This document shows positions 1 through 64,000 of a stretch of DNA of 64,000 nt, piece by piece; the first letter of the stretch is position 1; each line of letters begins with the position of its first letter. Source of the stretch: Hydrogenimonas urashimensis. Lineage in GTDB: Bacteria; Campylobacterota; Campylobacteria; Campylobacterales; Hydrogenimonadaceae. The stretch spans positions 1,166,001-1,230,000 of the forward strand of contig NZ_AP023212.1 of NCBI RefSeq assembly GCF_016593255.1, read 5' to 3'. Below the pieces are notes generated by a model. It had not been told where the DNA came from. It saw nothing but the letters and a program-made list of their open reading frames with translations, and did no database searches. Made by a program: the position numbers and the translations under genes.

Positions 1-1042
1 GCCTGACACCTTTGGGCAGGACATCCAGGGCCGCTTCGAGTTCCTCTTCTGTCCGCTGTTTCAAAAGAAGCTTTCTGCCCACACAGCTGATGGCGATACT
101 GAGCGCGTCCATTGTCACCGTCTGCCCTTCCGCCATCGTTTCCGCCGCTTCATAGGCACCGTCGATAAGCCGGTCGAAATTGGCTTTCATGAATGTCGCA
201 AATCCGCCTTCTGGCATGTCCCCGGCGAAAGTGATCGACTGATCCTCCTCGCTGACGGCCAATACGGTTCTTACCTTCGTCTCCGCGCTCTCTTTGGATT
301 CGCGAATGGCCAGAGGAAACAGGAGCGCACTGGCGGGCAGCTCGTCGGCGTGCTTTCCCAGATACCGCTTGTAGACTTCGAGCGCCGGTTCGTTGTTGAG
401 GGTATATAAAACGTTCTTTTTCGACGAGGTGATCTCCCGTTCGATGCCGAACCTGTCCCATCCTCCCTGATACCCTGATGCTATTCGGAAATGGTCGCCG
501 TAAAACCCGATGGCACTAACCATCCTGGGCAGCGCGGAACACTGGTCGTCGACGACGAATGTCTTTTCGAACCGGTCATCGTCTCCGGCAAGACCGCCCG
601 TGACGACGATATCCCGCGGTAGCACGCTGTTGATGCCTCTTGTCAGTTCCGAACCGTTGATCGTCAGACCTTCGCTTAGTACCAGAACCGCTTTGAGCTC
701 CTTCTCCTTCATCAGTGAACGGGCCAGTTCGGCACCGATTCTTTTCGATTCGTCGGGAGAATCAATCGGAAACGCCACTTTTTTCACTCTGCTTTTCTCC
801 AGCCGCACGACGGCAACGACCAGCGAATGTTCGAACAATTCATCGTCGAATATCTCCCCTGCGCCGGAACATCCCGCCTTGATGGCCAGGGGATAGGCTT
901 CGCACACTTCCTGCAACGCAGCGTCGAGCGCTTTTTCTCTGTCTATCGCACCAAACATCAGCACCACGGTCGATTCGGAATCGAGCGATCTGTCGAAAGG
1001 TTCACTCCATCGGTCGGAGAATCGATACATACGAACTTTCAT
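1..1042 (-). CDS. FIST-domain sensor protein, 3' end cut off by window edge
   Basis: Reading the minus strand from the ATG at 1042 gives an uninterrupted frame of 347 codons that runs off the window start. The protein begins MKVRMYRFSDRWSEPF. It shows FIST N and FIST C domain features: an AIKAGCSGAGEIF turn near residues 53-65, a VTGGLAGDDDRF motif, and IGFYGDHFRIASGYQGGW further on. FIST proteins are cytoplasmic small-ligand sensors, often linked to methyl-accepting or diguanylate-cyclase signalling; no output domain is visible in this part. A GGAGA ribosome-binding site lies upstream of the ATG. The C-terminus is unseen, so a fused effector cannot be excluded. Confidence 0.8.
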   Translation of the reverse strand, partial: MKVRMYRFSDRWSEPFDRSLDSESTVVLMFGAIDREKALDAALQEVCEAYPLAIKAGCSGAGEIFDDELFEHSLVVAVVRLEKSRVKKVAFPIDSPDESKRIGAELARSLMKEKELKAVLVLSEGLTINGSELTRGINSVLPRDIVVTGGLAGDDDRFEKTFVVDDQCSALPRMVSAIGFYGDHFRIASGYQGGWDRFGIEREITSSKKNVLYTLNNEPALEVYKRYLGKHADELPASALLFPLAIRESKESAETKVRTVLAVSEEDQSITFAGDMPEGGFATFMKANFDRLIDGAYEAAETMAEGQTVTMDALSIAISCVGRKLLLKQRTEEELEAALDVLPKGVR

Positions 1043-1117
1043 ACTGCTTTCTCCACAAATTCTGTTCATATAGTATCGATAAAAACAGTAATTTTGTTAG
1101 ATATCTATTGGAATATC

Positions 1118-1699
1118 CTAATGTTTTGTGGCAAAAGAGTCCACCATTGTCGCTTTGAGTATTTTGACGGTTCGCAGCGGGCGGTCCCTCCTGTCGGTCG
1201 GTGTGTTGGATATCTCAAAGACCGTTTTCATCCCCTCTTTGACCCTGCCGAAAATCGTGTAGTGTCCGTTCAGCCATGGCGAGCGGCCCACCGTGATGAA
1301 AAACTGGCTTCGGTTGGTATTGGGTCCGGCATTGGCCATCGCGAGGATTCCGGGTTTGTCGAAAACCACATTGGGAGCGAATTCGTCCCTGAAGGGTCTG
1401 TGCCAGATCGAATCACCCCCACTCCCCGTACCGGTGGGATCGCCGCTTTGTATCATGAATCCCCGGATGACCCGGTGAAAAGAGACGCCGTCGTAGTAGC
1501 CCTCTTTGACATGCCCAAGAAAGTTTTCGCTCGCCAAAGGGGCCCAGTCAGGACGAATTTCAAGCACAATATCTCCCATCGTCGTCTGGAGTCTCACCAG
1601 GGGGTGCTCATCGACACGGGTGCGCACTTTCGTATCGTTTGCCGAAAAAAGAGGCATGCAAAACAGAGTGAGAGAAAAAATGAGGATAAAGAGTCGCAT
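1118..1699 (-). CDS. Secreted cyclophilin-type peptidyl-prolyl cis-trans isomerase
   Basis: This 193-residue protein has a signal peptide (residues 1-20, ending LFSA), so it is probably periplasmic. The cyclophilin fold follows: FHRVIRGFMIQSGDP at residues 74-88 holds the catalytic Arg76 with Phe81, Met82 and Gln84, SQFFITV is at 131-137, and PWLNGHYTIFG at 141-151 carries the Trp and His of the active site. It catalyses proline isomerisation during folding of exported proteins. The ATG at 1699 is preceded by GGAA. It appears monocistronic, downstream of the rplS terminator. The fold assignment is firm; clients are unknown. Confidence 0.92.
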   Translation of the reverse strand: MRLFILIFSLTLFCMPLFSANDTKVRTRVDEHPLVRLQTTMGDIVLEIRPDWAPLASENFLGHVKEGYYDGVSFHRVIRGFMIQSGDPTGTGSGGDSIWHRPFRDEFAPNVVFDKPGILAMANAGPNTNRSQFFITVGRSPWLNGHYTIFGRVKEGMKTVFEISNTPTDRRDRPLRTVKILKATMVDSFATKH

Positions 1700-1729
1700 G
1701 AAAATTCCAATGGCAGAAATTATGGAATC

Positions 1730-1735
1730 ATTTTA
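1730..1735 (-). promoter_or_regulatory. Predicted -10 element of the cyclophilin gene
   Basis: The minus strand reads TAAAAT here, about 31 bases before the cyclophilin ATG and just after the rplS terminator. No convincing -35 box is visible, which is common in Campylobacterota promoters. Prediction only. Confidence 0.35.
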
Positions 1736-1765
1736 GCCAAAAAGGATTGAAAGAAAAGATGAGAG

Positions 1766-1798
1766 AAAAAGCGTCGGACCCCAAAGGGAAGGGGGCCG
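1766..1798 (-). terminator. Rho-independent terminator after rplS
   Basis: On the minus strand a CGGCCCC arm and a GGGGTCCG arm (one bulged T) form a hairpin, followed by ACGC and a run of five T. It sits 8 bases after the rplS stop and before the cyclophilin gene, so it probably ends the ffh/rpsP-rplS transcript. Confidence 0.55.
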
Positions 1799-1805
1799 AA
1801 AAAAA

Positions 1806-2165
1806 TCACTTGCGGCGAAGTTCCTTGATACGAGCCGCTTTACCGCGGAGGTTTCGCAGATAGTAGAGTTTCGCGCGTCGGACACGACCGCGTCGGACCA
1901 CCTCGATACTTTCGATGCTGTCGCTATAAAGCGGGAAAATACGCTCGACACCAACGTTGTTCGCACCGATTTTTCGTACGGTGAAGCTTTTGCCTGTCCC
2001 CTCACCGCGGATGGAGATGCAGACACCTTCGAAGTTCTGGATACGGGTTTTGTCACCCTCTTTGATGTTGACCGCGACACGGACAGTATCGCCGGCGCGG
2101 AATTGTGGAATGTTCTTGCTTGCGACTTGCGCCTGCTCGAAAGATTCAATATATCGATTTTTCAT
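1806..2165 (-). CDS. rplS: 50S ribosomal protein L19
   Basis: This 119-residue protein is the usual length for L19 and carries its hallmarks: [19 protein letters not shown] near the N-terminus, [20 protein letters not shown] in the middle, and a C-terminal [24 protein letters not shown]19 lies at the 30S-50S interface. I start at the ATG at 2165, which is preceded by AAAGGGAAAG; a GTG one codon upstream is less likely. The start overlaps the 3' end of trmD by 20 bases, so the two are translationally coupled. It is the last gene of the ribosomal block. Confidence 0.97.
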
Positions 2166-2862
2166 CACTTTCCCTTTGGGTAGATTTCAGATATCGGTCA
2201 GGTCGAAAATATTTTGTTTTGGCTATCGCCAGCCTTTTTTTCAGGGCGTTAATTTTACTATGGTTTCCCTTTAATAATTCTGAAGGAATACTTAAATTAT
2301 GGAAACTTTTAGGCCGTGTGAAAGAGGGTGCCTCCAAAAGCTCGGTTTCAAAACTCTCGGCCGAGAGAGAGTCGGCATTTCCGAGCACGCCCGGCACCAA
2401 CCGACTGATGGCGTCCGCCATCACGAGCGAGGGGAGTTCCCCGCCCGTGAGAATGTAGTCGCCGATGGAGAAGACCTCGTCGGCCCAGAGTTCTATGATA
2501 CGCTCGTCGATCCCTTCGTACCGGCCGCTGACGAACACCATGTGGTTCTGCGAGGAGGCGAACCGCTTCGCGTCAGCTTGCCTGAAGGGCTTGCCCACAG
2601 GCGTCGTGAAAACGATTCGGGCTTCCGGCGACTCGGCTTTGAGATGCTTCAGCGCATCGTCGAGCGGCTGGGGCATCATCACCATTCCCGCACCGCCGCC
2701 GGCCGCGGTATCGTCGACCTTGCGGTGTTTGTCGGTCGTGAAATCCCTGGGGTTGAGAAAGTCGACCGAAAGGAGGCCCTTTTCGATGGCCCGCTTCAGG
2801 ATGGAGTCTTCAAAATACCCCTCCATCAGAGGCCGAAAAAGCGTGACGAACGTAAAGCGCAT
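2146..2862 (-). CDS. trmD: tRNA (guanine-N1)-methyltransferase
   Basis: This 238-residue protein methylates G37 at N1 in tRNAs that read CNN codons, preventing +1 frameshifting. The N-terminus [17 protein letters not shown], the [14 protein letters not shown] stretch and the trefoil-knot S-adenosylmethionine pocket ([19 protein letters not shown]) are all present. The family is about 240 residues long. The ATG at 2862 overlaps the rimM stop by one base (TGATG). The 3' end overlaps rplS, the classic rpsP-rimM-trmD-rplS arrangement. Confidence 0.97.
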
Positions 2863-3389
2863 CAACTCGCTTCCAAAATCTCTCCGGCGCCACGGGTCAG
2901 GACTTTTTTTCCTTCCAGATCGACACGCTCGATATAGCGGTCGATATAGGGAATGAGAAACCCTTTCGGCAACCCTTGCGCGACGAGAAGATCGGCGGTT
3001 TCGACGACGAGATAGTCGGTGCCCGCCATCCGTTCGATCGCTTTCACCCGACCGAGAACCTCTTCCCCCTCTTGCACATCGAGCCCGATAATCTGGTACC
3101 AGAAATACTCTCCCTCTTCCAGATGGCAGGAGGCTTCCCCCGCTTCACGGGTCGTATAGAGATAGAGGTTGGTGAGTTTTTTGGCGTCGTCGACATTGTC
3201 GATGCCCTCGAAGCGTACGGTTCCGCGCTCAGGGTTGTAGGAGGCGACGGTCAGGGTGCCCCTCTCGCTCATGAAGCGGGCACCCTTTTTGAACTGTTCG
3301 GGGAAATCGGTTAGAAGATTGAGGCGGAGCTCACCCCGCAGACCCACCGTCTTGCCGATGCGGGCAATGGGAAGTTTGTCGGGTTCCAT
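2862..3389 (-). CDS. rimM: Ribosome maturation factor (16S rRNA processing)
   Basis: This 175-residue RimM has the N-terminal barrel (IARIGKTVGLRGELRLNLLTD, with the conserved G-x-x-G-L-x-G-E core) and the C-terminal PRC-barrel (YFWYQIIGLDV, then GLPKGFLIPYIDRYIE). It binds S19 and helps mature the 30S head. GAGGAG precedes the ATG by a suitable distance. It lies 7 bases after khpA and is fused to trmD by a one-base overlap. Confidence 0.96.
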   Translation of the reverse strand: MEPDKLPIARIGKTVGLRGELRLNLLTDFPEQFKKGARFMSERGTLTVASYNPERGTVRFEGIDNVDDAKKLTNLYLYTTREAGEASCHLEEGEYFWYQIIGLDVQEGEEVLGRVKAIERMAGTDYLVVETADLLVAQGLPKGFLIPYIDRYIERVDLEGKKVLTRGAGEILEAS

Positions 3390-3396
3390 ACCCTTT

Positions 3397-3642
3397 TCAC
3401 TCCTCCGTCGTCCGCACGTTGACCCGGTAGCTGATGCCGTCCTTGGCTTTACAGCCGCTGATGAGTGTTTTAAGAGCGTTGATCATCCTGCCCTCCTTGC
3501 CGATCAGTTTGCCGGCATCCTCTTTGTGCGCGTAGATGACGATCTCATCGAAATTTTCGCCGAGCCGGTTTCTCTCGACGACGATATCCTCCGGATGGGA
3601 TGCGATGAGTTTCGCGAAATCGCGCACAAAGTTTTCGATCAT
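3397..3642 (-). CDS. khpA: KH-domain RNA-binding protein
   Basis: This 81-residue single KH-domain protein begins MIENFVRDFAKLIASHPEDI and carries the RNA-binding GKEG loop in AGKLIGKEGRMINALKTLI. KhpA homologues bind sRNAs and mRNAs, often with KhpB, and are encoded between rpsP and rimM in many bacteria, as here. I use the ATG at 3642, 4 bases after the rpsP stop, because GGAAAG lies just before it. A longer frame reaching 3696 would overlap rpsP by 50 bases and adds unconserved-looking residues. Confidence 0.93.
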   Translation of the reverse strand: MIENFVRDFAKLIASHPEDIVVERNRLGENFDEIVIYAHKEDAGKLIGKEGRMINALKTLISGCKAKDGISYRVNVRTTEE

Positions 3643-3646
3643 CTTT

Positions 3647-3874
3647 TTACTTTCCGGCGAGTTTCTTGACGCGTTCGCTCGGCTGCGCTCCGACACTCAG
3701 CCAGTAATTGTAACGCTCTTCATCAAGTTTGACCGTAGCGGGTTCGGTCATCGGATCGTAATAGCCGATCGATTCGATCCAGCCGCTGTCACGGCGCTTT
3801 CGGCTGTCTGTTACAACGATTCGATAGAAGGGTCGTTTCTTGCGTCCCATGCGTGTCAGTCTGATGGTTGTCAT
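3647..3874 (-). CDS. rpsP: 30S ribosomal protein S16
   Basis: The 75-residue protein [20 protein letters not shown] is a clear S16, with the [22 protein letters not shown] signature region (about residues 20-41) and [11 protein letters not shown] near the C-terminus. A strong AAGGAG precedes the ATG. It heads the khpA-rimM-trmD-rplS run and follows ffh across a 97-base gap containing a large inverted repeat. Confidence 0.98.
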
Positions 3875-3919
3875 ATTGTCTCCTTGTTAGTGTCTGTTAA
3901 ATTCATCTGCCTGAAGAGG

Positions 3920-3958
3920 CACTGACCTAAACGAATGACGGGTTCGTTTAGGTCAGTG
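3920..3958. repeat. Perfect 16-bp inverted repeat between ffh and rpsP
   Basis: CACTGACCTAAACGAA and its exact reverse complement are separated by a 7-base loop (TGACGGG). A short second stem-loop (GCCT/AGGC with a 4-base loop) abuts it on the rpsP side. Neither is followed by a T-run on the minus strand, so it is not a standard terminator. It may be an RNA leader structure, processing site or protein-binding element controlling rpsP after ffh. Confidence 0.75.
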
Positions 3959-3971
3959 TCCCGAAAAGGCG

Positions 3972-5315
3972 TCAACGGGGAAACCCGCCGCCTTGCATCT
4001 GGCTCATCATATTCTGCAGGTCCTGCATTCCCTTTTTGCCGGAGAATTTCTTCGCCATCTTCGCGGCGTTTTTGAACTGCTTGAGCACCTTGTTCACCTC
4101 CATCTGGCTCAACCCCGCCCCCTTGGCGAGCCGTCGTTTGCGGCTGTTGTTGAGAAGATCGGGATTTTCGCGCTCCTTCGGAGTCATCGAGCTGATCAGT
4201 GCTTTGATCTTTTTGATCTCGCCGGAATTTTCCAGGTCGAGGTCCTTGATGGCGCCGGCCATCTTGCTCATTCCCGGAATCATGCCGATCAGCGATTTGA
4301 GCGACCCCAGCTTCTTCATCTGCTCCAGCTGCTCCAGAAAGTCGTTGAAGTTGAACTGCCCTTTTTTGATCTTCCTGGCGACACGTTTCGCCTCTTTCTC
4401 GTCGATGACGGCGGTGGCTTTCTCCGCCAGCGACTCGATATCGCCCGCCCCCATCAGGCGGCCGACGATCCGGTCCGGAATGAAAACCTCCAGGTCCGGC
4501 ATCTTTTCGCCCGAACCGATGAAACGCAGGGGCACGCCCACCTGTTTGGCGATGCCCAGGGCCACACCCCCCTTGCTGTCCCCGTCGTACTTGCTTAGAA
4601 TCACACCGGTGAGGCCCAGTTCCTTGTTGAAAGCCGCGGCACTGCGGACCGCATCCTGTCCGGTCAGGGAGTCGGCGACATAGAATATCTCGTCGGGATT
4701 GAGCGCCTCTTTGACCCGCTTGATCTCATCCATCATCTCCTGGTCGATCGCCAGGCGGCCGGCCGTATCGACGATGAGGACATCGTAATTGCCCTCCTTC
4801 GCCTTTTTCAGCGCACGCTTCGCCACTTCCACGGGGTCCTTGATCGATTCGTCGGCGAGTACGTCGACTTCGATCTGGTTCGCGATCTGGCGCAATTGCT
4901 CCACGGCCGCGAGGCGCTGAAGGTCGGCGGCCGCAAGAAGCACCTTTTTCTTGCGGAGTTTGAGATAGTAAGCGAGTTTGCCGGCGGTCGTCGTCTTTCC
5001 CGATCCCTGCAGACCGGCCATCATGACCACCGTAGGAGGGGTCGGGCTGTAGACGAACCCCTGTTTGCCCGGTGCCGTCAGAATCTCCGTCAGCTCGTTT
5101 TTGAGTGCCTTGAGAAAATTCTCTTTTCCGATGCCGGCGAGCTTCGTCTCCCGCTCGACGACACTCAGCAGCTCTTTGACGACCTTGTGGTGCACATCGG
5201 CCTTCAGCAACGACTTCTTCAGCTCGCCAAGGGCACGCTTCAGCGCTTTTTCGTCGTCCTTGAAGCGTATTTTGCTGATGGCATTCTGAAAACTGTTGCT
5301 CAATGACTCAAACAC
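3972..5315 (-). CDS. ffh: Signal recognition particle GTPase Ffh (SRP54)
   Basis: This 447-residue protein targets nascent membrane proteins to FtsY and the Sec translocon. It has an N domain (about 1-90), a G domain with the P-loop GLQGSGKTT, the DTAGR motif, and SKYDGDSKGG, and a methionine-rich M domain from about residue 320 (MIPGMSK, later MQDLQNMMSQMQGGG) that binds 4.5S RNA and signal peptides. The start codon is GTG (5313-5315), preceded by AAGGTG; no in-frame ATG fits better. It is first in the run leading to rplS. Confidence 0.98.
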   Translation of the reverse strand: MFESLSNSFQNAISKIRFKDDEKALKRALGELKKSLLKADVHHKVVKELLSVVERETKLAGIGKENFLKALKNELTEILTAPGKQGFVYSPTPPTVVMMAGLQGSGKTTTAGKLAYYLKLRKKKVLLAAADLQRLAAVEQLRQIANQIEVDVLADESIKDPVEVAKRALKKAKEGNYDVLIVDTAGRLAIDQEMMDEIKRVKEALNPDEIFYVADSLTGQDAVRSAAAFNKELGLTGVILSKYDGDSKGGVALGIAKQVGVPLRFIGSGEKMPDLEVFIPDRIVGRLMGAGDIESLAEKATAVIDEKEAKRVARKIKKGQFNFNDFLEQLEQMKKLGSLKSLIGMIPGMSKMAGAIKDLDLENSGEIKKIKALISSMTPKERENPDLLNNSRKRRLAKGAGLSQMEVNKVLKQFKNAAKMAKKFSGKKGMQDLQNMMSQMQGGGFPR

Positions 5316-5373
5316 GGATCATTCACCTTCCTCGATTGGTTTCGGACTCTGCAGGGTCTATTCAAAGTGCGGC

Positions 5374-5379
5374 ATTTTA
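5374..5379 (-). promoter_or_regulatory. ffh: Predicted -10 element of ffh
   Basis: TAAAAT on the minus strand, with an AT-rich tract (TTAATTAAAATTAAAG) just upstream, lies about 58 bases before the ffh start. It would give a 5' leader of roughly 50 bases. Prediction only. Confidence 0.4.
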
Positions 5380-5449
5380 CCTTATATAGACTTTAATTTT
5401 AATTAAATATAAGATTGCATCGCCCGGAGGCAACAGACGACACCCCCTG

Positions 5450-6196
5450 CTACCTGCTGATGAAAACATCGAATCCTTTCGGCTCTTTCGCTTTGAAATC
5501 GTATCCCAGCAGCTTCAGCTCGAGAGCGTGCAGAAGCATGCGGTTGGTCTGGGCGGAGGTGAGACCATACTGCCGGTCGCCGATGATCGGATGACCGACG
5601 CTTTTGAGATGCAGGCGGATCTGATGGGTCCGGCCGGTCTCTATGATGACCCGGAGTTTGGTTTTGTGCCCCGAAATCATGATCGGTTCGATGTGGGTGA
5701 TCGCCTCTTTTCCCTTGCGGTCTATCTTGCTGTAGGCGTGGCCGTTGTGCTTGATCGTCTTGATCGGTTTGTCGATCGTCATCGGTTCGCTGACGATTCC
5801 GTCAACCCAGCAGGTGTAGACTTTGTAGACGGCGCGCGCCTTGAAAGCTTCGAGCGCTTTCTTTTCGAACGCCTTGGTTTTGGCAAGCAGCAGCACGCCA
5901 CTGGTTTCACGGTCGAGACGGTGAAGAAGCTTTGCGCCCCCAAACTCCCTCGCAGCCTCGTCGCTGGTCAAGAACGCCGGCTTGTTGAGCGCCATGACCT
6001 CGTCGTTTTCGTAGAGTATCTCGACTTGATGGAGTTTGAGAACACGGAATTTCGTATCGACAGGGAGCTCTCCCCGCGCGATAGCCACCTTTTTGTTCCC
6101 CACATAGACGACACCTCTGTCGATCAGCTCTTTTGCTTTGGAGTTCGACAGCCCCATCTGTACAGCCAGCAGTTTGTACGCTTTCTCTTTTTCCAT
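5450..6196 (-). CDS. RluA-family 23S rRNA/tRNA pseudouridine synthase
   Basis: The 248-residue protein carries the RluA catalytic motif HRLDRETSG with nucleophile Asp95, and GRTHQIRLHLKSVGHPIIGD further on. The first 50 residues (LSNSKAKELIDRGVVYVGNK) look like an S4-type RNA-binding domain. It converts specific uridines to pseudouridine; the target position cannot be read from sequence. AGAGGAAA precedes the ATG. It lies 134 bases upstream of ffh on the same strand but is separated by a likely ffh promoter. Confidence 0.93.
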   Translation of the reverse strand: MEKEKAYKLLAVQMGLSNSKAKELIDRGVVYVGNKKVAIARGELPVDTKFRVLKLHQVEILYENDEVMALNKPAFLTSDEAAREFGGAKLLHRLDRETSGVLLLAKTKAFEKKALEAFKARAVYKVYTCWVDGIVSEPMTIDKPIKTIKHNGHAYSKIDRKGKEAITHIEPIMISGHKTKLRVIIETGRTHQIRLHLKSVGHPIIGDRQYGLTSAQTNRMLLHALELKLLGYDFKAKEPKGFDVFISR

Positions 6197-6216
6197 CCGC
6201 TGTTTCCTCTTTTATA

Positions 6217-6354
6217 TTACCCTTCTTTGCAGCCTCGATGCATCGCGACCCTTTCGCACAACACACTGCTTTGCGACGCTTTGGCGGGATGATCGAGCGA
6301 CGCGCCTCTCCGCGCGGCGGAAGAGATTTTTTCCGACAGCAAAAGGTTGTTCAC
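6217..6354 (-). CDS. Candidate 45-codon ORF overlapping the YggU-like gene stop
   Basis: A GTG at 6354 overlaps the stop of the upstream gene (GTGA), a GAGG lies about 10 bases before it, and the frame stays open for 45 codons, ending 20 bases before the RluA-family gene. The peptide starts VNNLLLSEKISSAARRGASL and resembles no family I know. Position and coupling suggest it may be translated, but the residue composition is unremarkable and it may be chance. Confidence 0.22.
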   Translation of the reverse strand: MNNLLLSEKISSAARRGASLDHPAKASQSSVLCERVAMHRGCKEG

Positions 6355-6638
6355 GATGTTGTATCCTCAATGAACCGCATCAGTTTCTCGCTCTTTGGAA
6401 AGCGGATGCGTTTGCGCTTGGAAGTCTCTCCCGAAACAAAACGCACCTCGCTTTTGGGGACTTTGAAGAGTTTGGCGAGAAACTTCACAAGCTCTTTGTT
6501 GGCCGCCCCCTCCACCGCCGGCGCCTTGACTTTCACCTTCAACGTGTCGTCAAATACACCGGCAATCTCGTTGCGGCTGCTTGCCGGCCGCGCGCTGATG
6601 AAAAGATCGACATGATCGGTTTGGATATCATACCACAC
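6351..6638 (-). CDS. YggU/DUF167 family protein
   Basis: This 95-residue protein fits DUF167: VDLFISARPASSRNEIAG, then LKVKVKAPAVEGAANKELVKFLAK and FVSGETSKRKRIRF. The family's function is unknown. I choose the GTG at 6638 because GAGGAG sits 8 bases before it and the family's first strand starts there; the frame can be extended upstream, but that part is antisense-like noise inside waaA. The start overlaps the waaA stop by 11 bases, implying coupling. Confidence 0.85.
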   Translation of the reverse strand: MWYDIQTDHVDLFISARPASSRNEIAGVFDDTLKVKVKAPAVEGAANKELVKFLAKLFKVPKSEVRFVSGETSKRKRIRFPKSEKLMRFIEDTTS

Positions 6639-7791
6639 TGCGGATCTCCTCGAGTATCGGCTCCAGCGAAAGGGGGGTCGAAAGATGCAGAGGCGATGCG
6701 GCGAAGGCACGCTCCAACCCATCCTCGAGGCTCTCCAGTTCGCAAAAGACCGCCCCCTCCACCGCATCGAACATCGCTCGTTGGTTGAAAATGTGAGGAC
6801 CGGTGACCAGCCGGCATCCAAAGGGCACCGCTTCGGCGGGATTGTGTCCGCCCACGGGTACGAAAGCACCGCCTAGAACGACGATGTCGGTGATGGCGTA
6901 GACATTGACCAGCTCCCCCATCGCATCCACAAGGGTGATGGCGTTTTTAAAACCCTCTTTTTCACTGAATCGGCCGAAGCCGAGTCCGTGCGCTTTCGCC
7001 TCCCGTGCCAGCAGGGCGGCCACTTTTTCGAACCGCTCCGGATGGCGCGGCACGACGACGAGCTTCGCATCGCTGTGGCGGGCTCTCCAGGCGATGAAGG
7101 CGCGAAGAATCCCCTCCTCTTCCCCTTCGTGGGTGCTGGCGGCCGTCACGACGGTGCCCTCCGGTTTTTCGTACCGTTTCGTCGGCTCGGGCAGCTGTGC
7201 GAGTTTGATATTGCCCGTCACACGGATGTTGACGGCCCCCAGCTTTTCCAGCCGTTTTCTGTCCTTTTCGCTTTGGGCGAAAACCACGTCAATCCAGGAA
7301 AAGATTCTGCGGTAAAACCATGCGAAGCGAAGATAGCTTTTGTAGGACCGGTCGGAAATCCGTGCGTTGATCAGGAGGGTTTTTGCCCCCCGGCGCTTGG
7401 CCAGACAAAATAGCAGATACCAAAGCTCCGCCTCCATGACCACCAGGGCCTTTTGAGGTTTGAGCCAAAACCACAGCAGCGGCTCGAAAGGGAGGTAACG
7501 CACCGCTTCGGCCATCTTTTTCGCCTGGGCATATCCGGTCTGCGTTGTTGTCGTGATCGCCGTCTCGTCCCTCTCAAATGCCTCGATGAGCGGTTTGATG
7601 GCACGCGTTTCGCCGAAACTGCAGGCATGGAACCAGATACGGTGCGCCGGCAGCGGAGGGTTGCGCCAGAGAAAGAAGCGTGCGGGAATGGATTCTCGGT
7701 ACTTGCGCTTGAAAGAAAAAAGAAGGAGCAAAGGGATCGAAACGATGTACAGAACCCACGCAAAAAGGGTATAGACAAATGTGAAAATCAT
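6628..7791 (-). CDS. waaA: 3-deoxy-D-manno-octulosonic acid (Kdo) transferase
   Basis: This 387-residue inner-membrane-anchored glycosyltransferase adds Kdo to lipid A precursor, the first step of LPS core assembly. One N-terminal membrane segment (about residues 3-25) precedes the donor domain motifs: WFHACSFGETRA, TTTTQTGYAQAK, MEAELWYLLF, TGNIKLAQLP, AASTHEGEEE, VPRHPERF and GGHNPAEAVPFG. I start at the ATG at 7791; a longer frame to 7827 would run through a terminator hairpin. Neighbours are unrelated housekeeping genes. Confidence 0.96.
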   Translation of the reverse strand: MIFTFVYTLFAWVLYIVSIPLLLLFSFKRKYRESIPARFFLWRNPPLPAHRIWFHACSFGETRAIKPLIEAFERDETAITTTTQTGYAQAKKMAEAVRYLPFEPLLWFWLKPQKALVVMEAELWYLLFCLAKRRGAKTLLINARISDRSYKSYLRFAWFYRRIFSWIDVVFAQSEKDRKRLEKLGAVNIRVTGNIKLAQLPEPTKRYEKPEGTVVTAASTHEGEEEGILRAFIAWRARHSDAKLVVVPRHPERFEKVAALLAREAKAHGLGFGRFSEKEGFKNAITLVDAMGELVNVYAITDIVVLGGAFVPVGGHNPAEAVPFGCRLVTGPHIFNQRAMFDAVEGAVFCELESLEDGLERAFAASPLHLSTPLSLEPILEEIRSVV

Positions 7792-7802
7792 GGCTTCAAC
7801 AC

Positions 7803-7822
7803 AAAAAGGCGCCGTTGGCGCC
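7803..7822 (-). terminator. Rho-independent terminator between the zinc-ribbon gene and waaA
   Basis: On the minus strand GGCGCC-AAC-GGCGCC is followed directly by five T. It lies 26 bases after the zinc-ribbon gene stop and only 12 bases before the waaA start, so waaA must rely on read-through or on a promoter overlapping this hairpin. Confidence 0.75.
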
Positions 7823-7847
7823 CCCATGACCGCACCGTGGGAGAGAA

Positions 7848-8576
7848 TTATTCAGCGGTCTCTTCTTCTTTCTGCATTTCAAGGTAGAGAATGCGTCCGC
7901 AATGCGGGCAGGTGGTGATCTCCTCCCCTTTGATCACTTCCGCGTAGGTTTTGTCGTTGATCTTCATGAAGCAGCCCATGCAGGCCTGTTTGCGTACCGG
8001 AACGACGGCCGTATTCTTCGCCCATCGGCGGATCTTGTCGTAGAAAGCGAGAATCTTCTGGCTCATTTTCGCGACCAGCTCCTGCTTCTGCCCGAACAGC
8101 TCCTGCTTCTGCTTCTCGATATCGGCGAGCTCCTTTTCGACCTCCTCTTTCAAAAGGGCGCTCTTCTCTTTCAGGGCTTCCAGCTCCCCTTTTTTGGTTT
8201 CGATCTCCGCTTTGCGGGTTTCGATCAGATTTTCGAGACGTTCGATCTCTTCGTTGGCAAAATCGAGCTGTTCCCTGGCGATCTCCTCTTCGAGCTGGAG
8301 CGCTTTGATCTCTTTCTCGGTTTTCGCTTCCGCCGTCTTCTTCTTGTTGGCTTCGAGTTTCTCTGTAAGTTCCTGGATGTGCAGATCGTTTTTCGCCTTT
8401 TTGAGCTCGGCATCCCGGATATCCTCTTCAAGCTCGAGAATCTCCCGTTCGACGGCGCTTTCTTGCTCTTCGACTTCCGCGAGTTTCGCCCGTGCTTTGG
8501 CAATTCTCGGTTCGAATGCGTCAATAGCCTGGTCGATTTTGGACAGTTCTATAAGCTCTTCAAGATGCTTGTTCAT
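7848..8576 (-). CDS. Coiled-coil protein with C-terminal C4 zinc ribbon
   Basis: This 242-residue protein has a long, highly charged coiled coil (about residues 1-180) and a C-terminal zinc ribbon: C-x-x-C in QACMGCFMKIN and C-x-x-C in TTCPHCGRILY. This matches the DUF164/CT398-like family, whose members have been linked to flagellar or secretion functions in Helicobacter and Chlamydia. I use the ATG at 8576 (MNKHLEELIELSKID), preceded by AAGGAA; the longer frame to 8627 would overlap the Nif3 gene. Exact role here is unknown. Confidence 0.9.
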   Translation of the reverse strand: MNKHLEELIELSKIDQAIDAFEPRIAKARAKLAEVEEQESAVEREILELEEDIRDAELKKAKNDLHIQELTEKLEANKKKTAEAKTEKEIKALQLEEEIAREQLDFANEEIERLENLIETRKAEIETKKGELEALKEKSALLKEEVEKELADIEKQKQELFGQKQELVAKMSQKILAFYDKIRRWAKNTAVVPVRKQACMGCFMKINDKTYAEVIKGEEITTCPHCGRILYLEMQKEEETAE

Positions 8577-8592
8577 GGATGGTTTTTCCTTA

Positions 8593-9315
8593 TCAGATGT
8601 AGGTGAAGGGGTTGATTGATTGTGCAATTATAACCGGAATCGGCAAATTTTTCAAATAGGGCGCCAGCGCCTCGGCGAAATACTTTTCACTCTCAAAGTG
8701 GCCGATATCGGCCATCATCAGCCCCTTCGAAAGCGCTTTCATCGCATCGTGGAATTTGATGTCGCCGGTGAGAAAAAGGTCGGCGTCGAGGGTGTCCATC
8801 AGCCCCGCGCCCGCGCCTGTCGTCATGGCGACCCGGCGCACACTTTTTTTGTTGCCGACGATGCGCATCTGTCCCAGTCCCAGTCTCTCTTTGATACGCT
8901 TCAAAAGCGCATCGCTTCGCCACTCTCCCTCCGTCACGCAGACGAATCCCTCGCAGTAGGCGACATCGAAGCCCAGAACCTCTTCGAAAACGTACCGGTT
9001 CAGATGGGTCTGGTCGAAGTTCGTGTGCATCGCGATCATCGCATGGTTCTTTCGAACCATTTTCCGCAGCAGGTTGGCCGGGTACTCGTTCCACAACAGC
9101 CGCTTGAGGCCCGAAAAGATAAGCGGATGGTGGAGGATGAAGAGGGTGTTCTCCTCCGCCTCTTCGATCATGCCCTCATCGATATCGACACTCAAAACGA
9201 TGCGTGCAGCCTCCTGCCCTCTTTCGCCAAGAAGCAGGCCACTGTTGTCCCAGGATTCCTGCAGCTCGAAGGGGCTCAATTCGTCAAGACGCTCATAGAT
9301 TTCTGCGATGGTCAT
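8593..9315 (-). CDS. Nif3-like dinuclear metal centre protein
   Basis: The 240-residue protein belongs to the NIF3/DUF34 family: WDNSGLLLGE near residue 21, the metal-binding HHPLIFSGLKRL, MIAMHTNFDQTHLNRYV, and GDIKFHDAMKALSKGLMMADIGHFESE at the C-terminus. These residues bind a dinuclear metal site; some members act as GTP cyclohydrolase-like or metal-insertase enzymes, but the general function is unsettled. It is upstream of the zinc-ribbon protein gene, an arrangement often conserved in Campylobacterota. Confidence 0.93.
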   Translation of the reverse strand: MTIAEIYERLDELSPFELQESWDNSGLLLGERGQEAARIVLSVDIDEGMIEEAEENTLFILHHPLIFSGLKRLLWNEYPANLLRKMVRKNHAMIAMHTNFDQTHLNRYVFEEVLGFDVAYCEGFVCVTEGEWRSDALLKRIKERLGLGQMRIVGNKKSVRRVAMTTGAGAGLMDTLDADLFLTGDIKFHDAMKALSKGLMMADIGHFESEKYFAEALAPYLKNLPIPVIIAQSINPFTYI

Positions 9316-9396
9316 CGAAACTCTTTTTGCAACTCTAAACCGAAAATTGCGGCATCCCGCACTCTATGCCGAAAAGGACAAAAGAGAGCAAAGCGG

Positions 9397-10284
9397 TCAC
9401 GCTTCGCCACGGATTCGGCGCTCCCGCTCGCCTTCTTGCTCTTTGTACAGTTCGGCGCACCCTTTGGCCAGCTCCCGGATTTTAAGGATGTAGTTGGCCC
9501 GTTCGGTGACCGAAATCGCCTTGCGGGCATCGAGAGTGTTGAAAAGGTGCGACGCGATCATGCACTGATCGTAAGCGGGCAGCGGCAGTCCCGCGTCCAG
9601 ACAGCGGCGGCACTCTTTGGCCGCATCGTCAAAATGGCCAAAGAGCATCTGGGTATCGGCTGTTTCGAAGTGGTATTTCGAAAATTCGTACTCGCTCTCT
9701 TTATGGACATCGGCATAGGTGGTCACCTGGCCATCCTTTTCGTTCCAGACGATATCAAAAACCGACTCGACCCCCTGCAGGTACATTGCCAGCCGTTCGG
9801 TGCCGTAGGTGATCTCGGCCGCCACCGGATCGCACGGCAGGCCGCCAACCTGCTGAAAATAGGTGAACTGCGTCACCTCCATGCCATCGAGCCACACTTC
9901 CCAACCCAACCCCCAGGCACCCAGGGTCGGCGATTCCCAGTTGTCCTCGACGAAGCGGATATCGTGCCGGCTCAGATCGAGCCCCAGATACTCCAGGCTT
10001 TTGAGGTAGAGGTCCTGGATGTCGTCGGGGCTTGGTTTGATGAGCACCTGAAACTGGTAATAGGCCCCCAGTCGGTTCGGGTTCTCCCCGTACCGGCCGT
10101 CGGTTGGGCGGCGGCTGGGCGCCACGTAGGCGGCCGCCCACGGTTTGGAGTCGAGGCTTCTTAGCAAGGTCGCCGGATGGAAAGTCCCCGCGCCCGCAGG
10201 AATGTCGTAGGGCTGAACGATGTTGCAACCCTGCCGGGCCCAGTAGGTCTGGAGCTTGAGAAGGAGGTCGGTGAATGTGATCAT
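9397..10284 (-). CDS. glyQ: Glycyl-tRNA synthetase alpha subunit
   Basis: The 295-residue protein is the catalytic alpha chain of the tetrameric glycyl-tRNA synthetase: [53 protein letters not shown], and [20 protein letters not shown] are all characteristic. I choose the ATG at 10284, which overlaps the glutaredoxin stop (ATGA). The beta subunit gene (glyS) is not in this window. Confidence 0.97.
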
Positions 10285-10538
10285 CTGATATCCAATGCTT
10301 TCTTGATTTTGGGTTCGTCGAAACCGCAGATCCATTGACTGCCGATCAGAACCACGGGCACACCCCGGCAACCGTGGCGTTCACAATCTTTGGCCGCCTG
10401 TTTGTTGGTGCTGATATCGATCGTCTTGAATTTGATGTCGTTTTTCTTGAAGAAGGTTTTGGCGCGTGTACACCAGACGCATCCCGGTGACGTGAAGAGA
10501 ACCACCTGTTTCTGGCGTTTCGGTTTCGCTTCGGCCAT
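10281..10538 (-). CDS. Glutaredoxin-family thiol-disulfide protein
   Basis: An 85-residue thioredoxin-fold protein with the active site C-V-W-C in [16 protein letters not shown] (near residues 20-23) and the cis-proline GVPVVLIG. Two further cysteines (DCERHGCRG) are unusual. A leading KPKRQKQ stretch precedes the fold. A strong AGGAGG lies before the ATG. It is translationally coupled to glyQ. A role in redox buffering is inferred from the fold only. Confidence 0.88.
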
Positions 10539-10572
10539 GGCACACCTCCTGCTGTTTGGAATTTTTGTGGAA

Positions 10573-13182
10573 TTATATCATTTCAATCGCCTCAAGAATG
10601 GTCTGATACTGAAACTGACTTGCCAGATTCTTCAACATCGCGGACAATTCGGGATCTGTTGCTTCTATTTTTTCGATCACGTCATCGATCCGTTTCGCAT
10701 CCAGCAGGATCACCACATCATGGAGTTCTCTCAAACGCGCTTTATCCAGCTTGTACAATCTCTTTTTCAAAGATTCCGTATCAATCGTCTCCAAACTGCT
10801 CTCTTCGTCGTTGCTTTCGTTGGAGCGGTAAAGGTAGGTCAAACCCAGATATTTCTGCATCGTCTCATAAATCTTTTTCACACTGTAGGGTTTGGCGACA
10901 AAATCGTCCAGACCGACTTTCAAGATCCGCTCTTTTTCATCGGAGAAGACGCTGGCGCTGAGTCCAACGATCTTAACGCGATCTCCATCCGGAAGGGAAC
11001 GGATGATTCTGGTCGCCTCTTCGCCATTCATAATGGGCATTCGATTGTCCATCCATATGAAATCGGGATGCCAGGTTTTGAAACGTTCCACCGCCTCTTG
11101 CCCGTTGGTGGCCGTGGCCACCTGCAGTCCCAGCGACTCGATCTGGGTACGCAGCAGCAACCGATTCTCCTCTTTGTCTTCGACGATCAGAATCCGTTTG
11201 TCCCGATCCTTCTTGGAAACACCGACGATCTCTTCATTTTCCATCTTTTCGAAGCTATGCGTCATTTTTTTATTTTCATCGCATACCTCGGCAGGGATCA
11301 TCGCACGGAAGGTGGATCCGACATCCTCTTGACTCTCGACCTCCAACTCTCCTCCCATCAGGCGGACATACTGCGAAACGATCGACAATCCCAGGCCCGT
11401 ACCGGTTTTTTCGGAAGCGCTTCCGACCTGGATAAAGGGTTCGAAAATTTTCTTCAGGTTTTCCCTGGCGATACCCACCCCCTCATCCTGCACCTCGATC
11501 ACCAGCTTTCCGTCTCTATAGCCGATATGAAGCAGAACGGTCCCCTTTTCACTGTATTTGACGGCATTGGTGAGAAAATTGATGAGAATCTGTCGTATCT
11601 TCTTCTCGTCTGCGAGAATGCAACCGGGTAGGTTGGAGGCCACTTTCGTCTGCAAAGAGAGCTGTTTGCGGTGGGCACGCACTTCCATCAACAGAACAAT
11701 ATCTTTCGCGATGGATACAGGGTCGACAGGACCCTTTTCCACTTTCACTTTGTTCGCTTCGATACGTGAGAGGTCCAGAACGTCGTTGATCAGCGTGAGC
11801 AGGAATCGTCCGCTTCTGTGAATGATGGAGAGCTTCTCCCTCTCCTTCTCATCCAAATCACGATCTTTGAGCATCAACTCCGAAAATCCAAGAATCGCAT
11901 TCAGGGGGGTACGCAGCTCGTGACTCATATTGGCCAGGAAGACCGATTTGGAACGGCTGGCATACTCCGCCTCCTCTTTGGCACTTTTCAACTCCGATGT
12001 CAGACGCTGGAAGCGTCTGTGCATATAGAGCCCGTAAAGAAGAAAGAGGATCAGTAGTCCGATAATGGCGGCCAGGTAGTAGAGTATCGTACTTTGCTGC
12101 GCAAGTTTCAGGTTCTGTTTTTTTATAACAGCCTGATGGTGAAGAATTTCGGCTTTGACGGCCGCGATTTTTTCCCTTTGGGCTCGGATGGTGCGATCGA
12201 GTTCGGCGATGGTGGCTTTCTGGGTTTCCAACGTTTTGGCCCGTTTCACAATTTGCCGTTCCTGACGCTCCAGTTTCTTTTCACGCTCCTTCAGAAGTTT
12301 TTGACGTTTTTCGATCTCTTTCTCCAGTGCGGCGAGTTGCCGCTCTTTCGCTGTAACCTGTCGCTCTTTCTCCTGCAGCCGCCAACGTTGTGTTTCCAGT
12401 CGTTTTTCTGTCGAACGTAATTTTCTTTCATTCTCTGCAAGCTTCTTCTCTTTTTTGCGATATGCCTCCGTCAAGGTTTTGAATTTCGATTTCAGTTTTT
12501 CAATCTCCTGCCGTTTCGACACGATCGTCTCCTGGAGTCTCCGGTTCTGCTGCAGCAATCGGTTGTATTTCAGCTCCTGTTCTTTCAAGGCCCGTAAAGA
12601 GGCCTCGAAAAGCCGGCTGATACCAACTTCGCTGCCGCCTGTCAACAGAATCTCTTTCGATACATGCAAACGATGCTTTTCTATGTTTTCCCTATTGATC
12701 TGAATCCGGGCTCGGTGCCTGCTGTCGAAATAGATATTGATCATGATCGATTCAGCAGAATCGGCATCGCCGGTGATCAGCAGCAGCGGCAGAGACGCGG
12801 GAATCATGCGATAGATTTGAGGAACCTCTTTCGCAAAAGGCCGGTCGACAAAGAGGAGATGATAGTTTTTCAGTCGGTTTGGGTCGATCCTGTCAAGTGA
12901 AACCACTTCGACGGAGAGATCGTGAAGCTTAAGATTTCGTGTCATCGATTTCAAGCGCGGATAGATCCGTTTTCGCCCCTTTTCATAGACGGCGATCACA
13001 AACTTTTCTTTTTTAAGAGCGGTATACGGCCATCTCGTATTTTTTGCGAGCAGATAGATATAGGCGGATATCAGATCTTCGTAACTTCTGGGATTTTCGT
13101 AGCGTATCTTCGATGCATCGCTGACCATGACCACCGACAGCACCATCAGGGCCATCAGCCAGACTTTTTTATAAAACCACAT
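10573..13182 (-). CDS. Hybrid sensor histidine kinase with YfiR-like periplasmic domain
   Basis: An 869-residue protein. Residues 1-23 are a signal/anchor; about 25-185 resemble the YfiR/DUF4154 periplasmic domain ([15 protein letters not shown], then FVIAVYEKG and LPLLLITGD). About 195-365 is a long coiled coil, 366-388 a membrane segment. HisKA follows with His421 in [16 protein letters not shown], an ATPase domain ([24 protein letters not shown]), then a receiver with Asp712 in WMDNRMP and Lys764 in AKPY. A helical tail ends the protein. It is divergent from a TonB-dependent receptor gene and near an HD-GYP regulator, suggesting one signalling unit. The trigger is unknown. Confidence 0.93.
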
Positions 13183-13203
13183 ACAACAACCTATCTTTTC
13201 TGA

Positions 13204-13220
13204 TATAATCGAATATATTC
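13204..13220. promoter_or_regulatory. Divergent promoter region with a palindrome
   Basis: TATAAT at 13204-13209 is a good plus-strand -10 for the TonB-dependent receptor (28-base leader to its ATG). GAATATATTC at 13211-13220 is a perfect 10-bp palindrome lying between the divergent genes and could be an operator. The histidine kinase promoter must lie in the same 60 bases. Confidence 0.45.
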
Positions 13221-13243
13221 AATTTTTGATTAGAGCATTCCTA

Positions 13244-15397
13244 ATGAGATACGCTTTTTTTCTTTTCTCTCTCTTATTCTGCATGAATGGCTGGAGTGCT
13301 GATGAACTGTTTGATCTCACATTGGAAGATTTGAGCCAGATACCCATTATGGAAACGGGTGCCACACTCACCGAAACGGATCCCAGAACATCCCCCGCTT
13401 CCGTTACAGTCATCACCCATGAACAGATCGTCCGCGCCAATCCGAAAAATCTGGATCAACTGTTGGAGATTTACGTTCCCGGATTGACCTACTCCCACAG
13501 TGTCCATGGAGATCAGTTGGGAATCCGGGGAATCATAAGCGACCGTAACAACAAAATTCTGCTACTGGTCAACGGCAGGCAAATGAATATCAAAGCCGCC
13601 GACGGCGGCGCGGCGACGGAACGGTGGTTTTCGCTGCTGGGGGACATTCGCCGCATCATGGTTTACAGCGATCCGGGATCGGCCGTCTTCGGCCCCGGAG
13701 CCATCGCCGGCGTCATCAATATCGAAACTTTCAGCGGTAGCAATTATGAGGGCACCGATTTTCATATGGAAGCGGGCGCCGTGGACGAGCTTCTCTCCGC
13801 GGAGGTCCGCCACGGACAGAAACTGGAGAACGGATTTTCGCTCTTTCTTTATGCGGGTATTGACAAAGCCCATGGAAGTGAAACGGACCATGCCCACCAC
13901 AAACTGGCTTTCGACTTGACCAACCGTCCCTGGGATACAGATAAAATTCTGATTCATGCCAACAAAAACATGCCCATCGAAACGACCCGTATCGGTCAAA
14001 GTTTTCACGACCAGCCCAGGGAAAAACTCCACATGCAACTCGATGGAGAAAATTTCACACTCTGGGGCCGATGGACGCAAAGCGGTATCGCCATGCCCTC
14101 CGGTCAACACCGTTATGCCGTATTCGATCCGAAAGATTTACGTGATACGGGAGCAAAAAACCGTCAAGCCACGTTATACGGTCAATATCACTCGACTTTG
14201 TCGGATAAAGTCGATATAACATCATCCATCAGTTATATGCAGACAGACGTGGATATCAATACGGCGCAACAACCGACACGAGGCAAAAAATGGGTCGAAA
14301 AGAACACCTATCTGGCGACTTTGGCGCAGATCACCCCCGATTCAAACCATCTGTTCGCTGTGGGTTGTTCCTACTCCTACAACGATTTCAAACATTTCAA
14401 CCAACCTTTTTTAGAAGTGATGGAGAGAAAATGGTACTCCGATATGCTCTCCTTCTATGGTGAATATCAATGGATCGTCAACGACAGATGGACCGCTTTT
14501 TTTGGAGCCAGGGCAGACAAGCACCGCTTCACACAATGGATGTTTTCGCCACGCATTTCCGTCGTTTACCTCCCCACTTCCTACGATACGATCAAACTAA
14601 TTTACAACCACTCTAATCGCCATTCGGACGATTACGATCTGCTCCTTCAACACGACCTGTTGGATCAGAAAGGGGATCTGGAGACAATCGACCACTACGA
14701 GATCATCTACGATCACCGATTGGACAGCAGCTGGAAATTCGAGTCCTCTTTTTATTTCAACGACCAGAATTTGGTCGCCTACAACAAAAACAAGAAGCTG
14801 CAAAGTCATCTGGGTCGCCTGAGGATATGGGGTATCGAAGCCTCTTTTCACTATAAAACGGACGATTACGAATTCGATCTCTCCCATACATTCACCAAAC
14901 TGGGCGATTTCGATCTGGCCGACACCGATCTTGATACCCAATTTGTCAGTGCGATGCCCTATGGATACGGCCACGACCTGATGGCATGGGACAACCATAT
15001 CACCAAAGCCCGTCTAACCTGGCATTTGCAAAAAGGGCTGGAATGGTTCAACAGTCTGAGAATCTTGTGGGGAAAACCGGGAGCCGTGGATATGGCCGAT
15101 TACAATATGGATACCCACCATTACGACCCGAAAAGTTCCGATTTCTGGAAAGAGAACGATTGGGATCTTTTGAAACTGCCCCTCTACAAAGACTCCAAAC
15201 GGGCTTTCGGACTTTCAGCCTTTTTGGATATAGGTATCATCTATCGTCCCAACAGGCATTGGCGTTATGGTTTGCATATCTACAATCTGCTGGGACTTTT
15301 CGACGACGACCTCAACAAACGCAATTATGTCAATATACCCAGCCATACCATCGATGAACCGGCATCGGTAGCGATCGATGTTGCTTACTCTTTTTAG
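13244..15397 (+). CDS. TonB-dependent outer-membrane receptor
   Basis: A 717-residue receptor. A signal peptide (MRYAFFLFSLLFCMNGWSADE) is followed by the plug domain (ASVTVITHEQIVRANPKNLDQLLEIYVPG, LGIRGIISDRNNKILLLVNGR, GPGAIAGVINIET; about residues 45-170) and a 22-strand-type barrel ending in a C-terminal aromatic (VAYSF). The N-terminal LTLEDLSQIPI resembles receptors paired with YfiR-type kinases. I use the ATG at 13244 rather than the upstream in-frame TTG. No substrate-uptake genes adjoin it, so a sensory role with the divergent kinase is as likely as transport. Confidence 0.92.
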   Translation: MRYAFFLFSLLFCMNGWSADELFDLTLEDLSQIPIMETGATLTETDPRTSPASVTVITHEQIVRANPKNLDQLLEIYVPGLTYSHSVHGDQLGIRGIISDRNNKILLLVNGRQMNIKAADGGAATERWFSLLGDIRRIMVYSDPGSAVFGPGAIAGVINIETFSGSNYEGTDFHMEAGAVDELLSAEVRHGQKLENGFSLFLYAGIDKAHGSETDHAHHKLAFDLTNRPWDTDKILIHANKNMPIETTRIGQSFHDQPREKLHMQLDGENFTLWGRWTQSGIAMPSGQHRYAVFDPKDLRDTGAKNRQATLYGQYHSTLSDKVDITSSISYMQTDVDINTAQQPTRGKKWVEKNTYLATLAQITPDSNHLFAVGCSYSYNDFKHFNQPFLEVMERKWYSDMLSFYGEYQWIVNDRWTAFFGARADKHRFTQWMFSPRISVVYLPTSYDTIKLIYNHSNRHSDDYDLLLQHDLLDQKGDLETIDHYEIIYDHRLDSSWKFESSFYFNDQNLVAYNKNKKLQSHLGRLRIWGIEASFHYKTDDYEFDLSHTFTKLGDFDLADTDLDTQFVSAMPYGYGHDLMAWDNHITKARLTWHLQKGLEWFNSLRILWGKPGAVDMADYNMDTHHYDPKSSDFWKENDWDLLKLPLYKDSKRAFGLSAFLDIGIIYRPNRHWRYGLHIYNLLGLFDDDLNKRNYVNIPSHTIDEPASVAIDVAYSF

Positions 15398-15420
15398 AAA
15401 AACGCCAAAGCCGCTCTTCC

Positions 15421-16461
15421 TCAATCCTGCAATCGGGCTCTGATATCCACGAATTCGTCGAAATTGTCGAGAAAAAGATCGAGGAGTTTCGGATCGAACA
15501 TCCTGCTGCGGTTCTCCTCCATAAAATTCCTGGCTTTGTCGATACTCCATGCTCTCTTGTAGACTCTGTCATGGGTCAAAGCGTCGAAAACATCGGCGAT
15601 GCAGACAATACGCCCGGCGATACTGATCTCTTCCGCTTTTTGTCCGTACGGATACCCTTTACCATCCCATCTTTCATGATGATCCCGTGCGATAATCGCT
15701 GCGTAGTGAAGAATGGGTTGGGTGGAATCTTTGAAAATTTCGTACCCTTTGATCGCATGGGTTTTCATGATTTCCCACTCCTCGGGCGTAAAAGAACCCG
15801 GTTTGTTGAGTATATGATCGGGAATGGCGACCTTGCCCGCATCGTGCATGGGTGCCGCCTTGTGAATCAGTGTAATCTCCTCTTCACTCAAACCGTACAT
15901 CGAAGCGAGACGTTTCGAAAATTCGGCGACACGCACGACATGTTTGCCCGTTATATCGTCTCTTTTTTCAAGCAAAGCACCCAAAACAACAATCATTTCA
16001 TCCTGGGTATTTTGCAACTCATCGTTGAGTGTGCGAATCTGTGCTATTCCCTCTTTTACCCGCTCTTCCAGATTGTGCTGATAGTCGTTGAGCTGTAGAT
16101 GGGTCTTAACCCGCATCAGCACCTCTTCTGCGGCAAAAGGTTTGGTGATGTAGTCGACGCCTCCCTCCCGAAATGCACGCACTTTGGCTCTCGTATCCTC
16201 CAGAGCGCTGATGAAGATGATGGGGATAGAACGGGTTTGGGGATCTTCTTTGAGACGATGACACACTTCGAATCCGTCCATCCCTTCCATCCGGATATCA
16301 AGGAGAATCAGATTCGGTATCTTTTTGGCGACGCTTTTGAGTGCCAGTTCCCCGTTGGAAGCCAGACGAACGGTGTACCCGTTTCTTTCGAGAATCTCTC
16401 TGAGCAGTTGCAAATTCTCCATCCGGTCTTCAACAATAAGTATTTCATATCCCTTGTTCAT
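15421..16461 (-). CDS. Response regulator with HD-GYP phosphodiesterase domain
   Basis: A 346-residue protein: receiver domain (about 1-125, phosphoacceptor Asp55 in LILLDIRM, KPF at the switch lysine), a short coiled linker, then an HD-GYP domain with the HD pair in APMHDAGKVAIPD, a downstream HAIKGYEI, DHHERWDGKGYP and DVFDALTHDRVYK. HD-GYP proteins hydrolyse cyclic di-GMP. The ATG at 16461 has AGGA upstream. It converges on the TonB-dependent receptor and probably belongs to the same circuit as the YfiR-domain kinase. Confidence 0.94.
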   Translation of the reverse strand: MNKGYEILIVEDRMENLQLLREILERNGYTVRLASNGELALKSVAKKIPNLILLDIRMEGMDGFEVCHRLKEDPQTRSIPIIFISALEDTRAKVRAFREGGVDYITKPFAAEEVLMRVKTHLQLNDYQHNLEERVKEGIAQIRTLNDELQNTQDEMIVVLGALLEKRDDITGKHVVRVAEFSKRLASMYGLSEEEITLIHKAAPMHDAGKVAIPDHILNKPGSFTPEEWEIMKTHAIKGYEIFKDSTQPILHYAAIIARDHHERWDGKGYPYGQKAEEISIAGRIVCIADVFDALTHDRVYKRAWSIDKARNFMEENRSRMFDPKLLDLFLDNFDEFVDIRARLQD

Positions 16462-16473
16462 CTCATTCCTCAC

Positions 16474-16971
16474 TTAGGTTTCCAGTGAAAGGGCGTTCAT
16501 GATATACATCTCCAGGTTCGCACCCGTTACGCCCCGCTCGATCGCGTCGTCGTAGAACTTCGCCACCTTCGTATGATAGGTCCCGTAGTCGTAATAGGGA
16601 AAGTGAATCTCCCACGCCTTTTTGATCATTTTTTCCGCCATCTTCTCCATCGTCCACTGTTTGAAAATCTGCAATACACCGAAAAAGAAGAGCGTGAAGA
16701 AGACTGCCAGAATGATGGCGATGTGGCAGTCGATTTTCGCAAGAAGTTTGTGAAAGAGAAGCGCGAGGGGAATCAATACGATATTCCAGACGACGATCAT
16801 GAAGAGATAGGCGCGTCCAAGACGCAGTTTGACACCCGGTATCTGCCCCTCCAGCGGCATATTGTCTACCAGAAGCTTATTCGCCTTCATCAATTCGTTG
16901 AAACGCATCGGATGTTTCGGCTGGGTATAGAGAAAAGGCAGCAGCTTTTCGTCGATCAGTTTCTCAATCAT
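16474..16971 (-). CDS. Conserved-looking two-helix membrane protein of unknown function
   Basis: A 165-residue protein with two adjacent membrane segments near the middle (LFMIVVWNIVLIPLALLF and IAIILAVFFTLFFFGVLQIF) and soluble ends. It starts at the ATG at 16971 (MIEKLIDEKLLPFLYTQ), overlapping the DUF89 gene stop by 8 bases. The C-terminus (EIHFPYYDYGTYHTKVAKFYDDAIERG) is rich in aromatic residues. I do not recognise a named family; gene coupling to the DUF89 protein is the only clue to function. Confidence 0.8.
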   Translation of the reverse strand: MIEKLIDEKLLPFLYTQPKHPMRFNELMKANKLLVDNMPLEGQIPGVKLRLGRAYLFMIVVWNIVLIPLALLFHKLLAKIDCHIAIILAVFFTLFFFGVLQIFKQWTMEKMAEKMIKKAWEIHFPYYDYGTYHTKVAKFYDDAIERGVTGANLEMYIMNALSLET

Positions 16972-17833
16972 TGCACTCCCCCTTGTAACAGATAATCTCC
17001 CCCACGCTTTTTCCCAGCGAAGCGGCAACCACGCTGCATTTTATCTTCAGCAGATAAAAGGTCGGGCGCGTGGAAGTGTCGTTGAGCGATTCGTAGTTTC
17101 CCATCCCTTTGGATATGACAAGATCGGCCTCGTTGTAGTGCCTTCGCATCGTTTCGCTCATCCGCGAAAGGTCGAGTCCCGGCGTATCGACGCCGCTGTC
17201 TATGATCACAGCCACCTCGTCCAGGCCCGCTTCCTTCGCCTCCTGGAACGTCACGTCGTTGATGATCGGCACACCCCGTACCACGTAACCGAATCGGATA
17301 TCGGGATAGAGCCGCTTCAGTTCACGTATCAGGAGTTTGTCGAAGAGGTGTTCGCCGGCATTGTCGCCGATCACCAGCACGTTTCGGGCCGATTCGAGCA
17401 TCTGCCGCAACCGAGCGCTGTCATCGATAGCGAAGGGGGTCTCGAAAACTTTCGCCACCTCCTCTTCCAGGTCGAATTGCTCCGTCGCCGCCAGGTCGAT
17501 CACGTTGCCCGCCACAGCCGCCTTCAATGCGGCATGGAACCTGTCCACACTCTTTTCGATGGTCGCTTCGATAAAGGGAATGAAGGCCCTGGCATGCTCC
17601 GTCGCCTCCCTCTTGAAATCGCGATAGATGTCATCGGTCCGCAGTATCTCTGCGATCATCGGATAGACCCGGGCTGCCACCTGAGGAGGGGTCTGGTCAA
17701 AAGACCATGCGGGTACATCGCATCCGACCCTGTCTAGAACCTTTTTCGTCGTATTTCTGTCGACACCCAGTGTCTCGCATACTCTCAGCGCCTGGGAGAA
17801 GATGCAGGCAACGCACTCGGGCGTCATTTTCAT
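16964..17833 (-). CDS. DUF89 / ARMT1-type metal-dependent phosphatase
   Basis: The 289-residue protein fits DUF89: MTPECVACIFSQALR at the N-terminus (two Cys), the metal site DNAGEHLFDKLLI, and SKGMGNYESL near the C-terminus. Family members are cobalt- or manganese-dependent damage-control phosphatases acting on sugar phosphates or phosphopantetheine. Start at the ATG at 17833 overlaps the previous stop (ATGA). Physiological substrate is not deducible. Confidence 0.88.
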   Translation of the reverse strand: MKMTPECVACIFSQALRVCETLGVDRNTTKKVLDRVGCDVPAWSFDQTPPQVAARVYPMIAEILRTDDIYRDFKREATEHARAFIPFIEATIEKSVDRFHAALKAAVAGNVIDLAATEQFDLEEEVAKVFETPFAIDDSARLRQMLESARNVLVIGDNAGEHLFDKLLIRELKRLYPDIRFGYVVRGVPIINDVTFQEAKEAGLDEVAVIIDSGVDTPGLDLSRMSETMRRHYNEADLVISKGMGNYESLNDTSTRPTFYLLKIKCSVVAASLGKSVGEIICYKGECND

Positions 17834-18315
17834 GAGCGGCGTCCCGCGTGCTTTTCGACCATCTTGCCCCACATCAGCTTGTATTTACGTTTGACGAACT
17901 CCAGCTCCTCTCTCGTGGCATTGAGTTCGCCGGTGAGAGTTTCGATCGTCCGCCTATCTTCGTCGTAAAGCTCCTGCATCGACATCAGCGCCTCTTTGAG
18001 AAACTGGTTCTCGTTCTTGAGAGCTTCGAGGGTCTCCTCCTTCGCGTCGACGACCTTCTCGTGCATCGAAAGAATCGTGCCGATCGTCTTTTCAACAAAC
18101 TGCAGCCCGTCTCCCGTCTCCATATCGACCCTGAGCACTTCGCCCTTCAAATTGCCGCTTGAGGTCGGCAGATTGCCCTGGGCTTCGGCTCTGATGAAGA
18201 TCTCTCCATCCTCCTCTTTCGAGTCGACCATACCCCGATCGATCAGATCAAGCACCTCATCGAAATCTTTTCCGACCAGTTTGGCATAGGCCCGGATATT
18301 CAGCCATGTACTCAT
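17830..18315 (-). CDS. Coiled-coil protein, DUF3972-like
   Basis: A 161-residue cytoplasmic protein. The N-terminus (TWLNIRAYAKLVGKDFDEVLDLIDRG, about 3-28) looks like a MerR-type helix-turn-helix without the dimerisation pattern, and residues about 75-155 are a coiled coil. This layout matches the DUF3972 family described only from Epsilonproteobacteria; assignment is from memory of that family. AAGGAG precedes the ATG. Coupled to the DUF89 gene by a 4-base overlap. Confidence 0.75.
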   Translation of the reverse strand: MSTWLNIRAYAKLVGKDFDEVLDLIDRGMVDSKEEDGEIFIRAEAQGNLPTSSGNLKGEVLRVDMETGDGLQFVEKTIGTILSMHEKVVDAKEETLEALKNENQFLKEALMSMQELYDEDRRTIETLTGELNATREELEFVKRKYKLMWGKMVEKHAGRRS

Positions 18316-18384
18316 TGCAACTCCTTCTTTTCACGGACGGGTGGATTGGGGAACCGACGCTGCATAAACATCAAACTCGGCGGT

Positions 18385-18885
18385 TCATTCGGCGATCAGA
18401 ACTTCGATCTCCGCCGAATCGGTCTCGACCTTCTTCGCTTTGGCCAGACGGTCTTCGGTGAGCTTCACCTTCAGTTCGTCATCGTCGATGGCCAGAATCT
18501 GCATCGCCAGGTAGGCGCTGTTGATGGCGCCCGCTTTGCCGATAGCGAGTGTCGCGACAGGCATGCCAGCCGGCATCATAACGGTACTGAGCAGCGCATC
18601 TTCCCCGCGCAGGTCGGAAGAGCTCATCGGTACGCCTATGACCGGCTTGATCGTCGTGGCCGCCACGGCCCCCGCCAGGTGCGCCGCCATGCCGGCTGCC
18701 GCGATGAAGACGACCGCGCCGCGCTCTTCCGCCTCTTTGATATAGGTTTTGGTCCTCTCCGGGCTTCTATGCGCCGAAGAGATGATCAGTTCATAGGGAA
18801 CACCGAACTTCTCCAGCGTCTTGCCGCACTCTTTCATCACCTCGTAATCGCTCTTGCTTCCGATAATAATCGACACAAATCGCAT
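18385..18885 (-). CDS. purE: N5-carboxyaminoimidazole ribonucleotide mutase
   Basis: A 166-residue class I PurE in de novo purine synthesis, converting N5-CAIR to CAIR. Seen motifs: [12 protein letters not shown] at the N-terminus, [24 protein letters not shown], and [17 protein letters not shown]. The ATG at 18885 sits 7 bases after AAGGAGG, so the seven residues upstream in the frame are not used. It does not lie with other pur genes. Confidence 0.97.
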
Positions 18886-18921
18886 ACTCTTTTCCTCCTT
18901 TTTCAAGCTGCAGGGCGAAAA

Positions 18922-19263
18922 TCAGACGATCTGGTCTTCGCTCTGCAGCGCATCCGGCTGGTCGTGCTGTTTTCTGAAATCCTCTTCGTCGCAATAGACT
19001 TTCTCCTCTATCGTCAGTCTGAAATCCCCGAAATCCTTTTTGAGCACGAACCCAAGAAAATAGATCGACGCGAAAATGCCTACTCCCATGTAGATCAAAT
19101 TGCCGATGGCCGTGATCAGGGATTTCTCCATGCCCAAAAATCCGGCCAAAAAAGCGAACACCGTGATCAGCACCAGCGAGCCGACGAAGGTGGCGACGAC
19201 GGTACGCCACTGCCACGCCCACCATATGCGCAGCAGCCTGCCGCGTGTAAGCTTTTCATTCAT
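18922..19263 (-). CDS. Small two-helix membrane protein, function unknown
   Basis: A 113-residue protein with a basic, Trp-rich N-terminus (RGRLLRIWWAWQWRTVV), two membrane helices (VATFVGSLVLITVFAFLAGFLG and IGNLIYMGVGIFASIYFLGFV) and a charged tail. The start overlaps the U32 gene stop by 8 bases, so it is likely the last gene of a cheZ-U32 run. No family recognised. Confidence 0.75.
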   Translation of the reverse strand: MNEKLTRGRLLRIWWAWQWRTVVATFVGSLVLITVFAFLAGFLGMEKSLITAIGNLIYMGVGIFASIYFLGFVLKKDFGDFRLTIEEKVYCDEEDFRKQHDQPDALQSEDQIV

Positions 19264-20518
19264 CGAGAGGCTTTCTCAAAAAAGTGAAAGGCGGCAGAGG
19301 AGCGGGCAGGAGTATCGGATTTTCGTTGCCGCTGTGGATGCACTCGTAGGTTCTGCCTTTGGGCGTCTGAAGCTTTTTCATCTTCAGCCACCAGCTTCCG
19401 TCGGACTTTCTGAAAATCGTGCCCCGTTCGTTTTCGACCTCCCGGGCAACGGGTTTGGGCGAGAGGATCTCCATCTCGTCCCCTTCGCAGACCCTGTCCT
19501 TGACAAAGAAGGCCATCCCCGCCTCGTCCACCAGCGCTTCGACCTGATGGGTTCCCTCGCTGATCGAACTCTCCAGGCTCTGCGTCCCCTCCCTCTCGAA
19601 GGGGCGGTGGATCAGGTAGGCGTCCGTAAAGCCCCTGTGCTTCGTCGTATGCAGCTCCTTTTGATACTTCCGGGCATCGAACCGCCCCGCGTAGAAATCG
19701 TCGATCGCCTGCCGGTAGGCGTGGGCTGTGACCGCCACGTAGTAGGGGCTCTTGGTGCGCCCTTCGATCTTGAGCGAATCGACGACGCCGGAGGCGAGAA
19801 TCTCGTCGATATGGGAGGCGAGGTTCATGTCTTTGGCATTCATGATGTAGGTGCCGATCCCCTCCTCCTCTTCAAGCCGGAACGTTACGCCTGTTTCGGG
19901 GTTTTCCGCATAGAGGACATAGGGAAAACGGCAGTCGTTGGCGCAGCTCCCCCGATTGGGGACCCGGCCGCTCTGCAGGGAGCTGATGAGACAGCGCCCG
20001 CTGTAGGCAAAACACATCGAGCCATGGACGAAGACCTCCAGCTCAAGATCAGGCAGCGCCTTTTTGATCGCCTCCAGATCCCGCAGGCTGATCTCCCGCG
20101 CCGCGATGATCCGGCTGACGCCGATTTCGTAATAAAACTGCGCATCCAGCACATTCATCACGTTGGCCTGGGTCGAGAGGTGGATCGGAATCTCCGGCGC
20201 CACCTCTTTGGCCATCTTCACAAGCCCGGGTGTGGCGATGATAAAGGCGTCGGGCCCCATCGCCGCCATCTTCTCCATGTGGCTGCGATAGAGTTCGAGT
20301 TGCGAATTGAAAGGAAAACCGTTGATCGTGACATAGACCTTTTTGCCCCGCGCATGGGCGTAGTCGATTCCCTCCTGAAAGGATTCGTAGGTGAACTCCT
20401 TGCCGCTTCGGATACGCAGGGAAAAGTGGCTCACTCCCCCGTAGACGGCATCGGCGCCGTAGGCGAAGGCGATTTTCAGCTTTTCAAGATTGCCGGCGGG
20501 CGAAAGCAGCTCAACCAT
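19256..20518 (-). CDS. Peptidase U32-family protein (TrhP-like tRNA hydroxylation factor)
   Basis: The 420-residue protein has MVELLSPAGNLEKLKIAFAYGADAVY at the N-terminus, LEVFVHGSMCFAYSGRCLIS and NRGSCANDCRFPY in the U32 signature region (about 165-205), and DSLKIEGRTKSPYYVA. Once called collagenases, U32 proteins such as TrhP/RlhA hydroxylate RNA bases (tRNA U34 or 23S rRNA C2501), probably with an Fe-S cluster on the Cys cluster. Length and motif order fit TrhP. It overlaps cheZ by 8 bases. Confidence 0.9.
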   Translation of the reverse strand: MVELLSPAGNLEKLKIAFAYGADAVYGGVSHFSLRIRSGKEFTYESFQEGIDYAHARGKKVYVTINGFPFNSQLELYRSHMEKMAAMGPDAFIIATPGLVKMAKEVAPEIPIHLSTQANVMNVLDAQFYYEIGVSRIIAAREISLRDLEAIKKALPDLELEVFVHGSMCFAYSGRCLISSLQSGRVPNRGSCANDCRFPYVLYAENPETGVTFRLEEEEGIGTYIMNAKDMNLASHIDEILASGVVDSLKIEGRTKSPYYVAVTAHAYRQAIDDFYAGRFDARKYQKELHTTKHRGFTDAYLIHRPFEREGTQSLESSISEGTHQVEALVDEAGMAFFVKDRVCEGDEMEILSPKPVAREVENERGTIFRKSDGSWWLKMKKLQTPKGRTYECIHSGNENPILLPAPLPPFTFLRKPLDE

Positions 20519-21209
20519 TCTTTTCGCCTCCTCCGAACTGGGCGATCAGCGCTTCGATCTCCTCGTTGGAGAGCACCTCTTCCGTCCCTTTGTCGCCATG
20601 GATGTGGCGTGCCGACCGGACGCGCTTGCCATCTTCGATCTTCCCTTCGAAGAGTGCGCTCAGATAGCGGTTCAGCGCCCGCATGATGTTGATGACCCTT
20701 TCGATCTTCTGGCGGTGGATATCCTGGTACTGCATCGTATCCATCGCGCCGAGAATTTTGCTGGTGGCATCTTCGAGCGTTTTCGTCGACTCGTCGGCGA
20801 GTTTGTGCAGAATCACCGCCTGCGTCGCGGCGCTGCCGAAACGCTTGATGTGGGGGAATTTTTTTCGCAGGGTCATGAAAAGCTCTTCGAAATCCTCTGC
20901 GATCACCTGCATTCTCTCACTCGCCGACAAAGCCTCCTCCACATCGTTCATGATCCCTTCGAGTGCATCGAAAATTTCACCCGCTTTCTCCTCCGAATCG
21001 CGGGTCACGTCATCGAGCTGCTCCACGACACGATGCTCCCGGGTCGCCGGCGGCGGTGTGATCACCTCCTCTTCCAGCACATCGTCCAGTGAGACATCTT
21101 CCCCGTCTCTTTCAAAATCTCTGTCGAGGATCGTTCCGTTGTCCGACAACTCTTCCGATTCCATCTCCAGCTCTCCCGCCATGATGGCGTCAAGCTCTTC
21201 TTGTGTCAT
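20511..21209 (-). CDS. cheZ: CheZ-type CheY-P phosphatase
   Basis: A 232-residue protein. The core (about 65-185) is a long helical hairpin whose MDTMQYQDIHRQKIERVINI stretch carries the catalytic pair Asp163 and Gln167 in the CheZ D-x-x-x-Q spacing. The last residues LSNEEIEALIAQFGG parallel the CheZ C-terminal helix that docks CheY-P. Unusually, the N-terminus MTQEELDAIMAGEL is a second helix of the same type, like the FliM CheY-binding peptide. AAGGAGG precedes the ATG at 21209. It dephosphorylates CheY-P at the flagellar switch. Confidence 0.88.
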   Translation of the reverse strand: MTQEELDAIMAGELEMESEELSDNGTILDRDFERDGEDVSLDDVLEEEVITPPPATREHRVVEQLDDVTRDSEEKAGEIFDALEGIMNDVEEALSASERMQVIAEDFEELFMTLRKKFPHIKRFGSAATQAVILHKLADESTKTLEDATSKILGAMDTMQYQDIHRQKIERVINIMRALNRYLSALFEGKIEDGKRVRSARHIHGDKGTEEVLSNEEIEALIAQFGGGEKNG

Positions 21210-21269
21210 TGACCTCCTTTGGTCGTACAAAATCCTTTTGATTATAGTGCGTTGTTCATTATAGGAAAA

Positions 21270-24200
21270 TTATCGTCCCATTTCAATACGATTGACTACC
21301 GCATAGAGCGTGGGCAGGTAGAAAAGGTTGAGCATCGTGCCCCAGATGAGGCCGAAACCGATCGCCACGGCGATCGGCTGGAGAATGACCGCCTGCCCCG
21401 TCGCGAAAAAGATCAGGGTGAAGAGCCCGAGAAAAGTGGTGATGGAAGTGATGAGGATGGGACGCAGGCGCAGCACCGCCTTGTTAAAAAAGGTTCCCGC
21501 ATCGTGGGTGCCGTGGAGAAAATCGAGCATGATGATGCCGTCGTTGACAACGACCCCGGCGAGTCCGAGGATGCCGATGACGGAAGGCATCGAGAGGTTG
21601 ATTCCCAGCAGCAGGTGTCCGGCCAAAGCGCCCAGAATCGAAAAAGGAATGACCGACATGACCATCAGAGCGTATTTGATTTTCGAGAAAATAAGCAGCA
21701 GGGCGATCAGAATCAGAAAGAGTGCCACCACGGTGGCATGTTTCATCTCTTTGGCGAGCTGCCTGTTTTTCTCTTTCTCCCCCATCAGGTGGATTTTAAC
21801 ACCTTCGGCTTTGACACTTTCTAGCAGCGGCACAATGGCGTCGAGAACGTCGTTGGCCGTCGTTTTTTGTTTGTCGATCGTGGCGAAGACCGTTTTGACC
21901 ACCTCCGCATCCCGTTTTTTTATCTGCATAAAATCCCGTGACTTGACGAAGTCGGCGATCTCTTTGAGTTTTACGTATCGCCCATTGGGAAGGGGATAGT
22001 CGAAATCCTCCAGCCGTTTCAGATCGTCTTTGTACGTCTCTTCGGTACGAATTTCCACCACCCCTTCTTTGCCGAAAGTCATCGCCTGGCGCCGTGTAAG
22101 AAAATAGCCAGAAAGCAGACGCGCCACGTCGCCTTCCGTCAGCCCCAGACTCTCCCCGTAGTCGTTGACGCGTATCTGCCACTCCATCTTTCCGTACTGA
22201 AGATTGTCGCTCACCCCCCTCACGCCGGGCACCGCGGCGAGCGCCTTTTTGACACGCTCCATCGCTTCGACGATCGTTTCGTCGTCACTTCCGGAGAAAT
22301 TGATCTTGATATCGTTGCGGATAACGCCGATATGACGCTGCCTGACCCCGAGCTCCTCGAGATGGTACCTTTCCCTGAATGGGGCGATGATCATTTCGAT
22401 CTTTCCGGCCAGTTCGTAGGTTGTGAGCCGCCGCCGTTTCTCGGGGTCGTTGAAATCGAAAGAGAGATTCAAAATGGGGTTGAGGTAACGGTTGATCCAG
22501 TCGGTATCGACAAGATCGTAAAGCTCAAGCGTCACGTAGAAAGAGCCGTTGTCCTTTTCGTTCTCTCCTCCCATCGTGGTCCGTGATCCGGCCACCGCGG
22601 AAACCGATTTGAGGCCCAGTTCCTTCCTGTGCTTCAGCAGCACCGCCTCGATCTCTTTGGCCACCGCGTGGGTCTTTTCGATCGGCGTATTGAGATCGGT
22701 CCGTCCCGTCACGTAGATGAAACGGCTGTCGAAGGATGGAAAAAACTGGAAATGGATCTGTTTGATCATCAGAAACGTTGCCAGCGGAATACCGACGATG
22801 AAGAGTGCCAAAAAGAGCTTTTTGTGTCGGACAATGAATATGAGCGACCGTTCGTATCTCTTCTGCAGAGGTCTCCAGTCCACGACGCTTCCGCCCTGTC
22901 TCAAAAACTCTTTGGCATGAAGGGGAAGGAAGAGGAAACTTTCGATCAGCGACCCGAGCAGCACCATGATGACGACGATCGGAATCAGGATGATGAAATG
23001 GGAAATCTCTCCGGAAAGAAGGAAAAGGGGCAAAAAGGCGACCACCGTCGTTACCGTCGCCAGTGTCACGGGAAGAATCATCTCCCGCACGCCGCGCAAA
23101 ACGGCAAGATGGCGTTCCATCCCCTCGTCGATATAGCGTTGGATATTCTCGGCCACCACCACCGCGTCGTCGACGACGATGCCGATGACGATCAGAGCGC
23201 CCAGCAGGGAAACGATGTTGATCGTATATCCGGTGTAGTAGATGAAGAGCAGGCCGATGGCAAAGGAGAAGGGAATCCCCATCGTCACGATGGCGGCGAT
23301 TCGGAAATTGACCAGCAGCGTCATCGTGACGAATATGAGTATCAGGCCGAACATGATGTTGGAGACGATGACATCCAGGCGCTTTTTGATCGGTATCGAG
23401 GAGTCGTGATAGATGTCGAACACCACCTCGGGGTACCTCTTTTTCAGCCTTTCGACAAGTTTTCGCAGCGTTTTGGAGAGGGCGATGGCATCGCCTTGCG
23501 AGGCTTTGTAGATTTTCAGCGTCACATTGTCGAGCGTGTTGAAGGAGGAGAGCGTGGCGCTTTGGGCCAGTCGCCGCGTCACTTTCGCCACCTCCCCCAG
23601 CCGCACCGTTTTTCCGTCGACAGTAAGGCGGGCATCCTCCCACGCCTTGGGATCCTTTTTTCCGTGGACCGTCGATAGAAAAACATAGTTGCCCGGCTCT
23701 TCGATGTTTCCGACCGGATAGATATAGGAGAGATGGGAGATGGCACCAAGCAGCGATTTTGGGCTGATGCCGTAGGCCGCCACCGCGTCGGAGTCGATTT
23801 TGACGAGAATCTCCTCGTCGGAGTCGCCGTAGATTCTCACTTCGGCGATCCCCTCGGTGTGCATGATTGTGCGTTTGACGCGCTTGGCCACGTCGATGAG
23901 CCGCTTGCGGTCCAGCGTTTTGGAAGCGAGCGAAAGGGAAAGAAGGTCCCGCTTGCGCGTCAGCAGCGTCGCCACCGGCTCCACCATGTCGGCCGGAAGG
24001 TACTGCCGGCTCGCCGCGATGGCGTCTTTGACCTTGTTCAGCACGTCGATGGCGTCCGCGCCGTCTGCGAGAGTGACGATGATATCGAAGCGTCCGGGGA
24101 CGATGATGGTCTCGGTGGTTTCGATGCCGCTGATCCCCTCGATGGCGTCTTCGATATCCCGCACCGCCATCTTGTCGAGTATTTTGGCGCTGGAGCCCGG

Positions 24201-24362
24201 GTAGCCTCCGGAGATGTCGATCATGTCGAGCGTGACATCGGGAAAGAGTTCTTTGGGAATATCGCGGTAGGCGTTGATGCCTGCGATCAGGATGAAAAGC
24301 AGCAGCACATGGTTGAGCCGCTTGTTGGTGAGAAAATATTCGATGAACCGCATCCGTGTCAT
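21270..24362 (-). CDS. RND-superfamily (HAE1-like) exporter
   Basis: A 1030-residue inner-membrane pump with the duplicated RND plan: TM1 (VLLLFILIAGINAYRDIPKELFPD), a periplasmic loop, TM2-6 including the Asp pair in GIVVDDAVVVAENIQRY, a second loop, and TM7-12 ending NLFYLPTLYAVVNRIEMG. The TM10 Lys of AcrB is not seen; the region reads GLAGVVVNDGIIMLDF. No membrane-fusion or outer-membrane partner gene adjoins, so its export route is unclear. Start: ATG at 24362; an ATG three codons later is equally possible. Substrate unknown. Confidence 0.9.
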   Translation of the reverse strand: MTRMRFIEYFLTNKRLNHVLLLFILIAGINAYRDIPKELFPDVTLDMIDISGGYPGSSAKILDKMAVRDIEDAIEGISGIETTETIIVPGRFDIIVTLADGADAIDVLNKVKDAIAASRQYLPADMVEPVATLLTRKRDLLSLSLASKTLDRKRLIDVAKRVKRTIMHTEGIAEVRIYGDSDEEILVKIDSDAVAAYGISPKSLLGAISHLSYIYPVGNIEEPGNYVFLSTVHGKKDPKAWEDARLTVDGKTVRLGEVAKVTRRLAQSATLSSFNTLDNVTLKIYKASQGDAIALSKTLRKLVERLKKRYPEVVFDIYHDSSIPIKKRLDVIVSNIMFGLILIFVTMTLLVNFRIAAIVTMGIPFSFAIGLLFIYYTGYTINIVSLLGALIVIGIVVDDAVVVAENIQRYIDEGMERHLAVLRGVREMILPVTLATVTTVVAFLPLFLLSGEISHFIILIPIVVIMVLLGSLIESFLFLPLHAKEFLRQGGSVVDWRPLQKRYERSLIFIVRHKKLFLALFIVGIPLATFLMIKQIHFQFFPSFDSRFIYVTGRTDLNTPIEKTHAVAKEIEAVLLKHRKELGLKSVSAVAGSRTTMGGENEKDNGSFYVTLELYDLVDTDWINRYLNPILNLSFDFNDPEKRRRLTTYELAGKIEMIIAPFRERYHLEELGVRQRHIGVIRNDIKINFSGSDDETIVEAMERVKKALAAVPGVRGVSDNLQYGKMEWQIRVNDYGESLGLTEGDVARLLSGYFLTRRQAMTFGKEGVVEIRTEETYKDDLKRLEDFDYPLPNGRYVKLKEIADFVKSRDFMQIKKRDAEVVKTVFATIDKQKTTANDVLDAIVPLLESVKAEGVKIHLMGEKEKNRQLAKEMKHATVVALFLILIALLLIFSKIKYALMVMSVIPFSILGALAGHLLLGINLSMPSVIGILGLAGVVVNDGIIMLDFLHGTHDAGTFFNKAVLRLRPILITSITTFLGLFTLIFFATGQAVILQPIAVAIGFGLIWGTMLNLFYLPTLYAVVNRIEMGR

Positions 24363-24388
24363 ACTCCGAAAAAATTATCGATTGGCAC

Positions 24389-24394
24389 ATTGTA
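24389..24394 (-). promoter_or_regulatory. Predicted -10 of the RND exporter gene
   Basis: TACAAT on the minus strand, about 27 bases before the RND start codon, within the 112-base divergent gap to cvfB. No clear -35. Prediction only. Confidence 0.4.
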
Positions 24395-24462
24395 GCAAAC
24401 CGCTTCCCTCCCATCGCACACTTTTATCGCCCCGGCTCTATGGAACCCGACTGAAAATCCGC

Positions 24463-24468
24463 TATAAT
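24463..24468 (+). promoter_or_regulatory. Consensus -10 hexamer abutting the cvfB start
   Basis: TATAAT ends 6 bases before the cvfB ATG. The usual -10-to-start distance would place transcription initiation on or next to the A of ATG, giving a leaderless or nearly leaderless mRNA; no Shine-Dalgarno sequence is visible. Confidence 0.5.
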
Positions 24469-24474
24469 CGCCCT

Positions 24475-25347
24475 ATGAACGCATATCTTGAACTTGGCAC
24501 CGTCAACCGCCTGAAAATCGCCAGAGAGACCGATTACGGTCTTGTTCTCGCCAGCACCGAGGCCAAAGAGGTGCTGCTTCCGAAACGCTACATACTCCCT
24601 TCGATGAAAATCGGCGACACTATCGACGTTTTCGTCTACACCGACAGTGAAGACCGCATCGTCGCGACAACGCAACAGCCCGAAGCGATGCTGGGGGAGG
24701 TGGCGCTCATGGAGGTGGTCGATGTGACATCCCATGGCGCCTATCTGCATTGGGGGCTTCCCAAAGACCTCTTTGTGCCGAAGATGTTTCAGCGCATGCC
24801 GATGCGCAAAGGGGACCGCCGGATTGTCCGGGTCGCCTACGACGAAAAGACCCATCGCCTCGTGGGTACCGAAATTTTCGACCGGCAGCTGAAAAGAGCA
24901 GGACGCAACGATCTCAAACGCAACCAGGCGGTGGAGATTCTCGTCTACGCCAAAACCGACCTTGGGTACAAAGCGGTGGTCGAAAAACGGTACGACGGCC
25001 TGGTGTTCCACTCCGACATTTTCGAACCGATGAAGATCAAAGAGACCAAAACCGCCTATATCAAACAGATCCGCGACGACGGCAAGATCGATCTGCTTCT
25101 GCGCCCCATCGGCAAAAAGAGCGATGATATCGCCGCGGACAAAATTGTCGCCTTTCTCGACAACCAACGGGGAATGATGCCCCTGAACTACAAGAGCGAT
25201 CCGGAACGGATCAAGGCACTGCTCGGGCTCAGCCGGAAAAATTTCAAACGGGCGTTGACGAAACTGCTGGAACAGGGCAAAATCGAGGTGAAAGAGAACG
25301 GAACCTATCTGAAAGCAAAACAGAGAAAGCGAGAAGTGAAACCTTGA
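24475..25347 (+). CDS. cvfB: CvfB-type S1 RNA-binding protein
   Basis: A 290-residue protein with tandem S1-like barrels and a C-terminal winged helix. It begins MNAYLELGTVNRLKIAR; VALMEVVDVTSHGAYLHWGLPKDLFVP (about 65-95) is the second S1 unit, YKAVVEKRYDGLVFHSDIF the third, and LLGLSRKNFKRALTKLLEQGKI the winged helix. CvfB affects virulence-factor expression in staphylococci; here a general RNA-binding role is inferred. The PHP phosphatase gene starts on its stop codon. Confidence 0.9.
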   Translation: MNAYLELGTVNRLKIARETDYGLVLASTEAKEVLLPKRYILPSMKIGDTIDVFVYTDSEDRIVATTQQPEAMLGEVALMEVVDVTSHGAYLHWGLPKDLFVPKMFQRMPMRKGDRRIVRVAYDEKTHRLVGTEIFDRQLKRAGRNDLKRNQAVEILVYAKTDLGYKAVVEKRYDGLVFHSDIFEPMKIKETKTAYIKQIRDDGKIDLLLRPIGKKSDDIAADKIVAFLDNQRGMMPLNYKSDPERIKALLGLSRKNFKRALTKLLEQGKIEVKENGTYLKAKQRKREVKP

Positions 25348-26123
25348 CGGTAGATTTACACAACCATACGAGCCGCTGCAATCATGCGGAAGGATCGATC
25401 GACGACTATATCGAAAAAGCGATCGCGGAAAAGATCGATATTTTCGGTTTCTCCGACCACGCCCCGATGGATTTCGACCCCCGCTACCGGATGGGGTTTG
25501 AAGAGATGCGTGCCTATGAAAACGATGTCAGAAAGGCCAGGCAAAAGTATGCCGGACGCATTGACATCCGCCTCGGCTACGAAGTGGACTGGCTGCCGGG
25601 CCACATGGATGAGCGGGTACTGAAGGCCGATGTCGACTACCTGATCGGTTCGGTTCACTTCATCGACAGGTGGGGATTTGACAATCCCGAATTTATCGGC
25701 AGATACGAAGGGGCCGACATCGACACTATCTGGCAGGACTATTTCGATCTCGTCGAAGCGATGGCCCAAAAGGGGTGCTTCGATATCGTCGGCCACCTCG
25801 ATCTGATCAAAGTTTTCAAATATGTCCCCAAAACCGATGTCCGCCTGATCGCGGAAAGGGCGATGGATGCCATCAAAAAAGCGGATATGGTCATCGAGAT
25901 CAATGCAGCAGGATACCGTAAACCGATCGGAGAGGCTTACCCCAGCCGTGAACTGCTGATCATGGCTTACGAGCGGGATATCCCCATCACCTTCGGTTCG
26001 GATGCCCACAAACCGGAGCAGGTGGGTTTCATGAAAGAGGAGATTCACAAACTGGCCCGATCCATCGGTTACACCCGTGCCGCCCACTTCAGAAACCGCG
26101 ACAGGGCGTTTGTCGACTTTTAG
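25344..26123 (+). CDS. hisK: PHP-family histidinol-phosphatase
   Basis: A 259-residue PHP enzyme with metal-binding motifs DLHNHTSRCNHA (residues 4-15), FGFSDHAPM, LIGSVHFID, DIVGHLDLIKVF and FGSDAHKPEQVG. HisK-type phosphatases remove phosphate from histidinol phosphate in histidine synthesis. The start is TTG at 25344, overlapping the cvfB stop (TTGA), with no competing ATG. Other PHP phosphoesterases are hard to exclude, but length and motifs favour HisK. Confidence 0.85.
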   Translation: MTVDLHNHTSRCNHAEGSIDDYIEKAIAEKIDIFGFSDHAPMDFDPRYRMGFEEMRAYENDVRKARQKYAGRIDIRLGYEVDWLPGHMDERVLKADVDYLIGSVHFIDRWGFDNPEFIGRYEGADIDTIWQDYFDLVEAMAQKGCFDIVGHLDLIKVFKYVPKTDVRLIAERAMDAIKKADMVIEINAAGYRKPIGEAYPSRELLIMAYERDIPITFGSDAHKPEQVGFMKEEIHKLARSIGYTRAAHFRNRDRAFVDF

Positions 26124-27181
26124 CGATAGTTTCCGAAAAAAAGATCGAAGAATATCGTGAAGGAGTAGTTGGGATGGAAGTGGTGCATTTTATGGAAATT
26201 GATAGCGGGTATCGCTTCCATATAGAGCCACTTTTTCCACACGCTCCTGCGGTAGCCGAACGCTGTCGTATAGCTGTAGATGCCGGAATACTCCTTGGTT
26301 TCATCCGTGTCGTCGGGTGTGTATTCGTAATGGGTATGGCCAGAGAAACTCTGAATCAGCCGCATGCCGCTGTGGCCTGTCAAGCCCCAGTGGTAACTTA
26401 GACCGATCCCGTACGCCATCCCTTTTTTGTGCGCTCTTGTACCACGGTTCAGTTGCACTCTAAAAAGGGTCTCTTCCCACGGTTCCGTGTCGAAATAGAG
26501 ATCGGTCTTCTCGGAAAAATCGTATTTTTCCGAATATTGAAAGATTTGAACCGGCTCGACAACCCATCCCCCCGGTTCGAACACCATGTTGTATCTGGCG
26601 CGAAGGTAGGGATGCAGGCCACTCAAACCCAGGGAATATTTGGAATAAATTCCGTATGTTTTCGGGGCGAAGTAATTGATTCCGACCTTCGGGGAAACCT
26701 CTTCGCTGCCGTTTTCGGTTTTTTTTACCAGGTTTTCGACATTGTCCTCATTAAGGTCTTCGATAAACAGGCGAAGTCTTTTTCTAGTCCGTGAAAGCGG
26801 CAGGTGCACTCGGACATTGAAATTCGTCTCGTCCGAATCGAGGGAACGTAACGCCGTACCCAGACGCAGACGCACATAGCTTATGGAAGTTTCGCTGAGG
26901 TATTTCTGCGTTTGAAAAAAGGTATCGGTCTGTTGCCGTTCCGCTTCCAGAGGCGTTTCGGTACCTCTTTCGGAAATGTTTTCATCCCCGCCAAGCCATT
27001 GGTACAGACGCCTGTCGATCGCTTCCGACCAGTCGACCACTTCACCCGAAACCGTTTCGTACCAGTTATCCACCCAGGATGTGTTCGCATCGGTGGCACC
27101 GGTCTGTGCCTCGAGCGGGGTGAGCATCCATGAAAAAAGCAGACACACGGCGATGGTTTGCATCCACGAAAAATTTTTCAT
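26120..27181 (-). CDS. Putative outer-membrane protein, function unknown
   Basis: A 353-residue protein with a signal peptide (MKNFSWMQTIAVCLLFSWMLTPLEAQ). Residues about 95-353 alternate polar and hydrophobic residues as in beta-barrels (SISYVRLRLGTALRSL, YGIGLSYHWGLTG), and the C-terminal region is aromatic (YSFTIFFDLFFGNYR). It converges on hisK with a 4-base overlap of stops. A TATGAT hexamer lies 7 bases before the ATG, so its leader would be very short. No family recognised. Confidence 0.75.
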   Translation of the reverse strand: MKNFSWMQTIAVCLLFSWMLTPLEAQTGATDANTSWVDNWYETVSGEVVDWSEAIDRRLYQWLGGDENISERGTETPLEAERQQTDTFFQTQKYLSETSISYVRLRLGTALRSLDSDETNFNVRVHLPLSRTRKRLRLFIEDLNEDNVENLVKKTENGSEEVSPKVGINYFAPKTYGIYSKYSLGLSGLHPYLRARYNMVFEPGGWVVEPVQIFQYSEKYDFSEKTDLYFDTEPWEETLFRVQLNRGTRAHKKGMAYGIGLSYHWGLTGHSGMRLIQSFSGHTHYEYTPDDTDETKEYSGIYSYTTAFGYRRSVWKKWLYMEAIPAINFHKMHHFHPNYSFTIFFDLFFGNYR

Positions 27182-27277
27182 GCCTCTATCATAGCAGTTT
27201 CGGTTTCAAGTTCCGCTTGTATTGCAAAGGATGGAAACACGAAATGTTCCTGCCTATTTTTTAAGCAACCCTTTCAC

Positions 27278-27305
27278 TTGCCTCTTACTTTTTTTTTGTT
27301 ACAAT
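27278..27305 (+). promoter_or_regulatory. glnA: Predicted glnA promoter
   Basis: TTGCCT (27278-27283) and TACAAT (27300-27305), 16 bases apart and separated by a T-run, lie 31 bases before the glnA ATG. No RpoN-type GG-N10-GC element was seen, so glnA looks sigma-70 dependent. Confidence 0.5.
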
Positions 27306-27336
27306 ACCCGATATTTCAATTTTCCAAGGAGAGAAA

Positions 27337-28767
27337 ATGGGCAAATTTGTCAACAATGTCGACGAGTTCTTCAGATTTTGTGCGGATAACGATGTCAAAT
27401 TCGTAGATCTGCGCTTCACGGACATCAAAGGTGCATGGCACCACCTGACCTACCTTCTGAGTGCTCTTGACAAAGATATGCTGAGTAACGGACTTCCCTT
27501 CGACGGCAGTTCCATCGAAGCGTGGCAACCGATCAACAAATCGGACATGATCCTCAAGCCCGATATCGAAACGGCATTCCTCGATCCCTTTACGGCCGAT
27601 CCGACCATAATCATCTTCTGTGACGTTTTCGATATCTACAAAGGCCAGCTTTACGAAAAATGTCCCCGATCCATCGCGAAAAAGGCGCTCAAATATCTCG
27701 AAGAGTCCGGCGTGGGCGATGTGGCATACTTCGGCCCGGAAAACGAATTCTTCATTTTCGACGATGTCCAGATCAAAGACGAGATCAACGAGTCCTTCTA
27801 CCGTGTCGACAGCGAAGAGGGCGAATGGAACGACCCGAGCCGCAACGACGATTTCGGCAACATCGGCCACCGCCCCCGCACCAAAGGCGGATACTTCCCC
27901 GTCGCACCGACAGACAGCATGGTCGACCTTCGCGCCGAAATGATGCAGGTGCTCGAAGAGGTCGGACTGGAAGTGGTTCTCGGACACCACGAAGTGGCGC
28001 AGGCCCAGGGAGAAATCGGCGTCAAGTTCGGATCACTCGTCGAAGCGGCCGACAATGTCCAAAAATACAAGTACGTCGTGCGCATGGTTGCCCATCTCAA
28101 CGGCAAAACGGCGACCTTCATGCCCAAACCGCTCTTCGGCGACAACGGCAACGGAATGCACGTCCACCAATCCATCTGGAAGGACGGCAAAAACCTCTTC
28201 TACAAAGAGGGAGAGTACGGCAACCTCAGCGACACGGCTCGCTGGTACATGGGCGGCGTTTTGAAGCATGCCCAGGCGGTCGCGGCTTTCACCAACGCGA
28301 CAACCAACAGCTACAAGCGCCTGATTCCGGGTTTCGAAGCTCCGAGTATCCTGACCTACTCCAGCCAGAACCGCTCCGCTTCCATCCGTATTCCCTACGG
28401 TGCCAGCGAAAAGGCGGTACGCATCGAAACACGTTTCCCCGACAGCTCCTCCTGTCCCTATCTCGCTTTCACGGCACTGCTGCTTGCCGGAATCGACGGT
28501 ATCAAAAACCAGTACGAACCGGTCGGGCCGATGGATATCGACCTCTTCGAGCTTTCACTCGATGAAATCCGCGAAAAAGGTATCCAGCAGATGCCCCATA
28601 CACTCCGCGAGGCGATCGAAGCGCTGCTTACGGATAACGAGTTCCTCAAGCCCGTCATGACCGACGATTTCATCGAAACCTTCAAAAACTACAAATTCGA
28701 AACGCAGATCTGGCCCGACGAGGCACGGCCGACCGCATTCGAATTCAAAACCACATACTCCTGCTGA
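27337..28767 (+). CDS. glnA: Glutamine synthetase, type I
   Basis: A 476-residue GSI that condenses ammonia and glutamate. Diagnostic segments: [84 protein letters not shown] and the latch-like C-terminus. An adenylylation-type tyrosine region (Y near residue 400, [16 protein letters not shown], reading I-D-L-F rather than K-N-L-Y) lacks the tyrosine of the enteric NLYDLP motif, so GlnE control is doubtful. CAAGGAGAG precedes the ATG. Confidence 0.97.
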
Positions 28768-28773
28768 TACCCA

Positions 28774-28796
28774 TCCGCGCCACTTCCTGGCGCGGA
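28774..28796 (+). terminator. Hairpin after glnA
   Basis: A perfect 9-bp stem (TCCGCGCCA / TGGCGCGGA) with a 5-base loop begins 7 bases after the glnA stop. No T-run follows, so it may stabilise the 3' end or act as a weak terminator. Confidence 0.5.
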
Positions 28797-28862
28797 CCCT
28801 TCGCCTTCCATAAAATTCATTTCCGTTAACACTCGGTTGACACCCGAGCAAAACTCCTCTTT

Positions 28863-28868
28863 TATAAT
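28863..28868 (+). promoter_or_regulatory. Predicted -10 for the 42-codon membrane peptide gene
   Basis: TATAAT 37 bases before the small ORF start. A consensus TTGACA lies at 28837-28842, but the 20-base spacing is longer than optimal. Confidence 0.45.
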
Positions 28869-28904
28869 GACAATCTCTTTCGGCGACGCTATATGGAGGT
28901 TGTT

Positions 28905-29033
28905 ATGCTGTTACGTATTTTTGCCATGTTTTTTGCCATCCTGCTGACGATCGGTGCCGCCATCAAGCAGCACGGTGACACACAGGAGAATAGAATTGAA
29001 AAGCGGCAGCATGAAACGATCACTTCAAAATAG
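28905..29033 (+). CDS. Small single-helix membrane peptide (42 residues)
   Basis: ATG at 28905 with GGAGG five bases upstream opens a 42-codon frame. Residues 1-20 (MLLRIFAMFFAILLTIGAAI) form one membrane helix or signal sequence, followed by a charged tail (KQHGDTQENRIEKRQ). It sits between glnA and the ArsRS-like system and has its own TATAAT upstream. No named family is recognised. The strong ribosome-binding site and promoter make translation likely. Confidence 0.6.
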   Translation: MLLRIFAMFFAILLTIGAAIKQHGDTQENRIEKRQHETITSK

Positions 29034-29035
29034 CG

Positions 29036-29041
29036 TATAAT
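29036..29041 (+). promoter_or_regulatory. Predicted -10 for the ArsRS-like operon
   Basis: TATAAT begins 2 bases after the small peptide's stop codon, about 100 bases before the response regulator. It would give the two-component genes a transcript of their own. Confidence 0.4.
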
Positions 29042-29142
29042 TACGGTAGTGTTTTTTCCTGTCGGATAGCCGACGAAGATTCGCCGGAAGAGAATGGCGA
29101 AGCGGTGCACACGATACCGTGTCACACATAAAAGGTTCAACG

Positions 29143-29808
29143 ATGATCAATATACTCATGATAGAAGACGATGTCGACATAAGCTCGCTTTTGACCAAAT
29201 TTCTGGCACAGTACGGCATGAAGGTCGAGAGTGTCGAAACGCCGAAAGCGGCGCTGAACGCCCTGGAACTCGACCATTACGATCTCATCATTCTCGATCT
29301 CACCCTTCCCCAGATGGATGGCCTGGAGCTTTGCAAACTGATCCGAAAAGATTACGATATCCCCATCATCATTTCCAGCGCCCGAAGCGATCTGACCGAC
29401 AAGATCATAGGTCTCGAATACGGCGCGGACGACTATCTTCCCAAACCCTACGAGCCGAGGGAACTGGTGGCGCGCATCCAGACGGTCCTGCGCCGATACC
29501 GCCCTACCCTTCAGGCCGAAAGCAGCGATTTCGAACTGAACGAAGGAAAAATGCAGATCCTTTTCAAAGGGAACAAACTCGACTTGACGACGGCGGAGTA
29601 CGAGATACTGCGCCTCTTTCTGCTCAATCCCGGCACCATTTTGACCCGCGATTACCTGGCCAACAATGCCGAATCGATCTCATGGGAGAGCAGTGAAAGG
29701 ACCATCGACGTCATCATCAGCCGTATCCGCAGCAAACTCGGCGATAATCCCAAACAACCCCGCTATATCCACTCCATCCGCGGAGCCGGATACAAATTCA
29801 CGCCGTGA
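29143..29808 (+). CDS. OmpR-family response regulator (ArsR-like)
   Basis: A 221-residue regulator: receiver domain with acidic pair EDD at 8-10, phosphoacceptor Asp52 in LIILDLTLPQMDG and KPY switch lysine, then an OmpR/PhoB winged helix (LDLTTAEYEILRLFLLNPGTILTRDYL, RTIDVIISRIRSKLGD, IRGAGYKF). The ATG at 29143 has AAGG upstream; an in-frame GTG 8 codons earlier is less likely. The kinase gene overlaps its stop (GTGA). Helicobacter ArsR is the closest known type. Confidence 0.93.
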   Translation: MINILMIEDDVDISSLLTKFLAQYGMKVESVETPKAALNALELDHYDLIILDLTLPQMDGLELCKLIRKDYDIPIIISSARSDLTDKIIGLEYGADDYLPKPYEPRELVARIQTVLRRYRPTLQAESSDFELNEGKMQILFKGNKLDLTTAEYEILRLFLLNPGTILTRDYLANNAESISWESSERTIDVIISRIRSKLGDNPKQPRYIHSIRGAGYKFTP

Positions 29809-31058
29809 ACCGACACTCCCTCTTTTTCAAACTCAACCTCTTTTTTCTCTTCACCGTCGCGGCGCTGATCGCTTTTTTTGTCATGACGGTACGGGAGTTC
29901 GAAGCGCAAGAGCTCCATCTCATCGAAAAAAAGGTGCTTCACGACGAAGCGGAGATCAGAAAAATCATCCTCGAGGAGGTGGGCGATCCGGAAAAAAGGT
30001 TCAAAGCACGCGGCTACCGGGTCATCGAATATCCCGAAACCATCAAATCCGATCTCAAGCAGATATTCCGGCATCCGCCCAGCTCCTTTCCTCTGATCGT
30101 CTCGGAGCGGATACTCGACGGCCGGCTCAAAATCTACCGTGACAGCGACAATCTCTACTTCGAGCTCATCGGCCCCGACCACTCCACGATGATCGCCTCG
30201 CCCATGGATGTCTACCGCCCCAAATGGATTCCCTTCCTTTTCGGGAGCATGATGGCCATTCTGATCCTACTATACTGGACGATGCTGCGCAGCCTCAAGC
30301 CGCTCAAAACTCTGGCCGAACAGATCCGCCGTTTCGGCGAAGGGAATATGGATGTCTCGACCAAATCGGAGAAGCGGGACGAAATCGCCTTCGTCGCCAA
30401 CCAGTTCGATGCCGCCGCCAAAAAGATCCGGGCGATGAAAGAGGCAAGAACACTCTTTATGCGCAATATCATGCACGAACTCAAAACCCCCATCACGAAA
30501 GGGAAACTGAGTGTCGCACTGATGAACGGGGGAGAGGAGGAAGAGGTGCTTCGCCGCGCATTCGAACGGATGGAGCAGCTGATTCAGGAGATGGCGGAAG
30601 TGGAGATGATCACCTCCCAATCTCTCGATCTCAATCCCGATGTCTGCGATCTCAAAACGATGGTCAACGACGTCTCGACGCTCCTTTTCATCGAGAACGA
30701 CCGGCGGGTGCAATTCGTATGTCACCCCTGCAAAGTGATCGCGGACTGCAAAACGCTTACCATCGTCATCAAAAACCTCATCGACAACGGGCTGAAATAT
30801 TCACCCGACAATTCGGTGGAGATCTGCTGCAAAAAGGGAGTCATTCAGGTGATCAACAAAGGGGAACCCCTTCCCAAGAATTTCGAAGAGATCATTGAAC
30901 CTTTCGCGAAAGGGGAGCCCAACCATTCGGAAGACAGTTTCGGGCTAGGTCTTTATATCGTCAAATCGATTCTCGACGCCCACGGTGCCGAACTGGACTA
31001 CCGGTATGAAGGCGGGCGCCACATCTTCTCCATTCGCGGGCTGAAACCCGCCAAATGA
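29805..31058 (+). CDS. ArsS-like sensor histidine kinase
   Basis: A 417-residue kinase with two membrane segments (about 8-28 and 141-160), a periplasmic sensor of about 110 residues, a HAMP-like linker (SLKPLKTLAEQIRRFGEGNMDV), and His224 in FMRNIMHELKTPITKG, which is the form seen in Helicobacter/Campylobacter ArsS. The ATP lid has NLIDNGLKYS and SFGLGLYIVKSI. ArsS senses acid; the sensed cue here is inferred by similarity only. GTG start, coupled to the regulator. Confidence 0.92.
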   Translation: MNRHSLFFKLNLFFLFTVAALIAFFVMTVREFEAQELHLIEKKVLHDEAEIRKIILEEVGDPEKRFKARGYRVIEYPETIKSDLKQIFRHPPSSFPLIVSERILDGRLKIYRDSDNLYFELIGPDHSTMIASPMDVYRPKWIPFLFGSMMAILILLYWTMLRSLKPLKTLAEQIRRFGEGNMDVSTKSEKRDEIAFVANQFDAAAKKIRAMKEARTLFMRNIMHELKTPITKGKLSVALMNGGEEEEVLRRAFERMEQLIQEMAEVEMITSQSLDLNPDVCDLKTMVNDVSTLLFIENDRRVQFVCHPCKVIADCKTLTIVIKNLIDNGLKYSPDNSVEICCKKGVIQVINKGEPLPKNFEEIIEPFAKGEPNHSEDSFGLGLYIVKSILDAHGAELDYRYEGGRHIFSIRGLKPAK

Positions 31059-31062
31059 TACC

Positions 31063-32874
31063 TTAGATCGCTTTTGCGATCAGGCGGTTCAAACGGGCGT
31101 TGAAGTCGGCGATGTCGTCGACTTCGAGGCCGGCAGCCATCTTCGCTTCATCAAGCACGACGTGGGCGATATCCCGCGTGACGGTTTCGTCGTTCTTTTC
31201 GAGAAGTTTTTGGAAGATTTCGTTGTCGGGGTTGATCTCCAGAATCGGTTTGGGTGTGGGGACCTCCTGTCCCATCTGACGCAGAATCTGCTGCATCGCG
31301 ATATCGGGATCGTTCTTGTCGAATACGACCACGGCGGGCGATTCCTTGAGGCGTTTGGTCAGACGGATATCTTTGACATTCTCGCCAAGTTCGGCTTTCA
31401 TCGCGGCTACGATCGAAGCGAACTTCTCCTTCGTCTCTTCGCCCACTTCGCCCTCTTCTTCGACGTTGGCGATGTTCTCAAGCGGCGTGCCGTCATATTC
31501 GGTAACGGTGGGCATGACGATGGCATCCACCTCATCGTCGAACAGAAGCACTTCGATGCCCTCTTCCCTGTATTTCTCGAGCAGTGGCGAGTGGCGGAGC
31601 AGATTCTCGTCTTCGCCCATAAGGTAGAAGATTTTCTCCTGCCCCTCTTTCATGCGTGCCTTGTACTCCTTGAGGGTTGTATACCCCTCCTTTTCGCTCG
31701 ATTTGAACAGCATCAGGTCAAGCAGCGCATCCTTGTTTTCAAAATCGCTGTAGATACCCTCTTTGAGCGCTTTGCCCATCTCCTTGAAGAACCCTTCGTA
31801 AGCTTCCCGATCCTTTTCTAGCAGCTTTTTGAGCTCCCCCAGGATCTTCTTGACGCCTGCTTTTTTGATCTTGGCAAGAATAACATTCTCCTGCAGCATT
31901 TCGCGGCTGACGTTGAGCGGAAGATCCTCGGCGTCGATGATACCCCGCACAAAGCGCAGATACGTGGGCAGCAGCTCTCTGTCTTCATCGGTAATGAAAA
32001 CCCGTTTGACATAGAGCTTCACACCCGGCTGGTAATCGACACGGAAAAGATCAATCGGCGCTTTTTTCGGAACATAGAAGAGCGTATAGTACTCCAGTGT
32101 CCCCTCGGCACGGGTATGAACCCACAGGAGAGGATCTTCGCTGTCGTGACTGATCTGCTTGTAGAACTCCTTGTAGTCTTCCTCTTTGAGTTCGCTTTTT
32201 GGCAGACGCCAGAGTGCCGAAGCCTTGTTGATCTGCTCCTCCTCGCCTTTCTCGTTCACCAGATAGATCGGGAAAGGGATGTGGTTGCTGTATTTTTCGA
32301 CGATGCTCTTGATGCGCCATTCGCTGGCGAACTCTTCGGCATCATCACGCAGATGAAGAGTGATGTCGGTGCCGTAATCCTCTTTTTGGGCCTCTTCGAT
32401 CTCGTACTCGCCATTCCCCTCGCTGACCCACTTCCAGGCCTTTTCCTCGAGGGGCTTGCGACTGACAACCTCCACCTTTTCGGCCACCATGAAGGAGCTG
32501 TAGAAGCCCACGCCGAACTGACCGATCAGATGGCTGTCTTTTTTGGCGTCACCGGTGAGGCTCTCGATGAAACTCTTCGTACCGCTTCTGGCGATGGTTC
32601 CCAGGTTTTCCACCATCTCCTCGTCGTTCATGCCGATACCCGTATCGCTGACAGTCAGGGTTTTTTTGTCTTTGTCGAAAACGATAACAATTTTGCTTGG
32701 CAGGTCGAGTTCCTTGTACTTTTCATCCGTCAGTTTGAGAAATTCGAGTTTGTCCAGAGCGTCGCTGGCATTTGAGATGAGTTCCCTTAGAAAAATCTCT
32801 TTGTTGGAGTAGAGGGAATGGATCATCAAATGGAGCAGCTGGTTCACTTCGGTCTGAAATTCATGTTTCGACAT
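31063..32874 (-). CDS. htpG: Hsp90-family chaperone HtpG
   Basis: A 603-residue HtpG, an ATP-driven dimeric chaperone. The GHKL ATPase N-domain shows FLRELISNASDALDK, VSDTGIGMNDEEM, IGQFGVGFYSSFMVA; the middle domain has GIIDAEDLPLNVSREMLQE. Slightly shorter than the E. coli protein. Its promoter contains a palindrome. It converges with the kinase gene, 4 bases apart. Confidence 0.97.
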   Translation of the reverse strand: MSKHEFQTEVNQLLHLMIHSLYSNKEIFLRELISNASDALDKLEFLKLTDEKYKELDLPSKIVIVFDKDKKTLTVSDTGIGMNDEEMVENLGTIARSGTKSFIESLTGDAKKDSHLIGQFGVGFYSSFMVAEKVEVVSRKPLEEKAWKWVSEGNGEYEIEEAQKEDYGTDITLHLRDDAEEFASEWRIKSIVEKYSNHIPFPIYLVNEKGEEEQINKASALWRLPKSELKEEDYKEFYKQISHDSEDPLLWVHTRAEGTLEYYTLFYVPKKAPIDLFRVDYQPGVKLYVKRVFITDEDRELLPTYLRFVRGIIDAEDLPLNVSREMLQENVILAKIKKAGVKKILGELKKLLEKDREAYEGFFKEMGKALKEGIYSDFENKDALLDLMLFKSSEKEGYTTLKEYKARMKEGQEKIFYLMGEDENLLRHSPLLEKYREEGIEVLLFDDEVDAIVMPTVTEYDGTPLENIANVEEEGEVGEETKEKFASIVAAMKAELGENVKDIRLTKRLKESPAVVVFDKNDPDIAMQQILRQMGQEVPTPKPILEINPDNEIFQKLLEKNDETVTRDIAHVVLDEAKMAAGLEVDDIADFNARLNRLIAKAI

Positions 32875-32901
32875 GACAAAACTCCTCGTTTTTTTGATGA
32901 A

Positions 32902-32931
32902 ATTTTACAATGTTGATATTGGCATTGTCAA
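32902..32931 (-). promoter_or_regulatory. htpG: htpG promoter with an inverted-repeat operator
   Basis: On the minus strand TTGACA (32926-32931), an 18-base spacer and TAAAAT (32902-32907) form a strong sigma-70 promoter. ACAATG (32907-32912) and CATTGT (32923-32928) are a perfect 6-bp inverted repeat with 10 bases between, spanning the spacer from -35 to -10: a plausible repressor site. Confidence 0.6.
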
Positions 32932-32941
32932 GTTTTATAAT
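32913..32941 (+). promoter_or_regulatory. Predicted plus-strand promoter toward the SYLF gene
   Basis: TTGATA (32913-32918), 17 bases, TATAAT (32936-32941). Its -35 lies inside the htpG operator palindrome, so one repressor could affect both genes. The leader to the SYLF ATG would be about 130 bases. Confidence 0.45.
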
Positions 32942-33077
32942 GTTTGTAATTTTAGGGTTTTATGTGCTTGTTGGCACAAAATATCTTTGAGTGTCAAATC
33001 GACGCGGAACACTTTCTTCTCAGCAAGAGCTGCCTGCCGATTTGTTATGATATTGGAAACAATTCGGGAGGTCGTCG

Positions 33078-33656
33078 ATGAGACAACGATTGAAACTGGT
33101 GCTCGCTCTTGTGGCTGTCGTCTTTCTCTTTTCGGGATTTTTTGGAGGCGACAAGAGCAAAGAGGAAATCCAAAAGGCTCGTCAGGAGATACGGAAGATG
33201 AGTCGCGAGACACTGCAGATGCTCTATAGATATGTACCGCAAGCCCGCAGCCAGGTAAAAAATGCCTATGGGTACGCCACATTCTCCAATATCGGCATCA
33301 ATCTGTTTCTCCTTTCGACGGAGAACGGTTCGGGACTCGCCCATAACAACAAAACAGGCAAAGATATCTTTATGAAAATGTTTTCGGGCGGAGTCGGTGT
33401 TGGCCTCGGTGTCAAGGATTTTCGCATTGTCTTTATTTTCGACAACAAAGAGGTATTCGACAATTTCGTGAACAGCGGATGGGAAGCCAACGCCCAGGCG
33501 GATGCCGCCGCCAAAGCCAAAGAGAAAGGAGGTGCCGCCAGTGCCGCCGTCACCGTCGCGCCCGGCCTTCACCTCTACAAGATAACCAAAAACGGCCTGG
33601 CACTGCAAGCCACGATCCAGGGAACGAAATACTGGAAAGACGACGAACTCAATTAA
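33078..33656 (+). CDS. Secreted SYLF/YSC84-domain lipid-binding protein
   Basis: A 192-residue protein with a signal peptide (MRQRLKLVLALVAVVFLFSGFFGG). The SYLF-like domain spans about 45-190: VKNAYGYATFSNIGINLFLLSTENGSGLA, VGVGLGVKDFRIVFIFDNKEVFDNFVNSGWE, an Ala-rich loop, and GLALQATIQGTKYW. SYLF domains bind phosphoinositides or lipids in eukaryotes; bacterial roles are unclear, probably envelope-related. GGGAGG precedes the ATG. Divergent from htpG with a shared promoter region. Confidence 0.85.
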   Translation: MRQRLKLVLALVAVVFLFSGFFGGDKSKEEIQKARQEIRKMSRETLQMLYRYVPQARSQVKNAYGYATFSNIGINLFLLSTENGSGLAHNNKTGKDIFMKMFSGGVGVGLGVKDFRIVFIFDNKEVFDNFVNSGWEANAQADAAAKAKEKGGAASAAVTVAPGLHLYKITKNGLALQATIQGTKYWKDDELN

Positions 33657-33698
33657 AAAATTAGCGGTAGACTACGTACCTCGCACCCGCCGAAATTT

Positions 33699-35078
33699 TT
33701 AACTTTTTATGCCTTCACCACCTGCTGGACTGACGAACTGGTCGTTGAGTTTTCTGATCGCCTCCTTACTGTAGTCGATCACATGCTCCAGTTTATCGGC
33801 GGCGCGGCGGCTCCATCCTTTTAACCAGATACGCAGCATCGGACGATACCAGCGGATATTCTGTTCGATCGCACGGGCGATTCGTGGATCTTTCTGCATC
33901 CAGCGCTTCACTTCCATGCGTCCGAAGAGATGGCGCATTTTGAAGTGGATAAAGAGAAACAGAACGATCGCGGCGGCGTAGACTGCCACCACCCCTCCCA
34001 TGGAGGAGGGAAGCATGCCAAGCGTGAAAAGAGAGCCGACACCGGCGGCGATCAGCCCCGCCAGCACGAGGTCGGCGACCATAACGCGGCGGCCCCAGCG
34101 ACCGAGTGCCTTCCGCAGCAGCGGCAGTTTCTCGGTAACGATCTCTTTCGCGAAATCTTCGAGCGCTTTGGAGATGCGATAGGCACGCTCGATCTTGACC
34201 CCCTCCATCCGCTCGATGATTCTGGCCAGATCCTCGTCTTTTTTCCGCTTCAGGCGTTCTGCCACGGCCGGATCGTCGATGGCCACCATCGCGTCTTCGT
34301 TATAGATGGCGAAGAAATTTCCGGAGATGAGCCCCTGCTGCGAGAGCGCCCTCTGCCAGGCGCCCATCACATCCTCCAGGTTGTCCTCTTTGGCGGTGGT
34401 ATCGATCTGGTTGAGAATGTAGAGCATCTTGTTGGCGTCCCTGCGCCCCACCGTCGTTCCGACCAGATGCTCCAGCGTATCGCGCATCGCGCCGGGTTCC
34501 GGATGGCGCGCATCGAAAAAAATGAGCACCAGATCGCTCATCCCGATAATGTGATCGGTGATGCGCAGTATCGAATCGCGCTGGGCATCGGCATCGAAAC
34601 CGGGAGAATCGATCAGAATCTCCCCTTTGATCACATCCGATTTGACCGTCTTGAGCTGAAGATAGAGGTTGACACGGCTTCCCTCCCCTTTTTCGACCTT
34701 CTCCACCTCTTCGCTGATATTGTAGAAAGGAAAGCGCGGATCGGCGTCGAGCGCCAGACCCGGAAGGGTTTGCACCTTCTCGTTGTTGCCGTAGCAGATG
34801 ACGGTGAATTTGTCGTCGACCGCCTGGTTGCCGCTTTGCTGTACCTTCACCCCGAGATAGTTGTTGATGAAAGTCGATTTGCCAGCGGAAAAGGTTCCCA
34901 AAACGGAGATTAGCGGCCACCAGGAGATATTGGCTGTATAACTCTCTTCAGACCCAAGAAATCCCAGGGAGTGGGCGATCCTGTCCAGATTTTCGTACTG
35001 CCTGATGACATCCAGCAAAACCGGATTCTCTTCTTTTAGATGCTGCTTGAGCTTTTTGTACCGCTCTTTTGTCGTCAT
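33699..35078 (-). CDS. Bacterial dynamin-like GTPase
   Basis: A 459-residue protein with a dynamin-type G domain: P-loop GTFSAGKST (61-69), DSPGFDADAQRDS as switch II, and NQID. About residues 330-380 form two membrane helices (VLAGLIAAGVGSLFTLGMLP and GVVAVYAAAIVLFLFIHF), followed by a basic helical tail. Bacterial dynamins remodel or seal membranes under stress. Only one copy is present here, while many bacteria have tandem pairs. It lies 26 bases after PBP1A on the same strand. Confidence 0.88.
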   Translation of the reverse strand: MTTKERYKKLKQHLKEENPVLLDVIRQYENLDRIAHSLGFLGSEESYTANISWWPLISVLGTFSAGKSTFINNYLGVKVQQSGNQAVDDKFTVICYGNNEKVQTLPGLALDADPRFPFYNISEEVEKVEKGEGSRVNLYLQLKTVKSDVIKGEILIDSPGFDADAQRDSILRITDHIIGMSDLVLIFFDARHPEPGAMRDTLEHLVGTTVGRRDANKMLYILNQIDTTAKEDNLEDVMGAWQRALSQQGLISGNFFAIYNEDAMVAIDDPAVAERLKRKKDEDLARIIERMEGVKIERAYRISKALEDFAKEIVTEKLPLLRKALGRWGRRVMVADLVLAGLIAAGVGSLFTLGMLPSSMGGVVAVYAAAIVLFLFIHFKMRHLFGRMEVKRWMQKDPRIARAIEQNIRWYRPMLRIWLKGWSRRAADKLEHVIDYSKEAIRKLNDQFVSPAGGEGIKS

Positions 35079-35104
35079 ATACGTCCTTTATGGTGTAACG
35101 TCAA

Positions 35105-37051
35105 TTAGAATATAATCTCTTCCTCCGTGGGGGAGGCCTCCACGGCAGGCAGCGGGGAGAGATCGGTATAGATCACATCCTTTCCGTTCCGGGTCGCATG
35201 GTAAACCCCTTCGGGTTCTTCGAACTTTCGCATGAACTCCGGATGTTTCTTTGCCAGCGCCCCGTAAAAAACTCGGGCCACCGGGGCTGCCGTCCGACCG
35301 CCCGTTTCGTGTTTTGGAAGGGGTGTATTGTCATCGTTTCCGAACCAGACAACCGTTTCCACATCCGGTGTAAAGGAGCAGAACCATGTATCCACACTGT
35401 TGTTGGTGGTTCCGGTCTTTCCTGCAATGTCGATCCCTTTGACCCTCGCGTTTCTGCCGGTCCCCCGCCGTACCACATCTTTAAGTATATCAATCATCAG
35501 ATAAGCCTGCGGTTTGGGATAGACCTCTTTGCCCACGCTCTCTGTATGCTCAACCAGTCTGCCTTTGTCATCGTAGAGGTTGACCACCAGTCTGGGTTCG
35601 TGCAACACCCCCATGTCAGCAAAAACCGTGTAGAGGCGGGCCATCTGAAGAGGGGAGAGGGCGATGTTCCCCAGCGCGATGGAGAGGTTGTAGGGAAGAT
35701 CCTCGATACCGAAAACATCCAGTTTGCTGTGGAGTGTCGTGATTCCAATTTCGCTCACGAGGTTGATCGTCGCCAGGTTTCTTGAATGGACCAGTGCCTC
35801 CCGCAGCGTGATCATCCCTTTGTAGTCCTTTTCGTAGTTTTTGGGCTGCCACAGTTTGCTGGTGTTGCCTTCGTCGAAACGATAGGTCCGGGCGATGTCG
35901 GGAATCCGGCTTTCGGGGTTGTATCCCAGATTGAGCGCGGTCTGATAGATAAAGGGTTTGAAAGCCGAACCCGGCTGGCGCCGTGAAGAGACGGCCCTGT
36001 TGAAAGCGCTTCGGGCATAGTCGACCCCGCCGAGCATCGCTAGCACATCCCCGCTCCTGCCGTCGAGCACCACCATCGCCCCGTTGAAGGTTTCGGAGAT
36101 GTTCACATCGTCACCGTGCCGTTTCCGGTAGGCTTCGTAACCGTACTTCAGCGCATCGCGCGCCATCGCCTGATACTCCAGATCCGCGGCCGTTTCGATC
36201 CTGTATCCGCCCGAACGTATGTCGTGGTATTTCGGAAGCAGCCGGTTGATCACCGCATCGACGATATAGGGGGCACGGTTTTGTGTCAGCGTGTCGTCGT
36301 ACACCTTCGGTGCCTCCTTGATCTCACGCATATAGGTCGCCTCGTCGATCCATCCCAGTGCCTTCATGCGCTCCAGCACCCGGTTGGCCCGCGCCATCGC
36401 GTTGGCGTAGTGGCGCGTCGGATCGTAGGCGCTCGGCGCTTTGGGAAGACCGACTAAAATGGCGATCTCTTTGAGTGTCAGCTCGTCCAGATCTTTGTGG
36501 AAATAGCCCAAAGAGGCTGTCCGGATGCCGTAATATCCGTGCCCGAAGAAGATCGCGTTGAGATAGCGCTCAAGAATCTCCTCTTTCGTGAGCTCCTGTT
36601 CCAGGCGGATCGAAAGGAGTGCCTCCTTGATCTTTCTTTTGATCTTCTTCTCACGGCTCAGAAGCGTCGATTTGATCAGCTGCTGGGTCAGAGTCGATGC
36701 CCCCTCGACCATTTTCCTCGCTTTGATATCTTTGACAAGCGCCCGGAAAATCGCTTCGGGATTGACACCGTGATGCTCGAAAAAAAGTGTATCCTCGATG
36801 GCGACCAGCGCTTCGATCACCCTGCCCGGAATCTCGTCGTAGGAAACATAGATGCGGTGCTCCTTTTCAAAAACGTTGGCGATCAGCCGGCCGTTGCGAT
36901 CGAAAATCTGCGTCGTCTTGGGCGGATTGTAATGCACCAGCGGCTCCACTTCGTGGCCGATTTCGAAATAGAGATAGACCAGATACCCGAAAAGGGCCAT
37001 TGCCGCCAATATGGCGAGGCGGACTAGCAGTTTCACAAAAAATTTTATCAA
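35105..37051 (-). CDS. mrcA: Penicillin-binding protein 1A (glycosyltransferase-transpeptidase)
   Basis: A 648-residue bifunctional class A PBP. One TM helix (about 7-30), a GT51 domain with the catalytic Glu in VAIEDTLFFEHHGVN and the GASTLTQQLIKSTLLSREK motif, and a transpeptidase domain with S-x-x-K in QPGSAFKPFIY, SRN (HSRNLATINL) and KTGTTNNSVDTWF. The start is TTG at 37051, overlapping the ABC gene stop (TTGA) with GGGAG eight bases upstream. It polymerises and crosslinks peptidoglycan. Confidence 0.96.
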   Translation of the reverse strand: MIKFFVKLLVRLAILAAMALFGYLVYLYFEIGHEVEPLVHYNPPKTTQIFDRNGRLIANVFEKEHRIYVSYDEIPGRVIEALVAIEDTLFFEHHGVNPEAIFRALVKDIKARKMVEGASTLTQQLIKSTLLSREKKIKRKIKEALLSIRLEQELTKEEILERYLNAIFFGHGYYGIRTASLGYFHKDLDELTLKEIAILVGLPKAPSAYDPTRHYANAMARANRVLERMKALGWIDEATYMREIKEAPKVYDDTLTQNRAPYIVDAVINRLLPKYHDIRSGGYRIETAADLEYQAMARDALKYGYEAYRKRHGDDVNISETFNGAMVVLDGRSGDVLAMLGGVDYARSAFNRAVSSRRQPGSAFKPFIYQTALNLGYNPESRIPDIARTYRFDEGNTSKLWQPKNYEKDYKGMITLREALVHSRNLATINLVSEIGITTLHSKLDVFGIEDLPYNLSIALGNIALSPLQMARLYTVFADMGVLHEPRLVVNLYDDKGRLVEHTESVGKEVYPKPQAYLMIDILKDVVRRGTGRNARVKGIDIAGKTGTTNNSVDTWFCSFTPDVETVVWFGNDDNTPLPKHETGGRTAAPVARVFYGALAKKHPEFMRKFEEPEGVYHATRNGKDVIYTDLSPLPAVEASPTEEEIIF

Positions 37052-37746
37052 CTTCTAAACTCCCGATGTGCGAAATTGGCGGCGATGAGCGCTTTGGTAT
37101 AGTCCGACCTGGGGAAGGAAAGCACCTCATCCATCATCCCGCGCTCCATCACTTTCCCCTTTTTTATGACGACGATTTCACGGCAGAGCTTCGCTGCCGT
37201 GGCGATGTCGTGGGTGACAAAAAGCATCCTGAACCCCATCTCTTCCTGCAGGTCAAGGAGCAGTTTCACGACCATCTCTCTAAGATCGGCATCCAGCGCT
37301 GTGGTCGGTTCGTCCAGCAAAAGCAGCTTCGGCCGCGACGACAGGGCCATGGCGATGACCACCCTCTGCAGCTGTCCGCCGGAGAGTTCCGGGGGGAAAC
37401 GGTTCAGCAATTCACTCTCAAGCCCGACCTGCGCCATCCGCTCCGGCGCACTCTCCGCCGCCACGATCCACTGATCCCGGATCTTCGTAAGAGGGGAGAG
37501 AGCGGTGAAGGGGTTCTGTGGCACATAGGCCACCGTTTCGCCACGCCGCAGCCCAAAATCGCTTTCGCACGCCAGACGGGCTTTAAAACCTTTCGGAAGC
37601 ATTCCAAGAAGGGCCTTGAGCGTCAAACTCTTCCCGCTGCCGCTCTCCCCTACCAGTGCCAGAGAGCGGCGTATGGAGAAGGCGATATCAACAAAGACCT
37701 TCCCCTTTTTGGAGATCGTCAGAGCGCTGCACCTAAATTCACCCAT
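37048..37746 (-). CDS. Orphan ABC ATPase (Opp/Nik-type)
   Basis: A 232-residue ATPase: Walker A GESGSGKS (about residues 33-40), Q-loop VPQNPFTALSP, signature LSGGQLQR, Walker B LLLLDEPTTALD and a switch His in FVTHDIATA. The DppD/NikD-type sequence usually pairs with permeases and a binding protein, none of which is nearby. It is overlapped by both bioF (8 bases) and PBP1A (4 bases), so all three are co-translated. Partner unknown. Confidence 0.88.
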   Translation of the reverse strand: MGEFRCSALTISKKGKVFVDIAFSIRRSLALVGESGSGKSLTLKALLGMLPKGFKARLACESDFGLRRGETVAYVPQNPFTALSPLTKIRDQWIVAAESAPERMAQVGLESELLNRFPPELSGGQLQRVVIAMALSSRPKLLLLDEPTTALDADLREMVVKLLLDLQEEMGFRMLFVTHDIATAAKLCREIVVIKKGKVMERGMMDEVLSFPRSDYTKALIAANFAHREFRS

Positions 37747-38836
37747 GCAGCATCCTTTTGATCGCTTTGAACAGTTCCCGGTACCGTTTCGGTTTCACGG
37801 CCGTCCGAAGAATGACACGCAAGATGGGACTGGAAACGGTCGGCGGGCGTATCGCGCCCACCTCGAACCCCATCTTCTTCAAACGATCCCGCAAAATCAT
37901 GGTCGTCTCGATATCGGGCATCGGAAGCGGAACGATCATCCCTTCGGGCATCGTCCCGGCAAAAGGCTCCGCCACCGCTTTGAGCCTCTCTATTTTCCGC
38001 GAAAGCTTTTTGCGTTTTTTCATGATGTAATCGAACCCCTCGTGAGCGAGGGCGATATCGAACAGCGAAGGGGCCGTGGTATAGATCAGCGGTTTGGCAC
38101 GGTTGTGCAGAAACGAAACGATCTCTTCGGAGGCGAGAATATAGGCGCCGTAACTTCCGTACGCCTTTCCAAGCGTTCCCATCTTGATATGTCGTGCATC
38201 CGGCTCGATGCCGTAATGGTCGAAAACACCCAGAAGATTGGGTCCTGTCGTTCCGCTGCTGTGCGCTTCGTCCACGATCATCAGGGTGTCGAACCATTCG
38301 GCGATCTCGAAAAAATCCCTTTTGACCCTGTCGCCTTCCATCGAATAGATGCCTTCGACCGCAATGATCCGTCTGCCTCCTGCCGGCACATCGGAAAGCT
38401 TTTCGATCAGATCGGCCGGATCGTTGTGGGCGAAGGTGACGACGCGCCCCCGCACCAGCTTCGCTCCCACCATCCCGCTGGCATGATAGCTCTCGTCGAT
38501 AAAAAGCACATCACCCCGACGCACGAGGGATTCGATCAGACCAAGGTTGGCCAAAAATCCGCTGCCGACCACCACGCCCGCTTCGAATCCGTTCGCTTCG
38601 GCGAGGCGATGTTCGAAATCCCGGTGAATGGGATGGTATCCTCCCACAAAAAGCGATGACTTCGGCGCATGCCATGGAAAATCCGCCACACGCCGGCAGG
38701 CGCCTTTGAAAAGCTTCCGCTTGTGGGCGAGTCCAAGATAGTCGTTGCTCGCCATATCAACAGCGTCGGGATCCGCCATCACGGGGGTGCGGAAACGGTT
38801 GGCACGGCGCAGGGCGGCAAGCTCTTTTTTATACAT
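37739..38836 (-). CDS. bioF: 8-amino-7-oxononanoate synthase-like aminotransferase
   Basis: A 365-residue PLP enzyme of the AONS family: DMASNDYLGLAHK, FVGGYHPIHRDFEHRLAEANG, IDESYHASGMVGAKL, VDEAHSSGTTGPN, and the PLP-lysine motif HIKMGTLGKAYGS. BioF joins pimeloyl-ACP and alanine for biotin synthesis. Kbl-type or related enzymes are alternatives, but the GGYHPIHRDFE and GTLGKAYGS motifs favour BioF. Other bio genes are not in the window. Confidence 0.87.
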   Translation of the reverse strand: MYKKELAALRRANRFRTPVMADPDAVDMASNDYLGLAHKRKLFKGACRRVADFPWHAPKSSLFVGGYHPIHRDFEHRLAEANGFEAGVVVGSGFLANLGLIESLVRRGDVLFIDESYHASGMVGAKLVRGRVVTFAHNDPADLIEKLSDVPAGGRRIIAVEGIYSMEGDRVKRDFFEIAEWFDTLMIVDEAHSSGTTGPNLLGVFDHYGIEPDARHIKMGTLGKAYGSYGAYILASEEIVSFLHNRAKPLIYTTAPSLFDIALAHEGFDYIMKKRKKLSRKIERLKAVAEPFAGTMPEGMIVPLPMPDIETTMILRDRLKKMGFEVGAIRPPTVSSPILRVILRTAVKPKRYRELFKAIKRMLHG

Positions 38837-38911
38837 AACGGTCTTCGCCCTTTTTTAGTGAAAAGTTTCGGAAAGGTCGCTTCGCTCCTTTTATCATTTT
38901 GAATGCCCCGC

Positions 38912-39463
38912 TCACGCACTCTCCAGCCAGGGCACCAGTTTTTCGACCGTCAACCCCATGGCGCAACTCTCGTACCCCCGAACACTCTCGATGTAGGGTT
39001 TGCAGAACCCTTCCACCATGCACGCGCCCGCTTTGTCGCGCCACTCTCCGCTTTCGATATACCGTTCGAGCGCTTGTTCGTCAAAGGGCGCGAATCTGTA
39101 GACCGTATCGGAGAGATCGATGAACATCTTCTTTTCCGATTTGTAGACCATGCAGGTGATGATGCTCACGTCGCTTCCGCTCTGCATCCGCAGCAGACGC
39201 CGTGCATCCTCCCCGTCCCTGGCCTTGCGGAGAATCTTCCCATGGGCCGTGACGACCGTATCGGCACAGAGTATCGGGGTTTGAAGACCATACTTCGCTT
39301 CACAGGCCCTCATCTTTCCCATGGCGGCGTGATAGACGAAATTCTTCGGAATCGAATGATCCAGAGCCTCCTCGTCGAAATCGCATCCGACCTGGGTGAA
39401 GTCGATCCCGTGCTCGCGAAGTATCTTCGCGCGGGTCTGCGACGAAGAGCCCAGAAGCAGCAT
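38912..39463 (-). CDS. maf: Maf-family nucleotide pyrophosphatase
   Basis: A 183-residue Maf: LLLGSSSQTRAKILREHGIDF at the N-terminus, CADTVVTAHGKILRKARD, LLRMQSGSDVSIITCM, and EWRDKAGACMVEGF. Maf proteins hydrolyse dTTP/UTP or modified nucleotides and influence septation. Some residues differ from the usual SGxxHxV (here SGSDVSI), so substrate range may differ. It lies 3 bases after a CopD-like gene and downstream of alaS. Confidence 0.92.
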   Translation of the reverse strand: MLLLGSSSQTRAKILREHGIDFTQVGCDFDEEALDHSIPKNFVYHAAMGKMRACEAKYGLQTPILCADTVVTAHGKILRKARDGEDARRLLRMQSGSDVSIITCMVYKSEKKMFIDLSDTVYRFAPFDEQALERYIESGEWRDKAGACMVEGFCKPYIESVRGYESCAMGLTVEKLVPWLESA

Positions 39464-39466
39464 GGC

Positions 39467-39958
39467 TCAAAACCCCCTCAGATAGATACCGAGCACGAGT
39501 GCCAAAACACCCAGTGCGATATTGACCGGCAGCATCAGATTGGGAATGGGTGCTAGCATCTCCCTCGCTCCGGAGAGGTCTCCGGCCACGAAAAAGCGCT
39601 CCGCCCGGTTACGGCGATAGACCATCGCGGCATAGTTGAGCGTCATCACGAGCCAGACCGCCTCTTTGATATAGACGACCGTCGCCAATTCGCTGCCGGG
39701 CGCTCCCACCGCAAGTCCCATGATGAATCCGGTCAGCAAAATCAGCACGATGAAAGGAAGTACCAGCGCAAAAAGGTTGCGCACAATCTCCAGTGTCCGG
39801 GCAAGACGGACCTTCGGGTCGTCGATATGCTGCAGCCCCGGATGGACCGCCAGACGCATGCCGATCATGCCGCCTACCCAGACGATGGCACCCAGCACAT
39901 GCAAAAAGACGATAAAGAAGGAGAAGTTGTTGAAAAATTCGACGGCAAACTCTTTCAT
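39467..39958 (-). CDS. CopD-like four-helix membrane protein
   Basis: A 163-residue membrane protein with four predicted helices: FFIVFLHVLGAIVWVGGMIGMRLAVH, LFALVLPFIVLILLTGFIMG, AVWLVMTLNYAAMVYR and LMLPVNIALGVLALVLGIYL. The HVLGAIVWVGGM motif with His near residue 20 is like CopD/DUF2269-type proteins, which bind copper or haem. AAAGGAGG precedes the ATG. Function inferred from fold only. Confidence 0.7.
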   Translation of the reverse strand: MKEFAVEFFNNFSFFIVFLHVLGAIVWVGGMIGMRLAVHPGLQHIDDPKVRLARTLEIVRNLFALVLPFIVLILLTGFIMGLAVGAPGSELATVVYIKEAVWLVMTLNYAAMVYRRNRAERFFVAGDLSGAREMLAPIPNLMLPVNIALGVLALVLGIYLRGF

Positions 39959-40045
39959 ACACTACCTCCTTTCAGATGGCAGACAGTGAACGGAAGATGC
40001 TTTCGATACCTTTTCGCTGCCGATTCGCATTGAGTTTTCCAATGG

Positions 40046-42616
40046 CTACTGCCCAATTGTCTTTTCCAGATACGTCATCGCCGCCGCTTTGGCTTCTTCG
40101 ATCGCTTCAGGTTTTTTGCCGCCAGCCTGGGCGAAGTCGTCGCGCCCGCCTCCGCCACCGCCAAGAATCGGTGCGATCTCTTTGACCCACGCTCCCGCCT
40201 TCACAGGAGTGTTTTTCTGACCCGCCGCGATAAGCACTTTCTCCCCTCTTTTCTGGAAGAGCATCACCGCCACTTTGTCGTGGCCATTTTTCAGATCGTC
40301 GATCATCGTCTTGATGTCACCACCCTCCACCTCGTCGACGACGACGGTGACATCGCCGATCTTTCCAATTTTTAGATCACTTTTTCTGCTCTTTTGCGCC
40401 TCTTTGAGCGACTGTTTGAGCTCTTTGACCTGCTGCTGGAGTTTTTCGATTCCCTGCAGAGGGTCCTTGGCCTTGAGTTCCGTGGCGATGTGCGCCAGCG
40501 TCTCGCGCATTTTTTTGACCCTCTCGTAGGCCGCATGCCCACAGACCGCTTCGATGCGGCGTACCCCGGCGCTGACACCGCTCTCTTTGGTAATCAGGAA
40601 CATCCCGATCTCCGCTGTGTTGTGAACGTGGGTACCGCCGCACAGCTCGATACTTTTCTCTCCGAAGCTGACGACTCGCACCTTCTTGCCGTACTTTTCA
40701 CCAAAGAGTGCCATCGCCCCTTTCGCTTTCGCCGATTCGATGTCCATCTCCTCCACTTCACCGGCGATACCGCGCTCGATCTTGTCGTTGACCCACGCTT
40801 CGACCGCGGCGATCTCCTCGGACGTCATCGCCCCGGGATGGCTGAAATCGAAGCGGAGCCGGTCCGATTCGACCAGAGAACCTGCCTGTGCCACGTGGCT
40901 GCCCAGAATCTCTCTAAGGGCGCTGTGCAGCAGGTGGGTGGCGCTGTGGTGCTTGGCGATCTCGTGGCGTGCCGTATCGACGGCCGCTTCGACGAGATCG
41001 TTTTCGCACATCTTTTCGACCGCTTCGATTTCCGAAAGATTCATCTCGAAAAACCTCTTCGTATCGACCACCCTAGCGAGCGTTTCGCCGCTTAGTGTCT
41101 CGCGCAGTACGCCCACGTCGCCCGCCTGGCCGCCGCTTTCGGCGTAGAAGGGGGTGATGTCGAGCATCACCCATCCTTTCTGTCCGGGTTCCAGGCATTT
41201 GACACGGGCGAAACTCTCGTTCAAAAGCGCCAGCACCTTGCTCTCGGCCGTGAGATTGTCGTAGCCGACGAAAAGATTTTTGCCGCACGCTTCCAGAAGC
41301 GCTTTGAAATCTCCCTCCACTTTCGCGTCCCCACTGCCTTTCCACGCCGCTTTGGCCCGCTCCCGCTGCGCCTGCATCAACCGCTCGAATTCGCCGATGT
41401 CGACCTCGAGCCCCTTTTCTCTGAGCATATCCTGTGTCAAATCGAGCGGAAAACCGTAGGTATCGTAGAGCTTGAAGGCCACGGCGCCGCTGAAGAGCTT
41501 GTCGGTATGGGCGAGCTCTTTTTCAAAGAGTTCGATGCCAGCGGCGATCGTCGCGAAGAAGCGCTCCTCTTCGAGCTGCATCATCTGCTTGACCGTCTCT
41601 TTCTTCTCGACGAGGTAGGTGTAGTGGCCGCCCATGATATCAACAAGAACATCGACCAGTCCGAACATGAAGGGCTCACGAAGACCCAGCATGTAGCCGT
41701 GGCGTACGGCGCGGCGCAGAATGCGGCGCAGCACGTAGCCCCGTCCCTCGTTGGAGAAGTTGACCCCCTGGGCCAGCAGGAACGTTGTCGAGCGCAGATG
41801 ATCGGCGATGACGCGGTAGCTTGCCCCTTTTTCATAGACGTAGGGCCGGCCTACCAGCTCTTCGACACCCCGGATGATCGGCATGAAAAGCTCGGTATCG
41901 TAGTTGCTGAACTTCCCCTCCTTGACCGCCACGACCCGCTCCAGTCCCATGCCGGTGTCGATGGAAGGTTTCGGAAGCGGTGTCAGGTTTCCCGCCTTGT
42001 CACGCTCGTACTGCATGAAAACGAGATTCCAGATTTCCAAAAAGCGGTCCCCGTCGCCGCCCAGATAGTCTTCGGGCCCGTTGAAATGCTCCGCCCCCTG
42101 GTCATAGAAGATTTCGCTGCAGGGACCGCACGGACCGGTGTCGCCCATCTGCCAGAAATTGTCCTTGTCTCCCATGCGCAGAATGCGCTCGGGGGCGATA
42201 TGTTTCGCCCAGATTTGTGCCGCTTCGTCGTCGCTTTCGTGGACGGTAACCCAGAGCTTCTCGACCGGCAGTTCCAGTATACCTGTTACGAACTCCCACG
42301 CGTAGGCGATGGCTTCCTCCTTGAAATAGTCACCGAAGCTGAAGTTGCCCAGCATTTCGAAAAAGGTGTGGTGGCGTGCCGTATGCCCCACATTTTCCAG
42401 GTCGTTGTGCTTTCCCCCCGCACGGATACAGGTCTGGCAGCTCGTGCCTCTGGGTGGGTTCGGCGCGGGAACCTCCCCGGTGAAAATGTTTTTGAAAGGA
42501 ACCATTCCCGCGTTGGTGAAAAGCAGCGTGGGATCGTCGGGAACCAGCGGCGCGCTTTCGTAGATAGTATGCCCTTTGGAGGCGAAGTAGTCCAAAAAAG
42601 CCTGTCGAATATCCAT
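40046..42616 (-). CDS. alaS: Alanyl-tRNA synthetase
   Basis: An 856-residue AlaRS: catalytic core ([72 protein letters not shown]), editing domain with the [16 protein letters not shown] and CGGTHV zinc motifs, and the C-Ala domain with the Gly-rich [17 protein letters not shown]. Start at the ATG at 42616, with AAGG upstream. Complete. Confidence 0.98.
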
Positions 42617-42687
42617 CAAACTCAACCTTCGAAGTGATTAAATTGGATTGATTTTATCCAAAAACTTTTGAAATATCGGTTATCGCA

Positions 42688-42722
42688 GAAAAAGAGGCGG
42701 GTGAAATCAGCTATTTTCACCC
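42688..42722 (-). terminator. Terminator overlapping the 3' end of the 98-residue gene
   Basis: On the minus strand GGGTGAAA and TTTCACCC (8-bp perfect stem, 8-base loop) are followed by GCCTCTTTTTC. The stop codon of the 98-residue ORF lies in the loop. It separates the YqjD-like operon from alaS. Confidence 0.65.
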
Positions 42723-43003
42723 TTTTTTTCGGGTTTTGTTTCCATCATCGACGCGATGGCGCCGACGATCAGAGGGGTGAAATAGGCCACGGTTTCGGGG
42801 GCGAGCGTCTGCCACAAAAAAGAGGAGCCGGCACGCTTGAGATCTCCTTCGGCCAAGGCGCACAGCAGATCCGAGACATCGATACCGGGATCGGTTTCTC
42901 TCAGTCGTTTTTTTGCCTCCCCAACAGAGAGTTTTTTGGGAACGTAACGCCCCTGCGCGATCGCTTCAAACCGTTTGCGGGCTTCGGTCAGACTCTCATC
43001 CAT
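42707..43003 (-). CDS. Small protein in the YqjD/YqjE-like operon
   Basis: A 98-residue protein. The N-terminal part is charged (EARKRFEAIAQGRYVPKKLSVGEAKKRLRE) and the C-terminal part (LAPETVAYFTPLIVGAIASMM) could be one membrane helix. It directly follows the YqjE-like gene (TGA-ATG with no gap). It sits where enterobacteria have yqjK, but I see no clear similarity. Function unknown. Confidence 0.7.
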   Translation of the reverse strand: MDESLTEARKRFEAIAQGRYVPKKLSVGEAKKRLRETDPGIDVSDLLCALAEGDLKRAGSSFLWQTLAPETVAYFTPLIVGAIASMMETKPEKKGENS

Positions 43004-43330
43004 TCAGACCCTCGCCTTCATGGCCAACCGCGTAAAAAGCGCCGCGCAAAGCAGCAGCACCGCTCCGGCCGCAAAAGGCGCCCCGGTTTCCGATACATAA
43101 CGGGCGAAGAGAAGGTAAAGACCCCATACAGCAAATCCGACCGCCCCGAGCATCGCCGTGACCGCGGCGACTATCCACGCCACCATCCATCCACTCCGGT
43201 AGAGGGTGTTTTGCAAAGATGCCCGCTGCTCCTCCATGAAGAGGGTGGCCGACTCCTGAAGAGCCCGGCTTTCTGCTTCGAGCAGGTCCATCAGAGCGAT
43301 GATGAAATCGGATACGGTCACTTTGGACAT
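43004..43330 (-). CDS. YqjE/phage-holin-like membrane protein
   Basis: A 108-residue protein with a soluble amphipathic N-terminus (VSDFIIALMDLLEAESRALQES) and two membrane helices (WMVAWIVAAVTAMLGAVGFAVWGLYLLF and GAPFAAGAVLLLCAALFTRLA), as in the YqjE/holin-like family. Its ATG overlaps the YqjD-like gene stop by one base. Probably an inner-membrane stress or stationary-phase protein by analogy. Confidence 0.75.
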   Translation of the reverse strand: MSKVTVSDFIIALMDLLEAESRALQESATLFMEEQRASLQNTLYRSGWMVAWIVAAVTAMLGAVGFAVWGLYLLFARYVSETGAPFAAGAVLLLCAALFTRLAMKARV

Positions 43331-43665
43331 CAGTTTTTCCCTCCCAGGATTTTCCCGAGAAGAAAACCGACACCCGCCGCCACCAGCAGTGTACCGACCG
43401 GATGCTCCTTCTGCTGCCGCCTGATCGCTTCGATCGCTTCCTCTCCCTGATCTTTCAGGGCGTCGAATTTCTCCAGCTGCTCCGGCGGTATTTCCGAAGC
43501 GATCCGCTCCTTCACGCCATCGAGAGACTCCCTGAGTTTCGCCTCGCCGACCTTCCCTACCGTTTCGGTGAGCCTGAGAAGATCTTTTTTCAGTGTCTCG
43601 ATCTCCTTTTTGAGTGCCTCCACATCGGCTCCCGTCGTTTCGGACTGCGTATTTTTTTGTGTCAT
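43330..43665 (-). CDS. ElaB/YqjD-family (DUF883) protein
   Basis: A 111-residue protein with a coiled N-terminal part (VEALKKEIETLKKDLLRLTETVGKV) and the DUF883 C-terminal glycine-rich membrane anchor IRRQQKEHPVGTLLVAAGVG followed by FLLGKILGG. E. coli YqjD and ElaB tether ribosomes to the inner membrane in stationary phase. The ATG at 43665 has GAAGGAGGGG upstream. It leads a three-gene operon with a TATAAT promoter at 43704-43709. Confidence 0.82.
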   Translation of the reverse strand: MTQKNTQSETTGADVEALKKEIETLKKDLLRLTETVGKVGEAKLRESLDGVKERIASEIPPEQLEKFDALKDQGEEAIEAIRRQQKEHPVGTLLVAAGVGFLLGKILGGKN

Positions 43666-43703
43666 GAACCCCTCCTTCAACAGGATTTGTACGCCAATTC
43701 TTA

Positions 43704-43709
43704 ATTATA
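43704..43709 (-). promoter_or_regulatory. Predicted -10 of the YqjD-like operon
   Basis: TATAAT on the minus strand, 38 bases before the YqjD-like ATG; no clear -35. The divergent TACAAT of the FTR-rhodanese gene is 30 bases away. Confidence 0.5.
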
Positions 43710-43739
43710 CCCCAAAACGTTCTTGCCGGCGGTTTTTGC

Positions 43740-43745
43740 TACAAT
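43740..43745 (+). promoter_or_regulatory. Predicted -10 of the FTR-rhodanese gene
   Basis: TACAAT on the plus strand, about 51 bases before the ATG at 43797, just after a T-rich tract. Prediction only. Confidence 0.4.
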
Positions 43746-43796
43746 GACGCCACCGTTTTATCAAAATTTTTTCATTATCTCACAGGAGTCACGTTT

Positions 43797-44531
43797 ATGC
43801 AGCAGATCGATATCAATTCGGACGAATTCCAGGCGGAATTGGAAAAGACCTGGAAATTCGTCGAAAAAGTCAACAATCAGTTCGGTTTCGTCCAAAATCC
43901 CGACGCGGAGATCAACGAAGGGGTCGCCATGGGACTGGCCCGCAATAGAATGATCTACGGCAAACGCTACTGCCCCTGCTTCATGGTCATCGGTGAAACA
44001 CCCGAGGAGCGCAAAGCGGCCGACAACCGCATCTGCCCCTGCAAACCGGCACTGGAGAAAGAGATTCCCGAACAGGGCCACTGTCACTGCGGCATCTTCT
44101 GCACCCCCGAATATGCCGCCAGGCACGCCAAAGAGGAGGCGATCGAAGAGGCGGTTCACCTCCACTCCCGCGGCCTGAGCAAAGAGGAAGCGCAGCTGCT
44201 GGTCGAAAAGGAACAGCTCGACGGCGACGAACTCGAAGCATTGTTGGAGGCCAGAGAGCTGGGCATGGTCTCTTTCGAACTGATCGATGTAAGGGAGCCG
44301 ATGGAGTTTCAGATGGGACACATCAAGGGTACCGACAAGCTTTGGCCGACCTCCCGGTTCTACGACTGGTTCGAAAAGATTCAGAACAAGAAAGAGGACC
44401 GCATGATCCTCTACTGCCACACCGGAAGCCGGAGCTACCAGGTCCAGCATGTCATGAAAGCACAGGGGTTCAAACATATCGGCAACCTGACCTACGGCAT
44501 CATCGCCTTCAACGGGGAGATAGAGCGCTAA
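43797..44531 (+). CDS. Ferredoxin-thioredoxin reductase catalytic domain fused to rhodanese
   Basis: A 244-residue fusion. Residues about 10-105 are FTR-catalytic-like with three CxC pairs: CPC at 59-61, CPC at 80-82 and CHC at 96-98, plus Cys102; the spacings (18 and 13) are longer than in plant FTR (16 and 8). A helical linker (about 110-155) leads to a rhodanese domain with active Cys207 in LYCHTGSRSYQ and LIDVREPMEF. It could move electrons from ferredoxin to a persulfide or thioredoxin-like partner. No FTR variable subunit adjoins. Two genes follow closely. Confidence 0.85.
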   Translation: MQQIDINSDEFQAELEKTWKFVEKVNNQFGFVQNPDAEINEGVAMGLARNRMIYGKRYCPCFMVIGETPEERKAADNRICPCKPALEKEIPEQGHCHCGIFCTPEYAARHAKEEAIEEAVHLHSRGLSKEEAQLLVEKEQLDGDELEALLEARELGMVSFELIDVREPMEFQMGHIKGTDKLWPTSRFYDWFEKIQNKKEDRMILYCHTGSRSYQVQHVMKAQGFKHIGNLTYGIIAFNGEIER

Positions 44532-44535
44532 AGCG

Positions 44536-44967
44536 ATGGCTGCCTCTCCCCTCTTTGGCCACCGCTTCACCGTCCCCGAAAAGGCGATCGACTTCAACGG
44601 GCACGTCGGCAATGTCAACTACCTGCAATGGATGGTCGAAGCGGCCGCCGCCCACTCCGAATCGGTGGGCTGGGATTTTGAACGCTGTATAAAGGAGACG
44701 GGCGGCACGTGGGTCGCCAAATCCCATCATATCGAATATCACCGACCCGCATTCGCCGGCGAGAAGCTGCAGATAGAGACCTGGCTCGATTCGATCGAAA
44801 AGATCAAAGCGGTGCGCCGCTATCGTATCACGAGGATCTCCGACGGCACGCTCCTGTGCGAAGGCAGAAGCGAATGGATCTTCGTCCACGCCGAAACGAT
44901 GCGGCCGGCGCGTATTCCCGAAGCCGTCGTCCGGGCCTTCCGCCAAGAGGGAGAAAAGAGAACATGA
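44536..44967 (+). CDS. Hotdog-fold acyl-CoA thioesterase
   Basis: A 143-residue 4HBT-type thioesterase: VPEKAIDFNGHVGNVNYLQWMVEAAAAHSE holds the substrate Asp-x-x-x-H-V-x-x-x-x-Y-x-x-W pattern, with HHIEYHRPAFAGEKLQIETWL. It begins 4 bases after the FTR-rhodanese gene and overlaps the DUF2238 gene. Acyl substrate unknown. Confidence 0.85.
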   Translation: MAASPLFGHRFTVPEKAIDFNGHVGNVNYLQWMVEAAAAHSESVGWDFERCIKETGGTWVAKSHHIEYHRPAFAGEKLQIETWLDSIEKIKAVRRYRITRISDGTLLCEGRSEWIFVHAETMRPARIPEAVVRAFRQEGEKRT

Positions 44968-45581
44968 AACATTCCGCTCCTGCACACTATTTTCCCCATC
45001 TTCTTCTGGGCGGCTACATCATTCTTTTCCTCCTCTGCGCCATCGATCCCCTCGACAAAGCCGTCTGGATCGCGGAAAACCTGACCGTTCTGCTGGTCGT
45101 GGTGCCACTGGTACTCACCTACCCGAAATTCCGCTTTTCCAACACCGCCTACGCCCTGATGAGCGTCTGGGTCTACATGCACACGGTCGGCGGACACTAC
45201 ACTTTCGCGAAGGTCCCTTTCGACCTCGTCAACGACCTTTTCGGATGGGAACGCAACAACTACGACCGCATCGCCCACTTCTCGGTCGGCTTCTACGCCT
45301 ACGCCATCGCCGAACTGATCGACAGAAAACGGCTCGTTGCAAACCGCATCATGCTCTTTCTCTTTCCCGTCTTCTCCATCGTCACGATCGCGGCGCTTTA
45401 CGAGATCGTCGAGTGGATCGCCGCCGTCTCCCTCAATCCTCAGGCGGGGGCCGACTACGTAGGGGCACAGGGGGATGTCTGGGATGCCCAGAAGGATATG
45501 CTATGCGACACGCTGGGCGCCGTGTTCGCTACTTCGATCTATCTACTGACACAGAGGCAATCCCTGACCCAACGGCGTTAA
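44964..45581 (+). CDS. DUF2238 (YjdF-like) membrane protein
   Basis: A 205-residue protein with about six membrane helices, a HTVGGHYTFAKVPFDL motif, RNNYDRIAHFSVGFYAYAIAELIDRK and YEIVEWIAA, plus GDVWDAQKDMLCDTLGAVFA: all hallmarks of DUF2238. Conserved His, Asp and Glu in the membrane suggest metal binding or catalysis; function is unknown. Start overlaps the thioesterase stop (ATGA). It converges with murG (4-base overlap). Confidence 0.88.
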   Translation: MKHSAPAHYFPHLLLGGYIILFLLCAIDPLDKAVWIAENLTVLLVVVPLVLTYPKFRFSNTAYALMSVWVYMHTVGGHYTFAKVPFDLVNDLFGWERNNYDRIAHFSVGFYAYAIAELIDRKRLVANRIMLFLFPVFSIVTIAALYEIVEWIAAVSLNPQAGADYVGAQGDVWDAQKDMLCDTLGAVFATSIYLLTQRQSLTQRR

Positions 45582-46651
45582 AGTACCCCCTGCAAAAGGG
45601 CATTGGCGATCGCCTCGGCACCTCCCGGTCCTATCAATCCCTCCAGCCGGCGGCTGGCCGCTTCGACCGCCTCGGCATCGATGTTCAAAAGATCATCCAC
45701 CACCAGCTCCGATTCCCGTTTCACCCACGCGGCCCCCTTCTCGCACAGGAATTTCGCGTTGAAATACTGGTGGTCTCCGGCGGCATGGGGATAGGGAACG
45801 AAAAGGGTGGGAATGCGGTTGGCGACCAGCTCCCAGAGGGTGCTGGCACCGGCACGGCTGACGGCGAAATCGGCACGAGCGATCTTTTCGTGCAATGCTT
45901 TGTCGAAAGGAAAAACATCCGCGTCGATTCCCACTCTCGCGTATCCCTGCTTGACCCGTTCGAAATCTCTTCTGCCGGTCTGATGGATGATTGCGATGCC
46001 GCGATCTTTCAATCCGGAAGCGGCTTTGAGGGCGAAATCGTTGATCGCCGACGCCCCCTGACTGCCGCCAAGGAAAACAACGGTGCGGATGGTTGCTCGG
46101 GTTCTCGCTTTTTGGAAAAAGACCTCTCTGACCGGATAATCGATGCGCTCCCCATCATAGGAAGAGAAATAGGCTCGGCAGAAAGGGCGGAAGAGCCGGT
46201 TGAGACGTCCCGGCACGGCGTTTTGCTCGTGGATAAAGAGGGGCACGCCCGATGCCAGAGCGGCGAAAGAGGCGGGAGCGGCCGAGAAGCCTCCGACACT
46301 CAGAACCGCCGATATGCCGTGCTCTTTCAGATAGCGGCGGGCGGCGACACTGCTTTTGAGCACCTGCCCCAAAGCGGCCGCCTTGCCAAAGCCCCGCCGG
46401 TTCACCACACCCCGCGTGGGCAGAAAGAGTTTGTCGGCAAAATCCCCGTCGGCGTCGAACCACTCCCTGTCCTGTCCGCTTTCGCTGCCGATGTAGAAAG
46501 GGCGGACACCCTGGGCCAGCAGCGCCTCTTTGACGGCACGGACGATGGCCAGGTGCCCCCCGGTCCCGCCGCCGGTCAGAAGGATAGCATGTCGGGTGCC
46601 TGGCATTGAACGCAAAGAGGATTCGCCCACCTTTTTTTCACTCCCGATCAT
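45578..46651 (-). CDS. murG: UDP-GlcNAc: undecaprenyl-PP-MurNAc-pentapeptide GlcNAc transferase
   Basis: A 357-residue GT28 enzyme that makes lipid II. Motifs: LLTGGGTGGHLAIVRAVKEAL, VLSVGGFSAAPASFAAL, HEQNAVPGRLNRLF, FLGGSQGASAINDFAL, SRAGASTLWEL and PYPHAAGDHQYFNAKFL. The start at 46651 has GGGGAA upstream; an ATG at 46606 (MPGTRHAILLTGG) is nearer family length but lacks a ribosome-binding site. It is the last gene of ftsW-dut-murG. Confidence 0.95.
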   Translation of the reverse strand: MIGSEKKVGESSLRSMPGTRHAILLTGGGTGGHLAIVRAVKEALLAQGVRPFYIGSESGQDREWFDADGDFADKLFLPTRGVVNRRGFGKAAALGQVLKSSVAARRYLKEHGISAVLSVGGFSAAPASFAALASGVPLFIHEQNAVPGRLNRLFRPFCRAYFSSYDGERIDYPVREVFFQKARTRATIRTVVFLGGSQGASAINDFALKAASGLKDRGIAIIHQTGRRDFERVKQGYARVGIDADVFPFDKALHEKIARADFAVSRAGASTLWELVANRIPTLFVPYPHAAGDHQYFNAKFLCEKGAAWVKRESELVVDDLLNIDAEAVEAASRRLEGLIGPGGAEAIANALLQGVL

Positions 46652-46680
46652 CCATTCCCCATTTCCGCTTCACCATCCAT

Positions 46681-47385
46681 TCACTCTTTACCGCTCACCG
46701 TGGCATACGCGGCCTCGAGCGCGTCCATCAGTCCGTCGTAGGTGATGTCGGGGCGTTCCGCCAGAATCTCCTGCATCACTACATTGTCTTCCCTGCCGTT
46801 CCAGACCTTGAGGTAGGTGCCCTCTTTGTATCCGTGCATCTGCCGAAACTGGTTGAGCGCATTCTTGCCGATATAGAGCCGGTAAAGTTCGTCGAAACCG
46901 AGCCCGACGGCATCGACACACTCCCAGAACTGCTCCAGCAGCTCTTCCCTGTAGGCTACGTCGTCGGTTTTGATCAGTGCAAGCGCCATCAGGTCCTCGA
47001 AGGGTTCAAGCAGCGTCTCGATTCTGGCATTGTCCGCTTCGCTCCAGGAGGTCGGGAGTTTGACGGCACTCACCTTCATCGTCGCATACGCCAGTTTCGC
47101 CGCCTCTTGGGGCACATGAAACCGAAGAATGTAACTCATGACAAAATGCCAGATATCGACCATCTCGATTTTGATGTTCTCAAAATCGATACCTCCGGCG
47201 ATATTTTTCCAGTGTTTCCAACTGAAACTGTCGATCAGTTCCGCCGTCTCCATGACAATGCAGCGTTTCCAGTTGATGATCTTTCCGTGCTTCGTCACCC
47301 CCTCACGCCACTTCACTCCGTTGGTCTCGTCGTTGAGCCGCTGCTGCAGACGGAACATCTCTTCGAGTTTTTTCACCTTGTCCAA
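46681..47385 (-). CDS. dut: Dimeric all-alpha dUTPase
   Basis: A 234-residue dimeric dUTPase/dUDPase of the Campylobacter/Leishmania type, not the trimeric beta class. Metal-binding helices: IVMETAELIDSFSWKHWK (E-x-x-E type) and IKIEMVDIWHFVMSYIL (E-x-x-D), then FRQMHGYKEGTYLKVWNGREDN. It clears dUTP. Start is TTG at 47385, seven bases after AAGGAG; no ATG fits. It lies between ftsW and murG. Confidence 0.92.
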   Translation of the reverse strand: MDKVKKLEEMFRLQQRLNDETNGVKWREGVTKHGKIINWKRCIVMETAELIDSFSWKHWKNIAGGIDFENIKIEMVDIWHFVMSYILRFHVPQEAAKLAYATMKVSAVKLPTSWSEADNARIETLLEPFEDLMALALIKTDDVAYREELLEQFWECVDAVGLGFDELYRLYIGKNALNQFRQMHGYKEGTYLKVWNGREDNVVMQEILAERPDITYDGLMDALEAAYATVSGKE

Positions 47386-47419
47386 ATCGTATCTCCTTAT
47401 GTGTGCTTGAGAGACGGTA

Positions 47420-48601
47420 CTACAGATTCGCCTCTTTGCTCATCGAGAGGGCCAAGCCGATACCGATCGAAAGAGCCACGACCTGCGATCCGCCGTAACT
47501 GAGGAAGGGAACGGCAATGCCTTTGAGCGGAATGACGCCGCTGATGCCCAGGGCGTTTATCAAAAAGGCAAATCCGATGATCATCGCCAGCCCCGAGCAG
47601 TAGAGATAGTAGATGGTATTCGGGACTCTTCCCGCGATTCTAAGAAGCCGGAAAATGATGAACAGAAGCAGCATGACGACAGCTCCCACACCCACCACCC
47701 CGATCTCTTCGGCCATCCCCGCCAGCACGAAATCGGTATGTACCTCGCTCAGAAAACCGAGCTTCAAAACGCCGTTGCCCAATCCCACGCCAAAAAGCCC
47801 GCCGTGATGAATCGCATGCAGCGAGTTGCTCACCTGATAGGGCTCCTCGACCAGATTCACCTTGGGAACGGCATGCGCCCACTGGGGAAAAAGTTTGGCC
47901 ACAGAGTTCTGCAGCATGAACCACCATCCCTTGAAACGCTCGATCCGGTGGGGAGAGGTGACAACGAAAGCGGCCAAGGCAAGCCCGCCCACCAGAATCG
48001 AAAAGCCGAATATCCGAATGCTGCTGCCGGCGAAGATCATCATAAACAGCAGGGTCGCCGCCAAAACGACCACCTGTCCGAGGTCGTTCTGAAAGATGGC
48101 GATGATGAACATGATCGCGGCGAACACGATAATGTAGGGAAGCAGAAGTAGAAGCTCCTCTTTGAGCGTGTAGCGCACATCCTCCGACCGGGCCGCATGT
48201 TTGGGGATGACCCTGCGGGAAAAGCTCCACGCCAGGAAAAAGACGAACCCCACTTTGAAGAACTCGACAGGGGCGAGCGAAACGGGCCCCAGCCGTATCC
48301 AGCGTTTCGCACCGCCCACTTCCCTTGCGATCTGCTCGGGAAGGAACGGGGTGGCCACCATGAGAAAAGCGGAAACGACCAGTAATGTGAAGCCGAGCCA
48401 TATCACGACCTTCTTGGGGTTCTGACGCGCAATGTACCACATCAGGACGATGCCGGCCACTCCCGCAACCAACTGGCGGAGAAGAAAGTGGTAGGGGGGA
48501 ACATTGTAGAGCAGAACCGTATAGGCCGAAAGCGAATAGCTGAAAACAATGCCGGTCACAATCAGTGTCACGGCAGCGAGAAAGAGGGAGCGATCGATCA
48601 T
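47420..48601 (-). CDS. ftsW: FtsW/RodA-type SEDS peptidoglycan glycosyltransferase
   Basis: A 393-residue ten-helix SEDS protein: YNVPPYHFLLRQLVAGVAGI, GGAKRWIRLGPVSLAPVEFFK, FQNDLGQVVVLAATL (catalytic Asp region), SLHAIHHGGLFGVGLGNGVLK, LAGMAEEIGVVG and GGSQVVALSIGIGLALS. With FtsI it builds septal wall; grouping with murG favours FtsW over RodA. A TATAAT lies about 38 bases upstream. Weak ribosome-binding site. Confidence 0.93.
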   Translation of the reverse strand: MIDRSLFLAAVTLIVTGIVFSYSLSAYTVLLYNVPPYHFLLRQLVAGVAGIVLMWYIARQNPKKVVIWLGFTLLVVSAFLMVATPFLPEQIAREVGGAKRWIRLGPVSLAPVEFFKVGFVFFLAWSFSRRVIPKHAARSEDVRYTLKEELLLLLPYIIVFAAIMFIIAIFQNDLGQVVVLAATLLFMMIFAGSSIRIFGFSILVGGLALAAFVVTSPHRIERFKGWWFMLQNSVAKLFPQWAHAVPKVNLVEEPYQVSNSLHAIHHGGLFGVGLGNGVLKLGFLSEVHTDFVLAGMAEEIGVVGVGAVVMLLLFIIFRLLRIAGRVPNTIYYLYCSGLAMIIGFAFLINALGISGVIPLKGIAVPFLSYGGSQVVALSIGIGLALSMSKEANL

Positions 48602-48638
48602 ACGGCGTTTCTTTTGAAAAGGTCTGTAGATTTTTGAT

Positions 48639-48644
48639 ATTATA
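48639..48644 (-). promoter_or_regulatory. ftsW: Predicted -10 of ftsW
   Basis: TATAAT on the minus strand gives a 31-base leader to ftsW. The plus strand reads TATTAT at 48638-48643, only 5 bases before the ATG used for the Bax-like gene, so the two promoters overlap or only one is real. Confidence 0.45.
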
Positions 48645-48648
48645 TGAA

Positions 48649-49614
48649 ATGTTAACTGATAGTAAGGTTTGCTTTCTGTTTTCCCGCATCTTTTTTGCGA
48701 TGCTCCTTCCGCTGTTTTGGACGGGATGCGAAACGCATCTTCCGAAGGAGGAGAAAAGAGCCGAAACGCCTCGGTTTCTCCGCTACACGGTCAAGTCCTA
48801 TCAGCAGACCATGCAGATTCTCGACAACCTGGGCTACACCCGGGAAGCTTTCAAAAAAGGGATGGAGCAGGTACCCGACATCGAACTGACCCGTATTTCG
48901 GACCGGTGGTCGGATGAAGCGAAAAACATTCCGGTCGAGGTAAAAAAGAGCATCTTTTTGCGCCTCCTGGCATCCGGGGCGCTCAAAGCCGATCGGGAAG
49001 TGGCACGGGAGAGAAAAAGGCTTCTGGAAATCCTTCGGAAAATCCCCCAGGGACCTGTTTCCAGAAAGGAGAGCCGGTGGCTTCGCCGTCTCGCCTACAA
49101 ATACAAAGTGATCAAAAAAGAGAACGGCATCCTCACCCCTCCGCTGCTTGAAGAGCTGAAAAAGCGGGTCGATATCGTTCCGGCCTCCCTGATACTCGCC
49201 CAGGGCGCCGTCGAGAGCGGATGGGGCACATCCCGTTTCGCGGTAAAAGGCAATGCACTCTTCGGACAGTGGAGTTTCAGCAAGAGCTCCATGAAGCCAA
49301 GGGAGCAGCGGAGCTATCTGGGCGATTACGGGCTGGCCTCGTTCAACACACCTCTCGATTCGGTCCGCGCCTATATTCTCAACCTCAACACCCACCCCGC
49401 CTACAGAGAATTCAGGGAAATGAGGGCCAAGCTGCGGCGCGAAGGCAAACCCCTTTCAGGCACCCTTCTGGCCCGGACACTCGAAAACTACTCCGAACGG
49501 GGGGAAGCGTACATTAAAGAGCTTCTCAAAGTCATCCGCGTCAACAACCTCTCCTGGCTCGACCATGCAAAACTGAGCGAAAACTCCCCCGTCATCATCC
49601 ATCCGGATGCGTGA
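48649..49614 (+). CDS. Bax-like glucosaminidase lipoprotein
   Basis: A 321-residue protein with an N-terminal hydrophobic segment and a C-x lipobox-like WTGC near residue 27, then a glucosaminidase/Bax domain: VPASLILAQGAVESGWGTSRFAVKGNALFGQWSF with the catalytic Glu, and FNTPLDSVRAYILNLNTHPAYREFR. It would cleave glycan strands in the periplasm, perhaps for flagellar or division growth given neighbours. The start is uncertain: ATG at 48649, or ATG at 48700 (which would lose half the signal). Confidence 0.85.
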   Translation: MLTDSKVCFLFSRIFFAMLLPLFWTGCETHLPKEEKRAETPRFLRYTVKSYQQTMQILDNLGYTREAFKKGMEQVPDIELTRISDRWSDEAKNIPVEVKKSIFLRLLASGALKADREVARERKRLLEILRKIPQGPVSRKESRWLRRLAYKYKVIKKENGILTPPLLEELKKRVDIVPASLILAQGAVESGWGTSRFAVKGNALFGQWSFSKSSMKPREQRSYLGDYGLASFNTPLDSVRAYILNLNTHPAYREFREMRAKLRREGKPLSGTLLARTLENYSERGEAYIKELLKVIRVNNLSWLDHAKLSENSPVIIHPDA

Positions 49615-49636
49615 AATCGTTTTTTGGGAACGATTT
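49614..49636 (+). terminator. AT-rich hairpin after the Bax-like gene
   Basis: AAATCGTT and AACGATTT form a perfect 8-bp stem with a 7-base loop, then TT. It begins on the last base of the Bax-like stop codon and overlaps the flgB RpoN promoter. Confidence 0.55.
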
Positions 49637-49641
49637 TTGCT
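49626..49641 (+). promoter_or_regulatory. flgB: Predicted RpoN (sigma-54) promoter of flgB
   Basis: GGGAACGATTTTTGCT matches the sigma-54 consensus TGGCACGNNNNTTGCW at 2 mismatches, with GG at 49627-49628 and GC at 49639-49640 separated by exactly 10 bases. It lies 34 bases before the flgB ATG. Rod genes are RpoN-dependent in Campylobacter. Confidence 0.65.
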
Positions 49642-49675
49642 TCATTTTCAGCAAGTCATCCGGGAGGAATGAAAC

Positions 49676-50098
49676 ATGCAGATCAGCCGCGTTCACGGGT
49701 TGTTGGAAAAAGCGCTCGACTACCGGGCCATGCGCCAGGATATGATCAGCTCCAATATCGCCAATGTCGATACGCCGAATTATCGAGCCCGCGATATCTC
49801 ATTCGAATCACTTCTGGCCGAAAAGAGCGACGAGCTCTTCGCGCACTCTCCCAAGAGGCTCGAAATGCGCCTCACGAACGAAAACCATATCGGCACTGCC
49901 CGGGAAAAGGAAAGTAAGAGAGCGGAGATCTTTTTCAGAGACGGGCATACAGCCCGAAACGACGGCAACACGGTCGACCTGGATATCGAGACGACCGAAA
50001 TGGCGAAAAATACCGTCGTCTACAACGCCCTGGTAGCGGCATTGAAAAAAGACAGTGCCATTTTCCGCAGCGTACTTGATGCCTCGGCAAAAACATAA
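49676..50098 (+). CDS. flgB: Flagellar basal-body rod protein FlgB
   Basis: A 140-residue rod subunit with the rod-family N-terminal motif MISSNIANVDTPNYRARDI (about 22-40) and a C-terminal helix ending MAKNTVVYNALVAALKKD. It joins the MS ring to the distal rod. GGAGG precedes the ATG; RpoN promoter upstream. First gene of flgB-flgC-fliE-ftsI. Confidence 0.95.
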   Translation: MQISRVHGLLEKALDYRAMRQDMISSNIANVDTPNYRARDISFESLLAEKSDELFAHSPKRLEMRLTNENHIGTAREKESKRAEIFFRDGHTARNDGNTVDLDIETTEMAKNTVVYNALVAALKKDSAIFRSVLDASAKT

Positions 50099-50118
50099 AG
50101 GGATAGAAGGAGTTTTCA

Positions 50119-50613
50119 GTGGCATTTCTAAACAGCTTCGACATCAACGGCTACGGCCTCTCCGCCCAGCGCTTCCGCGTCAATGTCATCAGCTCCAACA
50201 TCGCCAACGCCAATACCACGCGCACCGACGAAGGCGGCCCTTACCGGCGGCGGGAAGTGGTTTTCAAAGCTTTCAATTTCGATAAAGTTTTACAGAGTAA
50301 AATAGATGAAAACACCGGCTTTCTCCCCTACTCCGATCCGCTGGATGAGGGGATGGCCGGTGAAACGGCGAATCCGCCGGTAATGGGCGTTCTCGTCGAC
50401 AAGGTGGTGCGGGACGACAGTGAACCGAGAATGAAGTACGACCCCTCCCATCCCGATGCGAATGCACAAGGGTATGTCGCCTACCCCAACATCAACCCGG
50501 TGATCGAAATGGCCGATCTTATAGAAGCGACGCGCGCCTACCAGGCCAATGTGGCGGCGTTTCAGAGTGTCAAGGCGATGGCCACCAGCGCCATCGATAT
50601 CTTAAGAGCGTAG
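50119..50613 (+). CDS. flgC: Flagellar basal-body rod protein FlgC
   Basis: A 164-residue proximal rod protein: GLSAQRFRVNVISSNIANAN with TTRTDEGGPYRRREVVF, and the C-terminal VEMADLIEATRAYQANVAAF-like helix (IEMADLIEATRAYQANVAAF). The start codon is GTG at 50119 with AGAAGGAG upstream. Confidence 0.95.
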   Translation: MAFLNSFDINGYGLSAQRFRVNVISSNIANANTTRTDEGGPYRRREVVFKAFNFDKVLQSKIDENTGFLPYSDPLDEGMAGETANPPVMGVLVDKVVRDDSEPRMKYDPSHPDANAQGYVAYPNINPVIEMADLIEATRAYQANVAAFQSVKAMATSAIDILRA

Positions 50614-50626
50614 GAAAGAGAGGACA

Positions 50627-50932
50627 ATGGACAAGAACGTACAGGGTGTCAGCCAGCTCTCCACCAGCGAACTTCTCAAGGGCAAAAACAAAGGCGGTGT
50701 CAAACCCGGGGGAAAAGATTTCGGAGACGTTCTAAAAGAGACACTGGATGAAGTCAACGCCCTGCAGCAGGATGGGCAGAAAGCGATGAGCGATATCGCG
50801 ACAGGACAGGTCAAAGATCTCCATCAGGCGGCCATTGCCATCGACAAGGCGGAACTCAGTATGAAAATGATGCTCGAAGTACGCAACAAGGCGATCAACG
50901 CGTACAAAGAGATCCTCAGAACCCAGATCTGA
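50627..50932 (+). CDS. fliE: Flagellar hook-basal body protein FliE
   Basis: A 101-residue FliE: FGDVLKETLDEVNALQQDGQ and DLHQAAIAIDKAELSMKMMLEVRNKAINAYKEI are typical. It is the adaptor between MS ring and rod. Lies 13 bases after flgC, with GAGAGGA upstream of the ATG. Confidence 0.95.
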   Translation: MDKNVQGVSQLSTSELLKGKNKGGVKPGGKDFGDVLKETLDEVNALQQDGQKAMSDIATGQVKDLHQAAIAIDKAELSMKMMLEVRNKAINAYKEILRTQI

Positions 50933-50953
50933 TTTCAGAACGAACACCACGAC

Positions 50954-52786
50954 GTGTCGCCGATTTTCTCCACATCCAGCGAGCTTGACAAGCGTATTGG
51001 CAAAAAGACCAAGCTGCTGCTGCTTCTTCTCTTTCTGCTGATGGGTATTCTGGTCTTCATCGGCTCGATTCTGCATACGGCCGTGGGCAACCGGCATATC
51101 CCGAAACTGGTCATCAGCGAAACGAATCGGGCGCTGCGGGGAAGCATCGTCAGCGAAGAGGGATTCAAACTCGCTTTCAGTCAGAAACTCTACAAGGCGA
51201 TGGTCAATACCAACAATATCGATCCCGACAAGCAAGAGCTCTTCGTCAATCTCTTCAGTATCTACAGCGGCATCCCCGCCAAAGTGATCTCCAAAAGGTT
51301 GAAAAAAAAAGGCAATGTGGTTCTCTCCTATTCGATCGACGCGAATAGGGCGAAATATCTCAAAGAACTGGCCCGCAAGCTTCGACTGCTCAAAGTTTTC
51401 ATCCCCTACCGCACCAGCAGCGGCCGCATCATAAAGTACGGTTTGAGCATCACCGAAAGCGGTGAATCGCGCATCTTCGCCTACAAAGACATTCTGACAC
51501 CCGTCATGGGATTCATGCGCAAACGCGAAGAGGATGGCTTCACCCGTCCTGTCGGCGTCAAAGGGCTCGAAAAGTATTACGAAGAGGAGCTTCGCCCCAT
51601 CCAGAACGGTCTAATCAAGGGGGAGCGCGATATCGGCAACACGATCATTCTCAACGCCGACAGCTTCGTGCGGCCAGCCGTCGACGGCATGACGATCCGT
51701 CTGAATATCTCCGTAGGGCTCCAGAAGGCCCTGGAAGCGCTGCTTGACAGAGCGAAAAAAGAGCATGAAGCCAGCGAGATCATCGCCTGCGTCATGGAAG
51801 CCAAAACGGGAAAAATTCTCTCCATCGCCACTTCCAACCGGTACGACCCGGACAATATCCGAAAAAGAGACTACCCGTCACTCAATGTGGCCGCCGCGGA
51901 ATACACCTACGAACCCGGCTCGGTCATGAAGCCGATCACCTTCGCCCTGCTGCTCAGAGAGCACAAAGTCAATCCGATGGAAGTGGTACGCACCTACAAC
52001 GGACGGTTCAAACTGGGCAGAAAAATCATCACAGATGAGCACAAAGAGGCGTGGATGAGCGCCGAAAACATCATCGTCTACTCTTCCAACATCGGCATCG
52101 CACAGCTGGCACAGCGTCTTGATGGCGTCGATTTCACCGAGGGTCTGAAAGATTTCGGTTTCACCCAGAAGACCGGCATCGACCTTCCCTATGAGCATAC
52201 CGGCATCATGCCCCACGTCACCCAGATGGAGAGCGAGATCTACAAGGCGACCGTCGCGTACGGTTACGGGATGCGTGCCACGCTCCTGCAACTGGTCCGC
52301 GCCTACAATGTCTTCAACAACCGCGGCCGGCTCGTGGAACCGAAAATCGTCGCCGACATCGTCGATCCGATGGGCAAACACTATCCGGTTCCCAGAAACG
52401 AAGAGGAGCGGCAGGTCATACCGCCGGCCACCGCCTATAAAATGCAGAAAATTCTCGAAAAAGTTGTCAAAAAAGGGACCGGTACCAAAGCCCAGATTCC
52501 CGGTATAGAGGTGGGAGGCAAAACGGGCACCGCCCATATCGCCGCCAAAAAACGGCGCGGCTACGCCAAACACTACAACAGCACCTTCATCGGGTTCGCC
52601 AACGACAAGACCCACCGCTACACCATCGGCGTCCTTGTCCGCCAGGCGAAAAAGCCCTACCATTACTTCGCCGCCATGTCCGCCGTTCCCGTGTTCAAAG
52701 AGGTTGTCGAATTGATGATCGAACAGGGGAAATTGGTTCCCGACCCCTCTTTGGGGATCTATGCGAAAGCGACAAAGCACCATTGA
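50954..52786 (+). CDS. ftsI: Class B penicillin-binding protein (FtsI/PBP3-like)
   Basis: A 610-residue transpeptidase with one TM helix (about 22-42), a pedestal domain, and catalytic motifs S-x-x-K in EPGSVMKPITF, S-x-N in YSSNIGIAQL and KTG in VGGKTGTAHI. It crosslinks septal wall. The start is GTG at 50954; no better ATG is in frame and no strong ribosome-binding site is seen, so the start is provisional. Following flgB-flgC-fliE is the Campylobacter arrangement. Confidence 0.93.
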   Translation: MSPIFSTSSELDKRIGKKTKLLLLLLFLLMGILVFIGSILHTAVGNRHIPKLVISETNRALRGSIVSEEGFKLAFSQKLYKAMVNTNNIDPDKQELFVNLFSIYSGIPAKVISKRLKKKGNVVLSYSIDANRAKYLKELARKLRLLKVFIPYRTSSGRIIKYGLSITESGESRIFAYKDILTPVMGFMRKREEDGFTRPVGVKGLEKYYEEELRPIQNGLIKGERDIGNTIILNADSFVRPAVDGMTIRLNISVGLQKALEALLDRAKKEHEASEIIACVMEAKTGKILSIATSNRYDPDNIRKRDYPSLNVAAAEYTYEPGSVMKPITFALLLREHKVNPMEVVRTYNGRFKLGRKIITDEHKEAWMSAENIIVYSSNIGIAQLAQRLDGVDFTEGLKDFGFTQKTGIDLPYEHTGIMPHVTQMESEIYKATVAYGYGMRATLLQLVRAYNVFNNRGRLVEPKIVADIVDPMGKHYPVPRNEEERQVIPPATAYKMQKILEKVVKKGTGTKAQIPGIEVGGKTGTAHIAAKKRRGYAKHYNSTFIGFANDKTHRYTIGVLVRQAKKPYHYFAAMSAVPVFKEVVELMIEQGKLVPDPSLGIYAKATKHH

Positions 52787-52826
52787 CACCAAATAAGAAA
52801 AAACCGCGGGGGAAAAACCGATTGTC

Positions 52827-52896
52827 AAAAAAGAGGGGGAGTGGCCAGGCAAGCTGGGTCGGGTGTGTCATTCGGCCACTCCCAATGAAAAGTATA
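52827..52896 (-). ncRNA. Long-loop terminator, possibly a short leftward RNA, between ftsI and panC
   Basis: GGGAGTGGCC (52837-52846) and GGCCACTCCC (52874-52883) form a perfect 10-bp stem with a 27-base loop. On the minus strand it is followed by CCTC and six T (52827-52832), as a terminator for panC. TATACT on the minus strand at 52891-52896 with TTGAAA 15 bases upstream could drive a roughly 55-base RNA ending here. Terminator is the safer reading. Confidence 0.5.
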
Positions 52897-52965
52897 GAAG
52901 ATTCGACCCTTTTTCAACAGGGCATTTTCGCCACAAATTTTTCCGGAAAATGACAAGTCGGACGA

Positions 52966-53787
52966 TCAGAGCCAGATATTGTCGATCAGTCGGGTTTTCC
53001 CGACTTTCGCCGCTACCAGAATGAGCGTGTTTTTGATCTCCACTTTTTCAAGGGGCATGAAGTCGCGGTCGACGACGGCGATATATTCGACATCGATACC
53101 CCGCATAATCTCCCGCATCGCCAGTTTGATCGCTTCGGCGTCGGTTTCGCCCGCCATGACGAGACGGGAAGCCCGTTTGAGCGATTTCGATATCGAGAGT
53201 GCCCGTTCCCTCTCCTCGGGATTCAGGTAGACATTGCGGCTGCTCAGCGCCAGGCCGTCATCCTCTCTTACCGTATCGACCGGGACGATTTCGACAGGCA
53301 GAAAAAGGTCTTCCGCCATCTTCTTTAGAATCCGAAGCTGCTGGGCGTCTTTTCGGCCGAAATAGGCACGGGTCGGCTGCATCAAACCGAAGAGTTTCAT
53401 GACGATCTGTACCACACCGTCGAAATGGCCGGGACGGCGGTGCCCTTCCAGTATGTATCCCAGATAGGGAGGGGCTTTGAGCGTCACTTCGTCCCTGTGG
53501 TACATCGCATCGGTTGCCGGCATGAAAAGAATGTCGACACCCGCCAGCTCGCAGATTTTCCTGTCCGCCTCTTCGCGCCTGGGGTATTCGTCCAGGTCCT
53601 CGCCGGGAAGAAACTGGGTCGGGTTGACAAAAATCGATACGACGACATGGTCGTTTTCCTCCCGTGCCTTTCGTATCAGCGTAAGATGGCCCTGATGCAA
53701 GGCACCCATCGTGGGAACGAAGCCGACACTTCCTCTCATCTTTTTCCTGACCGCTTGTATTTCTTCAATATTTTTGATAATTTGCAC
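52966..53787 (-). CDS. panC: Pantothenate synthetase
   Basis: A 273-residue enzyme that joins pantoate and beta-alanine with ATP, leading to coenzyme A. Motifs: [20 protein letters not shown] (HIGH-type), [53 protein letters not shown], and [16 protein letters not shown] use the GTG at 53787 ([11 protein letters not shown]) with AAAGG upstream; a longer frame would run through the prfB promoter. Confidence 0.95.
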
Positions 53788-53802
53788 AGAAAACCTTTTG
53801 GG

Positions 53803-53808
53803 TATAAT
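53803..53808 (+). promoter_or_regulatory. prfB: Predicted -10 of prfB
   Basis: TATAAT, 40 bases before the prfB ATG, in the divergent gap to panC. TTGCAC (53782-53787) is a possible -35 at a short 15-base spacing. Confidence 0.5.
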
Positions 53809-53848
53809 TGCGAACAAAATCGGATATTTATTATAGCAAGGACAGGAT

Positions 53849-54964
53849 ATGGACAGTTACGAATTTTCCGAATTGATGAAAAAACTTCAGACCAAAATTG
53901 AAAATATCAAAAACATCGTCAAACCCGAAGAGATCAAAAAACGTCTCGAAGAGATCTCCAAAATGGAGATGGAAGAGGACTTCTGGAGCGATGCAAAAAG
54001 AGCGGGCGAGATACAGAAAGAGAAGAACCGTCTCGAGCGCCTTCTGAAACGTTACGAAGAGGCCGAAAGCGCCGTGACCGACGCGATGGAACTTTTCGAG
54101 ATGGCGACCGAAGAAAAGGACGACGAGACTCTCGAAACCCTTTTCGCCGAAGCGCCTGAGATCGAGGAGAGGGTCAACAAGGTCGAAATCGAAGTGATGC
54201 TCAGCGGGCCCCACGACGCCAACAACGCCATCGTTTCCATCCATCCGGGTGCGGGCGGCACCGAAAGCCAAGACTGGGCGAGCATCCTGTATCGGATGTA
54301 CCTGCGCTGGGCGGAGCGTCACGGCTTCAAGGTCGAAACCCTCGACTACCAGCCCGGCGAAGAGGCGGGCATCAAGGATGTGAGTTTTATTATCAAGGGT
54401 GAAAACGCCTATGGCTACCTGAAGGTCGAAAACGGCATCCATCGTCTCGTGCGCATCAGCCCCTACGACTCCAACGCCAGGCGCCACACCTCCTTCGCAT
54501 CGGTCATGGTCTCTCCCGAAATCGACGACGATATCGACATCGAGATTGAGGACAAAGACCTGCGCATCGACACCTACCGCGCCTCCGGAGCAGGCGGTCA
54601 GCACGTCAACAAAACAGAGAGCGCCATCCGCATCACCCACATCCCCACCGGCATCGTGGTCCAGTGCCAGAACGACCGTTCACAACACAAAAACAAAGCG
54701 ACGGCCATGAAGATGCTCAAATCGCGCCTCTACGAGCTGGAACTGGAGAAGAAAAGAGCCGAAGCCGAGGGTGTGGAAAAGAGCGACATCGGCTGGGGCC
54801 ACCAGATTCGAAGCTACGTGCTGGCCCCCTACCAGCAGGTCAAGGACACCCGCAGCGGCCAGGCTTTCAGCAACGTCGACGCCATTCTCGACGGTGATAT
54901 CGACAAGCTGATCGAAGGCGTACTGGTGGCCGAAGCGGAGAAAGAGAGCGGAGAGAAAAAATGA
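53849..54964 (+). CDS. prfB: Peptide chain release factor 2
   Basis: A 371-residue class I release factor with GGQ in [18 protein letters not shown] and the RF2 region [19 protein letters not shown]. The RF2 tripeptide SPF reads SPY here. The frame is continuous; there is no internal TGA and so no programmed +1 frameshift. Length and the PAGAGGTES-like [16 protein letters not shown] agree with RF2. Followed immediately by a small Cys protein. Confidence 0.94.
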
Positions 54965-55185
54965 GTGGATGGACATGCTCCCACCAGATAGGCAACACGT
55001 GCGACCTTCTGGGCCGTCCCTGCGAGCCGGGCATGAAAGGCTGCACCCTCTACGGCAAAGCGGTCTTCGCCGACCCTGCCACTCCCTCCAACGAAGCGGT
55101 CGCCAGACGGGAAGCGATGCGCAAGCAAAAGGAGCAGGAAGAGGCGATGCGGCGCCTGATGGAAGCGGCGAAAAGAGGGGTATAA
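54961..55185 (+). CDS. Small cysteine-containing protein
   Basis: A 74-residue protein overlapping the prfB stop (ATGA). Four cysteines in the first 30 residues ([23 protein letters not shown]) suggest a metal site; the rest is a charged helix ([19 protein letters not shown]). No family recognised. Coupling to prfB suggests co-expression. Confidence 0.7.
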
Positions 55186-55209
55186 ACCCATCCGGAAAAA
55201 GGATACACC

Positions 55210-56373
55210 ATGAGGCATTCACGCCGACCGATCGTTCAGACGACACTTCTTGCATTTTTCGTCACGCCGTTGCTGGCGACCAACGGTGATCTGCTCATAG
55301 GTGTCGGGGCCAAAACCCGTGGAATGGGCGGTGCCGGTATCGCCTACGGCCACAAGTCGGAATCGACTCTGGTCAACCCCGCCCTCATTGCCACGACCCC
55401 TTCAAGAGAGATGAGCGTAGGTGCGACGTTTTTCTATCCCGACATCGAAACCAAAACCTCGATTATGGACGATTACGACCCCAGCGATAGCGATTTTTAC
55501 GTCATCCCTTTCGCTTCCGTCTCGAAACCGATGGGCGATCATTGGTATGTGGGCCTGGGCATGTGGGGGACGGCGGGCCTGGGCACCGATTTCGAAGGCA
55601 ATCCCGCACTCTTTAACATGCAGACCCAATTGATGCTGATGCAGATCGCCCTTCCCGTCGCCTACCGGATGGGAAACTGGAGCTTTGGCGCCGCCCCCAT
55701 CGTCGAATACGGTTCTTTGGATATCTCCTACCATCTGGGCGGCATAAAAATCGACCCGGATGCGGCGAATGATTTCGGTTTCGGTTGGTCCGCCGGCTTC
55801 ACCTACGACTTCGGCAACGGCCTCATCGTGGGAGCCGTCTACAAATCCCCCGTGGAGATGAAGTACAAAGGCGTTCTTTCGGATGCCACCCTCGGTGCAC
55901 TGGATGACAGACTCACCCAGCCTGAAGAGATGGGCGTCGGCATCGACTACAACTGGGCCACACACCACTCCGTCGCCATCGACTACAAACGCATCGGCTG
56001 GGGATCGGTGGAAGGGTACGAGGATTTCAACTGGAAAGACCAGGATGTCTTCGCCATAGGATACGAATACGCTACCACGGAATGGGCACTGCGCCTCGGT
56101 TACAACCATGCAAAAAGCCCCATCGAACTCTCACCGGGCGGGTTCAGCAATGGCGGGCTGCTCAATATGCTGAATCTTCTGGGCTTCCCCGCCACCGCCG
56201 AAGACCACTACACGACCGGTGTGAGCTATACGATCAGCGACATCTCCTCCATGGATCTCGCCTTCGTCTACGCGCCGCAAACAATGGTTGAAGCACCCAT
56301 CGTTTTGAAACAGAATATCGCCGTCAGACATAGCGAATTCAGCTTTACCGTACAGTATAACTATAAATATTGA
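55210..56373 (+). CDS. FadL/OmpP1-family outer-membrane transporter
   Basis: A 387-residue barrel protein with a signal peptide (to about residue 21, LLAT). The FadL N-terminal hatch reads KTRGMGGAGIAYGHKSESTLVNPALIA, and repeated aromatic strands end in FTVQYNYKY. These proteins move hydrophobic molecules across the outer membrane; substrate not deducible. Confidence 0.9.
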   Translation: MRHSRRPIVQTTLLAFFVTPLLATNGDLLIGVGAKTRGMGGAGIAYGHKSESTLVNPALIATTPSREMSVGATFFYPDIETKTSIMDDYDPSDSDFYVIPFASVSKPMGDHWYVGLGMWGTAGLGTDFEGNPALFNMQTQLMLMQIALPVAYRMGNWSFGAAPIVEYGSLDISYHLGGIKIDPDAANDFGFGWSAGFTYDFGNGLIVGAVYKSPVEMKYKGVLSDATLGALDDRLTQPEEMGVGIDYNWATHHSVAIDYKRIGWGSVEGYEDFNWKDQDVFAIGYEYATTEWALRLGYNHAKSPIELSPGGFSNGGLLNMLNLLGFPATAEDHYTTGVSYTISDISSMDLAFVYAPQTMVEAPIVLKQNIAVRHSEFSFTVQYNYKY

Positions 56374-56771
56374 AAGTGGTTGGAAAGAAGGTTCCAGTGC
56401 CTTCGTAAGAGGCAGTCCGCAAAAGGATATCTGACACTCCGATTCAGCGTGGAAAACGATCCAAACTTCTACGGCGCGATGAATTGTCAAAAGCTGCCAT
56501 GAAAGCCAGCGGGTAACCATCATGACAGGAAAAAATACTGAAAATGGGGTAAAAAGCTCGAAAAATCATGGCTGAGCATGGGTTTTTAGAGACACCCGAT
56601 ATTATCTTTTTTGTTTATTTACAACATTTTCTATCGTTTTTTTATAAATAAAAGAATACAATACACAAAAGCAGTTACTTGTAACACTGCAAAACAACCT
56701 GTTTATAGACGTCCTGTAGAAAAGAGTGTGTCTTTTTTACATTTTTTTCTCATCTTTCCTGAAGGTTTTGA
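56374..56771 (+). other. 398-base gap before nuoA
   Basis: No convincing gene is seen. The first about 190 bases are of ordinary composition and lack a plausible ORF; the last 200 are AT-rich and include TACAAT at 56657-56662, an imperfect inverted repeat at 56671-56690 (GCAGTTAC / GTAACACTGC) and pyrimidine runs. It most likely holds the nuo promoter and leader. Confidence 0.5.
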
Positions 56772-57119
56772 ATGGAATCTTTCCTTGTCTATACTGCGGG
56801 AGTGACGTTCGCCGTATTTCTTCTCTATTTCATCGGTGTGGCCATCGCCCCCTACAAACCAGATAGCGTCAAAAACGACCACTTCGAGTGCGGACTTCCT
56901 GCAAGCAGCGATCAGCCCAAACGGGCGAACTACGGGTTTTTCGTCTATGCCATCATGTTCATTGCAGCGGACATGACCGGGCTCTTTTTCACCCTTTTCG
57001 TCTTCGATCTGAAGGGGCACAGCGCTCTTGTTGCCGGGCTCTTCGCCCTGCTGATGGGGGGTGCGATCACCCTGGCCATGCGGGAACTTCAAATCCACGA
57101 CAAAGGCCTGTCGCGATGA
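56772..57119 (+). CDS. nuoA: Complex I subunit A
   Basis: A 115-residue NuoA with three membrane helices and the conserved loop YKPDSVKNDHFECGLPASSD, which carries the quinone-site-proximal Cys. GAAGG precedes the ATG. It opens the nuo operon and overlaps nuoB by four bases. Confidence 0.93.
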   Translation: MESFLVYTAGVTFAVFLLYFIGVAIAPYKPDSVKNDHFECGLPASSDQPKRANYGFFVYAIMFIAADMTGLFFTLFVFDLKGHSALVAGLFALLMGGAITLAMRELQIHDKGLSR

Positions 57120-57589
57120 TAAAGATACTCGATTTTTTCGACTACGCCCGGAGTGAAAGCCTATGGATGGCCCATTTCTGCACCGGCTGCTGCTCGCTTG
57201 AAATGGCTGCGGCCATGGGCCCCCGGTACGATTGGGAGCGTTACGGCTATATGTCCACGCCAACCCCTCGCCAGGCCGACGTTTTGATGATCACGGGCCT
57301 GGTAAGCAAAAAGATTCTCCCTGCCCTTCTTCGCACCTACGCCCAGATGCCCGAACCCAAATATGTGATGGCCCTGGGTGCGTGCAGCTACGACGGCGGT
57401 CCCTACAACGATTCGCTCTCCGTCATCAAAAATCCCACGGAGATTCTTCCCGCCGATGTCTTCGTCGCGGGATGCCCACCCAAACCGGAAGCGATCATCG
57501 AGGGGCTCGAAGAGATCAAACGCAAAATCAAAGCCAAAGAGCCCAGTGCCGCCAGCCAGGGTGGCATCTGGAAAGAGATGGAGTTCTGA
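57116..57589 (+). CDS. nuoB: Complex I subunit B
   Basis: A 157-residue NuoB that binds cluster N2: the Cys pair is in HFCTGCCSLEMAAAMGPRYD, the third Cys in ALGACSYDGGPYN and the fourth in VAGCPPKPEAI. The ATG overlaps nuoA (ATGATAA). Its last base pairs with the start of nuoCD (TGATG). Confidence 0.96.
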   Translation: MIKILDFFDYARSESLWMAHFCTGCCSLEMAAAMGPRYDWERYGYMSTPTPRQADVLMITGLVSKKILPALLRTYAQMPEPKYVMALGACSYDGGPYNDSLSVIKNPTEILPADVFVAGCPPKPEAIIEGLEEIKRKIKAKEPSAASQGGIWKEMEF

Positions 57590-59232
57590 TGGAGCGTATC
57601 AAAGAGAGGCTGAAAACCTTTTCGACCGAGTACGTCGAAGAGTACAAACCCACCTGGATCAAAACCAAACTCACGGACGCCAAAGATATCGTCGCTCTCG
57701 CCGCCTCTCTCAAATCGGAGGGATTGCGGACATTGAGCACCGTCAGTCCCACCGATTTTCCCGAAGAGGGCATCATGGAGATGAACTACTTCTTCGAAGA
57801 CCTGGAAGGACGGCGCAACTGCTGGGTCAAATGCGACATCCCCAGAGATCTGGAATCGTGCGTCATCGACTCCGTCACCCCGGTGATGCCCTCCGCCGAA
57901 TGGCACGAGCGGGAAGCTTTCTCGATGTTCGGGGTGAAGTTTCGCAACCATCCCGACCTAAGGCCCATCATTATCAGCCAGGATTATTACGGCAAATTTC
58001 CGTTTCGGAGCGATTTCGACTGGGAAGCCCACGAAAAGGAGCAGATGGAGCACATCAAAACGATCGTCCGCGATTTCAAGTCGCAGCAGCAAACCAACGA
58101 AATCGAGCTCGACCCGGAGGGATCGGAAGTAATCCTCAACTGGGGACCGACCCACCCCGCCAGCGGTCCGATCCGTCTGAAAGTGCGATGCGACGGAGAG
58201 GATATCGTCGCCGTCGATCCGGAGATCGGATACGTCTGGCGGGCGCTGGAAGATCTGGTGACCCGGAAAGATTTCGTCGGAGCCATCGTGGCGGTGGAGC
58301 GTCTTTGCTTCATGGACAACATCAATTCGATGACGGGCTACTGCATGGCCGTCGAAGAGATCGCCGGTACCGAAATCACCGAGTTCGCCAAATGGATGCG
58401 GGTACTTTTGGGCGAGTGCGCCAGAATCTCCTCCCACATGATGGGCATGGGAAACTTTTTCAACACGATGGGCCTGCATACGATGATGCTGTGGAATCTG
58501 GACGTTCGGGAGTTTTTTCTCGATGTTCTGGAATCCTACAGCGGCGCCCGGATCGCGACGGCGGCGATCGAACCCGGCGGAGTGCGCTACCCGCTCGATA
58601 TGAAGCTGATGGATGAGCTCCAAAGGGCACTGGATAAATTCGACGCGACGATCGGGGATATCGAAAACGTCTTCGCGAAAAACCCCACGATGCGCAAACG
58701 GGCTACCCAAATAGGCAAAATCGGCAAGGACGAAGCGATCGAGTGGGGGCTCAGCGGCCCCGTCGCCAGGGCCAGCGGCGTGAAAACCGACATTCGGATG
58801 TGCGAACCCTACGCCGCTTATGACCAGGTCGACATGGGCTACCGCACCCAGGAGGGCGGCACGGCGGCGGACCGTTTCCAGGTGCTCTTCGACGAACTGA
58901 AACAGTCCGTCGACATTCTGCGCCAGGCCAAACGAAGAATCGAGGAGGGGGTCGCCTCCAAAGAATTCGACCCCGCCAGAGACCATATGGTCAAAGTGCC
59001 GAAAAAACTGCCCGCGGGGGAGGCCATCAGCCGTGTCGAATGGGCACGGGGAGAGGTTCTGATGCACCTGGTGACACGCGAGAAGGCGAAATCTCCCTAT
59101 CGCCTCAAAATGCGCGCTCCCAGCGTCAACCACACGATGGTTCTCGACCGCCTCCTTCGGGGCAAAACGCTTTCGGACATCCCGCTGGTGTTCGGAAGCC
59201 TCTACATCTGCCAGGGCGACCTGGACCGATAA
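57589..59232 (+). CDS. nuoCD: Fused complex I subunits C and D
   Basis: A 547-residue fusion. The C part (about 1-150) has SAEWHEREAFSMFGVKFRNHPDLRPI; the D part follows with GPTHPASGPIRL (186-197), DPEIGYVWRALEDL, AVERLCFMDNINSM (234-247), MAVEEIAGTEI and the C-terminal GSLYICQGDLDR. Usual NuoD has HPSTHG or HPAAHG and RMDYLH-like motifs; the second His and the quinone Tyr appear absent here. Fusion occurs in some bacteria. Next gene is nuoH; nuoE, F, G are missing. Confidence 0.92.
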   Translation: MERIKERLKTFSTEYVEEYKPTWIKTKLTDAKDIVALAASLKSEGLRTLSTVSPTDFPEEGIMEMNYFFEDLEGRRNCWVKCDIPRDLESCVIDSVTPVMPSAEWHEREAFSMFGVKFRNHPDLRPIIISQDYYGKFPFRSDFDWEAHEKEQMEHIKTIVRDFKSQQQTNEIELDPEGSEVILNWGPTHPASGPIRLKVRCDGEDIVAVDPEIGYVWRALEDLVTRKDFVGAIVAVERLCFMDNINSMTGYCMAVEEIAGTEITEFAKWMRVLLGECARISSHMMGMGNFFNTMGLHTMMLWNLDVREFFLDVLESYSGARIATAAIEPGGVRYPLDMKLMDELQRALDKFDATIGDIENVFAKNPTMRKRATQIGKIGKDEAIEWGLSGPVARASGVKTDIRMCEPYAAYDQVDMGYRTQEGGTAADRFQVLFDELKQSVDILRQAKRRIEEGVASKEFDPARDHMVKVPKKLPAGEAISRVEWARGEVLMHLVTREKAKSPYRLKMRAPSVNHTMVLDRLLRGKTLSDIPLVFGSLYICQGDLDR

Positions 59233-59241
59233 GGATTGAAG

Positions 59242-60201
59242 ATGATACAGACATTGATCGATGCCTTAGTTTTTCCGGGTTTGCTCTACGCCCTGGTATG
59301 GACTGTCGGCCTCTTCTGGTTCTTCCGGAAATTCATGGCGCCCCTGCACAAACGTGTCGGTCCCTATTTCAACGGTCCCCACGGCAGCTACCAGACCCTT
59401 TTCGATCTGACGAAACTCTGGACCAAAGAGTCGATCACCCCCAGGGGCGTCAACCCTCATCTCTTTTCTCTGATGCCCCTTCTGGCACTCATCATCGCGC
59501 TGCTTCCCAACGCCTACGTGCCGTGGACACCCGCGGGAGCGGCGCTTAAAAGCCATTACAGCCTGCTGATACTCGTCGTTCTCATCGGCATTGAGCCGTT
59601 TCTTCTTTTCCTGACAGGTTTCGGTTCGGAAAACAAATACTCCTTTCTCGGAGGCATACGGGTCCTGACCCAGGCGATCTCCTTCGAAACCGCCTTCTTC
59701 CTCTCGGCCCTCGCGCCCGCGCTTCTGCTGGGCACACTCGATCTTGCGCAGATCGTGGAAAAAAGCAACCTGCTCACTTTCATCATTCTTTTACCGGCTT
59801 TGGCCCTCTATTTCATCGCCCTGCTGGGGCTTTTGGAGCAGCCGCCTTTCAACATTCCCGATGCGGAACAGGAGATCGTCTACGGATTTCTGACAGAATA
59901 CAGCGGCACCAACTACTTTCTGCTCAACCTCTCCAAATTCGTGGAGTTCATGGCGGTTTTCGCCGGTGTGGGAGCGCTCTATCTGGGAGGGTACAAAGGA
60001 ATCTTTTTCGACGGGTATATCTGGTTTTTTCTCAAAATGCTCATGGTCGCGGTCGTCATGATCACCATCCGTGCCGCGACTCCCCGCGTGACGCTGAAGC
60101 AGATGCTCGCCTTTTCCTGGCGCTGGCTGGTCCCGCTGAGTCTGCTCGATCTGGCATGGGTACTCTTTGCTAAAACCTTCTTTTTCAGTCAGGGGGCCTG
60201 A
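59242..60201 (+). CDS. nuoH: Complex I subunit H
   Basis: A 319-residue membrane subunit with about eight helices. KRVGPYFNGPHGSYQTLFDLTKLWTKE corresponds to the RVGPN quinone-channel loop but lacks the usual asparagine; EQPPFNIPDAEQEIVYGFLTEYSGTNYFLL matches the acidic E-channel loop. Start at the ATG at 59242 with AAGGA upstream. Confidence 0.94.
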   Translation: MIQTLIDALVFPGLLYALVWTVGLFWFFRKFMAPLHKRVGPYFNGPHGSYQTLFDLTKLWTKESITPRGVNPHLFSLMPLLALIIALLPNAYVPWTPAGAALKSHYSLLILVVLIGIEPFLLFLTGFGSENKYSFLGGIRVLTQAISFETAFFLSALAPALLLGTLDLAQIVEKSNLLTFIILLPALALYFIALLGLLEQPPFNIPDAEQEIVYGFLTEYSGTNYFLLNLSKFVEFMAVFAGVGALYLGGYKGIFFDGYIWFFLKMLMVAVVMITIRAATPRVTLKQMLAFSWRWLVPLSLLDLAWVLFAKTFFFSQGA

Positions 60202-60202
60202 A

Positions 60203-60781
60203 ATGTTTTTGACCGATTTTATAAAAAAAGTGATCCGGGTCTCCAAAGCGCTGAGCGTCAAAAGCCCCGCCTACGGGCATGACTACCGTTTTGAAGCGGC
60301 CCACCACCCCGGCCGCTACCGGGGGCAGCACCGCATCGACTACGAAACCTGCATCGGGTGCGACGCCTGTAACAAAATCTGTCCGGTACACGCCATCACG
60401 ATGAAGAAACTTCCTTTCAAAAAACGAAATATCGTGCCGGAGGTCAACCTCTCCGTCTGCATCTTCTGCGGCCTTTGTGAAGATGTCTGCCCCACGAAGC
60501 CCGAGAAATCGATCAAACTCTCCGGCGGCCGCTACGACATGCTCACCGGAGGATGGCATGAGAGCCAGGAGGATTTCTGGGTCCATGTGGAGATTCCCGA
60601 ATCCTACATCAAAAGCCGCCTCGAAGCGGAAGAGGCGGCCCGTGTCGCCAAAGAGCTGAAACAGAAGAAAAAAGAGGCCCAGGCCAAAGCGGCCGCCGCG
60701 GGAAAAACGGAGGCCGCCAATGGGCCTTCTCCCTCCCTCGACCTCTCCTCCGCACCCCTTCCCGAAGGAGACGATCAATGA
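60203..60781 (+). CDS. nuoI: Complex I subunit I (two 4Fe-4S clusters)
   Basis: A 192-residue ferredoxin-like subunit with YETCIGCDACNKICPVHAI and SVCIFCGLCEDVCPTKP binding clusters N6a and N6b. The last 45 residues are an Ala/Lys/Glu-rich tail (EAEEAARVAKELKQKKKEA) not typical of the core. Overlaps nuoJ by four bases. Confidence 0.95.
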   Translation: MFLTDFIKKVIRVSKALSVKSPAYGHDYRFEAAHHPGRYRGQHRIDYETCIGCDACNKICPVHAITMKKLPFKKRNIVPEVNLSVCIFCGLCEDVCPTKPEKSIKLSGGRYDMLTGGWHESQEDFWVHVEIPESYIKSRLEAEEAARVAKELKQKKKEAQAKAAAAGKTEAANGPSPSLDLSSAPLPEGDDQ

Positions 60782-61281
60782 GTGCGCTATTTTTGTTGAC
60801 TATCGCTTTGATTCTGGCCGTGGCATCGCTTTTTATCAGAAAAACCGTCCCGGCGATGATCAGTTTCGCCCTGATGATGCTGACCCTCGGACTCTTCTAT
60901 ATCTCGCTGGACGCGACGCTGCTGGGACTTTTCCAGATTTTCGTCTATACGGGCGGCATCGTCGTGCTCATGCTCTTTGGCATCACGATCATCGGCGTCG
61001 AATTTCCCGAAACGCCCCCGCGCCCCTGGACCGCCGTCACCGCTTTCGGGCTTTTCGTCGCCATGAGCCTATTTTTTCTAAAAGGAAGCCATACACTCGA
61101 AAAAACGCGCTCATCGGTGACGGAAGATCCCGGCCTCTTCCTCACAGGGTACGTCGATACGGTCATACTCTTCGCCCTGATCGCGGCGGCACTGTTATAC
61201 GGCACCGTCAAAATGGTCGACGTTCTAAGAAGCAAACCCGCTTCGCACCCGCAGAAAGGAGCCGCCGATGTTCGGGATTGA
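60778..61281 (+). CDS. nuoJ: Complex I subunit J
   Basis: A 167-residue, five-helix subunit, with ALMMLTLGLFYISLDATLLGLFQIFVYTGGIVVLMLFGI, the conserved TM3 pi-bulge region. Its 3' end overlaps nuoK by 14 bases. Confidence 0.94.
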   Translation: MSALFLLTIALILAVASLFIRKTVPAMISFALMMLTLGLFYISLDATLLGLFQIFVYTGGIVVLMLFGITIIGVEFPETPPRPWTAVTAFGLFVAMSLFFLKGSHTLEKTRSSVTEDPGLFLTGYVDTVILFALIAAALLYGTVKMVDVLRSKPASHPQKGAADVRD

Positions 61282-61567
61282 GATGGTGTTCGCCTTCGCA
61301 CTGTTTGGCCTTGGGGTGTATGGCGTCGGTTCGAGGCGCGATTTTCTGCGCATCTTCTTTTCGCTCGAAATGATGGTCAATGCAGTGATTTTGATGCTGG
61401 CACTCTCCGCGCGGCATCTTGGTCTGAGCGAAAATATCGAACTGGCCTACCTCATCATCGTCCTGGCGACACTGGAAGCGGCGGCGGGCCTACTGATTTT
61501 CGGCGCCACGCACCGCATCACCCGGGCGATCCGCCCCGACGATCTGGGCAACGAGGAGAGAGCATGA
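61268..61567 (+). CDS. nuoK: Complex I subunit K
   Basis: A 99-residue three-helix subunit with GVYGVGSRRDFLRIFFSLEMMVNAVILM, whose Glu is the conserved proton-channel residue, and AYLIIVLATLEAAAGLLIF with the second Glu. Coupled to nuoJ and nuoL. Confidence 0.95.
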   Translation: MFGIEMVFAFALFGLGVYGVGSRRDFLRIFFSLEMMVNAVILMLALSARHLGLSENIELAYLIIVLATLEAAAGLLIFGATHRITRAIRPDDLGNEERA

Positions 61568-63411
61568 ACCTTCCTCTCATCCTACTGATTCTACCGTTCG
61601 CCGGCGCCGTCGCGGCCTATCTTCTGGGACGCTTCAAGACCCCACTTGCCTTCTGGGTGGCCGAAATCACGGGGGCCATCCTGTTTGGGGTGAGCCTTCT
61701 GCTGCTGATGGAGTACCGACAGCCCATCGACATCCCGCTGGAGTGGTACCGCTTCGGCGATTTCGCCATACCTTTTGGCATCTACATCGACAAACTCTCC
61801 CTCGTCATGCTGCTGATCGCCACCGGGCTGGGATTTTTGGATATCCATTTCGCCCACGACTACATGGGAGAAGATCCCCACCAGCCCCGCTACTACGCCA
61901 AGGTCCTCTTCTTCATCGGCGGCATGATCCTGCTCGTAAGCGCCAAAGAGCTGGTTCCGCTCTTTGTCGGGTGGGAGTTCATGGGACTTGCGAGCTATCT
62001 TCTCATCTCCTTCTGGCACCAGAAAAAAGAGCCCGCCGACGCGGGGGTAAGCGCCTTTCTCTTCACCCGCTTCGGGGATATCTTTCTCTTCGCCGCCATC
62101 GGGTCGCTCTACTATGTCGCAGGCACCCTCGACATGGTCCGGTTGAACGAACTGGCCGCATCGGGCACGCTTGATAGAGACTTCATCTTCGTCATGGCGG
62201 TCTTCATCTTCATCGCCGCCATCGGCAAGTCGGGGCAGTTTCCCCTCTTTCCCTGGCTGATGCGCGCGATGGAGGGGCCGACCACCGTTTCGGCACTGAT
62301 ACACGGGGCCACGATGGTTAATAGCGGTATCTATATCGTCGCACGTCTTTTCGATTTCTACATGGCCGCGGAAGCGCTGGCCGTCGTCGCTTCCATCGGT
62401 GCACTCAGCGCCTTCATCGGTGCCACGAGCGCCCTGGTGCAGCGTGAAATGAAAAAGGTGCTGGCCTACTCCACCATGTCCCACCTCTCCATCGCCTTCG
62501 TCGGCCTCGGCGCCGGTTCGCTGGCGGCAGGCATGACCCACCTGGTCAACCACGCCGTCTTCAAGGCGCTGCTCTTTCTCAGTGCCGGTGCCATCATGCT
62601 GGCGGCCCATCACGTCAAAGACCTCTGGCGCCTGGGCGGGTTGGGGAAAAAACTGACCTATACGGCTCTTTTCATGGGGATGGGGGTTCTCTCTTTAGCG
62701 GGTATTCCGCCTTTTAGTGGTTTCCACTCCAAAGACGCCGTCATCGCCCATGCCATCGCCAATCCCCAGACAACGGGATTGTTGGCGCTTCTTGTCACCG
62801 TCGCGGGGCTGCTTTCGATGGCTTACGGCGGACGCCTCTGGGTTCTCATCTTCGCCGGCAAGCCACGCGATAAAAAGCTCAATCAATCGGTCAAACCCCC
62901 ATCGAAATTGTGGATCGTTCTGCCCCTGGGGATCATGGCGGCCGCGACACTGCTCATGGGCTTTTACCAGGAGCCGATCGCCGAAATGGTCAGCGAAAAG
63001 GGGTTGACCGCTCCTCACGTGGCGGGATTGCTTCCATTTATGCTGATCACAATCGCCCTGCTGGCCTGGCTGGTCTGGTTCTATTACGCCAGGCGGCTCG
63101 ACCTCGTCGAAAAGATCGCGGCCCAGCCGTTGATGCAGACGATCCACAAAGTGCTCTTCAACGGCTATTTCATCGAATATCTGATCCTCTGGTTCACCCG
63201 CAGCTTCATCGTGCAGAGTTTCGCCCGCGCCGTCAACTGGAGCGACCGCAGGCTTGTGGATGGCGCCATCGACGCCACCCTTCCTTTCTCAAAGAAAACC
63301 ACCACCCTTTTCGCCCGTTTCCAGCCCAAAAGAAGCGGTGAAAACGCCGGAGCGATGGCCCTGGGACTGCTGCTGCTTCTTATCGCACTATGGATGGGAG
63401 GTGCGGTATGA
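61564..63411 (+). CDS. nuoL: Complex I subunit L (antiporter-like)
   Basis: A 615-residue antiporter-like subunit: VPLFVGWEFMGLASYLLISFW (channel Glu), GKSGQFPLFPWLMRAMEGPTTVSALIHGATMVNSGIY (key Lys and His), LVQREMKKVLAYSTMSHLS, and a C-terminal lateral helix. Pumps protons. Overlaps nuoM by four bases. Confidence 0.96.
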   Translation: MNLPLILLILPFAGAVAAYLLGRFKTPLAFWVAEITGAILFGVSLLLLMEYRQPIDIPLEWYRFGDFAIPFGIYIDKLSLVMLLIATGLGFLDIHFAHDYMGEDPHQPRYYAKVLFFIGGMILLVSAKELVPLFVGWEFMGLASYLLISFWHQKKEPADAGVSAFLFTRFGDIFLFAAIGSLYYVAGTLDMVRLNELAASGTLDRDFIFVMAVFIFIAAIGKSGQFPLFPWLMRAMEGPTTVSALIHGATMVNSGIYIVARLFDFYMAAEALAVVASIGALSAFIGATSALVQREMKKVLAYSTMSHLSIAFVGLGAGSLAAGMTHLVNHAVFKALLFLSAGAIMLAAHHVKDLWRLGGLGKKLTYTALFMGMGVLSLAGIPPFSGFHSKDAVIAHAIANPQTTGLLALLVTVAGLLSMAYGGRLWVLIFAGKPRDKKLNQSVKPPSKLWIVLPLGIMAAATLLMGFYQEPIAEMVSEKGLTAPHVAGLLPFMLITIALLAWLVWFYYARRLDLVEKIAAQPLMQTIHKVLFNGYFIEYLILWFTRSFIVQSFARAVNWSDRRLVDGAIDATLPFSKKTTTLFARFQPKRSGENAGAMALGLLLLLIALWMGGAV

Positions 63412-64000
63412 GCGCCCTGATCTTCATCTTCGGTCCGATACTCCTCGCTGCCCTTGTCGGTTGGATGGGCCGAAAAGATGGCGCATGGGTCCGCTACGTC
63501 GCCCTGGCGCTTTTTACCCTGTTGCTGGCCTACGCGCTTTGGCTGCTTCGGCACGTCCCGCACGGGGGCTATCTTTCGCTCGGAGAATTCCTGAACGTGC
63601 CCGCCTTCAAATTCGCCCTGACATTGCAGGTCGATACACTCTCGGCCATCATGCTGCTTCTGACGGCGACGCTTCTGCTTCTGGTGGGGCTTTCGAGCTG
63701 GACGATCGACCGGCCGGGGCCCTATTTCGCACTTTTGATACTCTTTAGCGGCCCCATCGTCGGTGTTTTCGCCACGACCAGCCTGCTCTGGTTCTTCATC
63801 TTCTGGGAGCTTACGTTGGTGCCGATGGTTTTTCTGGTAGGCATCTGGGGCGCCGAGCGTCGTATCTACGCCGCCGTGAAGTTCTTCCTCTACACCCATT
63901 TCGCTTCGATGCTGATTTTGCTGGCCTTCTTTCTCATCTATGCCCAAAGCGGCGTGTTCGATATGACGCAGCTCAAGGAGTCGATGCTTCTTACGCCGGC
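63408..64000 (+). CDS. nuoM: Complex I subunit M (partial, cut by window end)
   Basis: The first 197 codons of NuoM: MSALIFIFGPILLAALVGW, LQVDTLSAIMLLLTATL, TTSLLWFFIFWELTLVPMVFLVGIWG with the channel Glu, and ERRIYAAVKFFLYTHFASMLIL. The rest, and presumably nuoN, lie beyond the window. Confidence 0.95.
   Translation, partial: MSALIFIFGPILLAALVGWMGRKDGAWVRYVALALFTLLLAYALWLLRHVPHGGYLSLGEFLNVPAFKFALTLQVDTLSAIMLLLTATLLLLVGLSSWTIDRPGPYFALLILFSGPIVGVFATTSLLWFFIFWELTLVPMVFLVGIWGAERRIYAAVKFFLYTHFASMLILLAFFLIYAQSGVFDMTQLKESMLLTP

Follow-up and report, generated by a model that had tools for sequence, protein, structure and literature searches.

A ferredoxin-thioredoxin reductase domain fused to a rhodanese in Hydrogenimonas urashimensis and other Campylobacterota

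The fusion gene and its surroundings

The window analyzed here, a stretch of 64,000 nucleotides from Hydrogenimonas urashimensis (contig NZ_AP023212.1, positions 1,166,001 to 1,230,000), carries on its plus strand an open reading frame of 244 aa plus stop (43797-44531), which begins with ATG and has a Shine-Dalgarno-like AGGAG (43784-43788; read in the sequence) 8 bases upstream of the start codon. Pfam recognizes two domains in the product, and only these two: the catalytic domain of ferredoxin-thioredoxin reductase (FTR; FeThRed_B, PF02943) over residues 14-119 (43836-44153; 128.7 bits, E 1e-37, cut-off 22) and a rhodanese (PF00581) over residues 145-238 (44229-44510; 61.4 bits, E 1e-16, cut-off 22.2). 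A flavoprotein domain of the NAD(P)H:disulfide oxidoreductase type is absent from the chain. Residues 120-144 (44154-44228) form a linker, part of which is helical in the predicted structure and part of which is conserved in the alignment. Given that the reading frame is unbroken in the 117 fused copies at the Campylobacterota loci examined, the fusion is not a frameshift artefact. Among the best 80 of 437 matches in a contig scan, a Hydrogenimonas MAG encodes a protein of 92% identity. At one locus (L117 3850-4893, genome G039), a fusion appears to be broken, either by a frameshift or by a sequence error. Opposite the fusion gene lies an antisense open frame of 285 aa (43761-44618, minus strand), which is without support as a gene and is probably a by-product of codon usage.

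Two genes follow on the same strand and are probably co-transcribed with the fusion. The first, starting 4 bases past it, encodes a hotdog thioesterase of the 4HBT or acyl-ACP thioesterase type (44536-44967), and the second, overlapping the thioesterase gene, encodes a DUF2238 membrane protein (44964-45581). It had been proposed in an earlier note on this DNA that the fusion heads a short operon with these two genes. They are indeed directly downstream, but the arrangement is local to the lineage: the thioesterase is found in this position in one relative only (L033; L007 and L012 are covered as short loci only), and in L033 and L034 DUF2238 has the opposite orientation. Consequently, the thioesterase/DUF2238 operon was rejected as a functional context, being poorly kept even in close relatives.

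Catalytic residues and fold of the two domains

The FTR half contains three CxC pairs, CPC at residues 59-61 (43971-43979), CPC at 80-82 (44034-44042), and CHC at 96-98 (44082-44090). Their conservation was judged from 60 fusion sequences, obtained by reduction at about 86% identity and the addition of two divergent fusions; in this set, all six cysteines and His97 are invariant. The CPC/CPC/CHC pattern is present in 116 of the 117 fused copies, the remaining copy being unread by the pattern. From the homology to plant FTR, we take Cys59, Cys80, Cys82, and Cys96 to be the ligands of a [4Fe-4S] cluster and Cys61 and Cys98 to form the redox-active disulfide. Four residues past Cys98, nearly all Campylobacterota members retain an extra Cys102 (44100-44102); the solved FTR and FDR sequences align without a cysteine at this position. 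TGA stops that fall inside the FTR matches at two loci (L126 and L127) were considered as selenocysteine codons, but they are reading-frame ends and lie outside the motif.

The best PDB sequence matches of the FTR half are 7pwe (E 1.5e-8) and then 4tpu (E 7e-8), and that of the rhodanese half is a Francisella rhodanese, 6mxv. An AlphaFold2 model built from the 60-row alignment has a pLDDT of 93.8 and a pTM of 0.62; because of the latter, the relative placement of the two domains is uncertain although the pLDDT is high. Foldseek with this model retrieved the FTR fold (7pwe, 1dj7, 4tpu, 2pvg, and 7bzk, each with a probability of 1.00) as well as PDB rhodaneses. The domain identities, the single 244-residue chain, and the order of its cysteines, as first described, are thus upheld by sequence, Pfam, alignment to solved chains, and fold. 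The possibility had been raised that the CxC pairs belong to an unrelated zinc-binding family. A zinc or other metal site is excluded by the PF02943 score, by the alignments with FTR and FDR structures, by the fold matches, and by the FTR order of the six cysteines and His97, which together leave this explanation a negligible probability.

The intervals between the CxC pairs, 18 and 13 residues, had been said to exceed those of known FTR. Numerically this is correct, as counts from the alignments give 16 and 8 for plant FTR (7bzk) and 14 and 12 for both the Methanosarcina (4tpu) and the Desulfotalea (7pwe) proteins; the fusion thus has X18/X13 rather than the X16/X8 that is canonical for heterodimeric FTR. 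However, stand-alone FTRs of Campylobacterota range from 11/12 up to 20/13, and the spacing therefore has no bearing on function. Likewise, the variable subunit was said not to be nearby, and PF02941 was found in none of 298 Campylobacterota genomes, the window's own included, in a search that did match the control, Synechococcus. Yet this carries little weight since the variable subunit is reportedly confined to oxygenic phototrophs (PMC9025218) and its lack is to be expected elsewhere.

In the rhodanese half, Cys207, Gly210, Ser211, and Arg212 are invariant among the 60 fusions. The active loop of the window's protein, CHTGSR (residues 207-212; 44415-44432), is of the CxxGxR type, and C..GSR occurs in 112 of 112 fusions, with the general form C[H/L/Y/F][T/S/V/A]GSR. 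Free-standing relatives almost always have CR[T/S]G[N/S/H/M]R (two exceptions, four unread). The missing arginine after the active cysteine is a near-fixed difference, which may change the sulfur donor.

These features bear on an explanation in which some thiolation or cofactor pathway receives its sulfur from the rhodanese, and the only task of the FTR half is to resolve the disulfide left by sulfur transfer, just as thioredoxin resets the disulfide of ThiI-type enzymes. The same architecture would fit, the rhodanese appears from its loop to have been kept active, and the NCBIfam matches ranked below cut-off include MoeZ-type and other sulfurtransferase rhodaneses. However, no thiolation or cofactor gene recurs beside the fusion, and the loss of the arginine, while it hints at a different substrate, does not single out a pathway. 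Such a role is considered unlikely.

Fused and split pairs and their gene neighborhoods

The fusion is genuine, and it is widely distributed among environmental Campylobacterota. Among the 298 sampled genomes, PF02943 is present in 101, and a search with its own alignment found the fused rhodanese subfamily in 97. Both are present in 94 genomes, FTR only in 7, rhodanese only in 3, and neither in 194. The profile search for the domain pair that had been suggested for this phylum thus finds both domains in 94 genomes and, counted from the FTR and rhodanese tables, an intact fusion in 87. The evidence lies in these counts themselves rather than in a significance test, given that co-occurrence partly reflects shared ancestry, which inflates any p-value. 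No fusion was found in the viral contigs searched, and among plasmids one Sulfurovum record has the domains as two neighboring genes.

At eight loci (L032, L127, L130, L132, and L141-L144), FTR and rhodanese are encoded by adjacent, unfused genes on one strand, and in several genomes (G219, G221, G225, and G264) a split pair exists alongside a fusion. The eight pairs suggest that the link between FTR and rhodanese predates or outlives the fusion. Quick trees place the main fused rhodaneses in one clade (SH-aLRT 99) and the Nautiliales-like fusions in a separate one (SH-aLRT 100); in the rhodanese tree, seven of the eight split pairs share a supported clade. Parsimony gives up to three or four changes, but the starred branches force only one, which is compatible with a single origin. 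That the two proteins are paired in both fused and unfused form is strong evidence that FTR and rhodanese act together.

The genes around the fusion differ among lineages, whose labels here (Nautiliales-like and similar) are inferred from gene content. In Sulfurovum-type loci, a gene for a small lipoprotein without a Pfam family directly precedes the fusion (40 loci), nearly touching or overlapping it; upstream of the fusion, at L059 4681-5991 and about 40 such loci, there are often also genes for DoxX and for a small, secreted, Cys-rich protein (GKCGEGKCG-like). In Nautiliales-like loci, the fusion comes after a second, stand-alone FTR. In Nitratifractor-type loci, it lies downstream of DsbD and sometimes of a rhodanese that belongs to the fused subfamily but stands free; overall, 10 of 80 loci have DsbD (cluster 11), usually at position -1 or -2. 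These neighbors suggest thiol redox chemistry but point to no single sulfur pathway. SoxY is present in 68 genomes, nearly all of which have FTR; since many genomes with FTR, among them that of the window, have no SoxY, a part in the Sox system was rejected.

In an alternative reading, the substrate of the FTR half would be a protein with a thioredoxin fold, either a thioredoxin or DsbD on its cytoplasmic side, with the rhodanese serving as a docking or regulatory module or working independently. In its favor, the FTR and FDR enzymes known so far act on thioredoxin-like proteins (PMC6262447), DsbD precedes the fusion in Nitratifractor-type loci, and the seven genomes with FTR only have it as a stand-alone protein. 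However, the linkage to DsbD is limited to a subset of loci, and no fusion has lost the active loop of the rhodanese, which argues against mere docking. This alternative is regarded as somewhat unlikely. An argument for the model set out below comes from the window's genome, whose NADPH thioredoxin reductase is of the ordinary kind (345 bits, slightly above the cut-off); FTR is thus not needed there for the general reduction of thioredoxin.

Other FTR genes were met in the survey. A second FTR, a stand-alone protein of 112 aa, is encoded outside the window (G000:C1:1114934-1115227, minus strand; L002 1495-1833), between a copper-type P-type ATPase and a Dabb-type gene, which is followed by a CcoS-like gene (named by eye); the FTR of a genome of the same genus (L159) has the same neighbors. 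In two separate families, a saccharopine-dehydrogenase-type gene, possibly a carboxynorspermidine synthase, adjoins a stand-alone FTR (L119 2975-4539 and L125 1421-3064; also L114, L116, and L117). FTRs of a third class, some 207-219 aa long, have a CHCALFG motif and a C-terminal region that is not a rhodanese (L122 3975-4598, L123 4287-4946, and L124 3735-4382). Finally, a DUF7897 protein (PF25448; E 1e-198 in L113) is repeatedly encoded downstream of the FTR genes of one lineage (L113 6182-7951, L114-L117, and L130).

A possible ferredoxin-to-persulfide route and its known relatives

Taken together, these findings have led to a model in which the fusion is a ferredoxin-dependent disulfide reductase of the FTR type with a dedicated rhodanese, reducing a persulfide or disulfide held on Cys207. 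This reading is tentative and is given a probability of about 0.45. The analysis itself shows the two domains, the conservation of their catalytic residues, and the close genomic link between them; cluster ligation, electron source, persulfide substrate, and sulfide product are drawn from what is established for the chemistry of the two families. Ferredoxin would deliver single electrons to the [4Fe-4S] cluster held by Cys59, Cys80, Cys82, and Cys96, and the cluster would reduce the Cys61-Cys98 disulfide. The rhodanese would take sulfane sulfur from a persulfide, a polysulfide, or a similar donor and load it onto Cys207. The FTR dithiol would then attack the persulfide on Cys207, or else a mixed disulfide remaining after sulfur transfer, so that sulfide is released and Cys207 is freed. 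The reduction of a persulfide by one chain, as was first proposed, is plausible, and the tight linkage of FTR and rhodanese across genomes, unfused pairs included, makes it more likely.

Published work provides parallels for this model. Among working enzymes, the NADH persulfide reductases come nearest, their C-terminal rhodanese having been proposed to shuttle sulfane sulfur (PMC7969121), and the mechanism proposed for sulfane sulfur reduction by the cluster of MBS drew partly on FTR chemistry (PMC7684303). CoADR was found over the cut-off in none of the 298 genomes, at a cut-off so strict that no control genome reached it either. That the fusion represents the general system of free-living Campylobacterota, a ferredoxin-driven persulfide reductase using neither flavin nor NAD(P)H, is a broader claim and should be held a little more loosely than the model itself.

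If the model is true, Campylobacterota of vents and sediments would have a direct route from ferredoxin, which serves their carbon metabolism as a low-potential electron carrier, to persulfides inside the cell. The fusion would then be a flavin-free counterpart of the CoA-persulfide reductases, and the FTR center would have a job beyond the regulation of thioredoxin. As the gene is short and common in the phylum and its product looks soluble, the question is directly testable. Annotation pipelines already name both parts, and no published FTR-rhodanese protein was found in the open-access literature searched; the pair is common in the phylum yet apparently unstudied.

Fusions of FTR with rubredoxin or glutaredoxin are already known, as are those of rhodanese with other sulfur enzymes. 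The FDR of Methanosarcina acetivorans (4tpu; its chain is named Rubredoxin in the PDB) resembles the fusion in having an FTR domain with six cysteines in the same order and an extra C-terminal stretch, but its partner is not a rhodanese, its spacing is 14/12 rather than 18/13, and identity in the structural match is 21%. The Desulfotalea psychrophila protein (7pwe) is likewise a single chain combining FTR with a thiol-sulfur domain; however, a glutaredoxin precedes the FTR (matched at chain residues 85-186), whereas in the fusion a rhodanese follows it. Plant and cyanobacterial FTRs (1dj7, 2pvg, and 7bzk) share the fold of the catalytic chain and the CPC/CPC/CHC motifs but have FTRv as a partner, a 16/8 spacing, and no rhodanese. 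On the rhodanese side, BpPRF (5ve3) also joins a rhodanese to a sulfane-sulfur enzyme, yet the persulfide dioxygenase-rhodaneses of this family oxidize sulfur with O2 rather than reduce it. In CoADR-RHD/Npsr (3icr and 6pfz), as in the fusion, a reductase carries a single C-terminal rhodanese, for which a hand-over of sulfane sulfur has been proposed; there, however, the reductase is an NAD(P)H flavoprotein rather than a ferredoxin-linked iron-sulfur enzyme, and the two proteins are homologous in the rhodanese only.

Follow-up and report, generated by a model that had tools for sequence, protein, structure and literature searches.

Hydrogenimonas urashimensis carries a nuo operon for a ten-subunit relative of respiratory complex I whose catalytic subunit, NuoD, has an altered active site. 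The His, Tyr and Asp of the quinone headgroup site are all three missing from this NuoD, and each hydrogenase CxxC pair keeps its first Cys, with an Asp in place of the second (C240/D243 and C541/D544). From these residues, an altered acceptor site in NuoD is well supported. The loss of the quinone-binding residues and the retention of two hydrogenase cysteines, as in the archaeal sulfur-reducing enzyme MBS, together suggest that the acceptor is probably something other than quinone.

The operon and its genomic setting

The window, i.e., the whole stretch of 64,000 nucleotides that was analysed, covers positions 1,166,001-1,230,000 of the 2.30 Mb single-contig genome of H. urashimensis. The altered operon occupies 56772-64000 on the forward strand and encodes NuoA, B, CD, H, I, J, K, L and M, with NuoN just past the window end (Table 1). 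Its ten genes, nuoABCDHIJKLMN with C and D fused, include all of the core Q and P subunits of respiratory complex I (A, B, C, D and H-N), and E, F and G are absent. By eye, the frame just upstream of nuoA (55210-56373) resembles FadL/OmpP1 outer membrane proteins, and the first long frame beyond nuoN, on the opposite strand, resembles an efflux-pump outer-membrane protein.

The NuoD family is found at four loci in this genome, namely the altered operon, two canonical clusters (L007 and L008) and L009. The first canonical cluster (L007 5136-11896) is of the Campylobacterota type with two NuoG-like frames and, by eye, a GltD-like flavoprotein (667 aa) in the usual place of NuoF; the single NuoF of the genome lies inside the L008 cluster. 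L009 (616000-634000 of the genome) holds at 8339-15304 a group-4/Ehr-like cluster beside suf-like genes, the fourth complex I relative in 2.3 Mb, and its HyfG-like protein of 455 aa is without either CxxC motif (ERISGNES; CDLSYAGNDL).

Table 1. Features of the altered nuo operon (window positions unless a locus is named)
Feature	Position	Strand	Basis
nuoA	56772..57119	+	PF00507 over cut-off
nuoB, cluster N2 subunit, F-C22-T-G-C25-C26	57116..57589	+	PF01058 and NuoB models over cut-off
nuoCD fusion, 547 aa, altered catalytic subunit	57589..59232	+	PF00329 and PF00346 over cut-off; alignments
beta1-beta2 loop GPTHPASGPIR, H38-equivalent deleted; H189-P-A-S-G-P from 58153	58147..58179	+	alignment, loop-length count
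L1 motif E237-R-L-C240-F241-M-D243-N, Phe for Y87	58297..58320	+	alignments
T293, site of Thermus Nqo4 D139	58465..58467	+	alignment
L2 motif C541-Q-G-D544-L-D-R547, C-terminus	59209..59229	+	aligned to HycE CYSCTDR and MbsL CPPDIDR
nuoH, complex-I-type, RVGPYFNGP	59242..60201	+	PF00146; NuoH tree
nuoI, with two 4Fe-4S clusters; ferredoxin probably docks here	60203..60781	+	Pfam Fer4
nuoJ	60778..61281	+	PF00499
nuoK	61268..61567	+	PF00420
nuoL	61564..63411	+	PF00361/PF00662, NDH_I_L over cut-off
nuoM, cut by window end; whole at L006 6791-8248	63390..64000	+	profile match
nuoN, next after nuoM	L006 8245-9555		profile match

Active-site residues

The altered NuoD was aligned with the cell's own canonical NuoD proteins, E. 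coli NuoCD and HycE. At the loop it reads GPTHPAS-GPIRL, compared with GPQHPSAHGQLRL as a canonical example, and at L1 it reads VERLCFMDN where canonical NuoD has TDRMDYIAA; the two canonical NuoD of H. urashimensis read GPQHPSAHG and GPSHPASHG at the loop, and TDRMDYI and TDRLNYC at L1. The initial annotation had noticed that HPASGPIRL is one residue shorter and lacks the second His, which indeed falls in a one-residue alignment gap, and that ERLCFMDN has Phe for the quinone Tyr, as the alignment to canonical NuoD confirms. It had also likened the Cys of this segment to the first L1 Cys of group 4 hydrogenases, and C240 does match the first Cys of HycE DRVCGIC. When the alignment was checked for a canonical His or Tyr at the quinone headgroup, neither was placed there.

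In Thermus Nqo4 numbering, which was taken from the 2fug_4/4hea sequence, H38 is lost by the one-residue deletion, D86 is replaced by C240, Y87 by F241 and D139 by T293. The loss of the D139 equivalent goes beyond what had been seen in the initial annotation, which also missed the second motif, C541-Q-G-D544, aligned to the hydrogenase CxxC. Both [NiFe] motifs of HycE are therefore matched by alignment, DRVCGIC to ERLCFMD and CYSCTDR to CQGDLDR. Against the NuoD equivalog model TIGR01962 the altered NuoD scores 270.7 bits, under the cut-off of 459 bits.

An AlphaFold model of the altered NuoCD has a mean pLDDT of 82.6, falling below 50 in the active-site loops 187-193 and 543-547, and for this reason the geometry of the site is not read from it. 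The NuoCD/HycE fold was confirmed by fold searches, in which 7z0s_E (Z 37.2) and 7p64_C (Z 36.4) scored practically alike, and MBS (6u8y) was not among the best 50 matches listed. Kinship with Aquifex NuoCD2, the first PDB match, was considered and rejected, as that protein has HPGTHG and DRMDYI and falls among canonical NuoD in the tree.

Of the neighbouring subunits, NuoB has C22, C25 and C26, so that the tandem CC of complex I is present and a fourth N2 ligand is available; judged from the motif, N2 may have four Cys ligands in the altered complex. The proximal-cluster motif is FCTGCC in this NuoB and FCTGCG in MbsJ, with only the CC in complex I, and because NuoB keeps the tandem CC, the three-Cys proximal cluster of MBS may not hold here. 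The motif [FL]C[TS]GCC is found in 61 of 62 NuoB orthologs, the remaining one being truncated ahead of it, and both 4Fe-4S Cys motifs are found in 54 of 56 NuoI orthologs.

The NuoH sequence RVGPYFNGP, which the initial annotation had added to the NuoD motifs in proposing an altered acceptor site, is present as described. It is not diagnostic, however, because chloroplast NdhA, part of a plastoquinone reductase, has RIGPEYAGP, and because the site varies among the orthologs themselves (RVGP[YHSK][FYS]NG...); as such, we rejected it as a sign of an altered acceptor. The proposal thus stands for NuoD, through the three quinone-site losses, the two cysteines with acidic partners and the parallel with MBS, and is not supported for NuoH.

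Distribution, phylogeny and electron partners

A protein search by homology alone found altered-NuoD orthologs in 12 of 298 Campylobacterota genomes: H. urashimensis, four of family f4 and seven of family f5, the last presumably Nautiliaceae from matching protein lengths and identities. The same 298-genome search found none in the four other genomes of its own genus that were drawn. None of the loop, L1 and L2 motifs varies among these 12 orthologs, found by homology alone, and they are therefore no chance effect; C240, D243, C541 and D544 are invariant in the 12 and in an alignment of 36.

A scan of named genome contigs added 51 further loci, which agree wherever they are readable. These come from metagenome-assembled genomes (MAGs) labelled Nautiliaceae, Sulfurimonas, Sulfurovum, Thiovulum, Helicobacteraceae etc., with two labelled Gammaproteobacteria. 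The scan was baited with CFMDN[PI]N and L[NH]WGPTHP, i.e., with part of the motif, so that these two segments are biased in the 51 loci; the C-terminal CxxD and the D139 position were outside the bait. Across the 63 sequences (12 by homology and 51 by the baited scan, with at least 4 contigs counted twice) the second His is absent in 63/63 and the L1 C..D is present in 63/63. The L2 C..D is present in 57/57 readable ends, the other six being five truncated sequences and L062 with a frame change, and the D139 equivalent is never Asp in the 61 readable orthologs, where it is T, N, A, S or M.

All ten genes stand in the same order in 34 of the 51 loci, and in the remaining 17 a contig or locus end interrupts the operon. 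No NADH module (E, F, G) was found beside the altered operon in the 51 loci at 1e-8, and NuoE, F, G and GltD-like queries had no match in any of them. The two gammaproteobacterial-labelled MAGs (L051 and L054) group with Thiovulum (L064), by transfer or mis-binning. The L054 copy, from a MAG labelled Thiomicrospira cyclica, has NuoB and NuoCD in one 725-aa frame (8202-10376), NuoH and NuoI in one 528-aa frame (10383-11966) and, by eye, a nucleotidyltransferase/HEPN-like pair inserted between nuoK and nuoL.

In a tree of 32 L-subunit rows, the altered NuoD sequences form one clade (100/100), and altered NuoD, MbsL and canonical NuoD are set apart together from the group 4 hydrogenases (100/99); MbsL groups with canonical NuoD at 94/92. 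This layout was kept when two haloarchaeal NuoD and a plasmid Ehr-like row were added, or when the longest rows were removed (MbsL with canonical NuoD at 88/81 and 89/73). Neither a constrained clade of altered NuoD and MbsL (p-AU 0.21) nor one of altered and canonical NuoD without MbsL (p-AU 0.097) was rejected. The trees used 12 of the 63 altered sequences and left out Fpo, the Bacillota 11-subunit NuoD and the Sphingobium NuoD (L104); their exact branching order for NuoD is provisional, because MBS is represented by one long row and several long branches come together. The NuoD phylogeny, a check named in the initial annotation, puts altered NuoD outside canonical complex I and beside MbsL, with the p-AU of 0.21 for the MBS grouping.

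The NuoH tree has the altered clade as sister to five canonical NuoH (altered with canonical 100/98) and rejects NuoH and MbsM as one clade (p-AU 0.0056); the NuoB tree does not separate the three groups. Taken together, the NuoH and NuoD trees therefore describe a membrane part of complex-I type with a catalytic subunit of the MBS-like two-cysteine state.

The altered NuoCD is the only NuoCD in 7/7 f5 genomes, where the other matches are group 4 or Ehr-like by score and those fetched show CxxC at L2. NuoF is absent from 10 of the 12 genomes (7/7 f5 and 3/4 f4). In two of the 51 loci, L038 (13625-19437) and L066 (9536-14093), a pyruvate:ferredoxin oxidoreductase and a dihydroorotate-dehydrogenase-like gene lie between nuoJ and nuoK, and the oxidoreductase of L066 matches TIGR02176 at 1810 bits, over cut-off. 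The insert in L038 also includes a 415-aa membrane protein. A CoA-disulfide-reductase-like flavoprotein abuts the operon in 5 of the 51 loci (L031, L034, L037, L066 and L067); the best NCBIfam match of the L037 copy is CoA-disulfide reductase, at 221 bits, below cut-off. The operon neighbours point to ferredoxin and, weakly, to sulfur/thiol chemistry.

Possible function and known systems

We tentatively read the complex as an ion pump linked to ferredoxin, with an acceptor that is MBS-like and probably not quinone, a reading that is plausible but comes with some reserve. Lacking the NADH module, this ten-subunit relative of complex I would pump ions with electrons exchanged with ferredoxin at NuoI, which would pass through the two [4Fe-4S] clusters of NuoI and cluster N2 in NuoB to a pocket between NuoD, B and H. 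By its sequence, that pocket has lost the headgroup residues and kept two of four former [NiFe] cysteines with Asp partners, and with such residues it may work like the archaeal sulfane reductase MBS. It would most likely reduce, or in reverse oxidise, a small sulfur compound (polysulfide or persulfide) and not quinone, with the complex-I-type membrane arm coupled to this redox step. A reverse run in autotrophic members could use the proton motive force to supply reduced ferredoxin for CO2 fixation. The direction of electron flow, the sulfane acceptor and the ferredoxin partner are what we infer.

Several points count against the MBS-like reading. The tandem CC of NuoB may allow a four-Cys N2, and the MBS mechanism, as set out in the available part of PMC7684303, needs a three-Cys cluster; the two retained cysteines are dispensable for MBS catalysis in the same source. 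NuoH is of the complex-I type, not the MbsM type, and agrees with a quinone tunnel. The NuoD tree does not settle the MBS grouping (p-AU 0.21), few loci show the operon links, CoADR-like proteins are widespread, and a cytosolic sulfur substrate has to be assumed for these bacteria. Complex I quinone-site mutants can also keep partial activity.

A serious rival is a menaquinone reductase with a re-engineered pocket: the complex would still be a ferredoxin:menaquinone oxidoreductase with a normal NuoH tunnel, and other residues (e.g., D243, D544 or water) would serve protonation in place of Tyr, His and Asp. We consider this a real possibility, given that NuoH, NuoA and the L/M/N arm are complex-I-type, that the N2 tandem Cys is kept, and that one haloarchaeal NuoD has DRWDW, with Trp for Tyr, so that not every NuoD has the Tyr; the available part of PMC11238625 also reports that 11-subunit complexes elsewhere feed menaquinone. 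However, the three headgroup residues are lost jointly and never restored in readable orthologs, and the pocket Cys and Asp are invariant, which is more than mere loss predicts. The cell's two canonical NuoD have the standard residues there, and therefore an unusual membrane quinone alone cannot explain the altered site. The same invariance, at the four NiFe ligand positions and in both the 12- and 36-ortholog alignments, would suit a catalytic metal ion bound by C240, D243, C541 and D544 in a Cys2Asp2 remnant of the [NiFe] centre. We think this improbable, as the available part of PMC7684303 describes active Cys mutants and no metal for the near-identical MBS set (CxxE/CxxD), and as the altered protein ends at R547 with no C-terminal extension for hydrogenase-type processing.

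The lost canonical residues could otherwise mean that the redox site is degenerate and that the complex is mainly an antiporter-like module. This is very hard to credit, given the strong conservation of NuoI, NuoB/CD and the Fe-S ligand motifs (ortholog NuoB at 78-97% to that of the window) and given that the altered NuoCD is the sole NuoCD of the seven f5 genomes. Doubtful, if less so, is the wider view of a living bacterial stem lineage of complex I, with a full proton-pumping arm and a catalytic subunit halfway between [NiFe] hydrogenase and quinone reductase, its two remaining Cys of four each paired with an Asp; ferredoxin and sulfane sulfur would be its substrates. Autotrophs fed by sulfide would run it backward, so that the proton motive force would push electrons of reduced sulfur onto ferredoxin to supply the reductive TCA cycle.

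The altered operon is relevant to the supply of reduced ferredoxin or NAD(P)H in vent Campylobacterota, as seven Nautiliaceae-like genomes have no other NuoCD. The genome paper on Nautilia profundicola, in its available text (PMC2628731), describes a nuo operon that lacks E, F, G and K, and suggests that electrons from the quinone pool flow in reverse to NAD(P)H. Judging by the Nautiliaceae loci, that partial complex I is very probably the same operon, and the same text makes no mention of the altered active site. A Campylobacterota-specific complex-I-like clade is described, without active-site detail, in the available part of a 2025 survey, and searches of the open-licence PMC literature listed no publication on the altered NuoD active site.

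The 11-subunit complex I-like enzymes (Desulfitobacterium, NDH-1/Fpo type) share the A-D and H-N set without E, F and G, and take ferredoxin or another donor at NuoI. They differ in having canonical quinone residues in the sequences seen, which were NdhH (HPSMHG/RWDY) and haloarchaeal proteins (PATHG, PSTHG), with the Desulfitobacterium NuoD outside this comparison; the one exception is a Trp at the usual Tyr in the NuoD of a Halobellus plasmid (L103, DRWDWGG). Group 4 [NiFe] hydrogenases (HycE, MbhL) share the [DE]RxC start of L1 and the first L2 Cys, but they have four Cys in two CxxC pairs, whereas the altered NuoD has Asp for two of these and falls outside them in the tree.

The closest parallel in the active site is the MBS of Pyrococcus furiosus (6u8y). 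In an alignment that is gap-free across the first motif, R-I-C85-V-P-E88 of MbsL matches R-L-C240-F-M-D243 of the altered NuoD; at the second motif C385-P-P-D388-I-D-R391 matches C541-Q-G-D544-L-D-R547. The available part of PMC7684303 reports that MbsL is without H38 and Y87 and keeps C85 and C385, that C85/C385 mutants stay active and that catalysis takes place at the three-Cys proximal cluster. The stretch from GPxH to DGE is 19 residues long in MbsL and in 63/63 altered NuoD, and 20 in canonical NuoD, MbhL, HycE and Ech, a measurement that does not extend to Coo, the haloarchaeal rows and one plasmid row. Both complexes lack H38 and Y87, have an acidic residue for the second Cys of CxxC, carry FCTGC in the proximal-cluster subunit and have no NADH module. 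In the evolutionary scheme of the same partly available source (PMC7684303), complex I descends from pumps resembling hydrogenases that lost their four NiFe Cys step by step, with MBS as a two-cysteine step on a different membrane arm. The altered operon has the two-cysteine state on a complex-I-type arm, and the order in which the arm and the active site changed is therefore directly open to study. MBS, whose Mrp-type form also occurs in some bacteria (available part of PMC10356935), differs by its Mrp-type membrane arm and by a proximal cluster with three Cys, whereas the altered complex has the Nuo A/H/J/K/L/M/N arm, fused C and D, and the tandem CC of NuoB.
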